A stretch of 45,029 nt of DNA from Bacillota bacterium (GTDB lineage Bacteria; Bacillota_I; Bacilli_A; Acholeplasmatales; Acholeplasmataceae). The stretch spans positions 1 through 45,029 of the forward strand of contig JAHISX010000076.1 of the NCBI GenBank assembly GCA_018817915.1, given 5' to 3'. Below, one piece after another: positions 1-45,029 of the stretch. The translations under genes and the position numbers were made by a program. Position 1 is the first letter of the stretch; the number at the start of each line of letters is the position of its first letter. Below the pieces are notes generated by a model. That model searched no databases and was not told the DNA's origin. It saw only the letters and a list, made by a program, of their open reading frames with translations.

Positions 1-57
1 CTTAAATTAATTGACTATACCGGCACTTTATTTGAAGAGGCTAAATACGTCTCTTAA
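1..57 (+). CDS. 3' end of a probable transposase (partial)
   Basis: Frame 1 is open from the window edge to TAA at 55-57 and encodes 18 residues ending in FEEAKYVS. The segment is too short to recognise a family. The transposase reading rests on its position 28 bases inside an inverted repeat that matches the one at 44891-44903. The start and catalytic residues lie outside the window. Confidence 0.45.
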   Translation, partial: LKLIDYTGTLFEEAKYVS

Positions 58-98
58 CTCGAATCTTCCATATCTTCCATTAAACTTTTGACACTACC
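1..98 (+). mobile_element. right end of an insertion sequence (cut by window edge)
   Basis: The first 57 bases are the tail of a + strand reading frame, and positions 86-98 read TTTTGACACTACC. This is the exact reverse complement of GGTAGTGTCAAAA at 44891-44903 near the other end of the window, where a + strand gene with its own promoter begins. A 13-bp terminal inverted repeat outside a gene start and a gene end is the layout of an IS element. The IS family cannot be assigned from 18 residues; an IS1634/IS4-like DDE element is only a guess. The IS would end at base 98, and 99-151 would be chromosomal. Confidence 0.6.
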
Positions 99-151
99 AA
101 ATCAAACATCTATTTAAAACATATTAGATACATTAATTATATCAGTTTTTA

Positions 152-185
152 TAAAAAAAGGCATCTAGAATGAGTTCTAAATACC
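152..185 (-). terminator. intrinsic terminator after the FNT gene
   Basis: On the minus strand an 11-bp stem (arms 175-185 and 160-170, loop 171-174) is followed by seven T (153-159). Two pairs are G-U only on the minus-strand RNA and would be A-C mismatches on the plus strand, so it is directional. It closes the SPT-SDR-FNT operon, 30 bases after the stop. Confidence 0.8.
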
Positions 186-214
186 TATCGATAGACATAT
201 GCAATTTATTTGGT

Positions 215-841
215 TTAATTTTTTGCTAATTTTGTTTCAACTAAATTTAATGCTACTGCACCAATTGCATTCCCTAAAATCATCAAAATGAGATATAAAA
301 TAGCTTTTAATGTGTACATATCACTTAAGAAGAAATATAGCATGTTAGCAATGCTATGTTCAAACTTGGATAGTATAAAGATCATCACTGCAAAAACTAA
401 AATTAAAGCTTTTGATAGGTCATGTTTAACATTTTTAAAACTATCAACTGCAATATACATCATCATACCGCAAAAGATTGCTAACGCTAAAGTTTCATAC
501 CATAAATGGTCTAACTTTAAGGCAAATAAATCACTGCTGGTTGTGACAACTGAAGATGTGCCCGTCAATCTAAAAAGAAATGCAACAGCAGCAATACCAA
601 TCATATTGCCTAATATAGTTTTGAGTAGGACAACTAAGTATCCTTTTGTATATGGTAACAAATACCCAACTTTACCTGTATATAAGAAGTATCCTCTTGT
701 AACGACAACCAAAAGCCCAAAACTAAACAAAAAAGCACCTATAACATGGTTATCTAGACTCAAATAAACGAGTCCAGCAACGCCGATATAAACACCAGCC
801 ATGATTGATTTTAAAATGACATTTTCTTTTGTCTGCTTCAT
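215..841 (-). CDS. formate/nitrite transporter (FNT) family membrane channel
   Basis: Six hydrophobic segments fill the 208 residues, the fold of FNT pentameric channels that pass formate, nitrite or similar small anions. Recognisable FNT signatures are YTGKVGYL after helix 2, FEHSIANM before helix 6 (compare FEHCVANM in FocA) and a final LGNAIGA in helix 6. It is shorter than the usual 250-280 residues because the N- and C-terminal tails are minimal; all six helices seem present. Its start codon directly follows the SDR stop (842), so it is the third gene of a translationally packed operon with SPT and SDR. Substrate is not readable from sequence, and a link to lipid synthesis is not obvious. 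It is followed by a strong terminator. Confidence 0.85.
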   Translation of the reverse strand: MKQTKENVILKSIMAGVYIGVAGLVYLSLDNHVIGAFLFSFGLLVVVTRGYFLYTGKVGYLLPYTKGYLVVLLKTILGNMIGIAAVAFLFRLTGTSSVVTTSSDLFALKLDHLWYETLALAIFCGMMMYIAVDSFKNVKHDLSKALILVFAVMIFILSKFEHSIANMLYFFLSDMYTLKAILYLILMILGNAIGAVALNLVETKLAKN

Positions 842-1642
842 CTATTTCCCTTTTTTGAATGCATATATTGAGCCTACAATATAATTTGCAAGTTTAGCTG
901 GTAATAATTTAGCAAGTAAAACAATGACTTTATATTTGAACCCTATTGTTATATAAAGCGGAATTCTTCTTTTTTGAACAAGTCTATGGATAACTTTAGC
1001 TGCTGAAATTGGATCCATACCGTTTATTTCATCTTTTTCCATGACACTGACAGATTGATCAACACGGTTTTTATATTCTGGACTATCAACTGCATTCTTT
1101 TTGCGGTTTTTAGTGAAACCTGTTCTAATATCTCCAGGCATAACTGAACATACTTGAATATTAAATGGTGCAACTTCATTCGCTAATGCTTCCGAAAATG
1201 AGTTTACAGCTGCTTTTGAGCTGCTGTAAAATGCTTGAAAAGGAATCGATAGCTTTGAAGCTACTGAGCTAATATTTAATATCTTACCTCCACCACTTTC
1301 ACGCATGAATGGTAAAACTGCTTTTGTAGAGTTAAAAACACCCATTAAATTGACATTGAATAAATAGGTAGCATCTTCAGAAGACGTATCTTCAATCGTT
1401 CCTGAAATACCCATACCAGCATTATTAATTAAAACATCAATATGACCTTCAAGTTCAAAGATTTCTTGATATGCTGCTTTCAATTGATCAAAATCGGTAA
1501 CATCCGCTTGAATACTCTTAATATTCTTTTCATGAATTTTACTTCTTGAAACGCCATAAATACTATGGCCTTTTTGACCTAGGAATTGTGCAATTGACAA
1601 TCCAATGCCAGAGGATGCACCTGTAACTACGATAACCTTCAT
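842..1642 (-). CDS. short-chain dehydrogenase/reductase, candidate 3-ketosphinganine reductase
   Basis: This is a classical SDR of 266 residues: TGASSGIG at 7-14 binds the dinucleotide, NNAG at 73-76 stabilises the core, and Ser126, Tyr139 and Lys143 (YSSSK) form the catalytic set with normal spacing. The C-terminal 45 residues are basic and hydrophobic, suggesting membrane association. It starts two bases after the stop of the serine palmitoyltransferase-like gene and runs straight into the FNT gene, so co-expression is near certain. In sphingoid-base synthesis the SPT product 3-ketosphinganine is reduced by an NADPH-dependent SDR, and this position is the only basis for the substrate proposed here. 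A generic ketoreductase cannot be excluded. SDR assignment is firm; substrate is inference. Confidence 0.8.
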   Translation of the reverse strand: MKVIVVTGASSGIGLSIAQFLGQKGHSIYGVSRSKIHEKNIKSIQADVTDFDQLKAAYQEIFELEGHIDVLINNAGMGISGTIEDTSSEDATYLFNVNLMGVFNSTKAVLPFMRESGGGKILNISSVASKLSIPFQAFYSSSKAAVNSFSEALANEVAPFNIQVCSVMPGDIRTGFTKNRKKNAVDSPEYKNRVDQSVSVMEKDEINGMDPISAAKVIHRLVQKRRIPLYITIGFKYKVIVLLAKLLPAKLANYIVGSIYAFKKGK

Positions 1643-1644
1643 TT

Positions 1645-2832
1645 TTACTCCTCAAATCCTTCTAAGCTCTTTAAGACATTTGCTATTTTATCAATTGCAG
1701 TGTCCATTTGTTCTTTTGTATGAGTGGCCGTGTAGCTTGTACGTATCAAGCATTCGCCAATTGGTGTTGCTGGTGGAATAACTGGATTGACATAAACGCC
1801 TTGTTCAAATAATTGATTACATGCAAGCATTGTTCTAAGTGGCATGTAAGTGAATATTGGAATAATTGGTGTTCTTGAATCTCTTATTTTTAATCCGCGA
1901 GCTTTAAGACCTTGTCTCATATATTCAGCGATATCAGCTAAAGCTTTCACACGTTCTGGTTCTCTTTTTAAAATACGTAGTGCAGCAAGTGCTGCAGCAG
2001 TATTTGCTGGTGGAAGTGCTGCTGAGAAAATATATGGACGAGAATTATGTCTAATGTATTCAATGACATCACGTTCTGCAGCCATATAACCACCCAAACT
2101 TGCAAGTGATTTTGAGAAAGTTCCCATAATGATATCAACTTCATTTTCTAAACCAAAGTGTTCAGCTGTTCCGCGACCACCTTCACCCATGACGCCAAGA
2201 CCATGTGCATCATCAACCATAACACGTGCGCCATATTTTCTAGCTAAAGCAACAATTTCAGGTAGTTTAGCAATATCACCACTCATCGAGAAAACGCCAT
2301 CTGTAATGATAAGTTTTCCTTTATTTTCAGGTGCTTTTGCTAATTTATCTTCAAGGTCAGCCATGTCGCTATGTTCAAAGCGAATAACTTCAGCATAACT
2401 TAAACGTGTACCATCATAGATACTCGCATGATTTTCTTTATCAGAAAAAATAATGTCGTTTCTTCCTGCAATACCAGAAATAATAGCGAGATTGCTTTGG
2501 AATCCTGTGCCGAATATGGAAACATCTTCTTTGTTTAAGAAAGCCGCCAATTCTTCTTCTAATTCTCTGTGTAAGTTGAGTGTGCCATTTAAGAAGCGTG
2601 AACCGGATACTCCTGTTCCATATTTAAGGGTTGCTTCTATTGAAGCTTGAATGACTTCTGGATGTGATGTAAGTCCCAAATAGTTATTGGAACCAATCAT
2701 GATCATTTCCTTACCTTCCATATGAACGACTGTATCTTGCTTACTAGTTAGTTCGTGAAAATATGGATAGTAGCCAGCTTCACGAGCTTTTTTTGCAGTA
2801 TCATATTGATAACATTTTTTAAATAAATCCAT
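1645..2832 (-). CDS. spt: serine palmitoyltransferase-like alpha-oxoamine synthase
   Basis: This is a PLP-dependent alpha-oxoamine synthase of 395 residues. The PLP lysine is Lys241 in MGTFSKSLASLGG; His135 (ENHAS) and Asp207/His210 (DDAHG) are the usual cofactor contacts. Family members include AONS (BioF), KBL and SPT. The N-terminal YYPYF, SNNYLGL, YGTGVSGSRFLNGTLNLH and the FSKSLASLGG form match bacterial SPT of the Bacteroides/Sphingobacterium type better than BioF or KBL, judged from memory of those sequences. SPT condenses L-serine with an acyl-CoA (or acyl-ACP) to 3-ketosphinganine. No biotin or threonine genes are nearby; the next gene is an SDR reductase, as expected for the second step. 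A clear AGGAG precedes the ATG, and upstream TATAAT-like sequence lies near 2865-2880. Confidence 0.8.
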   Translation of the reverse strand: MDLFKKCYQYDTAKKAREAGYYPYFHELTSKQDTVVHMEGKEMIMIGSNNYLGLTSHPEVIQASIEATLKYGTGVSGSRFLNGTLNLHRELEEELAAFLNKEDVSIFGTGFQSNLAIISGIAGRNDIIFSDKENHASIYDGTRLSYAEVIRFEHSDMADLEDKLAKAPENKGKLIITDGVFSMSGDIAKLPEIVALARKYGARVMVDDAHGLGVMGEGGRGTAEHFGLENEVDIIMGTFSKSLASLGGYMAAERDVIEYIRHNSRPYIFSAALPPANTAAALAALRILKREPERVKALADIAEYMRQGLKARGLKIRDSRTPIIPIFTYMPLRTMLACNQLFEQGVYVNPVIPPATPIGECLIRTSYTATHTKEQMDTAIDKIANVLKSLEGFEE

Positions 2833-2910
2833 ATTTGTATCTCCTCTTAAAAAGCGTTTAGATATATTATATTATTCTTCAATGTGTTTTTATATATTTA
2901 CGATTTTGAA

Positions 2911-2929
2911 AAGGATATATAATATCCTT
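2911..2929. terminator. AT-rich palindrome between psuG and SPT operons
   Basis: AAGGATAT-ATA-ATATCCTT is a perfect 8-bp inverted repeat 23 bases after the psuG stop. On the minus strand it is followed by TTTT, so it could be a weak terminator for psuK-psuG. Being symmetric and upstream of the SPT operon, it could equally be an operator. The two readings cannot be separated here. Confidence 0.45.
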
Positions 2930-2951
2930 ATTCCAAATTAAGCAAATACTA

Positions 2952-3863
2952 CTATATCATAACATAAAACTTAGCAATTTGTGCTGCTAATTTTGCATTA
3001 TTGAATACGAGCTCAAGGTTGGCATCCAAGCTTTCACCTTTTGTTATATCTTTTACTTTAGATAATAAGTAAGGTGTTGTATCTTTTCCTTTGATCCCGT
3101 CCGATTGAGCATCTTCTAATGCTTGGTCTATGACCTTGTTAATCATCTTTGAATCTAAGCTAAAAGATTTTGGGATTGGGTTGGCAATAACGACACCACC
3201 AGATAAACCTAAAGACCATTTAGCATGGATTAATTTAGCGATATCTTCAGGTGTTTCCATAGAATAATCCAAGTCAAATCCTGACTCTCTACTATAGAAA
3301 GCGGGGAGCTCTTTGGTTTGATATCCAAGAACTTCAACACCTTTGGTTTCTAAAAATTCAAGTGTGAGTCCTAGATCAAGAATTGATTTGGCACCAGCAC
3401 AAACAACGGCAACATTTACATTTGCTAACTCTTCTAAATCTCTAGAAATATCAAAAGTTTTTTCTGCGCCACGATGCACACCACCAATGCCACCAGTAGC
3501 AAACACTTTAATACCCGCCATTTCAGCAATCAACATGGTTGCTGAAACTGTTGTAGCTCCTGTTTTCTTTTGTGATAAAACATAACCAAAATCTCTTTTG
3601 CTGACTTTAAGAACATCTTTTGATTTTGCAAGTTGCTCTAATTCTTCTCTTGTCAGTCCCACTTTAATTTGTCCATCTAAAATAGCGATAGTTGCAGGTA
3701 CTGCACCTTCAGCTCTAATAATTTCTTCGACATGAAGTGCCATTTTAATATTTTCAGGATATGGCATCCCATGAGATATAATGGTTGATTCTAAAGCAAC
3801 GATAGGTAAATTGTTATTCCGGGCATTTTGAACATCCGGATGAATCGATAAATATGAATTCAT
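2952..3863 (-). CDS. psuG: pseudouridine-5'-phosphate glycosidase
   Basis: This 303-residue protein splits pseudouridine 5'-phosphate to uracil and ribose 5-phosphate, breaking the C-C glycosidic bond. Family-specific stretches are VALESTIISHGMPYP near residue 23, KRDFGYVLSQKKTGATTVS around 90-108, FATGGIGGVHRG around 122-132 and the late PIPKSF and DTTPYLL segments. Length is normal for PsuG. It overlaps the upstream kinase by 4 bases (ATGA at 3860-3863), the usual kinase-glycosidase coupling. Uracil released here could enter the same pool as that imported by the uracil permease at 40560-41825. The gene is followed by a weak palindrome. Confidence 0.93.
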   Translation of the reverse strand: MNSYLSIHPDVQNARNNNLPIVALESTIISHGMPYPENIKMALHVEEIIRAEGAVPATIAILDGQIKVGLTREELEQLAKSKDVLKVSKRDFGYVLSQKKTGATTVSATMLIAEMAGIKVFATGGIGGVHRGAEKTFDISRDLEELANVNVAVVCAGAKSILDLGLTLEFLETKGVEVLGYQTKELPAFYSRESGFDLDYSMETPEDIAKLIHAKWSLGLSGGVVIANPIPKSFSLDSKMINKVIDQALEDAQSDGIKGKDTTPYLLSKVKDITKGESLDANLELVFNNAKLAAQIAKFYVMI

Positions 3864-4762
3864 AATTGATACTCCTTTATTGTTTTTAGTAGTTGTTCTT
3901 GATTGAGATTAGATGACACTGCTTTTGAATCTTGAAGTGTGATCAGAGCTGCTGCCATGCCACAAGATAATGCATCCATCTGATGCTCAAACGCATAAAT
4001 GACACCTGCAAAGAAAGCATCACCTGCACCTGTTGTATTAACGATTGAGATTTTTCTTCCAGAAATGAATTGATGACTTTTTCCATCAAAGCGATATGCG
4101 CCTTGATCACCCAGTGTGATATAAATTTCACCAACACCTTGATTACAAAAATAAAAACCAATCTTTTCAATATCTTCTTTGGTTTGACAGTCCAATCCAG
4201 AAAGAGTTTTTGCTTCAAACAAGTTAAGCTTTAACATTTTCATTTGAGAGTAAAAGTGAACAATCTTTTGTGCCTTATGTGTTGAAATAGCATCAACACA
4301 AATAGGTATTTTAACTTCATTAAATATATATGACAAAACAGTTTGATTGAAATTTGTATCTAAGATGAGTAAATCTGCTTGATTCACAAAATCTATTTTT
4401 CCTTTGATTTGATCAACTGTCATTTGTTCAAGTTCATCCATTGCAGCTACAGCAACTAACATGTCCTTGTTTTGATCAACAACAGCAACATAAGTTGGTG
4501 TTGTTTCAACTTCAATCACATCAAAATGAATCCCTAATTTACTTCCTGAATCAATGATATCTTGGCCGACAATGTCTTTTCCAATTGCAGTTATAAAGGT
4601 TGGTGATAAATCCAATCTAGCTAGATTCTCAGCTATATTTCTTCCGACACCACCAAAAGAATCCTTAAGATATCCAGGATTCGAATCATTCATTTTAGCT
4701 TGTTGATATGTATATGCGAAAATATCGTGATTGGTTCCGCCAATAACTACAATTTTTTTCAT
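3860..4762 (-). CDS. psuK: pseudouridine kinase, PfkB family
   Basis: This is a ribokinase/PfkB-fold kinase of 300 residues. The N-terminal PfkB signature is seen as GGVGRNIAENLARL from residue 37, and the C-terminal one as NTTGAGDAFFAG (242-253), with Asp248 as the catalytic base. It should phosphorylate pseudouridine to the 5'-phosphate used by PsuG; substrate is inferred from the 4-base overlap with psuG, since PfkB kinases cannot be told apart by these motifs alone. The Shine-Dalgarno sequence is poor, and the gene begins one base after the stop of the K+ channel gene, so translation is probably coupled to it. Confidence 0.9.
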   Translation of the reverse strand: MKKIVVIGGTNHDIFAYTYQQAKMNDSNPGYLKDSFGGVGRNIAENLARLDLSPTFITAIGKDIVGQDIIDSGSKLGIHFDVIEVETTPTYVAVVDQNKDMLVAVAAMDELEQMTVDQIKGKIDFVNQADLLILDTNFNQTVLSYIFNEVKIPICVDAISTHKAQKIVHFYSQMKMLKLNLFEAKTLSGLDCQTKEDIEKIGFYFCNQGVGEIYITLGDQGAYRFDGKSHQFISGRKISIVNTTGAGDAFFAGVIYAFEHQMDALSCGMAAALITLQDSKAVSSNLNQEQLLKTIKEYQL

Positions 4763-4763
4763 T

Positions 4764-5768
4764 TTAAAGGTCTATGTCTAAAGACATTTTTTTAAGTAGT
4801 TTAATTTGTTCTTTAGATCCAACAACAATCATCTTATCTTCCAGTCTTAAAACTTCATCTGCTTTGGGATTGAAGATAAATACATCGTCTTCTCTTCTAA
4901 TAGCTAAAACGATCAACCCAGCTTTTTCAGATATTTTAGCTTCTCTAAGTCTTTTATCTACAAGTTCTGAATTTTCTTTAATAACAACCTCTTCCATGTC
5001 TATTGACATGTTTTTTGTATCGATGATATTATCAACAAAAAATTGGACATTAGGACTTAGCATCATCGCCGCCATTTTCTTACCACCAATTTCATCAGGA
5101 CTAACTGTATTATTTGCACCAGCACGTTTTAGTTTTTTATCTGATCTTTCTTCATGTGAACGCGCAACAATGTGCATCTTGGTATTAAATTCTCTTGCCG
5201 TTAGGACAACAAAAACATTATCTGCATCTTTAGCTAGACAAGCAATTAATCCTTTAGCTTGTTTTACTCTAGCTTCTACCAAAACTTCTTCCTTTGTTGC
5301 ATCATCATGTATATATTTGACATTCATTTCTTTCAAATGTTCAATTGCTTCTAAATTATTTTCAATAACTACAAATTCAACTTCTCTTCTTTTAAGTTGC
5401 TTAATCACGTGAATACCGGTTTCACCTGCACCACATATAATGATATGATTTTCTAACTTATCGATTTCTTTTTTCATTTTATTCTTCCTCCAAGCTTCAT
5501 TGATATTTCCTTCACTTAAGAATCTAAATACTGTGGTTAATAAATACCCTACCATGCCGACACTCACTAAAATGAACCCAATGGAAAACCATTTGGCTAA
5601 TGTGTTCATTTCAGCAACCTCTCGGTAGCCAACAGTTGATATAGTAATAATAGTCATATAGAGTGCATCAATAAAAGAAAGATCCAAGATTAATATATAG
5701 CCGATGGTTGCTCCTGCGATGAGCACTACCATTATTGCAATCCAAATGAAGATCTTTTTTACTTTCAA
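4764..5768 (-). CDS. potassium channel with cytoplasmic RCK (TrkA-N) domain
   Basis: Two membrane helices flank a pore loop with filter TVGYR (45-49), followed by an RCK domain with Rossmann motif GAGETG (113-118) and a C-terminal TrkA-C-like segment, about 334 residues in all. The layout is that of MthK-like ligand-gated K+ channels. The longest frame starts at an ATG at 5829-5831, but that ATG lies inside the terminator stem of the upstream gene. A TTG at 5766-5768 has AAAGGTG five bases ahead and gives a normal N-terminus before helix 1, so I chose it. Arg replaces the second filter glycine of TVGYGD; related bacterial RCK channels with TVGF/YRE are known to me, but ion selectivity should not be assumed. 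The stop is one base before psuK. Confidence 0.85.
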   Translation of the reverse strand: MKVKKIFIWIAIMVVLIAGATIGYILILDLSFIDALYMTIITISTVGYREVAEMNTLAKWFSIGFILVSVGMVGYLLTTVFRFLSEGNINEAWRKNKMKKEIDKLENHIIICGAGETGIHVIKQLKRREVEFVVIENNLEAIEHLKEMNVKYIHDDATKEEVLVEARVKQAKGLIACLAKDADNVFVVLTAREFNTKMHIVARSHEERSDKKLKRAGANNTVSPDEIGGKKMAAMMLSPNVQFFVDNIIDTKNMSIDMEEVVIKENSELVDKRLREAKISEKAGLIVLAIRREDDVFIFNPKADEVLRLEDKMIVVGSKEQIKLLKKMSLDIDL

Positions 5769-5818
5769 TCTAACACCTTTTTTCTTTTTAAGTAACCATA
5801 TTATACCATAACAAGAAT

Positions 5819-5844
5819 AAAAAAAGAGCATGTTTCAATGCTCT
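5819..5844 (-). terminator. intrinsic terminator after the GDSL hydrolase
   Basis: A 7-bp stem AGAGCAT/ATGCTCT (arms 5838-5844 and 5825-5831) with a 6-base loop is followed by six T on the minus strand (5819-5824). It separates the GDSL gene from the K+ channel operon and contains the ATG of the over-long channel frame. Confidence 0.8.
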
Positions 5845-5892
5845 AAATTGTCTAATGGATATGAAAAAAACTTATCTTGAATTGATGACAAC

Positions 5893-6648
5893 CTAATCAA
5901 CTCTAGCAATTAAACTTTGTTTATTACTCAACTGATTAACATTTCTCCATTTTTCAAATGAATCATTTTGATTAATGAGTTCGATAATTGAATCAGCTAA
6001 AAATTTGTATCCATTCTCATTTGGATGAACACCATCTTTACACATATATTTTAAAGTTTCAGCGTTTAGTTCCATCTTACTTCTCACATCTATAAGCAAA
6101 CTCTGAGTTTCTTCAGCGCATCTCATAATTGCTGAACTATATTCTTTTTGCTGTCTTGCAATGTTTTCTACATCTTGATTCAAAAAAATCATGATTTGTT
6201 CTGGATCCCCCATTTTAGAAATGACCTGATCGAAATAGAGTTGTGAATCTAACGGAATAATTGTTGTTAAAATAACTGAAATACCCTTTGACTGCAATTG
6301 TTTAATCATCTGAATAAGCATTTCCTCAAACGCTCTAATTGGAGTTTTAGGGTCATGATGAATATGTGGATTTTGTGAGACTTTATTCCAATCATAGTCT
6401 GAGTCATTCCCACCTAATGCAAAGACCACATATAATTCTTCACGATGTTCTAAGGAACCTAAATATTGATCAATGATATTTTTATCAAATATTCGCTTTA
6501 ATGTTTGTCCATAAAAAGATACATTATCAATTGTCTGGTGATAAAAATCTGATATAAGCTTCACGGCGTTATTTTCAATTGTTTCTAATTTCCCATTCAT
6601 AGTTACAATGCCTTTAGCAATAGAATCACCAAAAACTACAGTATGCAT
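5893..6648 (-). CDS. SGNH/GDSL-family hydrolase
   Basis: This 251-residue protein shows the SGNH blocks in order: GDSIAKG near residue 8 (nucleophile Ser in block I), GGNDSDY near 80 (blocks with catalytic-site Gly/Asn) and DGVHPNENGY near 210 (catalytic Asp and His, D-x-x-H). Such enzymes are esterases, lipases or acyl-thioesterases; the substrate cannot be read. No signal peptide is visible, so it should be cytoplasmic. It is divergent from the XRE-type membrane regulator at 6817, with shared repeats between them, which suggests control by that regulator. It has a good SD (AAAGGAAG) before ATG and its own terminator. Confidence 0.85.
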   Translation of the reverse strand: MHTVVFGDSIAKGIVTMNGKLETIENNAVKLISDFYHQTIDNVSFYGQTLKRIFDKNIIDQYLGSLEHREELYVVFALGGNDSDYDWNKVSQNPHIHHDPKTPIRAFEEMLIQMIKQLQSKGISVILTTIIPLDSQLYFDQVISKMGDPEQIMIFLNQDVENIARQQKEYSSAIMRCAEETQSLLIDVRSKMELNAETLKYMCKDGVHPNENGYKFLADSIIELINQNDSFEKWRNVNQLSNKQSLIARVD

Positions 6649-6690
6649 AAAATCACTTCCTTTAAGTAAAGTATAATTGTTTAATTTGAC

Positions 6691-6770
6691 TTTAAACTCT
6701 ACTCATACAAAAACTTATCTACACTTATATATCCTGTGGTAGAATCTATTTTTTAAACTCTACCCAGAGT
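6691..6770. promoter_or_regulatory. candidate operator repeats between GDSL and XRE genes
   Basis: TTTAAACTCTAC occurs twice in direct orientation, at 6691-6702 and 6752-6763, 61 bases apart (about six helical turns). The second copy overlaps a palindrome ACTCT-ACCC-AGAGT (6757-6770). One copy sits just upstream of the GDSL gene's likely -10 (TATACT on the minus strand near 6671-6676), the other about 35 bases before the XRE -10. This fits binding sites for the divergent XRE protein; no binding data. Confidence 0.45.
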
Positions 6771-6801
6771 AGATTTTTATCAAACTCATCTTTTTTTATC
6801 G

Positions 6802-6817
6802 TGATATAATATGAGTA
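6802..6817 (+). promoter_or_regulatory. extended -10 promoter of a leaderless gene
   Basis: TGA-TATAAT at 6802-6810 is a full extended -10 element. No good -35 is seen 17 bases upstream. The expected transcription start, about 7 bases downstream, falls on the A of the ATG at 6817, so the mRNA would have no 5' leader. Confidence 0.6.
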
Positions 6818-7416
6818 TGAACAATATAAAAGATATTTTTGCCAAAAACTTAATGCATTATCGTAAAACTTTGGGTTTAACACAATTGGAGTTAGCCAAC
6901 CGTATCAATTATTCAGATAAGGCAATATCAAAGTGGGAAAGGGGTGAATCGCTACCTGATGTCATTACACTCGCTGAAATTGCTAAAATTTTCAATTTAA
7001 CCATTGATAAACTTATTAGTGAACATCACTACAACATGGATATTCCCGAACTTCAAGTTGAAGAAACACATAAGAAAAATATATTTAATTTAAAGCTTAC
7101 TTCTCTATCGATTTCTGGGATACTGCTCATAACTGTTATCATCTTTGTTGTCCTAACACTTGTAAATCCAGACAGTAATAATGCTTGGTTATCACTGATC
7201 TATGCTATACCTTTTACTTTTATTGCTTTTTTGCTATTTTCAATATTTTCTAGAAAAAGAATATTGATCATGCTATTTTCAGAGCTGTTATCTTTTAGTA
7301 TTTCTCTGATTTTGTTCCTATCAATCCAAATTCCAAATACCTGGCTTTTCTTTTTAATCCCCATTCCAGTATTTTTCATCTTATTCTTTGCTCTTTCTCT
7401 TAAGAACAGCAAATAA
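6817..7416 (+). CDS. membrane-bound XRE-family transcriptional regulator
   Basis: An N-terminal Cro/CI-type helix-turn-helix (roughly residues 5-60, with LGLTQLELANRI and AISKWERGESLPD) is followed by a short linker and four hydrophobic segments with short loops to the C-terminus. Such HTH-plus-membrane proteins usually sense membrane or envelope state. The frame is also open at an ATG at 6811, but that codon lies between the -10 box and the expected start point, so the second ATG (6817, MNNIKDIF) is preferred, giving 199 residues. No SD is present. It is divergent from the GDSL hydrolase and is the only + strand gene before 19905. Target genes are inferred only from position. Confidence 0.82.
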   Translation: MNNIKDIFAKNLMHYRKTLGLTQLELANRINYSDKAISKWERGESLPDVITLAEIAKIFNLTIDKLISEHHYNMDIPELQVEETHKKNIFNLKLTSLSISGILLITVIIFVVLTLVNPDSNNAWLSLIYAIPFTFIAFLLFSIFSRKRILIMLFSELLSFSISLILFLSIQIPNTWLFFLIPIPVFFILFFALSLKNSK

Positions 7417-7441
7417 TTAACTATCTGATCATAGAATAAAC

Positions 7442-7475
7442 AAAAAAGGTACCTAGCTTTTGCGAGGTACCTTTT
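7442..7475. terminator. bidirectional terminator between XRE gene and rpoC
   Basis: An 11-bp stem AAAAGGTACCT/AGGTACCTTTT (7444-7454 and 7465-7475) has a 10-base loop; A-tract on the left and T-tract on the right let it serve both the + strand regulator and the convergent rpoC. Confidence 0.88.
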
Positions 7476-7491
7476 ATTGATTATTAATTAA

Positions 7492-10400
7492 TTAATATTC
7501 TAATTCTTCTTCATCATTGTAGGTATTTGATCTGTCATATTCAAAAGTTGCTTCTCTTAAGATACCTGTTCCAGCTGGAATGAGTCCGCCAATGATGACA
7601 TTTTCTTTCAAGCCATGTAGTTCATCGGTCTTACCTTTAATTGCTGCATCTGTCAAGATTCTAGTTGTTTCCTGGAAGGATGCTGCAGATAAGAAGGAAT
7701 CACTTCTAAGTGATGCTCTTGTAATACCTAATAGAATTGGACGGCCAACAGCTGGTCTCTTCATTGCTCTGAAAGCTGCTTTATTCGCTCTCTTGAATTC
7801 AGAAACGGATACTTCTGTACCTGGTAACAATTCTGTATCACCTTCGGTGACGATGGTGATTCTTCTAAGCATTTGACGAATGATTAATTCGATATGCTTA
7901 TCACTAATTTCTACCCCTTGAGCACGATATACCTTTTGAACTTCTTCTAAGATATACATTTCAGCTGCTTCAGTTGAAACAACACGGAGTAATTCTTTAG
8001 GATTGATTGAACCTAATGTTAATCTTTGACCCGCTTTAACGGTTGCACCTTTACGGAATAAAGCTTCAACATTTGGATCCATCGTATACTTGTAGTCCTT
8101 TTCATGAACATCGGTAATTGTAACAACCGAAATACCACCACGTTGGCGATCAATCGATTTAATCTTACCATCAACTTCACTAATAACGGCTTTCCCTTTA
8201 GGGTTTCTAGCTTCAAATAATTCTTGAATACGTGGAAGACCTTGTGTAATATCTGATGCGGAGGCAACTCCACCGGTATGGAAGGTTCTCATAGTTAACT
8301 GAGTTCCTGGTTCACCAATAGATTGTGCTGCGACAACCCCAACAGCTTCACCGACTTCTACTCTAGTATTTGTTGCTAGGTTACGTCCGTAACACTTAGC
8401 ACATACACCATTTTCGGAATTACATGTTAGATTGCTTCTGATTTCAACACCGGTGATATCAGCCTTAAGAATTAATTGGCCAATTTCTTCAGTGATTAAT
8501 TCATTACGTTTAACGATAACTTGCTTAGTTTTTGGATGTGTAACATCCTTACTTGCGTAACGTCCGACGATACGGTCATATAATGGAACAACTTCCTTTG
8601 TGTCATCCATAACTGGCTCCATATAGACACCACGTTCAGTTCCGCAATCTTCATCAACAACGATAACATCTTGGCTGACGTCAACTAAACGACGCGTCAA
8701 GTATCCTGATTCGGCAGTCTTTAACGCTGTATCGGTAGAACCTTTTCTCGCACCATGGGTGGAGATGAAGAATTCTGATACGGTCAAGCCTTCTCTAAAG
8801 GATGCTTGGACTGGAACTTCAATAATTTCACCCTTAGGATTATTCATCAGACCGCGCATACCAGCAAGCTGAGCAAAGTTTGATGCATTACCACGAGCAC
8901 CGGAATCAGACATCATATAGATGTTATTATCCTTATCAAATTCAGCCATTAAGCCTTTTTGAATATCGTCACGTGCTTCTTGCCATTGTTTAATAACAAG
9001 GTCACGACGTTCTTTATCTGTAAGCATACCATCTTCATACCAACCTGAAATCTCTTCAATATTCTTTTTCGTAATATCGATGCGATCATGCTTACCAGAG
9101 TAAACATTGATGTCAGCAAATGATACGGTAATACCTGCGACTGTTGAATACTTAAACCCAAGATCTTTCAATCTGTCAAGCATCTTAGATGTTTCACTAA
9201 TTTGTAGATCCTTGAAGACTTGAGCAATAATTTGTGATAAGAATTTCTTCTTAAATGGTCCAGGAATAGCCATACCTTTAAGAATATCTTTAGGGTTTGT
9301 TCCTTTAACCATGAAATACTTATCTGGTGTATAATTTTCCAAATTATCCAAAGTTGGTTCATTCAAATAAGGGAAAGTTGGAGGAAGAATACGGTTGAAG
9401 ATCAATTTTCCTAAAGTAGTTACTAAATACTTATGTTTTTGTTCTTCAGAAAATTTTTGATTGATTGATTTTGGATCAATAATGATTCTCGTGTGTAATC
9501 CAATTTCTTTATGTTGATATGCAAGATATGCTTCATCATAATGTGCGAAGAAATGTCCTTCATTGCGATTCTTGAAGTCATGTTCTTCTTGTCTTTCTTG
9601 TGCGCGATATCCTGAGAACTTGCGTTCCAATCTTTCTTCAATCGTTAAGTAATAGTTACCAAGAACCATGTCCTGTGATGGCGTAACAACTGGTTTACCA
9701 TCTTTTGGGTTCAAAATGTTATTGGATGCAAGCATTAATAATCTTGCTTCTGCTTGTGCTTCATTTGATAGAGGTACGTGGACAGCCATTTGGTCACCGT
9801 CAAAGTCAGCGTTGAACGCTGGTGTAACAAGTGGATGTAGGCGAATCGCTTTACCATCAATTAATTTAGGTTCGAATGCTTGAATACCAAGTCTATGAAG
9901 TGTAGGAGCACGGTTAAGAAGTACTGGATGTTCTCTAACAACCTTTTCTAAAGCTGCCCAAACATCATCGTCCATTCTTTCGTATTTGCTATTTGCATTT
10001 TTCTTAGCATTTGCATCATTACCAGTTAATTTTTGTAATTCTCTTAAAACGAATGGTTTAAATAATGTGATTGCCATTTCTCTTGGAATACCACATTGAT
10101 ACATTTCAAGGTCTGGTCCAACGATAATAACTGAACGGCCTGAATAGTCAACACGTTTACCAAGTAGATTTTGTCTGAAACGACCTTGTTTACCACGCAA
10201 CATATCAGATAGTGATTTTAAGTGTCTGTTTCTTTCAACTGCGGCTTTCTTACCACGCTTAGCATTGTCAAAGAGTGCATCAACAGCTTCTTGAAGCATA
10301 CGTTTTTCATTCTTTGTAATCAAACGAGGAGCCATTTGTTCTTTTTGTTTCTTCAAACGATTGTTACGGTTTAGAATACGACGATATAAATCATTTAAGT

Positions 10401-11640
10401 CAGTTGTCGCAAATCTGCCACCATCAAGAGCAACCATTGGTCTTAAATCTGGTGGAATAACTGGAATAACATCCATAACCATCCACTCAGGTTTGTTATC
10501 TGAATTGTTGAATGCTTCAACAACTTCAAGACGCTTAATGATTCTATCTCTTTTTTGTTTAGAACTTGTCTTCAACTTCTTGCGAAGCGATTTAACTTCT
10601 TTATCCAAATCTAATTCTTGAAGTAATTTTTTAACGGCTTCAGCACCAGTGAGTGCTGTAAATCTGCTACCGTACTCTTCAGTGAGTGCACTGTAATCTT
10701 GTTCTGATAAAATTTGTTTCTTAGATAGCGGTGCAGTGCCTGGATCCGTAACGATATAAGATGCATGATAAACAACTTCTTCAAGCTGTTTAGCTTTAAT
10801 TCCTAAAAGGATAGCTAAACGGGATGGAGAATTCTTCAAATACCAAGTATGAACAACAGGAGCCTCTAATTCAATATGCCCCATACGTTCTCTACGTACT
10901 TTAGATTCAGTAATTTCAATACCGCACTTCTGACAAATTTGGCCTTTATTGCCACTTTGTTTTTTACCACAAGCACATTGATAGTCTCTTGTAGGTCCAA
11001 AAATACGTTCACAGAACAATCCACCTTCTTCAGGTTTTGATGTTCTATAGTTAATTGTTTCATGTGTTTTAACTTCGCCATAAGACCATTGTCTAATTTC
11101 ATCAGGAGATGCAAGTCTAATCTTTAAATGGCTATACGTACGACTACCATATCCTTTGCGAACAGGTTGAACATGACGATGAATACGTTCAGATAAATCA
11201 ATATCTAAAAATGCTTCAACTTCTTCCTCAGGTACAAGTTCAGCTTCAACTTCATGGACATGTTCTTTAAGAGAATCAAATCCGTAAAGTTCAAGGATAC
11301 TATTAATTTCTTGACGCAAAATTGCATCTTCTTCAAATAGATGATAAAGTGCGTGTCTATCGAATTCTAAAAATTCTTTTAAGTCTTGCATATTAGCATT
11401 TCTTAAAATCTCAACACTTTCACTACTTAAATTTAAGTTTTCTAAATTTCTTGGTAGTGCATAACGACGTAGGATCGTTTTAATTTCTTCAAAGCTTTCG
11501 CCTAACAACATATTCAATTCTTTTAAATTGAACGTATTGAAGTCTTCAAGTTGATCTATACCAGATAGTTTAAGCTGTTTGAGGGCTTCTTCAGATAACT
11601 TCAAAGATTCGACATGTAATGTTAACTTTTCTTTAGCCAT
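7492..11640 (-). CDS. rpoC: RNA polymerase beta-prime subunit with an extra N-terminal region
   Basis: This is the catalytic beta-prime subunit, 1382 residues. The Mg-binding NADFDGD is at 610-616, the zinc finger Cys are 222, 224, 236 and 239, and the trigger-loop region has [10 protein letters not shown]. The canonical N-terminus ([17 protein letters not shown]) only begins near residue 174. Before it lie about 167 extra residues with two tandem segments (about 10-62 and 66-122) that resemble the alpha-subunit C-terminal domain: [16 protein letters not shown] with EIKTIL, then [16 protein letters not shown] with [11 protein letters not shown] short acidic linker ([15 protein letters not shown]) follows. 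The ATG at 11640 overlaps the rpoB stop as TGATG; the AGAGGAGG SD lies in the last rpoB codons. A TTG one codon earlier is less likely. The gene is the last of its transcript. Confidence 0.97.
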
Positions 11641-14600
11641 CAACGAAATCCTCCTCTAAACTTGCTTGGATTATTATCCACAAGTGATTTTTCAGCTTCA
11701 TTTTCGCCTGTTTTCGCATCAATCAACTCAACATAAAGCCCTAGAGCTTGTAGTTCTCTTGTTAATACTCTAAATGATTCAGGAATGCTTGCTTCAGGAA
11801 TTGGTTTATCATGCGTAATCGCACTATAAACCTTATTTCTTCCTAACATATCATCCGATTTAACGGTGAGCATTTCTTGAAGTGTATGTGCAGCGCCATA
11901 AGCGTATAGTGCCCAAACTTCCATTTCCCCGAATCTCTGTCCACCATTTTGAGCTTTACCACCCATTGGTTGTTGTGTAACGAGTGTGTATGGTCCAACG
12001 CTTCTTGCATGGAGTTTATCATCAACCATGTGAGAAAGTTTAATCATATACATGACGCCAACAGATATTCTATTTTCATAAGGTTCACCAGTACGTCCAT
12101 CATATAAGACACGTTTTCCATCAGGATCGATACCACCTTCAGCCATAATCTTAATTAAGTCAGCATCATCAACACCATCAAATACTGGTGTAGCAATTTT
12201 AACGTTTAAGTTTTTAGCTGCAATACCTAAATGGATTTCTAAAATCTGTCCGATGTTCATACGTGAAGGAACCCCAAGTGGGTTTAACATGATGTCAACA
12301 GGTGTTCCATCTTCCATATATGGCATATCTTCTCTTGGTAAAATCTTGGAAATAACACCCTTGTTACCATGACGACCAGCCATTTTGTCACCTTCAGAGA
12401 TTTTTCTCTTCTTAGCAACATAAACACGGATAGATTCGTTCACTCCACTAGGTAGTGCATCACCATTCTTCTTTGAGAAATATTGAATTGATTGAACAAC
12501 ACCACCGCCACCATGAGGTACGCGTAATGATGAGTCTCTGTATTCTCTTGATTTTTCACCAATGACTGCATGAATCAGTTTTTCAGAAGGACTTGGTTCA
12601 AATACACCTTTTGGTGTAATCTTACCGACAAGAATGTCGCCTTCTTTAACTTCAGAACCGGCAATGATAATACCACGTTCATCAAGATTCTTTAATGCTT
12701 CTAAACCAGCATTTGGAACTTCGCGTGTAATTTCTTCACGTCCTGATCCGGTTTTTAATTCTCTTGTTTCTATTTCATACTCATCAATATGAATTGATGT
12801 GTAGACATCTTCTTTAACTAAATCTTCACTCATGATAATAGCATCTTCATAGTTGTAACCTTCCCATGTCATAAATGCCACGGTAACGTTTCTACCTAAA
12901 GCTAGTTCGCCTTTATCAGTTGATGGACCATCAGCAAGAATATCACCCTTATCCACAAACTCTCCAGTTTCAACAATAGGACGTTGTAAGATACAAGTAT
13001 CCTGGTTTGATCTGAAAAAGCGAATTAAGTTAAATGTTTTGCTGTCACCCATACCGTAATCACGAAGGGTTTTAGCCATTTCGAAAGTGAATGGTTTATT
13101 TGGATCATATAAAACGTTGTTGCCAACCATAATCTTTTGTTCAGGTTCTGATGTGATGATGACTTTGGTGCTATCTGCATATGTTACATATCCAGAAACA
13201 TCACTCACAACAACACTACCTGAGTCTTTTGCTGCACGATATTCAATACCGGTACCAACAATTGGTGATTCTGGTTTTAATAATGGTACTGCCTGGCGCT
13301 GCATGTTCGCACCCATTAAGGCACGTGAAGCATCATCGTGTTCCAAGAAAGGAATAGTTGATGTTGCTACAGATACAATTTGCTTAGGCGATACGTCCAT
13401 GAATGTAACTTCTTCAGGGTCGAACATGGATGTTTCACCACGGAAACGTCCAATAACACTTTCAGAAATAATGGTTCCATCTTCATGGAGTTCAGTAGCT
13501 GCTGATGCGATAACTTCATCGTATTCTTCATCTGCTGTTAAATATTTAAATTCTGGAGTAACAATATGCTTGCCAGAGGAACGATCGACAACTAAATATG
13601 GAGTTTGGATAAACCCATATTGGTCAACCTTACCATAGGTAGCAAGTGAACTGATTAACCCAATTGAAGGTCCTTCAGGAGTTTCAATAGGACAGATTCT
13701 GCCATAATGGGAGTTATGAACGTCACGTACTTCAACGCCTGCTCTATCTCTTGCTAAACCACCAGTACCAAGTGCAGAAACTCTTCTCTTTTGTGTTAGC
13801 TCAGCTAGTGGATTGATTTGATCCATGAACTGTGACAACTGTGAACTACCAAAGAAGGTTTTAATTGCACCAGCAAGTGGTGTCATATTGATAATATTCG
13901 AAGGTGTAGCATCAGCAAATGTTGTTGTTGACATCTTGTCTTTAATATTCTTTTCTGCTCTAGCTAGACCAATTCTAAATTGATTCTTTAATAATTCTCC
14001 AATAAGACGTAATCTACGATTACCCAAATGGTCAATATCATCAGTTGATCCTAAACCATCATATAAGTTTAAATAATAACTCATACTTGCAACAACATCC
14101 GATAATGTAATATGTTCTTTATTTTCTCTTTGGTCATTACCAAGAACCTTAACTGGATAAATACGATCAGTTTCTTTGTCCTTGACAGTAACTTCAAGCA
14201 TTTCAACGATAACGCCTTCGCGTTCTCTTTCTTTTTCGTAAACATCTTTACCAAAGAAATATTTAATAACTTTTTCATCTAGTGATTGACGGTTTCTTCT
14301 TAAAATAGCAAGAACTTCATCAGTGACTTCTGTATTTTTAGAAATAAGGACTTCACCAGTACGTAAGTTGACGATATTATCTTTTGTAAATAATCCATCT
14401 CCACCATCTGGAAGTCTTTGAGCCAAAATTTCGCCTGGAGTTTCATTTTGCAATGAATCTTCTTTAGAAATAATTTCTTTTCTTAGGATGTGACGGTTTT
14501 CTCTTAACGTTTGAATGATTTGTTTCGTAATCTTAGTCTTTTCAGGAACGACAACTTCACCAGTTTCAGGGTTAATGATATCTGTTGCTGTATAAGTACC

Positions 14601-15461
14601 TAAAATACGTGTTAAAACATCAAGCTTTTTATTAAACTTGTAACGTCCAACTGCAGCTAGGTCATAACGACGACGTTCAAAAAGACGCATTCTAATAAAT
14701 TCTCTTGCTGCGTCAGCAGGTACTTTTTCACCTTGTCTTAATTTTGAATATAAATCAACGATCGCTTCATCGGCATTCTTCGTTTCGTCTTTATCAAATG
14801 TAGCATCCATGTAAACTGATTTACCGAACACTTCATAAATATCTTTTTTCTTGGATAAGCCTAAAGCACGCATCATGGTTGTCATTGGAACTTTCTTGGA
14901 GCGGTCAAGCTTAGCATACATAATATTTTTCGATCCAAGTTCATATTCAATCCAAGCACCACGTGTTGGAATGACTTGCGCCATAAATTTAACTTGGTTT
15001 AACTTCTTGTCTAATTCGCTTGTAAAATAAGCGCCAGCAGAACGAATAATTTGTGAAACAACAACACGTTCAGCACCATTAATGACAAAAGTCCCCGATG
15101 GTGTCATGAATGGGATTTCACACATGAGTACGACATTTTCTCGTACTTCGCCAGTTACGGCATTCTCAAGTTTTACACGAGCAGATAGCTGTTTAGCATA
15201 ATTGACATCTCGTAGTTTTGATTCTTGCTCATCATACTTAGGTTCAGAAAGGAAATGTTCCTCAAAATATAACTTTAAATCGCCATTATGTCCTTCAATG
15301 GGCGAAATATCTGTCAATAATTCTTTAATACCTTCATCGATAAACCATTTAAATGACTTGGTTTGAATCTCGATCAGGTCCGGCAAATCTATGTCATAAC
15401 GCATTCTTGAATAATTTCTGCGCGATGCTTTTTTGCCGTATTTAACGCTTCGATATCCCAT
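11640..15461 (-). CDS. rpoB: RNA polymerase beta subunit
   Basis: The beta subunit, 1273 residues, forms the RNAP core with RpoC. The rifampicin-pocket cluster reads [16 protein letters not shown] then [15 protein letters not shown], so Gln (codon 13791-13793) stands where E. coli has His526, with Ile for Asn518 and Thr for Pro535. The late [13 protein letters not shown] and the C-terminal [13 protein letters not shown] are typical. The region before the [11 protein letters not shown] segment contains two similar TGEV-type units ([14 protein letters not shown] and [14 protein letters not shown]), making it longer than B. subtilis RpoB. The frame is open from a GTG at 15470, but that codon overlaps AGGAG; the ATG at 15461 lies 8 bases after AGGAG and is chosen. 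Stop overlaps rpoC start. Confidence 0.97.
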
Positions 15462-15497
15462 AATCCACACTCCTATCGTATTTGGAAATCAGCAATT

Positions 15498-15525
15498 AAT
15501 ATATAATATTATCAAAAAGAAACAA
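15498..15525 (-). promoter_or_regulatory. candidate rpoB promoter
   Basis: On the minus strand TTGTTT (15520-15525) and TATATT (15498-15503) are 16 bases apart in the 149-base gap before rpoB. No terminator is visible between ybxB and this site, so rpoBC could also receive read-through. Confidence 0.4.
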
Positions 15526-15610
15526 TGATTATGCATTTAACAATATTATCATATACTTTGTAAATAGTCAATGATATTTTTTACTTTCGTACAAAATGCT
15601 CTTGATATTT

Positions 15611-16204
15611 TTACTTTTTGGCTAAAAGAATCCAATAGCCCTTCTTTTTCTCAATAACGTCACAATTTCCAAAAAGATCTTGTAGTTTTGCTACTGAAGA
15701 AGGTGCTCCTTGCTTCTTTTGGATGACAACATACAAAACACCACCTGGATTTAAGTTCAGATAAGCATCCTCGTAAAGTTTGAATACGGTAACCTTACCT
15801 GCTCGAATAGGTGGATTTGTTAGAACAACATCTGCATTGACCTTAACTTGATCAAATAAGTTGCTAACTTGTATATTGATATTGTTTAAATGATTTTCTT
15901 CTTGATTTTTGCGAGCCATATCGATGGCTCTTTCATTCACATCAAAAAGATAGACATGTTTATCTGGATATTTCTTGGCGATATAAATACCGATTGGACC
16001 ATATCCGCATCCCATGTCAATCACTGTTTTTTGATTCTCTTCCAGCTCGACTGTTTCAAGTAAAACACGCGTCCCATAATCTAGATAATCTTTACTAAAA
16101 ATGCCTAGATCTGTATAAAGAGTAAGTGTCAAATCATGGATGGTTACATCATAATTTTTAACTGAATGTTCAAGCTTGTTATCGTTTAAATAATAGTGAC
16201 TCAT
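15611..16204 (-). CDS. ybxB: RsmC-like class I methyltransferase (YbxB)
   Basis: This 197-residue protein is a SAM-dependent methyltransferase: motif I is VIDMGCGYGPIGIYIA (about 82-97), motif II ends in LFDVNERAI, and the catalytic NPPIRAGK (about 139-146) is the NPP motif of RsmC-type guanine-N2 methyltransferases acting on 16S rRNA. RsmC of enterobacteria has an extra N-terminal half; this single-domain form corresponds to B. subtilis YbxB. Position between rplL and rpoB is the same as in Bacillus, which strengthens orthology. The SD is GAGGGGG six bases before ATG. A terminator precedes it, so it is expressed by read-through from rplL or from an unseen promoter. Confidence 0.88.
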   Translation of the reverse strand: MSHYYLNDNKLEHSVKNYDVTIHDLTLTLYTDLGIFSKDYLDYGTRVLLETVELEENQKTVIDMGCGYGPIGIYIAKKYPDKHVYLFDVNERAIDMARKNQEENHLNNINIQVSNLFDQVKVNADVVLTNPPIRAGKVTVFKLYEDAYLNLNPGGVLYVVIQKKQGAPSSVAKLQDLFGNCDVIEKKKGYWILLAKK

Positions 16205-16223
16205 TGGTCCCCCTCATACAGCG

Positions 16224-16250
16224 AAAAAACCCGAGATAATTTCTCAGGTT
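16224..16250 (-). terminator. intrinsic terminator/attenuator after rplL
   Basis: A 9-bp stem (arms 16242-16250 and 16228-16236, one G-U pair) is followed by T on the minus strand (16224-16227 and beyond the arm). It lies between rplL and ybxB-rpoBC, where a partial terminator would set the ratio of ribosomal protein to polymerase synthesis. Confidence 0.75.
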
Positions 16251-16271
16251 GATCATCGCCGAATTTAGAAG

Positions 16272-16643
16272 TTACTTGATTTCAACAGTTGCCCCTGCAT
16301 CTTGTAGAGCGGTTTTAACTGCTTCAGCTTCTTCCTTCTTAACATTTTCTTTGATAAGAGCATCTGGAGTTTCTGTTAAAGTCTTAGCATCAGCTAATCC
16401 TAAACCAGTCTTTTCACGAACAACTTTGATAACTGCAATTTTGTTTGCTCCGAAAGTCTTAAGAATAACATTGAATTCTGTCTTTTCTTCTTCAACGACA
16501 GCCACTGCTGCTGCTGGAGCTGCAGATACTGCACTTGGGTCAATACCGAATTCTTCTTTTAATCCATCTACTAAGTCTTTGATTTCTAATAAAGTCATTT
16601 CTTTAAGCGCTTCAATAAAAGCTGCTTTTGTTAATTTAGCCAT
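16272..16643 (-). CDS. rplL: ribosomal protein bL12 (L7/L12)
   Basis: This 123-residue stalk protein has the N-terminal dimerisation domain ([20 protein letters not shown]), an Ala-rich hinge ([14 protein letters not shown]) and the conserved C-terminal factor-binding domain ([20 protein letters not shown]). Several copies bind L10 and recruit elongation factors to the ribosome. AGGAGG lies ten bases before the ATG, and the gene follows rplJ after 23 bases in the usual L10-L12 pair. A terminator hairpin lies 20 bases downstream. Confidence 0.97.
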
Positions 16644-16666
16644 TTCTTATATTCCTCCTAAAATTA

Positions 16667-17155
16667 TTATTCTGCACTGCTAATCATGTTAAGACCAATT
16701 GCTAGTTCTTTAATTGGAGTTAACATACCTACTGCCAACATTGTCAACAATGTTTCTCTCGATGGTAATGTTGCTAATGCGTTGATTTGATCAACTGATG
16801 CTACTTTACCTTCTACAATTCCTGCTTGAATTTTTACTACCTTGTTTGCTTTTGCGAATTCATAAATGATCTTTGCAGGTGCAACAACATCTAGATAACT
16901 GATTGCCAATGCCTTAGCGCCTGATAGTGAATCGGCTAATGCATCATATCCAGCGGCAATTGAAGCTCTTCTAGAAATGTTATTCTTATAGACTGTGACT
17001 TCACAGCCTGCTTCTCTTAATTGGCCACGTAGTTGTGTGAACTGTTCTACGGTAAGACCAGGATAATCGAAGGCAACAACGGTTGTAGCACGTCCAAGCT
17101 TTTCACTTAATTCACGTACGGCTTCTACCTTACGTTCAATAACTGTTTTTTGCAT
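16667..17155 (-). CDS. rplJ: ribosomal protein uL10
   Basis: L10 anchors the L12 stalk. The 162-residue product begins MQKTVIERKVEAV, has the rRNA-binding N-terminal domain with VTVYKNNISRRA, and ends with a helix that carries L12 dimers. The open frame extends 16 codons further upstream to 17203, but those codons lie in the L10 leader terminator hairpin; AGAAGGAGG directly before the ATG at 17155 fixes the start. Expression is controlled by the leader at 17171-17275. Confidence 0.95.
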   Translation of the reverse strand: MQKTVIERKVEAVRELSEKLGRATTVVAFDYPGLTVEQFTQLRGQLREAGCEVTVYKNNISRRASIAAGYDALADSLSGAKALAISYLDVVAPAKIIYEFAKANKVVKIQAGIVEGKVASVDQINALATLPSRETLLTMLAVGMLTPIKELAIGLNMISSAE

Positions 17156-17170
17156 GAAATGCCTCCTTCT

Positions 17171-17275
17171 GAAAAATAAAATCTCTCTCATGCGCAAAGA
17201 CATAAGAGAGAATCAAATTCTGATTTTCACCTCGGTAGGAAATTAAGCTTTTGGCACCTACTGTCTTTGGCTGAT
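17171..17275 (-). ncRNA. L10 leader (rplJ autoregulatory RNA) with terminator
   Basis: On the minus strand the leader contains GACAGTAGGTGCC (from 17266 down), an AAGCTTAA turn and CCTACCGAGGTG (17239-17228), which is the conserved core of the L10-binding leader. Downstream is a 10-bp hairpin (CTCTCTTATG with CATGAGAGAG, 17182-17211) followed by TTTTATTTTT, an intrinsic terminator, then the SD. In this family L10-L12 binding to the core favours the terminator. Confidence 0.88.
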
Positions 17276-17287
17276 TTAATTAATAAA

Positions 17288-17986
17288 CTAAACGCGTGCT
17301 CTTAATGAATCTTCATCAAGATGAACGCCAGGACTCATACTAGAAGATACTGTAACGCTCTTCATGTAAGTACCTTTAACGGTTGTTGGTTTGATACGCA
17401 TAAGTTGATCAAAAAGTGTTTTAACATTTTCTCTGAGTTGTTCTACTGAGAATGACACGCGACCGATAGGTGCATGAATGTTTCCAACTTTGTCAGTACG
17501 ATATTCGATCTTACCATTTTTAATTTCATGGACAGCTTTTTCAACGTCCATTGTAACAGTACCTGTCTTTGGGTTTGGCATTAAGCCTTTTGGCCCAAGG
17601 ATACGTCCTAATTTACCAAGTTGTCCCATCATATCTGGAGTTGCTACCATGACATCAAAGTCAAACCAGCCTCCTGCGATTTTTTGGATGAGTTCTGCTG
17701 CTCCAACGTGATCAGCTCCAGCTGCTTCAGCTTCTTTAGCCTTTTCACCTTGTGCAATAACTACAACTCTGGAAACTTTACCGGTACCATGTGGTAAAAC
17801 GATAGCGCCTCTTAAGTTTTGTTCTGCTTTTCTTGGATCAAGATTTAAGCGGAACGCTACTTCAACTGTAGCATCAAACTTAACGAATGAGATTTTCTTG
17901 ACTAAGTCAAATGCTTCGTCAACAGCATACTTTTTTGAGCGATCAATAAGTTTTGCTGCCTCAAGGTATTTCTTTCCTCTTTTCAT
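17288..17986 (-). CDS. rplA: ribosomal protein uL1
   Basis: L1 (232 residues) forms the mobile stalk at the E site and often represses its own operon. Typical stretches are [15 protein letters not shown] at the start, [19 protein letters not shown] and [15 protein letters not shown] in the middle, and [17 protein letters not shown] at the end. The frame is open 14 codons further upstream, but AGGAGG six bases before the ATG at 17986 decides the start. The upstream codons overlap an L1-site-like hairpin (18003-18029). Confidence 0.96.
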
Positions 17987-18002
17987 ATTCTTCCTCCTAA
18001 AA

Positions 18003-18029
18003 TGTGGTCTAGCGGGATATCCTCCCACA
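18003..18029 (-). promoter_or_regulatory. candidate L1-binding hairpin before rplA
   Basis: On the minus strand TGTGGGAGG and AGACCACA are paired around a short inner stem (GGATATCC). The asymmetric GTGGGAGG/ACCAC arrangement mimics the L1-binding part of 23S rRNA helix 76-77. It lies between rplK and rplA, just before the SD, where L1 could repress translation. Confidence 0.55.
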
Positions 18030-18052
18030 ATTTAGATAGCTAGCGATCTAAA

Positions 18053-18478
18053 TTAGTCTACTACTGTGATACCCATATTGCGTGCTGTACCTTCAATAAT
18101 TTTCATTGCTGCTTCTACAGTGTACGCATTTAAGTCAGGCATCTTTCTTTCCGCGATTTCTTTGATTTGTTCGCGAGTTACGCTTGCAACTTTATCTTTT
18201 TTAGCATTGTTTGAGCCTTTTTTGATGTTTGCTGCTTTTTTAAGTAAGTCACTTGCTGGTGGGGTTTTTGTTATAAATGAGAATGTACGATCATCATATA
18301 CCGATATTACTACTGGTACAACAAAGCCCATCTGATCTTTCGTTGCTTCATTAAATTGTGAACAGAATGCTGGTATATTAACCTGTGCTTGACCAAGTGC
18401 TGGACCGACTGGTGGAGCTGGGTTAGCTTTACCTGCTGCAATTTGTAATTTAACGACTTTAACGACTTTTTTTGCCAT
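18053..18478 (-). CDS. rplK: ribosomal protein uL11
   Basis: L11 (141 residues) forms the GTPase-associated centre with 23S rRNA. Typical sequence includes [20 protein letters not shown] at the N-terminus, [16 protein letters not shown] in the middle and the C-terminal [14 protein letters not shown] with [14 protein letters not shown]. The open frame has three upstream codons, but AAGGAGG nine bases before the ATG at 18478 fixes the start. It is the first gene of the L11-L1 transcript, with a consensus promoter 80 bases upstream. Confidence 0.97.
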
Positions 18479-18557
18479 GAGACACAACCTCCTTCTTTAC
18501 ATAAGTATGTGGTATGAATTCATTCTTCCACTATGGTGTGCTTTCACACGCGATATT

Positions 18558-18586
18558 ATTCTATCATTAAGGGTATACTTTGTCAA
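18558..18586 (-). promoter_or_regulatory. promoter of the rplK-rplA operon
   Basis: Minus-strand TTGACA (18581-18586), 17-base spacer, TAGAAT (18558-18563). The roughly 70-base leader that follows contains a GTGTG-AAAG-CACAC hairpin of unknown role. Confidence 0.85.
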
Positions 18587-18602
18587 CAATAAACTTTGTT
18601 AT

Positions 18603-18959
18603 TTATTTGATTTTAGCCCCAAATGGAATGAGGGCAAGAACTGTAAGTTTAAGCCATTGTAAAGCAAATGGTATACCAATAATGGTTATTGCGAAGACTG
18701 CAGCAATTGTTAAGTAGCCAATTGCCATTTCCCAACCAAATAAAATCATCCAAATAACGTTCATTATTGGATGCTCATCAAAGTTTGTTTTGACATCATG
18801 TCCAAAAGGAAAAACAATGAGTTTTGCAAATTTAAAGCACTGCATACCGAAAGGTAAGCCAATGATGGTTATTGATAATAAAACGCCTAGAATAAGCCAT
18901 AAAAGGGCTGCAATGGCACCTCCAAAGACAAACCAAATGATGTTTCCTAACATTTTCAT
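18603..18959 (-). CDS. YccF-family small membrane protein
   Basis: This 118-residue protein has two tandem YccF (DUF307-type) units. The repeated core is ITIIGLPFGMQCFKFA then VFPFG in the first half, and ITIIGIPFALQWLKLT then LIPFG in the second. Each unit has a hydrophobic helix and an amphipathic segment, so the protein is membrane-embedded. The function of YccF is not known. GGAGGT six bases before the ATG at 18959 decides the start; a GTG nine codons upstream is less likely. The gene runs toward the rplK promoter, with no terminator seen between them. Confidence 0.85.
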   Translation of the reverse strand: MKMLGNIIWFVFGGAIAALLWLILGVLLSITIIGLPFGMQCFKFAKLIVFPFGHDVKTNFDEHPIMNVIWMILFGWEMAIGYLTIAAVFAITIIGIPFALQWLKLTVLALIPFGAKIK

Positions 18960-19000
18960 TTTAATACCTCCATTTTTACTACTCACCCTATTTTAACATA

Positions 19001-19032
19001 AAAATAATACTCCGAGTGGAGTATTATTTTTT
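19001..19032 (-). terminator. terminator after the DsbA-like gene
   Basis: An 11-bp stem AATAATACTCC/GGAGTATTATT (19003-19013 and 19018-19028) with loop GAGT has T-tracts on both sides. It lies just after the stop of the DsbA-like gene. Confidence 0.85.
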
Positions 19033-19036
19033 GTTA

Positions 19037-19741
19037 TTAAAATCCACATTCGCCGTGTTCATCACAAGCAGCTTCGCTATCGCCATCTTCTAGAGTTTCT
19101 AGAGGATGATCTTCTGACCAAATCTGTTCTAATGCACGTTCAAAGTAGTCTTGTTGTTGTGCACCTGATATGCCATACTTTCTGTTTAGGACAAAGAATG
19201 GAACGCCTTGTACACCAATTTCTCTTGATTCTTGTTGTTCAGCTAAAACCTGATCTTTGTACTGATTCGACTCTAAAACTTTTCTAGCTTCTTCACCATC
19301 TAAACCGAGTTCTGATACAAGTTTTACTAATGTTTCTAGATCAGCAAGGTTAAGACCGTCTGTGAAATAAGCTTTCATAAAACGATTGGTTACTTCATCT
19401 TCTTTTCCAAATTGGTTCGCCCATTTAGCAATGCGGTGAGCATCTAATGTGTTCGTCATTTGGATGATATCATAGCGATAAGTCAATCCAACAGTCTTCG
19501 CGTTTTGTGTGAATGAATCGAATCTTTGTTTAGCCCCTTCAACGGTTGTACCGTGACCTTTAGCAAAACTTTCGTAAGCTGATCCAACCATCACCTTGGG
19601 TGCGTTTGGATTGAGTTGATAAGCTTTATAAATGACTTCTACTTGATTTTTGTGTTTAAATTCATTTAAAGCAAGTTCAAATCTCTTTTTTCCGATGTAA
19701 CAGAATGGACATGCAAAATCTGACCAAATTTCTACTTTCAT
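19037..19741 (-). CDS. DsbA-family (FrnE-like) thiol oxidoreductase
   Basis: This 234-residue thioredoxin-fold protein has the active site CPFC at Cys11-Cys14, an inserted helical domain, and the cis-proline region VQGVPFFVLNRKYGISGAQ near 180-200. That is the FrnE/DsbA-like group, which acts in the cytoplasm; no signal peptide is seen. The C-terminus has two further Cys (ACDEHGECGF), seen in FrnE-like proteins. GGAGGT before the ATG at 19741 fixes the start; 12 upstream codons are rejected. An extended -10 element lies 27-35 bases upstream. Confidence 0.88.
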   Translation of the reverse strand: MKVEIWSDFACPFCYIGKKRFELALNEFKHKNQVEVIYKAYQLNPNAPKVMVGSAYESFAKGHGTTVEGAKQRFDSFTQNAKTVGLTYRYDIIQMTNTLDAHRIAKWANQFGKEDEVTNRFMKAYFTDGLNLADLETLVKLVSELGLDGEEARKVLESNQYKDQVLAEQQESREIGVQGVPFFVLNRKYGISGAQQQDYFERALEQIWSEDHPLETLEDGDSEAACDEHGECGF

Positions 19742-19767
19742 ATATAATACCTCCATATTCGTAGCAT

Positions 19768-19776
19768 AGTATATCA
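19768..19776 (-). promoter_or_regulatory. extended -10 promoter of the DsbA-like gene
   Basis: Minus-strand TGA-TATACT, the same TGn-TATAAT style seen before several other genes here. No good -35 is visible. Confidence 0.5.
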
Positions 19777-19904
19777 TTAAAAAAGTATAAAATCACTATT
19801 TATGCTTAAATTTTTTGATTTATTGAACCTTTTTAAAAGAATAATTAGTATAAATTAATTCATAAAAAGATTTCTCGTATAAAATGAGGATGGAGGTAGA
19901 TATC

Positions 19905-20762
19905 ATGTCAATTTATCATACAAAAGATATATTACATATTTCTAGTATCACTTTACTCATCAAAGATCTTCATCGTTCTTTAGAATTCTATGTTGAGATT
20001 TTAGGACTTTCAATATTAGAAAAAGATAAACACAAAGTCGTATTAACTGTAAATCAAAAAGATCCATTAATTACTTTGATTGAAGATAGAAATGCTATAC
20101 CACCTCAAATCACACTTGGTCTTTATCATTATGCATTATTAGTTCCCAATAGAAAAGAATTAGCAAAAGTATTTAATCAATTCGTTTTTAAGAGATATCC
20201 GATTTCAGGAGCATCAGATCATGGTGTGAGCGAAGCTTTATACTTAGATGATCCAGATGGCAATGGCATAGAAATTTACCATGACAGAGAAACTAAGGAT
20301 TGGCCAGTTGAGGATGGTAAAATGACTATGTTTACAAAGCCATTAGATCTTGCATCCCTTTTGAGTGAATTAGGTCCGGAAGAACGATTTGAAAAAATGC
20401 ATGCTGAAACTTTGATGGGACATCTCCATTTTCATGTAGATGATTTTGATCAAGCAAAATCATTTTACGGTAATGCTTTAGGATTTGAAATTATGCTTCA
20501 ATTTGTGGATTCTGCGCTTTTTCTAGGCTCAAATGGTTATCATCACCATATAGGTCTTAATACATGGAATGGTCATGCACCATTAAATAAAGTCAAACAA
20601 GTTGGTCTTAAATCATATGTTCTAAGTATTCCTCATATGCTTTATCCAGCATTCATGAGAAGATTAACTCACCAACAAATACCTTTATTAGTTGATGGAG
20701 AAACAAAATATATCATTGATCCTCTCGGTCAAAAAATCACCTTTGATGTTCAGCCTTCCTAA
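19905..20762 (+). CDS. two-domain VOC (glyoxalase/extradiol dioxygenase) family protein
   Basis: This 285-residue protein has two vicinal-oxygen-chelate modules (about 10-125 and 165-285): HISSITLLIKDLHRSLEFY then LGLSILE, and LHFHVDDFDQAKSFY then LGFEIML. The size and arrangement resemble B. subtilis CatE (YfiE), a catechol 2,3-dioxygenase. Metal ligands are likely in LHFHV, YHHHIGLNTW and a later acidic residue. The open frame starts at 19884, but GGAGGT seven bases before the ATG at 19905 decides the start. It is one of the few + strand genes. Catechol cleavage is uncertain; other VOC activities are possible. Confidence 0.8.
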   Translation: MSIYHTKDILHISSITLLIKDLHRSLEFYVEILGLSILEKDKHKVVLTVNQKDPLITLIEDRNAIPPQITLGLYHYALLVPNRKELAKVFNQFVFKRYPISGASDHGVSEALYLDDPDGNGIEIYHDRETKDWPVEDGKMTMFTKPLDLASLLSELGPEERFEKMHAETLMGHLHFHVDDFDQAKSFYGNALGFEIMLQFVDSALFLGSNGYHHHIGLNTWNGHAPLNKVKQVGLKSYVLSIPHMLYPAFMRRLTHQQIPLLVDGETKYIIDPLGQKITFDVQPS

Positions 20763-20772
20763 ATTGATAAAG

Positions 20773-20808
20773 CCCTATATCCAAATTGCGATATAGGGTC
20801 ATTTTTTT
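20773..20808 (+). terminator. terminator after the VOC gene
   Basis: A 9-bp stem CCCTATATC/GATATAGGG (20773-20781, 20790-20798) is followed by seven T (20802-20808). The T-tract overlaps the stop of the convergent GLUG gene; in the minus direction it is only a weak terminator. Confidence 0.85.
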
Positions 20809-22072
20809 ATAAGTCTAAATAAACTCTTCCACTGACTGGTTCTTGTGTCCATAGTGGATTTGCAGCATTTAAAGTTGTATAAGCACTATCCCACCAAGCA
20901 TGGGAAGGCATAGAAGTTGCACTAACTACTGTGCTCATCTGCCCAGTTTGTCCAGTCGCGGTATATGTGATACCACCTCCGGTATCTCTGTATGCAACAT
21001 AGGAATAAAATACACCAGACAATACTGCAGTTTCTAAATCATTTCCTGTAACTGTACCTACATCACTATTTCTTATATCTAAACGTGTATATAAACTACC
21101 TGTAAAAAAACTATTTGTGATTGTAACATTTGAACCTACAGATGAGTTTCTACCAATCATTCCACCTAAATAACGATTTGAATAACCTAAATAGTTTGAG
21201 GTTGTCACTAAAGTATTTTGAAATGTTGATTCAACGATTGCCCTTTCAATTGATAAAAATCCACCAGATAATACATATCCAACCAGCCCACCAGCATTTG
21301 ATGAGCCTGCTGATGTGACAATATTTGAGTAAACATCTCCTAAAAAATCAATATCAGATAAAACAACTGAAGCATCCGCATTAATTCTTCCAACTAAACC
21401 ACCAACATTACTAGACTGATTAAAAACTTTTAAATTATTGACTTTAATACTGGAAATAGCAACCACAGTCCCCGAATTCCTTACTTGTCCTAAGAGACCT
21501 CCAACACCACCAGCACTAGTCCCTTGCACACCACAGTTATTTAGAACAATATTTTCAAAAACGATGGTACCACCAATTGCAGTTCCCCCAAAGAGACCTG
21601 CACGTTGGCTCGTTCCTGAAAGATTCGTTTCTAGTTGAACATTATCTAAAGTAAGATTAGAAACTCTTGCTCCATCTACTCTTGCAAAAATACCCATATG
21701 CAAATAAGAAAGACTAGGATTATTGATGGTTAAGTTGGAAATTATTTTATTGTTTCCATTTAATTCGCCTTTGAAAGTGGAATTGTAAATCGCGGCATCA
21801 TAGATCCAACTAAACCCTGTAAAGTCAATATCATTGGCTAAATAATAACGATCTGCAGGATTACTACTTGAGTCAGTTGCCATATCGAAAAACTCAGTTG
21901 TAGTAAAAATAGGAACTCCCCAATCACCGATTGTGACCACAGGAGCCCCTTGTACATTATCACCTGAAATTAAACTTGCCCAATAAGCGAAAGACATGCT
22001 AACTGAAAATAGCATGTTAATTAAAAGCATAGATACGACAATCTTAAGTTTTTTATTTTTTGTACTACTCAT
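20807..22072 (-). CDS. secreted GLUG-repeat surface protein A
   Basis: About 421 residues. The start has Lys/Arg followed by a hydrophobic stretch (VVSMLLINMLFSVSMSFAYW) and then VTIGDWGVPIFTTTEF; the rest is a run of degenerate repeats with G-G-L/I-x-G (VGGLLGQV, VGGLVGRI, AGGLVGYV, LGGMIGRN), the GLUG pattern found in beta-helix surface proteins. No LPXTG or C-terminal anchor is seen, so it is secreted or held by the N-terminal helix. The AYWAS segment recalls SipW-type alternative export signals, without proof. It is a paralogue of the gene at 22221-23474 throughout. The ATG at 22072 is chosen over a TTG eight codons upstream; the SD is weak. It has its own promoter and an upstream terminator. 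Confidence 0.75.
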   Translation of the reverse strand: MSSTKNKKLKIVVSMLLINMLFSVSMSFAYWASLISGDNVQGAPVVTIGDWGVPIFTTTEFFDMATDSSSNPADRYYLANDIDFTGFSWIYDAAIYNSTFKGELNGNNKIISNLTINNPSLSYLHMGIFARVDGARVSNLTLDNVQLETNLSGTSQRAGLFGGTAIGGTIVFENIVLNNCGVQGTSAGGVGGLLGQVRNSGTVVAISSIKVNNLKVFNQSSNVGGLVGRINADASVVLSDIDFLGDVYSNIVTSAGSSNAGGLVGYVLSGGFLSIERAIVESTFQNTLVTTSNYLGYSNRYLGGMIGRNSSVGSNVTITNSFFTGSLYTRLDIRNSDVGTVTGNDLETAVLSGVFYSYVAYRDTGGGITYTATGQTGQMSTVVSATSMPSHAWWDSAYTTLNAANPLWTQEPVSGRVYLDL

Positions 22073-22111
22073 GATAAACACAACCCAACAAATCAAAGTT
22101 TTTATAGATAG

Positions 22112-22140
22112 ATTGTATCATGAACAAACTTATATAACAA
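22112..22140 (-). promoter_or_regulatory. promoter of GLUG gene A
   Basis: Minus-strand TTGTTA (22135-22140), 17 bases, TACAAT (22112-22117) with TGA just ahead (extended -10). Upstream is a palindrome GAGCC-TAT-GGCTC (22146-22158). Confidence 0.75.
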
Positions 22141-22169
22141 ATCATGAGCCTATGGCTCGGATTCTAAAC

Positions 22170-22199
22170 AAAAAAAAGACTTCAGAATACCTGAAATCT
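22170..22199 (-). terminator. terminator after GLUG gene B
   Basis: A 9-bp stem AGATTTCAG/CTGAAGTCT (arms 22191-22199 and 22178-22186, one G-U) is followed by eight T on the minus strand. Its sequence is closely related to the terminator at 23565-23601 ahead of gene B. Confidence 0.85.
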
Positions 22200-22220
22200 T
22201 TTCCTAATTTTTTAGTTTAT

Positions 22221-23474
22221 TTATGATAAATATGGTCTGCCTAATCCATCTTGAGCCCAATAGCTATTTGCTGCAGCAAAAGGTACATAAAATGAATTCC
22301 ACCATGTGAGTGTTGGCATCGATGTTGCACTGACAGTCACAGCCATTTCACCAGTTTGACCTGTTTGAGTATAACTAACAGTTCCTGTACTTGTTCGATA
22401 TGCTACATAGGAGTGATATGTATTGACATGTGTCGCCTGTGTGGCATCTCTACCGGAAATCGTTCCTACAGCTGCTCTGTATGTATTGGTCTGATTGAAT
22501 AAGCTACCAGTGAAGAAAGCATCTGTGATGTGAACATTTGCACTTGCTGCTGCATTATAACCTATAAATCCACCTAAATAACGATCAGAATATCTTAAAT
22601 AATAAGTAGCATTTGTAACAAGAGTATTTTGGAATGTGGCTTCAACAATTGCTCTATTAATTGTCAAATACGTGCCCGATCTAATATATCCAATCAAACC
22701 ACCTGAATATCCAGATGATGTATAGGCATAAACCTGTCCTTCAAAATCAATGTCATTCATGGTTACTGTACCACCAGATGTGGTAACTCGACCAATGAGT
22801 CCACCAACATATGCACTACGATTAAAAACTCTTAAGTTGGTTGCTTTGATTTGTGATAAATTGACAACTGTACTTGAGTTTAATACACTGCCTATAAGTC
22901 CACCAACACCACTTGTGCTATTGCCTTGTGATCCACTATCAATGATGGTGATATTTCTAATATCATTTGTTCCACCATAAGCTTCTCCAGTGATTAATCC
23001 TGATCTTTGAGAGGTGCCTGATAAAGTCGTGACCGTGTTTACATTATCTAGTGTTAGATCATAGACCTCTCCACCGAGCATTCTAGGGAAAATTCCAGTG
23101 TATTTATATGATGTACTTGTATTGGTTATAGTTAAGTTGGATAGGGTTTTATTGTTTCCGTTAAGCGATCCTTTAAAGGTAACTGTGGAAAATGTTGAAT
23201 TATATACCCAGCTAAAACCCGCAAAATCAATATCGTTAGCTATATAGTATTTATCGGTATCTAGACTATTCGTTTTTGTTGCAAAATCAAAAAATTCTTG
23301 CGCATTAAAAATAGGGATACCCCATTCACCGATTGTGACAATTGGAGTGCCTTGACTTGAGCCATCTGCAATGGAACTTGCCCAGTATGCATATGACATG
23401 CCAGCCGTAAAAAGCGTGTTGATGAGGACTAGCATTAAAATGATTCTTATTTTAGTTTTTGATAATGTATCCAT
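22221..23474 (-). CDS. secreted GLUG-repeat surface protein B
   Basis: About 417 residues, paralogous to the next gene along its whole length: MSYAYWASS, VTIGEWGIPIFNAQEFF, YYIANDIDFAGFSW, SLNGNNKTLSNLTI, VGGLIGSV, VGGLIGRV, SGGLIGYI, LGGFIGYN and a C-terminal TGQTGEMAVTVSATSMP all have counterparts in gene A. A basic N-terminus and one hydrophobic helix give export; no cell-wall anchor is seen. Function is probably surface adhesion or antigen, by analogy with other GLUG/beta-helix proteins. The frame is open further upstream, but a TAGGA before the ATG at 23474 and the promoter at 23512-23540 limit the start to this ATG or the one at 23495. Confidence 0.75.
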   Translation of the reverse strand: MDTLSKTKIRIILMLVLINTLFTAGMSYAYWASSIADGSSQGTPIVTIGEWGIPIFNAQEFFDFATKTNSLDTDKYYIANDIDFAGFSWVYNSTFSTVTFKGSLNGNNKTLSNLTITNTSTSYKYTGIFPRMLGGEVYDLTLDNVNTVTTLSGTSQRSGLITGEAYGGTNDIRNITIIDSGSQGNSTSGVGGLIGSVLNSSTVVNLSQIKATNLRVFNRSAYVGGLIGRVTTSGGTVTMNDIDFEGQVYAYTSSGYSGGLIGYIRSGTYLTINRAIVEATFQNTLVTNATYYLRYSDRYLGGFIGYNAAASANVHITDAFFTGSLFNQTNTYRAAVGTISGRDATQATHVNTYHSYVAYRTSTGTVSYTQTGQTGEMAVTVSATSMPTLTWWNSFYVPFAAANSYWAQDGLGRPYLS

Positions 23475-23511
23475 TTGGTAATTTCCTAACTTCATATTTG
23501 TTACGATATAA

Positions 23512-23540
23512 ATTGTATCACAAAAGTAATCGTTATACAA
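23512..23540 (-). promoter_or_regulatory. promoter of GLUG gene B
   Basis: Minus-strand TTGTAT (23535-23540), 17 bases, TACAAT (23512-23517) with TGA ahead. It matches the gene A promoter in spacing and -10. Upstream is the palindrome GAAGA-CATA-TCTTC (23542-23555). Confidence 0.78.
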
Positions 23541-23564
23541 CGAAGACATATCTTCTTGATTTTA

Positions 23565-23601
23565 AACAAAAAAAGACTTCAAAATTATATTTGAAATCTT
23601 T
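23565..23601 (-). terminator. second terminator after nusG, ahead of GLUG gene B
   Basis: A 12-bp stem (arms 23590-23601 and 23572-23583, one G-U) is followed by a T-rich run on the minus strand. It is a homologue of the terminator at 22170-22199, so it belongs to the duplicated GLUG unit more than to nusG. Confidence 0.75.
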
Positions 23602-23620
23602 AATATTATTCAAAAGAAAT

Positions 23621-23642
23621 AAAAAGCGGTTTCCCGCTTTTT
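23621..23642 (-). terminator. terminator overlapping the nusG stop codon
   Basis: AAAAAGCGG/CCGCTTTTT (23621-23629, 23634-23642), loop 4, with T-tract on the minus strand. The nusG stop codon (23641-23643) is in the stem. It ends the rpmG-secE-nusG transcript, which in Bacillus would run on toward rplK. Confidence 0.82.
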
Positions 23643-24180
23643 AAAGTTCTTTAACCTGATTTGCATCGAATTCTGTAGGTGTTGCACGGCCAAATAAATC
23701 GAGATCAACAACCAATTTTTCTTGGTCATTATCAACGTTGACAACTTCACCTTTAAGGCCTATCCAAGTACCGTCGATGACTTCTACTTGTTTACCGATT
23801 AAATGATCAAATGTTGGTTTACTAATAACACCAATCTTTAATAGGATTTGATTGATTTCATCAGGAGCAAGTGGAACAGGTTTAGTTCCTCCACCTGATG
23901 AACCTAAGAATCCTGTAACTCTAGGTGTATTTCTTACAACGAACCATGATTCGTCTGTAACCATCATTTCTACGAAAACATACCCTGGGAAGAGTTGTTT
24001 GATTTTTTCTTTTTCTTTACCGTCAGCTTTTTTCTCAATAACGGTTTCTTCTGGGACAATGATTCTAAAAATAAAATCTGACATTCCCATACTTTCAACA
24101 CGTCGTTCTAAGTCAACTTTGACGGCATTCTCATAACCTGAATAGGTTTGAATAATATACCATCTAACAGCTTGACTCAT
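23641..24180 (-). CDS. nusG: transcription elongation/antitermination factor NusG
   Basis: NusG (179 residues) binds the beta-prime clamp and acts in elongation, pausing and coupling to ribosomes. The N-terminal NGN domain begins RWYIIQTYSGYENAVK and includes FPGYVFVEMMVTDESWFVVR and TPRVTGFLGSSG; the C-terminal KOW domain runs from about 125 (GKQVEVIDGTWIGLKGEVVNV). It overlaps secE by 4 bases, so the two are translationally coupled. Confidence 0.97.
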   Translation of the reverse strand: MSQAVRWYIIQTYSGYENAVKVDLERRVESMGMSDFIFRIIVPEETVIEKKADGKEKEKIKQLFPGYVFVEMMVTDESWFVVRNTPRVTGFLGSSGGGTKPVPLAPDEINQILLKIGVISKPTFDHLIGKQVEVIDGTWIGLKGEVVNVDNDQEKLVVDLDLFGRATPTEFDANQVKEL

Positions 24181-24596
24181 AGAATATCACCAAGTAAACG
24201 GATGATTAGTATATCATAGAGCAATAGCATACCAGTTAAGATGAATAAGAAAATCAAAACACGCACACCATGATCTAAAAACTTAGGCCAAGATGGCCAA
24301 GTAATCTTCTTTAATTCTGGAATAGCAGGTAAGAAGAATGGATAAACAACAAGAATCAATCCGAAAATCGAAATAGCAAATAGTACCCATGCGAAGATGA
24401 TGCCGTTATTTCCTTGTCCTAAGATAGGGAAATTTTCATTGATCTGAAGTAATGTACTACCACTGATGATCATCATTGCTAAAGCGCCTGACAAGGTTGC
24501 TAATACACCAAGTAATAAATTCTCCCATTTATATTCTGTTGTTAAAACTTCAAGTAATTTGCTTTTTTGTTCTACTGGTTTTTGTTTGATAGCCAT
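24177..24596 (-). CDS. secE: preprotein translocase subunit SecE
   Basis: The 139-residue protein has three hydrophobic helices rather than the single helix of most Firmicute SecE (about 60 residues). The conserved amphipathic helix ELKKITWPSWPKFLDHG precedes the last helix, which clamps SecY. The extra N-terminal two helices resemble the E. coli arrangement. It lies between rpmG and nusG, as in Bacillus, and overlaps nusG by 4 bases. Confidence 0.93.
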   Translation of the reverse strand: MAIKQKPVEQKSKLLEVLTTEYKWENLLLGVLATLSGALAMMIISGSTLLQINENFPILGQGNNGIIFAWVLFAISIFGLILVVYPFFLPAIPELKKITWPSWPKFLDHGVRVLIFLFILTGMLLLYDILIIRLLGDIL

Positions 24597-24605
24597 AATA
24601 GCCTC

Positions 24606-24755
24606 CTATTTACTTTCCTTATGGAGCGTGTGCTTGTTGCATTTGGGACAAAACTTGTTTGTCTCAATACGTTCCTTTTGAGTTTGTTTATTCTTTGTCG
24701 TATTATAATTTCTACTTAAACACTCTGTACATACTAATATAATTTTCTCGCGCAT
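24606..24755 (-). CDS. rpmG: ribosomal protein bL33 (zinc-binding form)
   Basis: This 49-residue protein begins [20 protein letters not shown] and has CTEC near 9-12 and CPKC near 36-39, the four cysteines of the zinc-binding form. A longer frame (to 24818) is rejected because AAAGGTGG precedes the ATG at 24755. The SD is inside a terminator-like hairpin (24757-24776). It is the first gene of the rpmG-secE-nusG run. Confidence 0.95.
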
Positions 24756-24756
24756 T

Positions 24757-24776
24757 AAAAAACCACCTTTTGTGGT
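24757..24776 (-). promoter_or_regulatory. terminator-like hairpin containing the rpmG Shine-Dalgarno
   Basis: On the minus strand ACCAC-AAAAG-GTGGT is followed by TTTTTT and then, after one A, the rpmG ATG. The right arm carries the AGGTGG SD. The element could stop transcription from the sigma gene, hide the SD when folded, or both. Confidence 0.5.
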
Positions 24777-24830
24777 CATTCGCAAGTGTATTTTAACACT
24801 TAAAAATGACTTAGTCAACTATCTAATATA

Positions 24831-25337
24831 TTATAACATATTTTTATATTTTTCTTTGATTCTAAAAATGGTGTTGTATATTTGTTTTTTTGAATACCCA
24901 GTAAGTCTCAAAATCTCAGATACTGATCTACTTTGTAGGAAATACAACAAATGGATTTCTTGTTCAAGTACTGAGGAAAATGAAATAACATCAGGTTCTT
25001 CTTCTATATAGGTTGCACCTTTACAAAAATCTGTATGTTCATAAAGATGATAATTGGGAATATTATTTTTTACTCGGTATAATTGTCTTCTTAAAATCAT
25101 TTCAAAATATCGTGTGAAACTTTTGTTTTTAGAATCATCGAATGTCTTAAGTGCCTTATGTAGCATCAAAACACCTTCTTGGTGTAAATCGTCAAGTTCT
25201 TTGTCATCGACATTTAAGAGATGAACGTGCTTCCAGATGAATTTATGATACTTTTTGAACATGAATTCCATTGCGATGTCATCCTGCTCATTTTGGATAA
25301 GATAAACCAGTTCATAATCATTCATCACGTAGTGCAT
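24831..25337 (-). CDS. SigH-like alternative sigma-70 family factor
   Basis: A 168-residue sigma-type protein. Region 2 is visible as DLHQEGVLMLHKALKTFDDS then FTRYFEMILRRQLY (core binding and -10 recognition), and a C-terminal helix-turn-helix (SVSEILRLTGYSKKQIYNTI) stands for region 4. The protein is shorter than B. subtilis SigH (about 218 residues), mainly between regions 2 and 4. Its place between rlmB and rpmG is exactly that of sigH in Bacillus, so it is most likely the SigH orthologue, not an unrelated ECF factor. It begins one base after the rlmB stop and lacks a clear SD. Spore functions of SigH cannot apply here; competence-like genes are one possible target set. Confidence 0.78.
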   Translation of the reverse strand: MHYVMNDYELVYLIQNEQDDIAMEFMFKKYHKFIWKHVHLLNVDDKELDDLHQEGVLMLHKALKTFDDSKNKSFTRYFEMILRRQLYRVKNNIPNYHLYEHTDFCKGATYIEEEPDVISFSSVLEQEIHLLYFLQSRSVSEILRLTGYSKKQIYNTIFRIKEKYKNML

Positions 25338-25338
25338 A

Positions 25339-26034
25339 TTATTTTAAGGTCGCATACATCATCAATGCAGCTGCCACACTGACATTAAGTGAATTAATTT
25401 TGCCAAACATAGGAATTTTAACCAATAAGTCACAATTCTGTTTGACAAGTGGTCTAATGCCCTCACCCTCATTACCTAAAACAATCGCTAAAGATAGATT
25501 AAGTGGCATGTCCTGATAAGTTTTTTCTGTTGCTCCATCAGTCCCTATGACCCAAATATTATTTTCCTTCAATTTAATGATTGCTTGATTAATATTTGGA
25601 ACTAAAATGACAGGCACATGTTCTATCGCCCCAGAAGAAACCTTAGCAACTGTCGCATTAAGTGGAACTTGTCCTCTTTTGCTCAAAATGATGCCATCAA
25701 ATTGAACAGCTTCAGCAGTTCTCATAATCGCACCTAAATTATGGGGATCTTCGATGCCATCAAGAATAATGAATCTTTGAAGTTTAGAAGAATCTAAAAT
25801 ATCTTCAAGTTCATATGTTTCGTAGTCTTTAACATCAGCAACTACTCCTTGATGAACAGCATTTTGAGTTAGATTGTTAAGTTGTCCTTTGGTTACACGT
25901 TCAAATTTGATACCTTTATCTTTTAAGAAACTTAAAAAATGGCTGTCAGAAATTTTATCGTCTACCATTACTTTATAAACGGGTCTATTTGCAAAAATAG
26001 CTTCCTTTATAACATTTTTACCATATACTATCAT
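25339..26034 (-). CDS. rlmB: 23S rRNA (guanosine-2'-O) methyltransferase, SpoU/TrmH family
   Basis: This 231-residue protein has an N-terminal substrate-binding domain (MIVYGKNVIKEAI) and a SPOUT methyltransferase domain with the trefoil-knot motifs: LDGIEDPHNLGAIMRTAEA (motif 1), AIVLGNEGEGIRPLV (motif 2) and KIPMFGKINSLNVSVAAAL (motif 3). RlmB methylates G2251 of 23S rRNA in the peptidyl-transferase P loop. Order mrnC/rlmB/sigH is as in Bacillus except for the inserted P-type ATPase and a missing yacP. A GGAGGG SD lies ahead. Confidence 0.92.
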   Translation of the reverse strand: MIVYGKNVIKEAIFANRPVYKVMVDDKISDSHFLSFLKDKGIKFERVTKGQLNNLTQNAVHQGVVADVKDYETYELEDILDSSKLQRFIILDGIEDPHNLGAIMRTAEAVQFDGIILSKRGQVPLNATVAKVSSGAIEHVPVILVPNINQAIIKLKENNIWVIGTDGATEKTYQDMPLNLSLAIVLGNEGEGIRPLVKQNCDLLVKIPMFGKINSLNVSVAAALMMYATLK

Positions 26035-26108
26035 GATTTATCCCTCCAGGTTCATTCTATAAAAGACTAATAATAAAATCGGAAAAATTTTTGAAATAAT
26101 TACTTAAT

Positions 26109-26132
26109 AAAAGGGCGAATATCCGCCCTTTT
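26109..26132 (-). terminator. terminator after the P-type ATPase gene
   Basis: A 9-bp stem AAAAGGGCG/CGCCCTTTT (26109-26117, 26124-26132) with a 6-base loop lies 4 bases after the stop; T-tract in the stem base on the minus strand. Confidence 0.82.
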
Positions 26133-26135
26133 AAT

Positions 26136-28826
26136 TTATTGCATGTCAGCAAGTTTATTTAAAATAGTTCGAACAAATGTCTTAGTCCATCCATAAAGAT
26201 TGGATAAGATGTACATTAATGGGAACGTTGCTTGTGCTAAAACAACAAGTAATAAAATTTGAGGCGTTGTTAATGGAGCTAACACACTAACATCCTGATT
26301 GTAGAATGGTGCAAAATCAAACCAGAATGGAAGGAATATAATTGCGAGTACAAAAGCTGTAACCATAATCGCAAATAGTGTTTTGCGCATCTTATTAAAT
26401 GGTGTTGAAATTCTAAAGAGTACCATCAATGAGACAACAGTGGCTGATATAACAATCAGTGTTGAGACAACGGAACTGCTCATGCCTAATGAACTTTCAA
26501 ATCCAAAGATAACTAAACTATTAATCATAACAACTAAAGCCCCTGGTAAAGCAGCTTTAACAATATTGATTAAGAAACGTCCTTTAACAAGCTTACTGTT
26601 TGCTTCAAGCACTAAGAAAAATGAAGGAATACCAATAACTAAATAGTCAATAAGGATCAATTGATTAGGTAAGATTGGATAACTTCCATGTCTTGTGATT
26701 GCAACAATCGCAAGTAAGAATGAGAAGATTGTTTTGGTTAGGAACAAGGTTGATACGCGTTGAACGTTATTGATTACTCTTCTACCTTCGCTAACAACCT
26801 TAGGCATTGAAGAGAAATTAGAATCTAATAACACAAGATGCGATACATTTCTTGCTGCTTCGCTACCCGAAGCCATCGCAATTGAGGTATCTGCCTCTTT
26901 TAGAGCTAAGATGTCATTGACACCATCACCAGTCATTGCAACAGTTTTACCATTATTTTTCATTGATTCAATAAGTAATTTCTTTTGTTGTGGAGAAACT
27001 CTTCCAAATACAGTATATCTTGAAGCAGAACGAACGACTTCCTTATCTTGCATACCTTCTAAACTAATATATTTGTCAGCATTAGCAATACCAGCACGTT
27101 GAGAAATACGAGAAACTGTAGAAGGATTATCTCCAGATATAACTTTAACCTCAACATTATGGGATTTGAAATATTCAATCGTTTCAATTGCATCAGGTCT
27201 AATCGTATCTTCGATCATAACGAGTGCGAGAGGAATAATCTTCCCTTCAACTTTTGTTTCAACAATGTTTCCAGAGGAATGAGCAACAACTAAAACTCTA
27301 TAACCTTCAGATGATTGTTTATCTACTTCTTTTTCAATGGCACTGTAATTCTCTTTAATAACAAATTCAGGTGCCCCTAAAACAAATGTACCGTAACGGT
27401 CAAACTGAACAGCACTAAACTTTCTAGAACTAGAAAATGGAATTAAGTGTTTATGTCTAATGCGCTTAGCTGTACCAAAACGTTCAGCCATTGCATCAGA
27501 AGTTAAGTTTTGATCATTTTGAGCATTGATCATCGCAGAAATAATATTTTTAAGCGGTAACCCTGTTTCATTTTTATATTCAATGATGCTTTTGACGGTC
27601 ATGGTACCATCTGTGATGGTTCCAGTCTTATCTAAACAAAGTGTATCTACGCGAGCTAACATTTCGATACAATATAATTCTTGAACTAATGTATTATTTT
27701 GAGCTAATCTGATAACACCAACAGCTAAAGCCATGGATGTTAATAAGAATAATCCTGAAGGAATCATCCCAATCATCGCTCCTGCTGTTTGTCTAACGAT
27801 GAGTGCGTACTCATCACTTGCCAATCTTTGAGCGATTGTAAGTGCTGGATCCCAGTCATATGAAGTCCACATTAAATAAAACAATGTAGCTGCAAGTGGT
27901 AATATCAAGACACCAACAACACGGATAATAATTTTAAGTGAACCAAGTAAATCGGATTGAGGCTTTTTATAACGTTTTGCTTGATTGGTTAATTTCTGAA
28001 TGTAGATATCTTTACCAACAGCTGTTGCTTGTGAATAACAAGATCCCGATACAACAAAGCTTCCGGAATAAAGTGTATCTCCTTTTTTCTTGATGATTGC
28101 ATCAGATTCACCAGTAAGTAAAGATTCATTAACTTCTATAGAGCCTTGGCGAACAACAGAATCAGCTGGTATTTGTTTACCAGAACTTAAGAATAAGATA
28201 TCATCAATGACAACATCATGCACTGCGATTTCAAATTCATCAGAATCTCTAATAACAATTGCTGTAGGTGCAGATAATAATGATAATTTATCGATTGTTT
28301 TCTTTGCTCTAATTTCTTGAATGATACCAATCGTAATATTTGCTGTAATAACGCCCATAAAGAAGACATTCGTAATGGATGCTCCAACTGAAAGTAGCCA
28401 AGCAAACATCGCAAAGTTTAAAAAGTTAAAAAACGTGAAAATGTTGGATGAAACAATGTTAGCAATACTCTTACTACTACCTGAATCACTGACATTTGCA
28501 AGGCCAGCCATTAAGCGGAGTTCCACTTGATCAGTCGTTAATCCTATTTCAACATCAGGATTATATCTTTCAACAATGATTTCATCTTTATTCTTTATCT
28601 TGTCCTTAACAACAAGACTTTCTTTAGGTTCATCATTCAAAGGTACGTGTAATCCTAGTGGATCGCCTTTCATTTGAACAAGTTCTTCTGTAATAATTGT
28701 TCTTGGGCCACGTTGACGCTTTGGTTTAGAGATTTCGATATCAACATCATTTGAGTCGTCAATCAAAGCCTTCAATTCGTCATTTGTGCTTTTTTTATTC
28801 ACTTTCTTTTCAACTACTTTTTCCAT
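26136..28826 (-). CDS. P-type cation-transporting ATPase
   Basis: An 896-residue P-type ATPase: actuator loop LTGESDAI, phosphorylation site DKTGTITDG, nucleotide-binding domain with SGDNPSTVSRI and hinge TGDGVND, and about ten membrane helices. In helix 4 the ion-site motif reads PSGLFLLTS, compared with PEGL in Ca2+/Na+,K+ pumps and in CtpE-like pumps; the latter group is the closest I can name. An N-terminal hydrophilic extension of about 90 residues, rich in Lys/Asp/Glu, precedes the first helix. The ATG at 28826 has AAAGGAG six bases ahead; a frame 13 codons longer is rejected. It overlaps mrnC by 17 bases. Ca2+ is a guess; Mg2+ or Mn2+ remains possible. Confidence 0.88.
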   Translation of the reverse strand: MEKVVEKKVNKKSTNDELKALIDDSNDVDIEISKPKRQRGPRTIITEELVQMKGDPLGLHVPLNDEPKESLVVKDKIKNKDEIIVERYNPDVEIGLTTDQVELRLMAGLANVSDSGSSKSIANIVSSNIFTFFNFLNFAMFAWLLSVGASITNVFFMGVITANITIGIIQEIRAKKTIDKLSLLSAPTAIVIRDSDEFEIAVHDVVIDDILFLSSGKQIPADSVVRQGSIEVNESLLTGESDAIIKKKGDTLYSGSFVVSGSCYSQATAVGKDIYIQKLTNQAKRYKKPQSDLLGSLKIIIRVVGVLILPLAATLFYLMWTSYDWDPALTIAQRLASDEYALIVRQTAGAMIGMIPSGLFLLTSMALAVGVIRLAQNNTLVQELYCIEMLARVDTLCLDKTGTITDGTMTVKSIIEYKNETGLPLKNIISAMINAQNDQNLTSDAMAERFGTAKRIRHKHLIPFSSSRKFSAVQFDRYGTFVLGAPEFVIKENYSAIEKEVDKQSSEGYRVLVVAHSSGNIVETKVEGKIIPLALVMIEDTIRPDAIETIEYFKSHNVEVKVISGDNPSTVSRISQRAGIANADKYISLEGMQDKEVVRSASRYTVFGRVSPQQKKLLIESMKNNGKTVAMTGDGVNDILALKEADTSIAMASGSEAARNVSHLVLLDSNFSSMPKVVSEGRRVINNVQRVSTLFLTKTIFSFLLAIVAITRHGSYPILPNQLILIDYLVIGIPSFFLVLEANSKLVKGRFLINIVKAALPGALVVMINSLVIFGFESSLGMSSSVVSTLIVISATVVSLMVLFRISTPFNKMRKTLFAIMVTAFVLAIIFLPFWFDFAPFYNQDVSVLAPLTTPQILLLVVLAQATFPLMYILSNLYGWTKTFVRTILNKLADMQ

Positions 28827-29196
28827 TGAAATCTCCTTTCTCAATATAATTGATGCCAAGAACAATCAGTTCATCAGCACGATCTTTTTGATTCATATAT
28901 AAAAATCCAACTAAAGATTCAAAACCTGTTGCTAAATGATAAGTCTTCGCATCAATATTTTTTCTTCCTGGTCCACTTGCATTTCTTCCACGTTTGAATA
29001 AATCAACTTCATCTTCTGAAATCAAAGAACTTTCAATGAAAAATTCCATAATTTTAGCTTGTGCTGTTCCCGAGGTAAAACGAATGGCTTGTTTATGTAA
29101 GTCATTGACATGCGTAAGCTTTTTATCAATAAGGTACATGCGTACTTTGAGTTCATAGTATGCATCACCGATATAAGCGAGTGTGAGTCCGTTCAA
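28810..29196 (-). CDS. mrnC: mini-ribonuclease III (23S rRNA maturation)
   Basis: A 128-residue RNase III catalytic domain with no double-stranded RNA-binding domain. LAYIGDAYYELKVR near residue 6 carries the catalytic Asp, and the later ATGFESLVGFLYM holds the second acidic site. Mini-III trims both ends of 23S precursor rRNA. The gene starts one base after the cysS stop, as in Bacillus, and its last 17 bases overlap the ATPase start, whose SD lies inside mrnC. Confidence 0.92.
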   Translation of the reverse strand: MNGLTLAYIGDAYYELKVRMYLIDKKLTHVNDLHKQAIRFTSGTAQAKIMEFFIESSLISEDEVDLFKRGRNASGPGRKNIDAKTYHLATGFESLVGFLYMNQKDRADELIVLGINYIEKGDFNGKSS

Positions 29197-29197
29197 A

Positions 29198-30511
29198 TTA
29201 CATCCATCCCTGCTCTGTAAGCTTAGATCTCAATTGATCGGCTCTTATAAAATCTTTGTTATTTCTTGCCTGTTCCCATTCACGGTACAAATCAAGTGTG
29301 TTTTCACTGAATTTGAAAACAGGCATGATACCTAATACAGTTAAAATCTCTTTAGCTGAATGATATAGACTTGCGATGACTTCAGTATCTTTTTCTTTGT
29401 TCAGCATCTTGATAATTTCGTAAACAACAGTCATCACATTTGGAATATTGAAATCATCGTTCATATATTCTTTAAATTGATCGATATATTCTTTAATACC
29501 TATATGTTCTTCAATATCCTCTAAAGACATTGTTAAAAATGCTTTTTTTAAGGCACGCTCTATTTTATCATATTCTTTTGAAAACTGCACCATTAAGTCA
29601 TCGCTATAGTTAATAGGTTGACGATAGTGATACCCAACAATTAATAATCTAAATGCGAGTGGATTGAAATCTAAAATTAAATCTTTAACAAGTGAAATAT
29701 TACCAATGGATTTACTCATTTTAATATTATTCACATCAAGTCTACCAACGTGCATCCAAGTACGAGCCAGATGATGATGATCATGAACAACAGTTTGAGC
29801 AATTTCATTTTCGTGATGAGGAAATTTCAAATCGGTTCCTCCACCATGAATATCAATTTCTTCACCAAATATTTCGTGGTTCATTACAGCACACTCGGTA
29901 TGCCAGCCTGGTCTACCTTTGCCCCAAGGACTATCAAATGCTAAACCTTCGTCTGTGACTTTCCATAAGCTGAAGTCACGAGGGTTCTCTTTTCCATCTT
30001 CGAGTGTAACTCTAACGCCTTGATTGAGTTCATCCATGTTTTGCTTGCTTAAAATACCGTAATCAGGATCTTTTGTCACTCTAAAATAAACACCGCTCGG
30101 TGTTACATAAGCAAAATCTTCTTTAATTAAATCCTTGATATAAGAAACCATTTGAGGAATGAAGGCGGTAGCTTTAGGCATAAAATCAGGCAAATAGCTA
30201 TTTAAAACTAAAGTCATGTCGATAAAGTTTTTTGTATATAAATCTGTAAGTTGTTTTTCTCTTAACTTGAGTTCTTTTGCTTTTTCAATGATTTTATCAT
30301 CAACATCTGTAATGTTTGAAACAAATTGAACCTCATAACCAATATATTTAAGGTATCTCTTAACAACGTCAAAAAAGATGACTGGTCTGGCATTACCCAG
30401 ATGAATGTCACCATACACAGTTGGTCCGCAAACATACATTGTTACTTGATGTTCATGTATCGGCTTAAATATTTCAATTTTCGAAGAAAGAGAGTTATAA
30501 ATCTTGAGCAT
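29198..30511 (-). CDS. cysS: cysteinyl-tRNA synthetase
   Basis: A class I synthetase of 437 residues. The HIGH motif is TVYGDIHLGNAR (about 31-42), the KMSKS motif is NIKMSKSIGN, and the zinc ligands are Cys near 28, Cys of WHTECAVM and His of PHHENEIAQ. It charges tRNA-Cys. The C-terminal region is slightly shorter than in E. coli (461). GGAGGG eight to nine bases before the ATG and a 17-base-spaced promoter upstream define the start of the cysS-mrnC-ATPase transcript. Confidence 0.97.
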   Translation of the reverse strand: MLKIYNSLSSKIEIFKPIHEHQVTMYVCGPTVYGDIHLGNARPVIFFDVVKRYLKYIGYEVQFVSNITDVDDKIIEKAKELKLREKQLTDLYTKNFIDMTLVLNSYLPDFMPKATAFIPQMVSYIKDLIKEDFAYVTPSGVYFRVTKDPDYGILSKQNMDELNQGVRVTLEDGKENPRDFSLWKVTDEGLAFDSPWGKGRPGWHTECAVMNHEIFGEEIDIHGGGTDLKFPHHENEIAQTVVHDHHHLARTWMHVGRLDVNNIKMSKSIGNISLVKDLILDFNPLAFRLLIVGYHYRQPINYSDDLMVQFSKEYDKIERALKKAFLTMSLEDIEEHIGIKEYIDQFKEYMNDDFNIPNVMTVVYEIIKMLNKEKDTEVIASLYHSAKEILTVLGIMPVFKFSENTLDLYREWEQARNNKDFIRADQLRSKLTEQGWM

Positions 30512-30534
30512 ATAGGTGCCCTCCTCTTTGTTTT

Positions 30535-30563
30535 ATTATAGTAGAAAACATGTAAAATAACAA
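30535..30563 (-). promoter_or_regulatory. cysS promoter
   Basis: Minus-strand TTGTTA (30558-30563), 17 bases, TATAAT (30535-30540). There is no T-box in the short leader. Confidence 0.82.
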
Positions 30564-30615
30564 GAAAACCACTGGACTTTGCTGTATTTTTAAGAAATTG
30601 GCTTTATGAAAGAAT

Positions 30616-30639
30616 AAACCACTCATTATCGAATGGTTT
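30616..30639 (-). terminator. terminator after the DUF2779-type nuclease gene
   Basis: A 9-bp stem AAACCATTC/GAGTGGTTT with one G-U (arms 30631-30639 and 30616-30624) lies 5 bases after the stop; the T-run is short (TTTATTCTTT), so it is moderate. Confidence 0.6.
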
Positions 30640-30644
30640 AACTT

Positions 30645-32471
30645 CTATATTTTTCTTAGTTCGTCTAATATTTTTACCATCGCCCATGTATCTTGTTTAC
30701 AGTATTCTAAAAGATCTTTATACGTTTGTTTGAAAGTTGTTTCATCCATTAAAGGAAATCTTGCATAAGCAACGAGTGCTTCAGTCCCATTTCCAATGCC
30801 TAATCCTTTGTACGTTAGATCACTAAATACTGGGAGTACTTTTTTAATCGAGAAAGATCCATTGAGATCATTGTGATAGTAATTGATGGTCTTGGCTAAT
30901 TCTTCTTCAAAACCAAGAGGAACATATAGTTTTTGATTGCCTTTGAGTAAATGCATCAAATCAAATAACCGGTCAACCATGTCAAGTAAGGCTTCCCGGT
31001 ATTCCGGATAGATCTCAGCCATTTCTTTTAATCTTGTTTGCTCAAAGGATTGATTATAAACCATAATCGATCCACCATCAGGTTTAATGATATGAATCAT
31101 ATGTTCAATTAAATCTTTTCTTAAATCAACATGTTTTGTTGCGATATAGCTATCATTATCTAAATCTTTATCACAAACACCTGGTGCATGTTCTACATGA
31201 ATAGAATATTGGAATAAAGATTGGCTATATGGTTTTTCACCTTTAAATCTTGGTAAAGGACAAGGGAAAGTTTCAAAATCTAAGTGATATATTGGATATT
31301 TAAGCGCATCAATACCAGCTCTTATCTTTTCAATGTGGTAAAAAGGTATATTTGATTCGATCACTTCTCTTTGAATAATGTTATTTGCTCTTTGAAGCCA
31401 TGAAAAAGGAATATCAACCACGTTTAAATAACCTTCATTTAATAAGTCGAATCGATCATGTTTAACATTGTGTTCGTCTTTAAAACCGTTGTGTCCGCCC
31501 ATATAAGTAAACAAACTATTTTTTTCTGGTATGTTCTTATAACATATTGGATAAAATTTACATTGTCTTGAATCTTTTCTTTGGCAGTGAATACCCAAAT
31601 TGACTGGATTCGCATTCAATGTATTCAGCCGATCTAAAACGATATCTATGTCTTGTTCAACAATTGGCATCATGGATTTTGTTAAGCTGGTCACATCAAT
31701 TAAAGTGACGATATCATCCCCATAAATAGGTTCGTTTTTTTCATTCGTTAACCCTTCATGGATATATTGTGAATTGAGAACGACCAAATAGTATTTGATT
31801 TCTTTATTTGTCTTTAAAGCGTGTTCAAGCACATAGCGTTGATAGGATATGTCATAGACATAACGTCCCTCTTTACTTAATCTATTTTTTAATTTACTGA
31901 TTTTCTTGTGATAGTCTTCGTTGATGTTCCCAAATAAATCTTGCTGTAACATTAAAATACCTTCTGGACTATATTCAAAAAGTGGTGTTTTTTCTTTATC
32001 CTCATTCTTATAGTTCAAATCGATAAATTTTTTGCTTGTTGTTGATTTAACTTCAAAGACTCTAATCGTTTTTTCATCTTCTTGATAACCATCAAGGAAG
32101 CAGTAAAAACGAAAACCCTCAAATTCGAATTCAAATCTTTTTTGATGATATGTGTCCAAGCTATAGATAACATGACCTTGATACCTATTTTGAATTGCTT
32201 GACCACTAATTACTTCTATTTGGTTATAATATGGCAACATCGTTTCCATTTGAGCATCTTGTTTCATTAACAAATCGTTACCGTCTTCATCAACCATATC
32301 ATCAAGCAACATCGAAACTTTGGCTCTATTTTCTTCACCAATTAAGTCTTCAAGTTCTGGATCATCAGTAAAAGAGACAATGGCTTTGTCTTTTTCTCTT
32401 TGAATCTCATCTAGAGCTGGATATCTGTTGCATCTGATGTAATTAATAAATCTTGTTTTTGAAATACGCAT
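30645..32471 (-). CDS. two-domain nuclease (DUF2779 type): Fe-S PD-(D/E)XK plus DEDD exonuclease
   Basis: 608 residues. The N-terminal half has Cys14, then a PD-(D/E)XK core (Asp127 in FLDGY; Glu140-x-Lys142 in VFEVKST), then Cys296, Cys304 and Cys310. One distant Cys followed by a three-Cys cluster is the Cas4/AddB Fe-S arrangement. The C-terminal half looks like a DEDD 3'-5' exonuclease: HLDFETF (Asp398, Glu400), later YNQSFEQTRLKEMA and YCKQDTWAMVKI. Domain order and length fit the DUF2779 family, whose role is unknown to me; repair or defence are both possible. Its promoter is of the TGATATAAT type, divergent from the SDR at 32610. Confidence 0.72.
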   Translation of the reverse strand: MRISKTRFINYIRCNRYPALDEIQREKDKAIVSFTDDPELEDLIGEENRAKVSMLLDDMVDEDGNDLLMKQDAQMETMLPYYNQIEVISGQAIQNRYQGHVIYSLDTYHQKRFEFEFEGFRFYCFLDGYQEDEKTIRVFEVKSTTSKKFIDLNYKNEDKEKTPLFEYSPEGILMLQQDLFGNINEDYHKKISKLKNRLSKEGRYVYDISYQRYVLEHALKTNKEIKYYLVVLNSQYIHEGLTNEKNEPIYGDDIVTLIDVTSLTKSMMPIVEQDIDIVLDRLNTLNANPVNLGIHCQRKDSRQCKFYPICYKNIPEKNSLFTYMGGHNGFKDEHNVKHDRFDLLNEGYLNVVDIPFSWLQRANNIIQREVIESNIPFYHIEKIRAGIDALKYPIYHLDFETFPCPLPRFKGEKPYSQSLFQYSIHVEHAPGVCDKDLDNDSYIATKHVDLRKDLIEHMIHIIKPDGGSIMVYNQSFEQTRLKEMAEIYPEYREALLDMVDRLFDLMHLLKGNQKLYVPLGFEEELAKTINYYHNDLNGSFSIKKVLPVFSDLTYKGLGIGNGTEALVAYARFPLMDETTFKQTYKDLLEYCKQDTWAMVKILDELRKI

Positions 32472-32489
32472 TTTATTATCACCATCCTT

Positions 32490-32498
32490 ATTATATCA
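32490..32498 (-). promoter_or_regulatory. extended -10 promoter of the nuclease gene
   Basis: Minus-strand TGA-TATAAT. No -35 at proper spacing, in keeping with the extended -10 type. Confidence 0.55.
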
Positions 32499-32609
32499 TG
32501 TAAATAATGCAACAAATCCGCTTCTCAGTCAAAGCATTATTTTATTAGCTGTTTTTGTGTTATGATGAATCGAAGATTTCTTAAATGGAACATATCAAGG
32601 AGAATATAA

Positions 32610-33533
32610 ATGAAAAAAATTGAATGGACGATAGATGAAGTTGCTGATCTATCCAAAAAAATCATTATTGTAACAGGAGCAAATGTTGGATTAGGTTTTG
32701 AAGCAACTAAAATATTTGCAAGTAAGAATGCAACTGTGGTTATGGCGTGTCGTTCTTTAGATAAAGCCAAAGAAGCAAAACAAACAATCTTATTAGACTA
32801 TCCAAATGCTAGGCTTGATATATTACAGCTTGATTTAGGTAGCTTGAAAAGTATTAAACTATTTGTTGGAGCATTTGAAAAGAAATATGAACATTTAGAT
32901 ATACTTTTAAATAATGCGGGTATCATGACTGTACCTTATGGGCTCACTGAAGATGGTTTTGAATTACAAAACGGTGTGAATCACTTAGGACATTTCGCAT
33001 TAACTGCTCAATTGCTTAATCTTATTAAGAAAACACCAAACTCAAGAATAGTGAACGTCTCAAGTATCGCTCATAAGCAAGGAAAAATTGATTTTGATAA
33101 TTACCTCTACGAAAATGGTGGTTACTCCAAAATGAAATCATATGGTAGAAGTAAACTATCTAACCTATTATTTACATATGAACTCGATCGGCGCATCCGT
33201 GATAAAGGTTATGATGTTAAGGTATTAGCTGCACATCCAGGGACTTCTAGTACTGAACTCGGTAGATACATTAAACCAGGTGCTTCTTCTCATTTATTTT
33301 TGAAGTTCGCTTTGAAATTTGGCCAACCACCTTATTTAGGTTGTCTTCCTGAAGTTAGAGCTGCTCTTGATGTCAATGCACAAGGCGGTCAATATTATGG
33401 ACCTAACGGTTTTGCCGAAATCAAAGGGTTTCCGGTTGTAGTTCAGTCAAATAAACTCTCACACGATTTAGATATTGCTCAAAGATTGTGGGAAGTATCT
33501 GAACAGTTAACAAAAATAAATTTTATCGTGTAA
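32610..33533 (+). CDS. SDR-family oxidoreductase, retinol-dehydrogenase-like
   Basis: A 307-residue SDR. TGANVGLGFE (about 20-29) is the cofactor motif, followed by ACRSLDKA typical of NADP-dependent retinol-dehydrogenase/WWOX-like SDRs; LLNNAGIMTVP is the NNAG block, VNVSSIAH holds the catalytic Ser, and YGRSKLSN gives Tyr-x-x-x-Lys. Substrate is unknown, and the RDH name only marks the subfamily. AAGGAG precedes the ATG by eight bases. It is distinct from the SDR at 842-1642, which has a different subfamily signature. A strong terminator follows. Confidence 0.85.
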   Translation: MKKIEWTIDEVADLSKKIIIVTGANVGLGFEATKIFASKNATVVMACRSLDKAKEAKQTILLDYPNARLDILQLDLGSLKSIKLFVGAFEKKYEHLDILLNNAGIMTVPYGLTEDGFELQNGVNHLGHFALTAQLLNLIKKTPNSRIVNVSSIAHKQGKIDFDNYLYENGGYSKMKSYGRSKLSNLLFTYELDRRIRDKGYDVKVLAAHPGTSSTELGRYIKPGASSHLFLKFALKFGQPPYLGCLPEVRAALDVNAQGGQYYGPNGFAEIKGFPVVVQSNKLSHDLDIAQRLWEVSEQLTKINFIV

Positions 33534-33544
33534 GAAGAATAAAA

Positions 33545-33588
33545 AAAGTAGATCCCTCAAATTTTATTGAGAATCTACTTTTATTTTT
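33545..33588. terminator. bidirectional terminator between SDR and GLUG lipoprotein
   Basis: AAAGTAGAT/ATCTACTTT (33545-33553, 33573-33581) plus inner CTCAA/TTGAG; T-tract on the right, A-tract on the left. It serves both convergent genes. Confidence 0.85.
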
Positions 33589-33606
33589 TTGAATTTGAAC
33601 AATTGA

Positions 33607-35157
33607 TTATTCGTTTACTGGTATCACATGATTTTCAAATGTTGTTTGACCCCAATCACTTGAAAAGTAATCGGTTAAATCTGTATAAACAACAGATGAA
33701 TCTCCAGCAAGTTCAGATACTGTATTCACATTAAGACTTTCATCACCGAAGACGCCTACTTCATGAGTAGTTGTTCCTACTTTATCCCCAAATGTTTGAG
33801 ATGCTTTTAAAGTCACATCATCCGATATATTAATATCAATTGTTTTCGAAACGTTATATCGTACAACTTGCATATTTGCTTTGCTTGACCCGTAGAAACC
33901 AAATAGACCACCAACAAAGAATGTTTTATTGACATCCGTTTCATTCTCATTCTTTTCATGATTGAGTGTAATTGTTCCGCCATAGAAACCATTAGTTACA
34001 TTACTCATCGCGAACCCAGCAATACCACCAACATAAACTGCATAGAATCCTGTTGTTGTGTCTGCTGTAGTTCCAAAGTCTAGATCAACCGTAATATCAC
34101 CCATGCTTGCTACATTTTGAACTGCCTTTAAATAAGTAATCGCGTTGTGATCTCCAACAACACCACCAATATTAACCTGAACATCTCTATCTTTTAATGC
34201 ATTTCCTACCATAATGAAATGAATATCTGCTTCTGAGTATATTTCGTTCAGTTTAGCGTCAGCTGATAATAAACCAACTGCTCCACCAATTTTAATCTTG
34301 CCATATGATGTATTTGTTAAATTGATATTTACATTTTCAAGTGTAACATTAATCATAGATGCTCTAAATTCACCAACGACGCCACCAACATAGGCTTGAA
34401 CTGTGCTTGATGATGAATAATTAATTTCACTATTTTTGATTATCACATTTTCAACAATTGCAGTTGAAGATGAAATGTAACCAGCCAATATTCCAACTCT
34501 AGATGATGTAGCCATCACAAGCGGATTTGCTTCAGTACCAATTGATACTTGATCAATCACCAAATTTTGAATGGTTCCAGAAGATACATATCCAAATAGA
34601 CCAGTGTAAGTTGAGATGTGATCAAATGTGACATTTGAAATGGTAAAATCTTGACCATCAAAAGTACCAGAAAATGCTGATGAAAATGGTGAAGAAAATA
34701 TAACATCTGTAAAGTCAATATCATTATCTAATACATAATTTCCAGCGCGATTTAAATTCATTGCTAAAAATTGTTCAGGAGTTGTAATATGAACAACATC
34801 TGCTGTAGGCAATGTATAGGTTGCAGATCCAATGATGATTGAATCTCTATCTATTGTTGCATGAACCTCTACACTATACTGAAGTGTATTATCTAAACTA
34901 GAAAATACGATATTCACATAATCTTCTTCTGTTGTTATTTCCTTATAATTTGCTACTGTGCCATCAGGTCTGATGAGTTTAATAGTCACTGTACCAGTAA
35001 TTTCTAAATCAGGGTCACTGACTAATACCGATAATGTAATGGTTGTTTCTTGAACATCAACATCATAAAACGATGCTGTTGCTGTTGTTTTTGATTGGCA
35101 CCCTACAAGCATTGTAAGGAAAAATATTCCCACAATAATTCCTAAAAACTTTTTCAT
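33607..35157 (-). CDS. GLUG-repeat surface lipoprotein
   Basis: 516 residues. The signal peptide MKKFLGIIVGIFFLTMLVGC ends in a lipobox LVGC with Cys20 for lipidation, so it sits on the outer face of the membrane. A beta-sandwich-like N-terminal domain is followed by GLUG-type repeats (FSGTFDGQDFTISNVTF, GLFGYVSSG, ILAGYISSS, VGGVVGEF, IGGVVGDH, VGGIAGFA, VGGLFGFY), as in the two proteins at 20807-23474 but with a different N-terminus. The start codon overlaps the gltX stop by 4 bases (ATGA), with GAGGTG in the end of gltX, so its translation depends on gltX. Function is probably adhesion or antigenic; unproven. Confidence 0.82.
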   Translation of the reverse strand: MKKFLGIIVGIFFLTMLVGCQSKTTATASFYDVDVQETTITLSVLVSDPDLEITGTVTIKLIRPDGTVANYKEITTEEDYVNIVFSSLDNTLQYSVEVHATIDRDSIIIGSATYTLPTADVVHITTPEQFLAMNLNRAGNYVLDNDIDFTDVIFSSPFSSAFSGTFDGQDFTISNVTFDHISTYTGLFGYVSSGTIQNLVIDQVSIGTEANPLVMATSSRVGILAGYISSSTAIVENVIIKNSEINYSSSSTVQAYVGGVVGEFRASMINVTLENVNINLTNTSYGKIKIGGAVGLLSADAKLNEIYSEADIHFIMVGNALKDRDVQVNIGGVVGDHNAITYLKAVQNVASMGDITVDLDFGTTADTTTGFYAVYVGGIAGFAMSNVTNGFYGGTITLNHEKNENETDVNKTFFVGGLFGFYGSSKANMQVVRYNVSKTIDINISDDVTLKASQTFGDKVGTTTHEVGVFGDESLNVNTVSELAGDSSVVYTDLTDYFSSDWGQTTFENHVIPVNE

Positions 35158-36497
35158 GCTTCACCTCTTAATTTTGTCATAGTTTGTTTAAGTCTTGATA
35201 AAACGATGTCTCTGCCTAATAATGCAAGAGAGACAGGAAGACTAGGCCCATGCATATCACCTGTTGTGGATATTCTAAGTCCCATAAATAACGGTTTGCC
35301 TTTAATCTGTGTATCTAAACCAGTCTTTTTAATGAGTTGTTCAATAACATCTGAAGAAAAGTCACTAGATTCAAGATTGCTATAGAATGCTTCTAGTAAA
35401 GGTAAGCTTTGATTATCAACTAAGAATTGATGTGCTTCCTCACTGATTGCGAATGCTTGATGGAAAAATGATTGATATAATGCAACAATTTCTCCAATGT
35501 GGGTCATTCGATCTTGGAAAATACTGACTAGCAGTAATAACCATTCATCGCTTTTAATTGTTATACCTGCTTTTTCTAAGAAAGGTTTACTTTTTTCTGC
35601 TAATACTTCATGACTTAATGCTTTAATATATTTACTGTTAACAAAAGCAAGTTTTTCTTTGTCAAACATTGCAGGTGCTTTTGAAAGTCTACTTGGATCA
35701 AATTGACTAATGATATCTGTTTTTGATAAGATTTCTTGATTGCCTGTAGGTGACCAGCCCAATAAAGAAATGAAATTAAACATAGCTTCAGGGAGATATC
35801 CCATTTCAGCATATTCAGATATAAACTGAATAACATTTTGATCGCGTTTGCTCAGTTTTTTCTTATGTTCATTAACAATAATGGTCATATGGCCAAATTG
35901 TGGAACACGCCAGCCAAACGCTTGATAAACCATCAATTGTTTAGGTGTGTTCGTTATATGTTCTTCTCCACGCAAGACGTGAGTGATTTCCATCAAATGA
36001 TCATCAACCACCACTGCAAAGTTATATGTTGGAATTCCATTATCTTTCATGATAATCCAGTCTTCAACGTCTTTACTATTAAATTTGAGTTCTCCACGAA
36101 CAAGATCATTGAACACATAATCAATATCTTTAGGAACTTTAAAACGAATGGCGAACTGATCACTATTTTCTCTAAAGTCTTTATATGCTAATCCTTTATC
36201 TAATAATTCATTCGCATACTTCGTGTAAAACTCAAGTCTTTCCAATTGACGATAAGGTCCGAATGATCCACCTTTGTCTGGTGATTCATTCCAATCAAGA
36301 CCCAACCAGCTTAAATAATTGAGTTGAGAATCTTCTCCGCCGACAACATTTCTAGCAACATCGGTATCTTCTATGCGTACAATAAAATCGCCACCAAAGT
36401 GACGAGCAAATAAATAATTGAACAATGCAGATCTTGCATTGCCTATGTGGAGCAGTCCTGTTGGACTAGGTGCGTATCTTACGCGAACTTTGTTCAT
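35154..36497 (-). CDS. gltX: glutamyl-tRNA synthetase
   Basis: A class I synthetase of 447 residues that charges tRNA-Glu (and in many Firmicutes also tRNA-Gln for later amidation). The HIGH motif is PSPTGLLHIGNARSALFNY (about 10-28), the KMSKS motif is KKLSKRDQ, and the C-terminal anticodon domain is somewhat shorter than usual (about 480-490). It comes upstream of cysS as in Bacillus, but with other genes between. A strong promoter lies 30 bases before the ATG. Confidence 0.97.
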   Translation of the reverse strand: MNKVRVRYAPSPTGLLHIGNARSALFNYLFARHFGGDFIVRIEDTDVARNVVGGEDSQLNYLSWLGLDWNESPDKGGSFGPYRQLERLEFYTKYANELLDKGLAYKDFRENSDQFAIRFKVPKDIDYVFNDLVRGELKFNSKDVEDWIIMKDNGIPTYNFAVVVDDHLMEITHVLRGEEHITNTPKQLMVYQAFGWRVPQFGHMTIIVNEHKKKLSKRDQNVIQFISEYAEMGYLPEAMFNFISLLGWSPTGNQEILSKTDIISQFDPSRLSKAPAMFDKEKLAFVNSKYIKALSHEVLAEKSKPFLEKAGITIKSDEWLLLLVSIFQDRMTHIGEIVALYQSFFHQAFAISEEAHQFLVDNQSLPLLEAFYSNLESSDFSSDVIEQLIKKTGLDTQIKGKPLFMGLRISTTGDMHGPSLPVSLALLGRDIVLSRLKQTMTKLRGEA

Positions 36498-36525
36498 ATT
36501 GATCCCATCCTTACATGCAACTAAT

Positions 36526-36554
36526 ATTATACGATATAATCATAGATTAAACAA
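36526..36554 (-). promoter_or_regulatory. gltX promoter
   Basis: Minus-strand TTGTTT (36549-36554), 17 bases, TATAAT (36526-36531). Confidence 0.82.
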
Positions 36555-36567
36555 TGTTTATATGAAT

Positions 36568-37095
36568 TTATTCATATTTGAGTGTGCCAGTATATCCAAT
36601 CGATAATAAATAGTCATTAATCTGTTTGCGGTTCTTAAAAACGATGACTTTATCCTTATATTTTTCTTTATATGACTTCATTAACATTTTAGAATTCTTA
36701 GTTCTACCATTGAATAAAATCCACCAAATAAAACTTAAATCAAGCTTTTCTCTGCAGCCTTCAGCTATGGTATCTCGATTTTGATTGTGGTATTTGATTC
36801 GGCGAACAATGGCTCCATAAAGACACTTGAAGCGATTGAAATCAAAGATAAAAAGCTGATCGCAATCATCAAATCTTTGTGTCGCATATTTACGGTAAAG
36901 ACCATCTATAATCCATTCATCTTTTTCCATGAAATCAAGAATATCACGTTCGACTTGATCACGTTCTCTTCTTGACCAATTAGGGCCAAAGAAGACACGA
37001 TCAATATGTAAAACAGGTAGATTATAATGCTCTGCAAGACGTTTAGAGAATGTTGATTTTCCTGAACTCGAGTGACCAACAACTAGTATTTTCAT
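36568..37095 (-). CDS. P-loop kinase-like protein (FlaR/topology-modulation family)
   Basis: 175 residues beginning with a Walker A motif GHSSSGKST (7-15), then LPVLHIDRVFFGPNW and later VIVFKNRKQINDYL. This is the adenylate-kinase-like group annotated as DNA topology modulation protein FlaR; that name is historical and a nucleotide or small-molecule kinase role is more likely. It follows the MFS gene after nine bases and so is probably co-transcribed with it. No terminator is visible before the gltX promoter. Confidence 0.8.
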   Translation of the reverse strand: MKILVVGHSSSGKSTFSKRLAEHYNLPVLHIDRVFFGPNWSRRERDQVERDILDFMEKDEWIIDGLYRKYATQRFDDCDQLFIFDFNRFKCLYGAIVRRIKYHNQNRDTIAEGCREKLDLSFIWWILFNGRTKNSKMLMKSYKEKYKDKVIVFKNRKQINDYLLSIGYTGTLKYE

Positions 37096-37104
37096 ATCAA
37101 TGCC

Positions 37105-38700
37105 TCATTCAACATCGAAAACTTCAAGTAAGTTTCGATTGATTTTTTTCGTTTCACCATGTTTAACGAAGATCATTGTGACCAATGATAACGCGACAAA
37201 CACGGTTGCGTATGGGAATAATATCAGACGACCATAATGATCCATTAGGATGCCTGATAAGATTGGTGTAAATATTTGTGCTGTCATTGATGCTGCATAA
37301 TAATATCCGGTATATCGACCAATATCACCACGACTCATTTCAACAACCATGACATACGTATTGATGCTAATCATCGTCAATCCAGTTCCTGCGATAGCAA
37401 TAATTCCTGCAGTGATCCAAGGTTGATTTTCTTGTAGAAAATAAACGCTACTTAAAGCACCCGCTAAAATAATCATACCAAGCATTACCGTTTTTTTTCT
37501 GCCAAGCGTCATGGATAGAATACCGATGGGCATAATAGAAGCAATGACGAATGCTTGTGCAACAATAAATGGGAAATCATAAAAATTGAGGTTTAATACT
37601 TTAGGAAGATAATCTGCCATCTTTGACATCACAGCATTATATCCACAAAAAAGTAAGAATACAGATGCAAGTAGGAAATAAAGAGACCATCTTCTTTTCA
37701 AAGTCATTTGTGGTGTTGATTCTGTTTTACTATAAATACCCTTATATAAACCTAGTTTTTCACTGGTTTCTTGTTGCTGTTTAACCAATTCGGGTTCTTT
37801 GACTTTCCATAGGAATAATCCTAAGATGAGAATCATTAAAACACCAATGAATATATATACAAATACATGATTATCATAATCGTGCCTATTTAATCCACTT
37901 AACATAATCACATAGATTGCTGTGATACCTCCTATGGCACCCATTAAGGTAATCACGGCATTCGCTTTACTGCGTAATGGTTTAATTGTAATATCAGGCA
38001 TGAGTGCGACCGCAGGTGAGCGATAAATCGTCATTGCAACTAACGCTATAAATAAAATACTTGCAAAAACGATTAAATTTGGTAAATTGCCTGAAGTTAC
38101 TTCCCAAGCACGTTCACTCAAATATCGGTAGTAATAATCTTTGACAGTAGATAATTCTCTCGTATCTAAAGTAGAACCATCCCCATCTAGTATGCTTAAT
38201 ATTGGATCTTTGATTGTTATTTCCCATTCATCAAATTTAACTTTGCTAATGTATCCTAATGCATAGCTTTCTTCTCTTTCTATTGACATGTTATCGACTA
38301 CTAAATACCAATGACTTGTTTCGTTGACATCTGCCATAGAGTCAAAAGCAACATCATAATGCTCTTCAATAATATCAGTTGCTTGTATATTTAAGGTTTG
38401 TATATAATCCGTATAGGCTAAAGCCATAAATGCAAATGCAGATAAGATCGTACCCACAATAATGTAAGGAGTTCTTTTTCCTTTCTTATTATTACTTTTA
38501 TCAGATAAGGCACCAAATACCGGCAACAAAATAACCGCCATGATATTATCAAATGCCATAACGATACCTGACCAGGTTTGGTTCAGTCCAAATTTGTCGA
38601 TTAATGTTCTAGCAATCAATAAATCGTATGTTTGCCAAAACATAGAAATAATTAAAAAGATTAATCCTACATAAATTGTGTTACGGTAATTTAACTTCAT
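37105..38700 (-). CDS. MFS transporter, SLC45-like, with a large external insertion
   Basis: 531 residues, about twelve membrane helices. The first loop motif FGALSDKSNNKKGKRTPYI (about 62-80) is typical of GPH/SLC45-like sugar carriers. Between helices 3 and 4 (about 99-208) there is a hydrophilic insertion of about 110 residues, probably outside the cell. The longest frame starts at 38775, but its first codons lie in the rpsI terminator region; AAAGGGG seven bases before the ATG at 38700 fixes the start. A disaccharide or other sugar is the likely substrate from the family; not proven. Confidence 0.82.
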   Translation of the reverse strand: MKLNYRNTIYVGLIFLIISMFWQTYDLLIARTLIDKFGLNQTWSGIVMAFDNIMAVILLPVFGALSDKSNNKKGKRTPYIIVGTILSAFAFMALAYTDYIQTLNIQATDIIEEHYDVAFDSMADVNETSHWYLVVDNMSIEREESYALGYISKVKFDEWEITIKDPILSILDGDGSTLDTRELSTVKDYYYRYLSERAWEVTSGNLPNLIVFASILFIALVAMTIYRSPAVALMPDITIKPLRSKANAVITLMGAIGGITAIYVIMLSGLNRHDYDNHVFVYIFIGVLMILILGLFLWKVKEPELVKQQQETSEKLGLYKGIYSKTESTPQMTLKRRWSLYFLLASVFLLFCGYNAVMSKMADYLPKVLNLNFYDFPFIVAQAFVIASIMPIGILSMTLGRKKTVMLGMIILAGALSSVYFLQENQPWITAGIIAIAGTGLTMISINTYVMVVEMSRGDIGRYTGYYYAASMTAQIFTPILSGILMDHYGRLILFPYATVFVALSLVTMIFVKHGETKKINRNLLEVFDVE

Positions 38701-38744
38701 AAATTGACCCCTTTTATATATTTCATTTCCATTATAACACGATA

Positions 38745-38773
38745 CAAAAAAGAAAGGGACCCAATTGGGTCCC
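38745..38773 (-). terminator. terminator after rpsI
   Basis: GGGACCCAATTGGGTCCC (38756-38773), a perfect 18-base palindrome, is followed on the minus strand by CTTTCTTTTTT. It closes rplM-rpsI. Confidence 0.88.
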
Positions 38774-38779
38774 AACGAC

Positions 38780-39181
38780 TTAACGTTTTGAGAATTGTGA
38801 TGCTTTTCTTGCTTTTTTCAATCCATACTTCTTACGTTCTTTAGAACGAGGATCGCGTGTAACGAGTCCTGCTGGTTTCAATATTAAACGTAATTCTGGA
38901 TTAATAACCATTAATGCTCTAGTGATACCAAGACGGATTGCTCCTGCTTGACCTGTTAAACCGCCACCATAGACGTTAACAGAAATATCATATTTTCCTT
39001 CATTTTCAGTTAAGACTAAAGGTTGAGTAACATCTAAACGAGTAGCTGCTGATGGAATATAATCTTCAAATGTACGGCCATTAATTAAAAATGCACCTTT
39101 ACCACTTGTAAGAATAACTCTTGCAACTGACTTTTTACGACGTCCTGTACCTAAATATTGTACTTTCTCTTGTTTTGCCAT
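38780..39181 (-). CDS. rpsI: ribosomal protein uS9
   Basis: S9 (133 residues) with [12 protein letters not shown] near the start, [18 protein letters not shown] in the middle and a basic tail ending [11 protein letters not shown] whose last Arg reaches the P-site tRNA. It follows rplM after three bases, the normal L13-S9 pair. A strong terminator follows. Confidence 0.97.
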
Positions 39182-39184
39182 GAA

Positions 39185-39616
39185 TTATAATACCTCCAAT
39201 ACTTCTGGTTGTTGTGCAGAATGTTTGTGTTCTGGTCCTGCGTAAACGAAAAGTTTTTCTGCCATTTGTCTACCTAAAGTAGTGTGTGGTAGCATACCAA
39301 CGATTGCTTTTTCAACCATGCGTGTTGGGAATTTAGCCATGACTTTTTTTGCTGGTGTAGCTGTAAGACCGCCATTATAGCCTGAGTGACTATAATACAT
39401 CTTCTTGTCCCATTTCTTACCAGTTAATTCAATTTTATATGCATTAATTACGATTACATAGTCACCACTGTCTACATGTGGAGTGTAGGTTGGTTTATGT
39501 TTTCCTTTTAAAACAGATGCGACTTCGGTAGCTAAGCGACCTAAGACCTTGTTTTCTGCGTCTACTACATACCATTTACGAGTAATTGTAGATGCGTTTG
39601 CCATAAATGTTTTCAT
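39185..39616 (-). CDS. rplM: ribosomal protein uL13
   Basis: L13 (143 residues) begins [20 protein letters not shown], with [18 protein letters not shown] and [19 protein letters not shown] typical of the family. The frame is open 23 codons further up, but AAGGAG seven bases before the ATG at 39616 decides the start. The 5' leader of about 65 bases has a CTTATTT-CAC-AAATAAG hairpin; L13 leaders are known in Firmicutes, but I could not match this one. Confidence 0.96.
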
Positions 39617-39687
39617 TGTGATTCTCCTTATATTCTTATTTGTGAAATAAGGGCTTGTGGAATATAATTTTAAAACGTACCTCATAT

Positions 39688-39716
39688 ATAATACTATAGA
39701 GATAGTTAATTGTCAA
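39688..39716 (-). promoter_or_regulatory. rplM-rpsI promoter
   Basis: Minus-strand TTGACA (39711-39716), 17 bases, TATTAT (39688-39693). Confidence 0.87.
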
Positions 39717-39821
39717 CAGTTTTGTGCATTAATTAGTTCTAATATTTGTGCTTATAATGCGTTTGAATGGGTAGATAGACACAATTGAGAAAAAGATATT
39801 TTTATTCTGTTTTTTGTCAAA

Positions 39822-39857
39822 GAAAAAAGCTGCCAATTGAATGCTCAATTGTTAGCC
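39822..39857 (-). terminator. terminator overlapping the pyrR stop codon
   Basis: CAATTGA/TCAATTG (39845-39851 and 39834-39840) with outer GCT/AGC pairs is followed by six T on the minus strand (39823-39828). The left arm contains the TGA stop. The rest of the gap to the rplM promoter holds no gene that I can support. Confidence 0.7.
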
Positions 39858-40351
39858 TCTTCGATAAAAACACTCATTAAATTCATATCAATAACAACTT
39901 TTTCATCTCTGCTTGTGGGTATATTCTTCCCTACATAATCTGCTCTAATCGGAAGTTCTCTGTGTCCTCTGTCAATGACGATAGCAAGTTGAACTTGTTT
40001 TGGTCTTCCATGATCACTTAAAGCATCCATTGCTGCTCTAACACTTCTACCTGTATATAGAACATCATCTACTAAGATTACAATTTTATCTTGAACCACG
40101 ATGCCCTGCTTAACTGGTTCCTTCTTATCTTTAAGATCATCACGATAAGCTTTGATATCAAGTGGATAAATAGGTGCGTCTATATCTGCAAATCGTTTTA
40201 AGTTCTCTTTTAACATGAGGGCAAGTGGAAAGCCTTTTCTTAAGATACCAACAAAAACAATATCATTAAGGTTTTGATTGCGTTCTATAATTTCATGTGT
40301 CATTCTTTTTAATGTTTTTGATAGTTGTTCACTATTCATAATTTCCTTCAT
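39845..40351 (-). CDS. pyrR: PyrR, pyrimidine attenuation regulator / uracil phosphoribosyltransferase
   Basis: 168 residues. The PRPP-binding motif VILVDDVLYTGRSVRAAMDA (about 91-110) and the LDIKAYRDDL segment identify PyrR, which binds pyr mRNA leaders when UMP is high and often has UPRTase activity. It is divergent from the uracil permease at 40560, whose leader carries a PyrR-type loop. Two starts are possible: ATG at 40351 after GGTG, or ATG at 40339 after AAGGAA; the first is kept. Confidence 0.93.
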   Translation of the reverse strand: MKEIMNSEQLSKTLKRMTHEIIERNQNLNDIVFVGILRKGFPLALMLKENLKRFADIDAPIYPLDIKAYRDDLKDKKEPVKQGIVVQDKIVILVDDVLYTGRSVRAAMDALSDHGRPKQVQLAIVIDRGHRELPIRADYVGKNIPTSRDEKVVIDMNLMSVFIEEANN

Positions 40352-40396
40352 ATTATCACCATTTCTATCATATCATTTTTTTTACAATATTAGGGG

Positions 40397-40424
40397 TTGT
40401 ATTTTTATTGTATCATGATATACT
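40397..40424 (+). promoter_or_regulatory. uracil permease promoter
   Basis: TTGTAT (40397-40402), 16 bases, TGA-TATACT (40416-40424): an extended -10 with moderate -35. Start of transcription is expected near 40431. Confidence 0.72.
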
Positions 40425-40430
40425 TTAAAC

Positions 40431-40521
40431 AGTATAGGTCCTTTAAGTTATGCCTGTGAGCATAAAAAGGTATCAGATTCATTTACCTGAACATTTAAAG
40501 GACACCATTGGTGTCTTTTTT
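40431..40521 (+). ncRNA. PyrR-dependent attenuator leader of the uracil permease
   Basis: Three mutually exclusive structures are visible. The PyrR-binding hairpin TTATGC-CTGTGA-GCATAA (40448-40465) has the CNGNGA hexaloop known for PyrR sites, with an outer CCTTT/AAAGG stem. The antiterminator pairs GTCCTTTAA (40438-40446) with TTAAAGGAC (40495-40503). The terminator GACACC-ATT-GGTGTC (40501-40515) is followed by six T (40516-40521). PyrR bound with UMP would hold the first hairpin, free the GGAC, and allow termination. Confidence 0.85.
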
Positions 40522-40559
40522 GTTAGAGGCCTATAAAAATCAAATAAGGAGATCGAAAG

Positions 40560-41825
40560 ATGAACGAAAATGGTTTAATTGTAGGCATTAATGAAAAGCC
40601 AAAAACGATTGGCAGTTGGATTGTATTAAGTCTTCAGCATGTATTTGCAATGTTTGGAGCAACAGTTTTAGTACCTCTATTAACAGGTTTAGATGTTGGG
40701 GTTGCCCTTGTAGCTAGTGGTATAGGCACTTTAATTTATATCGCATGTACAAGAGCAAAGGTTCCGGTTTACTTAGGTAGTAGTTTTGCTTATATCACAA
40801 CCATTTCAGCCTCAATTTTAGCTACCGGTAGTACTTCAAGTGCCTATGTTGGTTTAATGGTTGTAGGTTTGATTTATGCGATTGTAGCAACAATCATCCG
40901 ATTTGTAGGTAGCGGATGGATTAAAAAGTTGTTACCTCCAATTGTTATTGGTCCAATGATTATCATCATCGGTTTATCATTAGCTCCGGTTGCCATCAAT
41001 TCAGCTGGATTAAATGGTAGCGGAACATGGAAAGAACCCTTAGTAGCTCTTATAACGCTATTAACCGTTGTGCTTCTTTCAATTAAAGCTAGAGGTTTCT
41101 TAAAGATTGTGCCTTTCTTAGTAGCAATCTTCGTAGGTTATGTAGCAGCTATAGCAGTTGGACTTGTAGACATATCAACAGTTTTTGTTGGTTATTCATT
41201 CTTTCAAGTACCTAACTTTAGTTTTCTTGGTTCTTATGCGTTAGATTTCTCACAAGTCTTGGTATTTGCACCTTTAGCATTTGTAACAATTGCTGAGCAT
41301 ATTGGGGATCATGTTGTATTAGGTGAAATTACTGGTAAAGATTTCTTAGAAACTCCAGGGTTACAAAACACTTTAATGGGTGATGGTCTTGCAACTTTCG
41401 TATCAGCTGCATTAGGTGGACCTGCTAATACCACTTATGGTGAAAATACAGGTGTTATAGCAATTACAAAGGTTGGATCAGTTTATGTTGTTGGTTTAGC
41501 AGCAATCTTCGCAATCCTTCTAGGATTCTTTGGATGGATCCAAGCATTTATCAATAGTATCCCATGGGCTGTCATCGGTGGTATGACTATTGTATTATAT
41601 GGTTTAATTGCAGCAAATGGTGTCAAAGTGTTAGTTAAAAATAAGACTGACTTAGGAAATATGAGAAACCTAGTTGTTGTCTCAACAATGTTAGTTATCG
41701 GCTTAGGTGGTGCTATATTAAATATTACATCATCAAGTGCTTTATCGGGTATGAGTTTAGCAGCAATGGTTGGTATTTTGTTAAACCAAGGTATCAATTT
41801 ATTAGATAGAAAGAACAAAGCATAA
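40560..41825 (+). CDS. pyrP: uracil permease (NCS2 family)
   Basis: 421 residues with about fourteen membrane segments. WIVLSLQHVFAMFGATVLVPLL at the start and FAPLAFVTIAEHIGDHVVLGEITG with NTTYGENTGVIAIT in the second half are the substrate and signature regions of uracil-H+ symporters (UraA/PyrP). Regulation by PyrR attenuation in its leader supports uracil as substrate. AAGGAG lies nine bases before the ATG. No other pyrimidine genes are in the window, so the cell may lean on salvage. Confidence 0.94.
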   Translation: MNENGLIVGINEKPKTIGSWIVLSLQHVFAMFGATVLVPLLTGLDVGVALVASGIGTLIYIACTRAKVPVYLGSSFAYITTISASILATGSTSSAYVGLMVVGLIYAIVATIIRFVGSGWIKKLLPPIVIGPMIIIIGLSLAPVAINSAGLNGSGTWKEPLVALITLLTVVLLSIKARGFLKIVPFLVAIFVGYVAAIAVGLVDISTVFVGYSFFQVPNFSFLGSYALDFSQVLVFAPLAFVTIAEHIGDHVVLGEITGKDFLETPGLQNTLMGDGLATFVSAALGGPANTTYGENTGVIAITKVGSVYVVGLAAIFAILLGFFGWIQAFINSIPWAVIGGMTIVLYGLIAANGVKVLVKNKTDLGNMRNLVVVSTMLVIGLGGAILNITSSSALSGMSLAAMVGILLNQGINLLDRKNKA

Positions 41826-41839
41826 ATTTGTGGAAATGG

Positions 41840-41873
41840 AAAAGGATTGGTTCACTAGAATCAATCCTTTTTT
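41840..41873. terminator. bidirectional terminator between pyrP and the GNAT gene
   Basis: AAAAGGATTG/CAATCCTTTT with inner TTC/GAA pairs around loop ACTA; six T follow on the + strand, and A-run on the left serves the minus-strand GNAT gene. Confidence 0.88.
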
Positions 41874-41895
41874 ATATTTCTATGCGACTGATTAA

Positions 41896-42642
41896 CTACA
41901 ATTCACCAAATTCATCAACCCAGACGAATGCATTGATCTTTTTATCAAGCTTAAATCCTAATTGATTAGCAAGTTGATGAGATGACTCTTTATGTTCCCA
42001 GGCTGTCCAATTAGGTATGATTTTGTGATTTAAAAGATTACTAATAAGTTTGATAGAACACAACTTAGCATAGCCTTTTCTTCTGTGATTTTCATCCGTA
42101 AAGACATCGATTTCAGCATTGGATTTTCCAAGCATAAAAGCTTTCGCAAATGAAATAAGCATATGATCGATAAATAGCTCACATTTTGGAAACTCAATCA
42201 ATGCATGATCATCCTTGCAATACTCTAAATGAACATTATCAGTTACAACTTGTTTTGCTAATGCTGTAAATTGCTCGAAGTCTAATTTGAATGAATATCT
42301 TACATCAACAACACCATAAAATGATTCAAAAATAGATTGTATGATTTGTTCGCTTTCTTCTGTTGGAACAAACATAATACATTCCTTAATTTCAAATTCT
42401 ATAATGTGCTCCCTAATCGTTTTTTGAATTTCTATTTTATCAACCATATCTAGATTGATATATCCAAAATAATTGAAATCAAATTGTGTAAATAATAATC
42501 CAAAATTTGGATGGTCTAAATCATCAACATAAAAATGACAAGGATATTGCCCTTCAATTGCTGAATAGATGATTGGAATACTATGCTCATATAGTTGGAA
42601 AAGTTGCTGATATTGATTTAAATCCATCTGAACTAGTTTCAT
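41896..42642 (-). CDS. GNAT-family N-acetyltransferase
   Basis: 248 residues. The C-terminal third holds a GNAT core: EIDVFTDENHRRKGYAK (about 175-191) with the acetyl-CoA loop R-R-K-G-Y-A, then WEHKESSHQLANQLGFK near the end. The N-terminal part does not show known motifs. It belongs to the GNAT_acetyltran type with an added N-terminal domain. Substrate is unknown. It starts 11 bases after an AGGAG and has the shared terminator downstream. Confidence 0.8.
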   Translation of the reverse strand: MKLVQMDLNQYQQLFQLYEHSIPIIYSAIEGQYPCHFYVDDLDHPNFGLLFTQFDFNYFGYINLDMVDKIEIQKTIREHIIEFEIKECIMFVPTEESEQIIQSIFESFYGVVDVRYSFKLDFEQFTALAKQVVTDNVHLEYCKDDHALIEFPKCELFIDHMLISFAKAFMLGKSNAEIDVFTDENHRRKGYAKLCSIKLISNLLNHKIIPNWTAWEHKESSHQLANQLGFKLDKKINAFVWVDEFGEL

Positions 42643-42699
42643 ATAGTTGATCTCCTAATAATCTTTATTTGTCAAGCATATTCTATCATACAATTTTTA

Positions 42700-42749
42700 A
42701 ATGAAAAGCATCTAAAGAAATTGTTGATTTCTTCAGGATGCTTTTCATT
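42700..42749 (-). terminator. terminator after the flotillin gene
   Basis: A long hairpin: 13-bp outer arms AATGAAAAGCATC and GATGCTTTTCATT (42700-42712, 42737-42749) with inner AGAAA/TTTCT. It abuts the stop codon (42750-42752). T-rich sequence lies in the stem base. Confidence 0.75.
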
Positions 42750-44753
42750 TTAAACGCTTATTTGGTTCTTACTATTTTTTTGTACCGTCTTAAGTGATTT
42801 AACAACTTCTTTTTCTTCAGGTGTTAGATTTAAAGCATCTAACTTTTCAGTAAACATCAACCCAATAAGACCTTCAAGGGGGCTAGGAAGCGATCCTTCT
42901 TTACTGCCACCCATATTGACATATGTGTTAGGTACGATTTGAACATTACCAGCTTCAATAGCTGCAGTATATTTAGAGATGATGTCTTGCATTAACTGGT
43001 ATTTAGCACCACCATAAGCTTTAACTTTATTTGTTATTGCTTCTGCTTCTGCATTACCAATGGCAGCAATCTTGTCAGCTTCAGCTACACCTAATGCTTT
43101 AACTTTTGCTGCATCGGCATTTGCCATAGCAACTAATTTTTCAGCATCATGTTTTGCTCTTTCGAGACCAGCCTTACCTTGGTTCTTCTGAATTTCAATA
43201 TTAATTGATGATTCAGTTAAATTCTTTTGTTGTTCTGCTTTAGATTTTGCTTCATTTAATTCTTTTTCTTTAGCTGCAGCTTTCTCTTGTTGTGAATATG
43301 TTTCTATTTGTTCTCTTGCTACTTGACGATCTCTTAATTGACTCAAAATGATTTCTATCTTGTTATCCTTAGCAGATGCTGATGGCGTACCTATCAATAC
43401 TTCTTCTAAGTCAATATTATATTTATTGAATCTGTCTTTCATCTGAGTTGATGCTAATACTTGTATTTCCGAACGTTCCTGAAGCAGTTCTATGAGTGTT
43501 TTACTTTGTCCAATATTCTTAAAATATGCTGAAACCATTGGATCAAGAGTTTGTTCTACAAGTTGTTTAATATCGCCAAATCTTTGAATAACATAAGGAG
43601 CTTTTCTATAATCGATGTGTAAAACAACGGATAATGGTAATGATGGTTCAAAAGCATCTTTTGTGATCAAGCTTACTTCTTTAAGATTTGAGTCAAAAAG
43701 ATGTCCGCCTTCTTCATTACTGATCCACTTCAAAATGATATTTGTTGTTGGAACAACAGCAATCTTACCTGCATACGTGTTAAACGCATATTTGCCAGGT
43801 GATAAAGCACTGCTCCAAACACCTTTTGTTCCTTCATCAACTAATTCGCCATGTCTATAATCTTCTCCTGATGTATCAATACCTTTTTCACCCGTATAAG
43901 AAATAACCACACCAACATTACCTACAGGAATAATGGTTTTGGGAATCAACTCAACGGTTGCAAACATTCTATTGATAAAATATGTGCCTTCTGTTAAGAC
44001 TTGATACTGTCTACCTCTATAACCACCAGCTTTAAGAAACTTTTCAATGTCTTGAAAATTGTTATGATAAGTTTCAAAACTAGATAAATCATCACCCACA
44101 GTAGGTGCAACAATATGGCCTTGTGCTAATGATGGTCCATCATGGACAGTAACAACACCTAGTCGATCATCTGAACCACTGATAATGATTGGTGTAAAAC
44201 CACCACGTTCTTGTATTTTTTCAGCCATTGACTGAACAGTTCTCATTTCATTTGATCCAAGTGATAACGCGAAAATATCTGATTGACTTATAATGATGAA
44301 CTGAGCAAGATTGAATGCATATGTACCTTCACGCACGATAGCTCTTTGAATCCCTTTTTGACCTTTATGAGTCAAAAATCCAACAACATTCTGGAAATGT
44401 TCACCTTCAAGAACGACGCGACCTAAGGTCTGTGTTTCAGGTAAAGCTTCTCCGTCTCTAGCAAAGACATATGCGATTTCTCCTTGGGGTATTGTTATTA
44501 AAGAAACGATATGTACTTTGTACATAATTGGTGATAAAAAGTGAATACCACCTCTGATAACATCAGGTTGAAAACCTGCTTCTTTATTTAAAGCAATAAT
44601 TTGTGAATCTAGGGAACCATTGAAAGACCATTTCTTTTCAATAATCCCAACACGATCATTTGGAATGATTCTAAATCCAACAACCCATAACACTAAACTT
44701 ACGATGACTATTGAACTAACAATAATCAGAAGTGCCAATAATACTGGATTCAT
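42750..44753 (-). CDS. flotillin-like SPFH/band 7 membrane scaffold protein
   Basis: 667 residues. One N-terminal membrane helix (about 5-26) is followed by an SPFH region with IIPNDRVGIIEKKW, and further beta-rich repeats (REGTYAFNLAQF, EGTYFINRMFATVELIPK, PGKYAFNTYAGKIAVVPT). The C-terminal third is a charged coiled coil (REQIETYSQQEKAAAKEKEL to AKHDAEKLVAMANADAAKV) with the EA-rich tract AEADKIAAIGNAEAEA, as in flotillins. It is longer than B. subtilis FloT (about 509) because of the N-terminal repeats. Flotillins organise lipid domains in the membrane. An AAGGAG lies nine bases before the ATG. Confidence 0.85.
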   Translation of the reverse strand: MNPVLLALLIIVSSIVIVSLVLWVVGFRIIPNDRVGIIEKKWSFNGSLDSQIIALNKEAGFQPDVIRGGIHFLSPIMYKVHIVSLITIPQGEIAYVFARDGEALPETQTLGRVVLEGEHFQNVVGFLTHKGQKGIQRAIVREGTYAFNLAQFIIISQSDIFALSLGSNEMRTVQSMAEKIQERGGFTPIIISGSDDRLGVVTVHDGPSLAQGHIVAPTVGDDLSSFETYHNNFQDIEKFLKAGGYRGRQYQVLTEGTYFINRMFATVELIPKTIIPVGNVGVVISYTGEKGIDTSGEDYRHGELVDEGTKGVWSSALSPGKYAFNTYAGKIAVVPTTNIILKWISNEEGGHLFDSNLKEVSLITKDAFEPSLPLSVVLHIDYRKAPYVIQRFGDIKQLVEQTLDPMVSAYFKNIGQSKTLIELLQERSEIQVLASTQMKDRFNKYNIDLEEVLIGTPSASAKDNKIEIILSQLRDRQVAREQIETYSQQEKAAAKEKELNEAKSKAEQQKNLTESSINIEIQKNQGKAGLERAKHDAEKLVAMANADAAKVKALGVAEADKIAAIGNAEAEAITNKVKAYGGAKYQLMQDIISKYTAAIEAGNVQIVPNTYVNMGGSKEGSLPSPLEGLIGLMFTEKLDALNLTPEEKEVVKSLKTVQKNSKNQISV

Positions 44754-44806
44754 CTAACATATCTCCTTTGTGAATCTATATTTTTGCATAGTACCCCCAT
44801 TGATTA

Positions 44807-44826
44807 CTTCCTTACCCCAAAGGAAG
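44807..44826 (-). promoter_or_regulatory. hairpin in the flotillin upstream region
   Basis: CTTCCTT/AAGGAAG (44807-44813, 44820-44826) with loop ACCCCA. On the minus strand it reads CTTCCTT-TGGGGT-AAGGAAG. No T-tract follows, so it is not a terminator; no promoter in this gap is convincing. Function unknown. Confidence 0.35.
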
Positions 44827-44890
44827 ATGCGTTCAATGCAGCGTTCTTATACACCTATATTTTACCATTTTTTACCCCCTTTTAATCCAA

Positions 44891-45029
44891 GGTAGTGTCA
44901 AAAATTGATTTTTTTGACCTACTTTTCTTCATATTTTTATACTCTTTAAGATAATAAAAAGAGTAGTTAATCCCGTGTTATAATGAATGTGCGAACATCA
45001 CATATAAGGAGATCAACTACCTATGCAAA
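44891..45029 (+). mobile_element. left end of an insertion sequence (cut by window edge)
   Basis: The terminal repeat GGTAGTGTCAAAA (44891-44903) is the reverse complement of 86-98. A second partial inverted copy follows (TTTTGACCTAC ending at 44922). Then TGT-TATAAT (44976-44984, extended -10), an AAGGAG SD and an ATG at 45023. This is the 5' end of an IS with its transposase promoter. Length and family cannot be known. Confidence 0.6.
45023..45029 (+). CDS. 5' end of a probable transposase (partial)
   Basis: ATGCAAA at the very end of the window, 11 bases after AAGGAG and about 39 bases after a TATAAT box. Only two full codons are visible. The call rests on its place inside the IS left end. 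Confidence 0.4.

What the first reader, a model, noticed from the sequence alone, without database searches (positions are those of the whole stretch)
20807..23601. Tandem GLUG surface genes duplicated with their whole control region
The two paralogues each have the same order upstream: T-rich terminator with GAAGTCTTTTTTT, TTGTTTA-x-AATC, a palindrome, then a TTG-N17-TACAAT promoter. So the unit that was copied is terminator-palindrome-promoter-gene, which insulates each copy. Such units favour gene conversion and antigenic variation in surface proteins of wall-less bacteria.
Basis: partly seen in the sequence, partly recalled or inferred. Interest (0 to 1): 0.55.

Follow-up and report, generated by a model that had tools for sequence, protein, structure and literature searches.

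The report
Two old surface-gene paralogues, shared terminator
Two neighbouring genes for secreted rod-shaped (beta-helix) proteins in an Acholeplasma-like bacterium share a short transcription-stop signal, but they are old, long-diverged relatives rather than a freshly copied gene-plus-switch unit, and nothing here points to antigenic variation.

Summary
The shared anatomy is real but uneven. Upstream of both genes lies a 42-44 bp terminator block (37 of 45 columns identical, both 10-base stem arms identical). The second-best match of B's control region in the whole genome is exactly A's (E 1e-4; next 0.2), so it is not chance. The 'palindromes' differ in sequence and each is expected in 5-8% of comparable slots; the promoters share only TGATACAATnTAT. 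The claim that the whole unit was copied fails: gene A is sister to single-copy orthologues of two other species, an A+B clade is rejected (p-AU 0.003), and four-fold synonymous sites are close to random (43 of 105 identical, 34% expected). There are two copies only, no conversion tract and no phase-variation repeat. The proteins miss Pfam's GLUG cut-off, but A is predicted to be a stand-alone beta-helix like the N-terminal domain of M26 IgA1 proteases (PDB 3n6z), without a protease motif. Both carry a GMSFAYWAS-type signal region resembling SipW/TasA substrates; the genome has five SipW-family peptidase matches. Best reading: two divergent surface proteins, each with its own promoter and terminator, in a variable locus between nusG and a glyoxalase gene. 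Mostly ordinary; only the terminator's similarity stays unexplained.

The parts
22221..23474 (-). Gene A: signal region plus beta-helix protein, 417 aa from the ATG at 23474 (the open frame starts at 23549, but the -10 site lies inside that extension)
   Evidence: start chosen from an AGGA about 9 nt upstream; model pLDDT 87
20807..22072 (-). Gene B: paralogue of A, 53% identical protein
23568..23601 (-). Terminator block T1 upstream of A: stem arms 23601-23592 and 23581-23572, T-run 23574-23568
   Evidence: (fold z -3.8)
22170..22201 (-). Terminator block T2 between A and B: stem arms 22201-22192 and 22184-22175, T-run 22177-22170
   Evidence: (fold z -4.7)
23558..23567 (-). GTTTAAAATC, shared tail after T1
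22160..22169 (-). GTTTAGAATC, shared tail after T2
23542..23555 (-). Small palindrome GAAGATATGTCTTC upstream of A; may be chance
22146..22158 (-). Small palindrome GAGCCATAGGCTC upstream of B; may be chance
23512..23540 (-). Promoter-like site of A: TTGTAT-N17-TACAAT with TG before the -10
   Evidence: sequence; not in the list; extended -10 pattern seen in orthologues
22112..22140 (-). Promoter-like site of B: TTGTTA-N17-TACAAT with TG before the -10
   Evidence: (9 of 12 matches)
23620..23643 (-). Separate terminator-like hairpin of the nusG operon, ahead of T1
20772..20799 (.). Hairpin between the convergent ends of B and the glyoxalase gene; T-run on the + side
23641..24180 (-). nusG, upstream neighbour
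   Evidence: TIGR00922 163 bits against a cut-off of 135.7
19884..20762 (+). Glyoxalase-fold protein gene, downstream neighbour
   Evidence: PF00903 66 bits

Best explanation
A and B are two long-diverged paralogues encoding secreted or surface beta-helix proteins. A is the lineage's usual gene between nusG and the glyoxalase gene; B is an older, divergent copy kept or acquired next to it. Each is transcribed from its own extended -10 promoter, and T2 stops A's transcript before B, so the two can be expressed independently (inferred from anatomy, not shown). The proteins are stand-alone beta-helices like the N-terminal domain of M26 IgA1 proteases (predicted), without the protease, probably exported by Sec and cut at A|YW or A|FW by a SipW-type signal peptidase (inferred). 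T1 and T2 share an origin, but their similarity is confined to about 44 bp and was found only in this genome, so it reflects a short secondary duplication or conversion, or selection on the element, rather than recent copying of the whole unit.
For: Tree of 17 proteins: A with G009 and G016 (100/98), A with G009 (98/94), B outside; A+B clade rejected, p-AU 0.003. Four-fold sites 43 of 105 identical against 34% expected at random. One orthologue at this locus in 8 of 19 other genomes of the genus. No T1-like block in the 6 orthologues whose nusG-to-gene interval is readable; no hit better than E 0.014 in the 19 other genomes. T1/T2 similarity exceeds 5000 simulated terminators (44 against a maximum of 30). 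Beta-strand-rich model of A, pLDDT 87.3, best PDB match 3n6z, E 1.6e-9; no HExxH in 17 of 17 rows examined. [GS][ML][ST][FY]A[YF]WAS in 16 of 17 rows; the 17th (G012) lacks its 5' end. SipW-family peptidases: 5 matches here and 4-6 in each of the 20 genus genomes.
Against: The terminator block stays 82% identical although neutral sites are near random, which this account explains only by an extra event or by selection. Within coding sequence 2 of 1204 42-nt windows reach the same identity (0.17%). B's own position in the tree is unresolved (63/41 with G026). G026 has an orthologue with the same AYW motif but no SipW-family match at 1e-6, so SipW dependence is not universal. TIGR04088 (SipW-type signal) does not match A or B. 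Promoters are consensus matches, at a density no higher than in shuffles (24 found, 28.4 expected).
Confidence: 0.7

Rival explanations
1. One reading: a terminator-promoter-gene unit was tandemly duplicated as a whole, and the copies serve gene conversion and antigenic variation.
For: Head-to-tail paralogues, same order of elements, a terminator block found only at these two places.
Against: A is sister to other species' genes, not to B; synonymous sites near random; no conversion tract, longest shared coding word 17 bases; only two full copies; no repeat tracts that could switch expression.
Confidence: 0.06
2. The block (hairpin, T-run, GTTTAnAATC) is a conserved cis-element under selection in this lineage, for example a terminator whose tail also acts at the promoter, binding a regulator or acting as an UP-like element.
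For: Both stem arms 10 of 10 identical and the tail 9 of 10, while loop and flanks diverged, although neutral sites are near random; the tail lies 17-19 nt ahead of the -35 hexamer in both.
Against: Absent from all readable orthologues and from other sites in the genome; no Rfam family at this place.
Confidence: 0.2
3. T1 and T2 are alike by convergence on a favoured terminator sequence.
For: Intrinsic terminators are alike in shape and T-run (general knowledge).
Against: 0 of 5000 simulated terminators match T2 as well; next-best genome hit E 0.2; the conserved tail lies beyond the T-run.
Confidence: 0.03

Closest known systems
N-terminal beta-helix (GLUG) domain of M26 IgA1 metalloproteases (PF05342; PDB 3n6z, 6xjb, 7uvk)
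   Same: Predicted fold of A aligned over most of its length to 3n6z (E 1.6e-9, TM 0.53/0.63); B scores 22.3 bits on PF05342; 4 GG-x-x-G repeats in A and 4 in B.
   Different: No metalloprotease part and no HExxH motif; below the Pfam cut-off; 17% identity to 3n6z.
SipW-processed exported proteins (TasA, camelysin)
   Same: Hydrophobic signal ending in A followed by Y/F and W, i.e. an aromatic residue at P2' as in TasA (PMC10269814, abstract and passages read); SipW-family peptidases in the genome, one group next to a gene with the same AYWA signature.
   Different: The mature part is a beta-helix, not a TasA-like fold (TasA fold recalled); TIGR04088 does not match A or B; A and B are not next to a peptidase gene.
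Variable surface gene families of mycoplasmas (vlhA and others; recalled, seen only in a search listing)
   Same: Tandem surface-protein genes in a wall-less lineage.
   Different: Two old copies, each with its own promoter, no repeats and no recombination traces.

Membership tests
Recent tandem duplication of a whole transcription unit | The two copies are each other's closest relatives | tested here: not met
Recent tandem duplication of a whole transcription unit | Flanks and synonymous sites similar between the copies | tested here: not met
   43 of 105 four-fold sites identical, 34% expected; outside coding DNA only the 44-bp block is alike
Antigenic-variation gene family | Several copies or silent cassettes in the genome | tested here: not met
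   two full matches at E <= 0.01; the two others cover only the N-terminus; draft genome, 95.2% complete
Antigenic-variation gene family | Mosaic or converted tracts between copies | tested here: not met
   identity 47-60% in every 50-column block after the N-terminus
Antigenic-variation gene family | Variation among strains or over time | not testable with these tools
   one genome per species held
GLUG motif proteins (PF07581) | Score over Pfam's cut-off | tested here: not met
   B 10.1 of 20.5 bits, A none
M26 IgA1 protease N-terminal domain (PF05342) | Fold of that domain | tested here: met
   model of A, 3n6z E 1.6e-9; sequence score below the cut-off
M26 IgA1 proteases | HExxH zinc-protease motif | tested here: not met
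   absent in 17 of 17 rows
SipW-type signal peptide proteins | Match to TIGR04088 | tested here: not met
   no match for A or B at E <= 0.1
SipW-type signal peptide proteins | Aromatic residue at P2' after the cleavage site, and SipW-family peptidase in the genome | tested here: inconclusive
   motif and peptidases present, but the cleavage site is inferred and G026 has the motif without a peptidase match
Intrinsic (Rho-independent) terminator | Stable hairpin followed by a run of T | tested here: met
   10 pairs plus T7/T8 in both; the scan does not list them because it asks for 3 G-C pairs

The most novel reading that the evidence does not exclude
A wall-less lineage that carries 4-6 SipW-family signal peptidases per genome uses a SipW/TasA-type export route for stand-alone IgA1-protease-type beta-helix proteins, which would form part of its surface coat or matrix; A and B would be two separately controlled components of it.
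Probability: 0.35. Interest if true: 0.4.

Novelty: new member of a known kind. Interest (0 to 1): 0.2.

Why it matters
The case shows that a shared control-region layout is not evidence that a gene and its switch were copied together: the genes are old while a 44-bp terminator stayed alike. If the SipW reading holds, it would extend an export route known from Bacillus biofilm fibres to wall-less Acholeplasmataceae; in the held library no paper holds both 'Acholeplasma' and 'SipW', and the two that hold 'SipW' and 'Mollicutes' (listing only) are on other subjects.

Tried and rejected
Rejected: recent duplication of the whole unit; dispersal of the terminator block as a repeated element (no further copy); a known RNA family (only a chance-level match inside A's coding sequence); phase-variation tracts; protease function; a solved relative by sequence (none for B). 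The idea that the palindromes are a conserved operator was dropped because their sequences differ and such hairpins are common by chance. A paper search on duplicated terminators gave nothing relevant (listing only).

Full report
What is there. The window is a whole contig (C30, 45,029 bases) of a 2.13-Mb draft genome, 95.2% complete. On the minus strand, between nusG (23641-24180) and a convergent glyoxalase gene (19884-20762), lie two open frames, A (22221-23549) and B (20807-22096). Their proteins are 53% identical over 423 columns. The open frame of A begins upstream of its own -10 site; the likely start is the ATG at 23474, and that of B the ATG at 22072.

The shared control region. T1 and T2 each consist of AAAGATTTCA, a loop, TGAAGTCTTT and a T-run, then GTTTA-x-AATC. 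Both arms are identical between the copies, including a G-U pair; loop, T-run length and one tail base differ. A search of the whole genome with 116 bases of B's control region gives itself, then T1 at E 1.1e-4, then nothing better than 0.21. Against 5000 simulated terminators with T-runs the T1-T2 score of 44 was never reached, maximum 30. So this block is homologous. The palindromes are not the same sequence; hairpins as good occur in 163 of 2145 real and 5% of random 19-nt slots. The promoter regions share TGATACAATnTAT only, equalled by 24 of 1000 shuffles. An extended -10 (TGnTAYAAT or near it) recurs in front of orthologues read, so it looks like an ordinary conserved promoter.

Age of the pair. 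Of the 19 other genomes of the genus searched, 15 had some match to A at E 1e-5; 8 (G001, G007, G008, G009, G011, G012, G014, G016) have an orthologue beside nusG and/or the glyoxalase or DsbA-like gene, one at each such locus. In a 17-protein tree A joins G009 and G016 (100/98) and B does not; forcing A and B together costs 47 log units, p-AU 0.003. A is 75% identical to G009's protein where B is 53%, and A and B show 47-60% identity in all 50-column blocks after the N-terminus. Of 105 four-fold sites 43 are identical, against 34% by composition alone. The split of A and B is therefore older than the split of these species, unless B came from elsewhere; B's placement is unresolved.

The terminator paradox. 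In the 6 orthologues whose nusG-to-gene interval can be read (G001, G008, G009, G011, G014, G016) there is no T1-like block (read by eye), though G008, G009 and G016 have extra DNA there. In the 19 other genomes the best match to the block region is E 0.014. Neutral DNA of the age of A and B should be randomised, so T1/T2 likeness needs either a later short duplication or conversion, or selection. Against over-reading it: 2 of 1204 coding windows of 42 nt are as similar. This is the one unexplained point.

The proteins. Pfam gives only sub-threshold matches: B to PF05342 (22.3 of 27.7 bits) and to GLUG (10.1 of 20.5); A none. AlphaFold2 on A with 16 relatives gives mean pLDDT 87.3 and Foldseek finds 3n6z, a putative IgA1 protease of Bacteroides ovatus, at E 1.6e-9, then two IgA1 proteases below 0.001. 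HExxH is absent in all 17 rows; A and B lack an LPxTG motif and a strong second hydrophobic segment. The signal region ends in a motif of the form GMSFAYWAS in 16 of 17 rows; the other, G012, is cut by its contig end. In TasA an aromatic residue at P2' goes with cleavage by the dedicated peptidase SipW (PMC10269814, abstract and passages). The genome has 5 matches to TIGR02228, 4 over the cut-off; two lie beside a gene starting with the same AYWA signature. All 20 genus genomes have 4-6 matches. Against: TIGR04088 does not hit A or B and G026 has the motif but no peptidase match. A search with the N-terminal 51 residues finds two more carriers of the signature, on C48 and C56.

Wall-less host. 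PF00905 has no match in the genome and rings in 10 of 14 controls. Two relatives have names: an Acholeplasmataceae MAG and a Bacillota MAG. Acholeplasmatales are described as peptidoglycan-deficient, with mixed status predicted inside the order (PMC10868615, abstract and passages).

Verdict. The step from there to a copied unit serving gene conversion and antigenic variation is contradicted by tree, synonymous sites and copy number. What remains is two separately expressed (inferred), old paralogues of a beta-helix surface protein, with a terminator whose likeness is not yet explained.

Noticed in passing
L039:9832, L041:6690, L041 about 10398, L046 about 3197, L044:8379: Orthologues or the second paralogue in G009, G014 (two genes) and G012 have no ATG, GTG or TTG before the signal core; an ATA or ATT stands where the start is expected, in three of the four 5-10 nt after an AGGA or AAGGAG. 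G011 has an ATT after AAGGAG too, with an ATG upstream. Possible ATA/ATT starts.
   Followed up: partly
L042:1-640 and L043:7000-8130: In G014 two contig ends share 141 identical bases inside this gene family and one frame runs from a complete unit into a second one, suggesting a fused two-unit protein.
   Followed up: partly
L039:4755-9687: In G009 about 5 kb with a hybrid sensor kinase-like, an HD-GYP-like response regulator and a winged-helix response regulator-like gene (named by eye from the translations) sit between nusG and the orthologue; the interval is a variable site in the genus.
   Followed up: partly
L041:10374-11639, L044:3518-4729, L046:3203-4414, L047:1064-2302, L048:8715-9932: A second, distant paralogue (about 30-36% identical) lies ahead of the small gene upstream of L11 in 5 genomes (G007, G008, G011, G012, G014) but not in the window.
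   Followed up: partly
L045:8223-9345: The orthologue of G016 is broken or misassembled: its two parts lie in different frames, with residues 313-358 of A unmatched between them.
   Followed up: no
L077:1279-4545: A cluster with two SipW-family signal peptidases, a third membrane protein and two small exported proteins, one weakly matching TIGR04088 (14.1 of 19 bits) and one with the AYWA signature.
   Followed up: partly
window 24831-25337: A sigma-70 region 2 protein with SigH-like matches (below the equivalog cut-offs) lies upstream of secE-nusG and is conserved there in the relatives.
   Followed up: no
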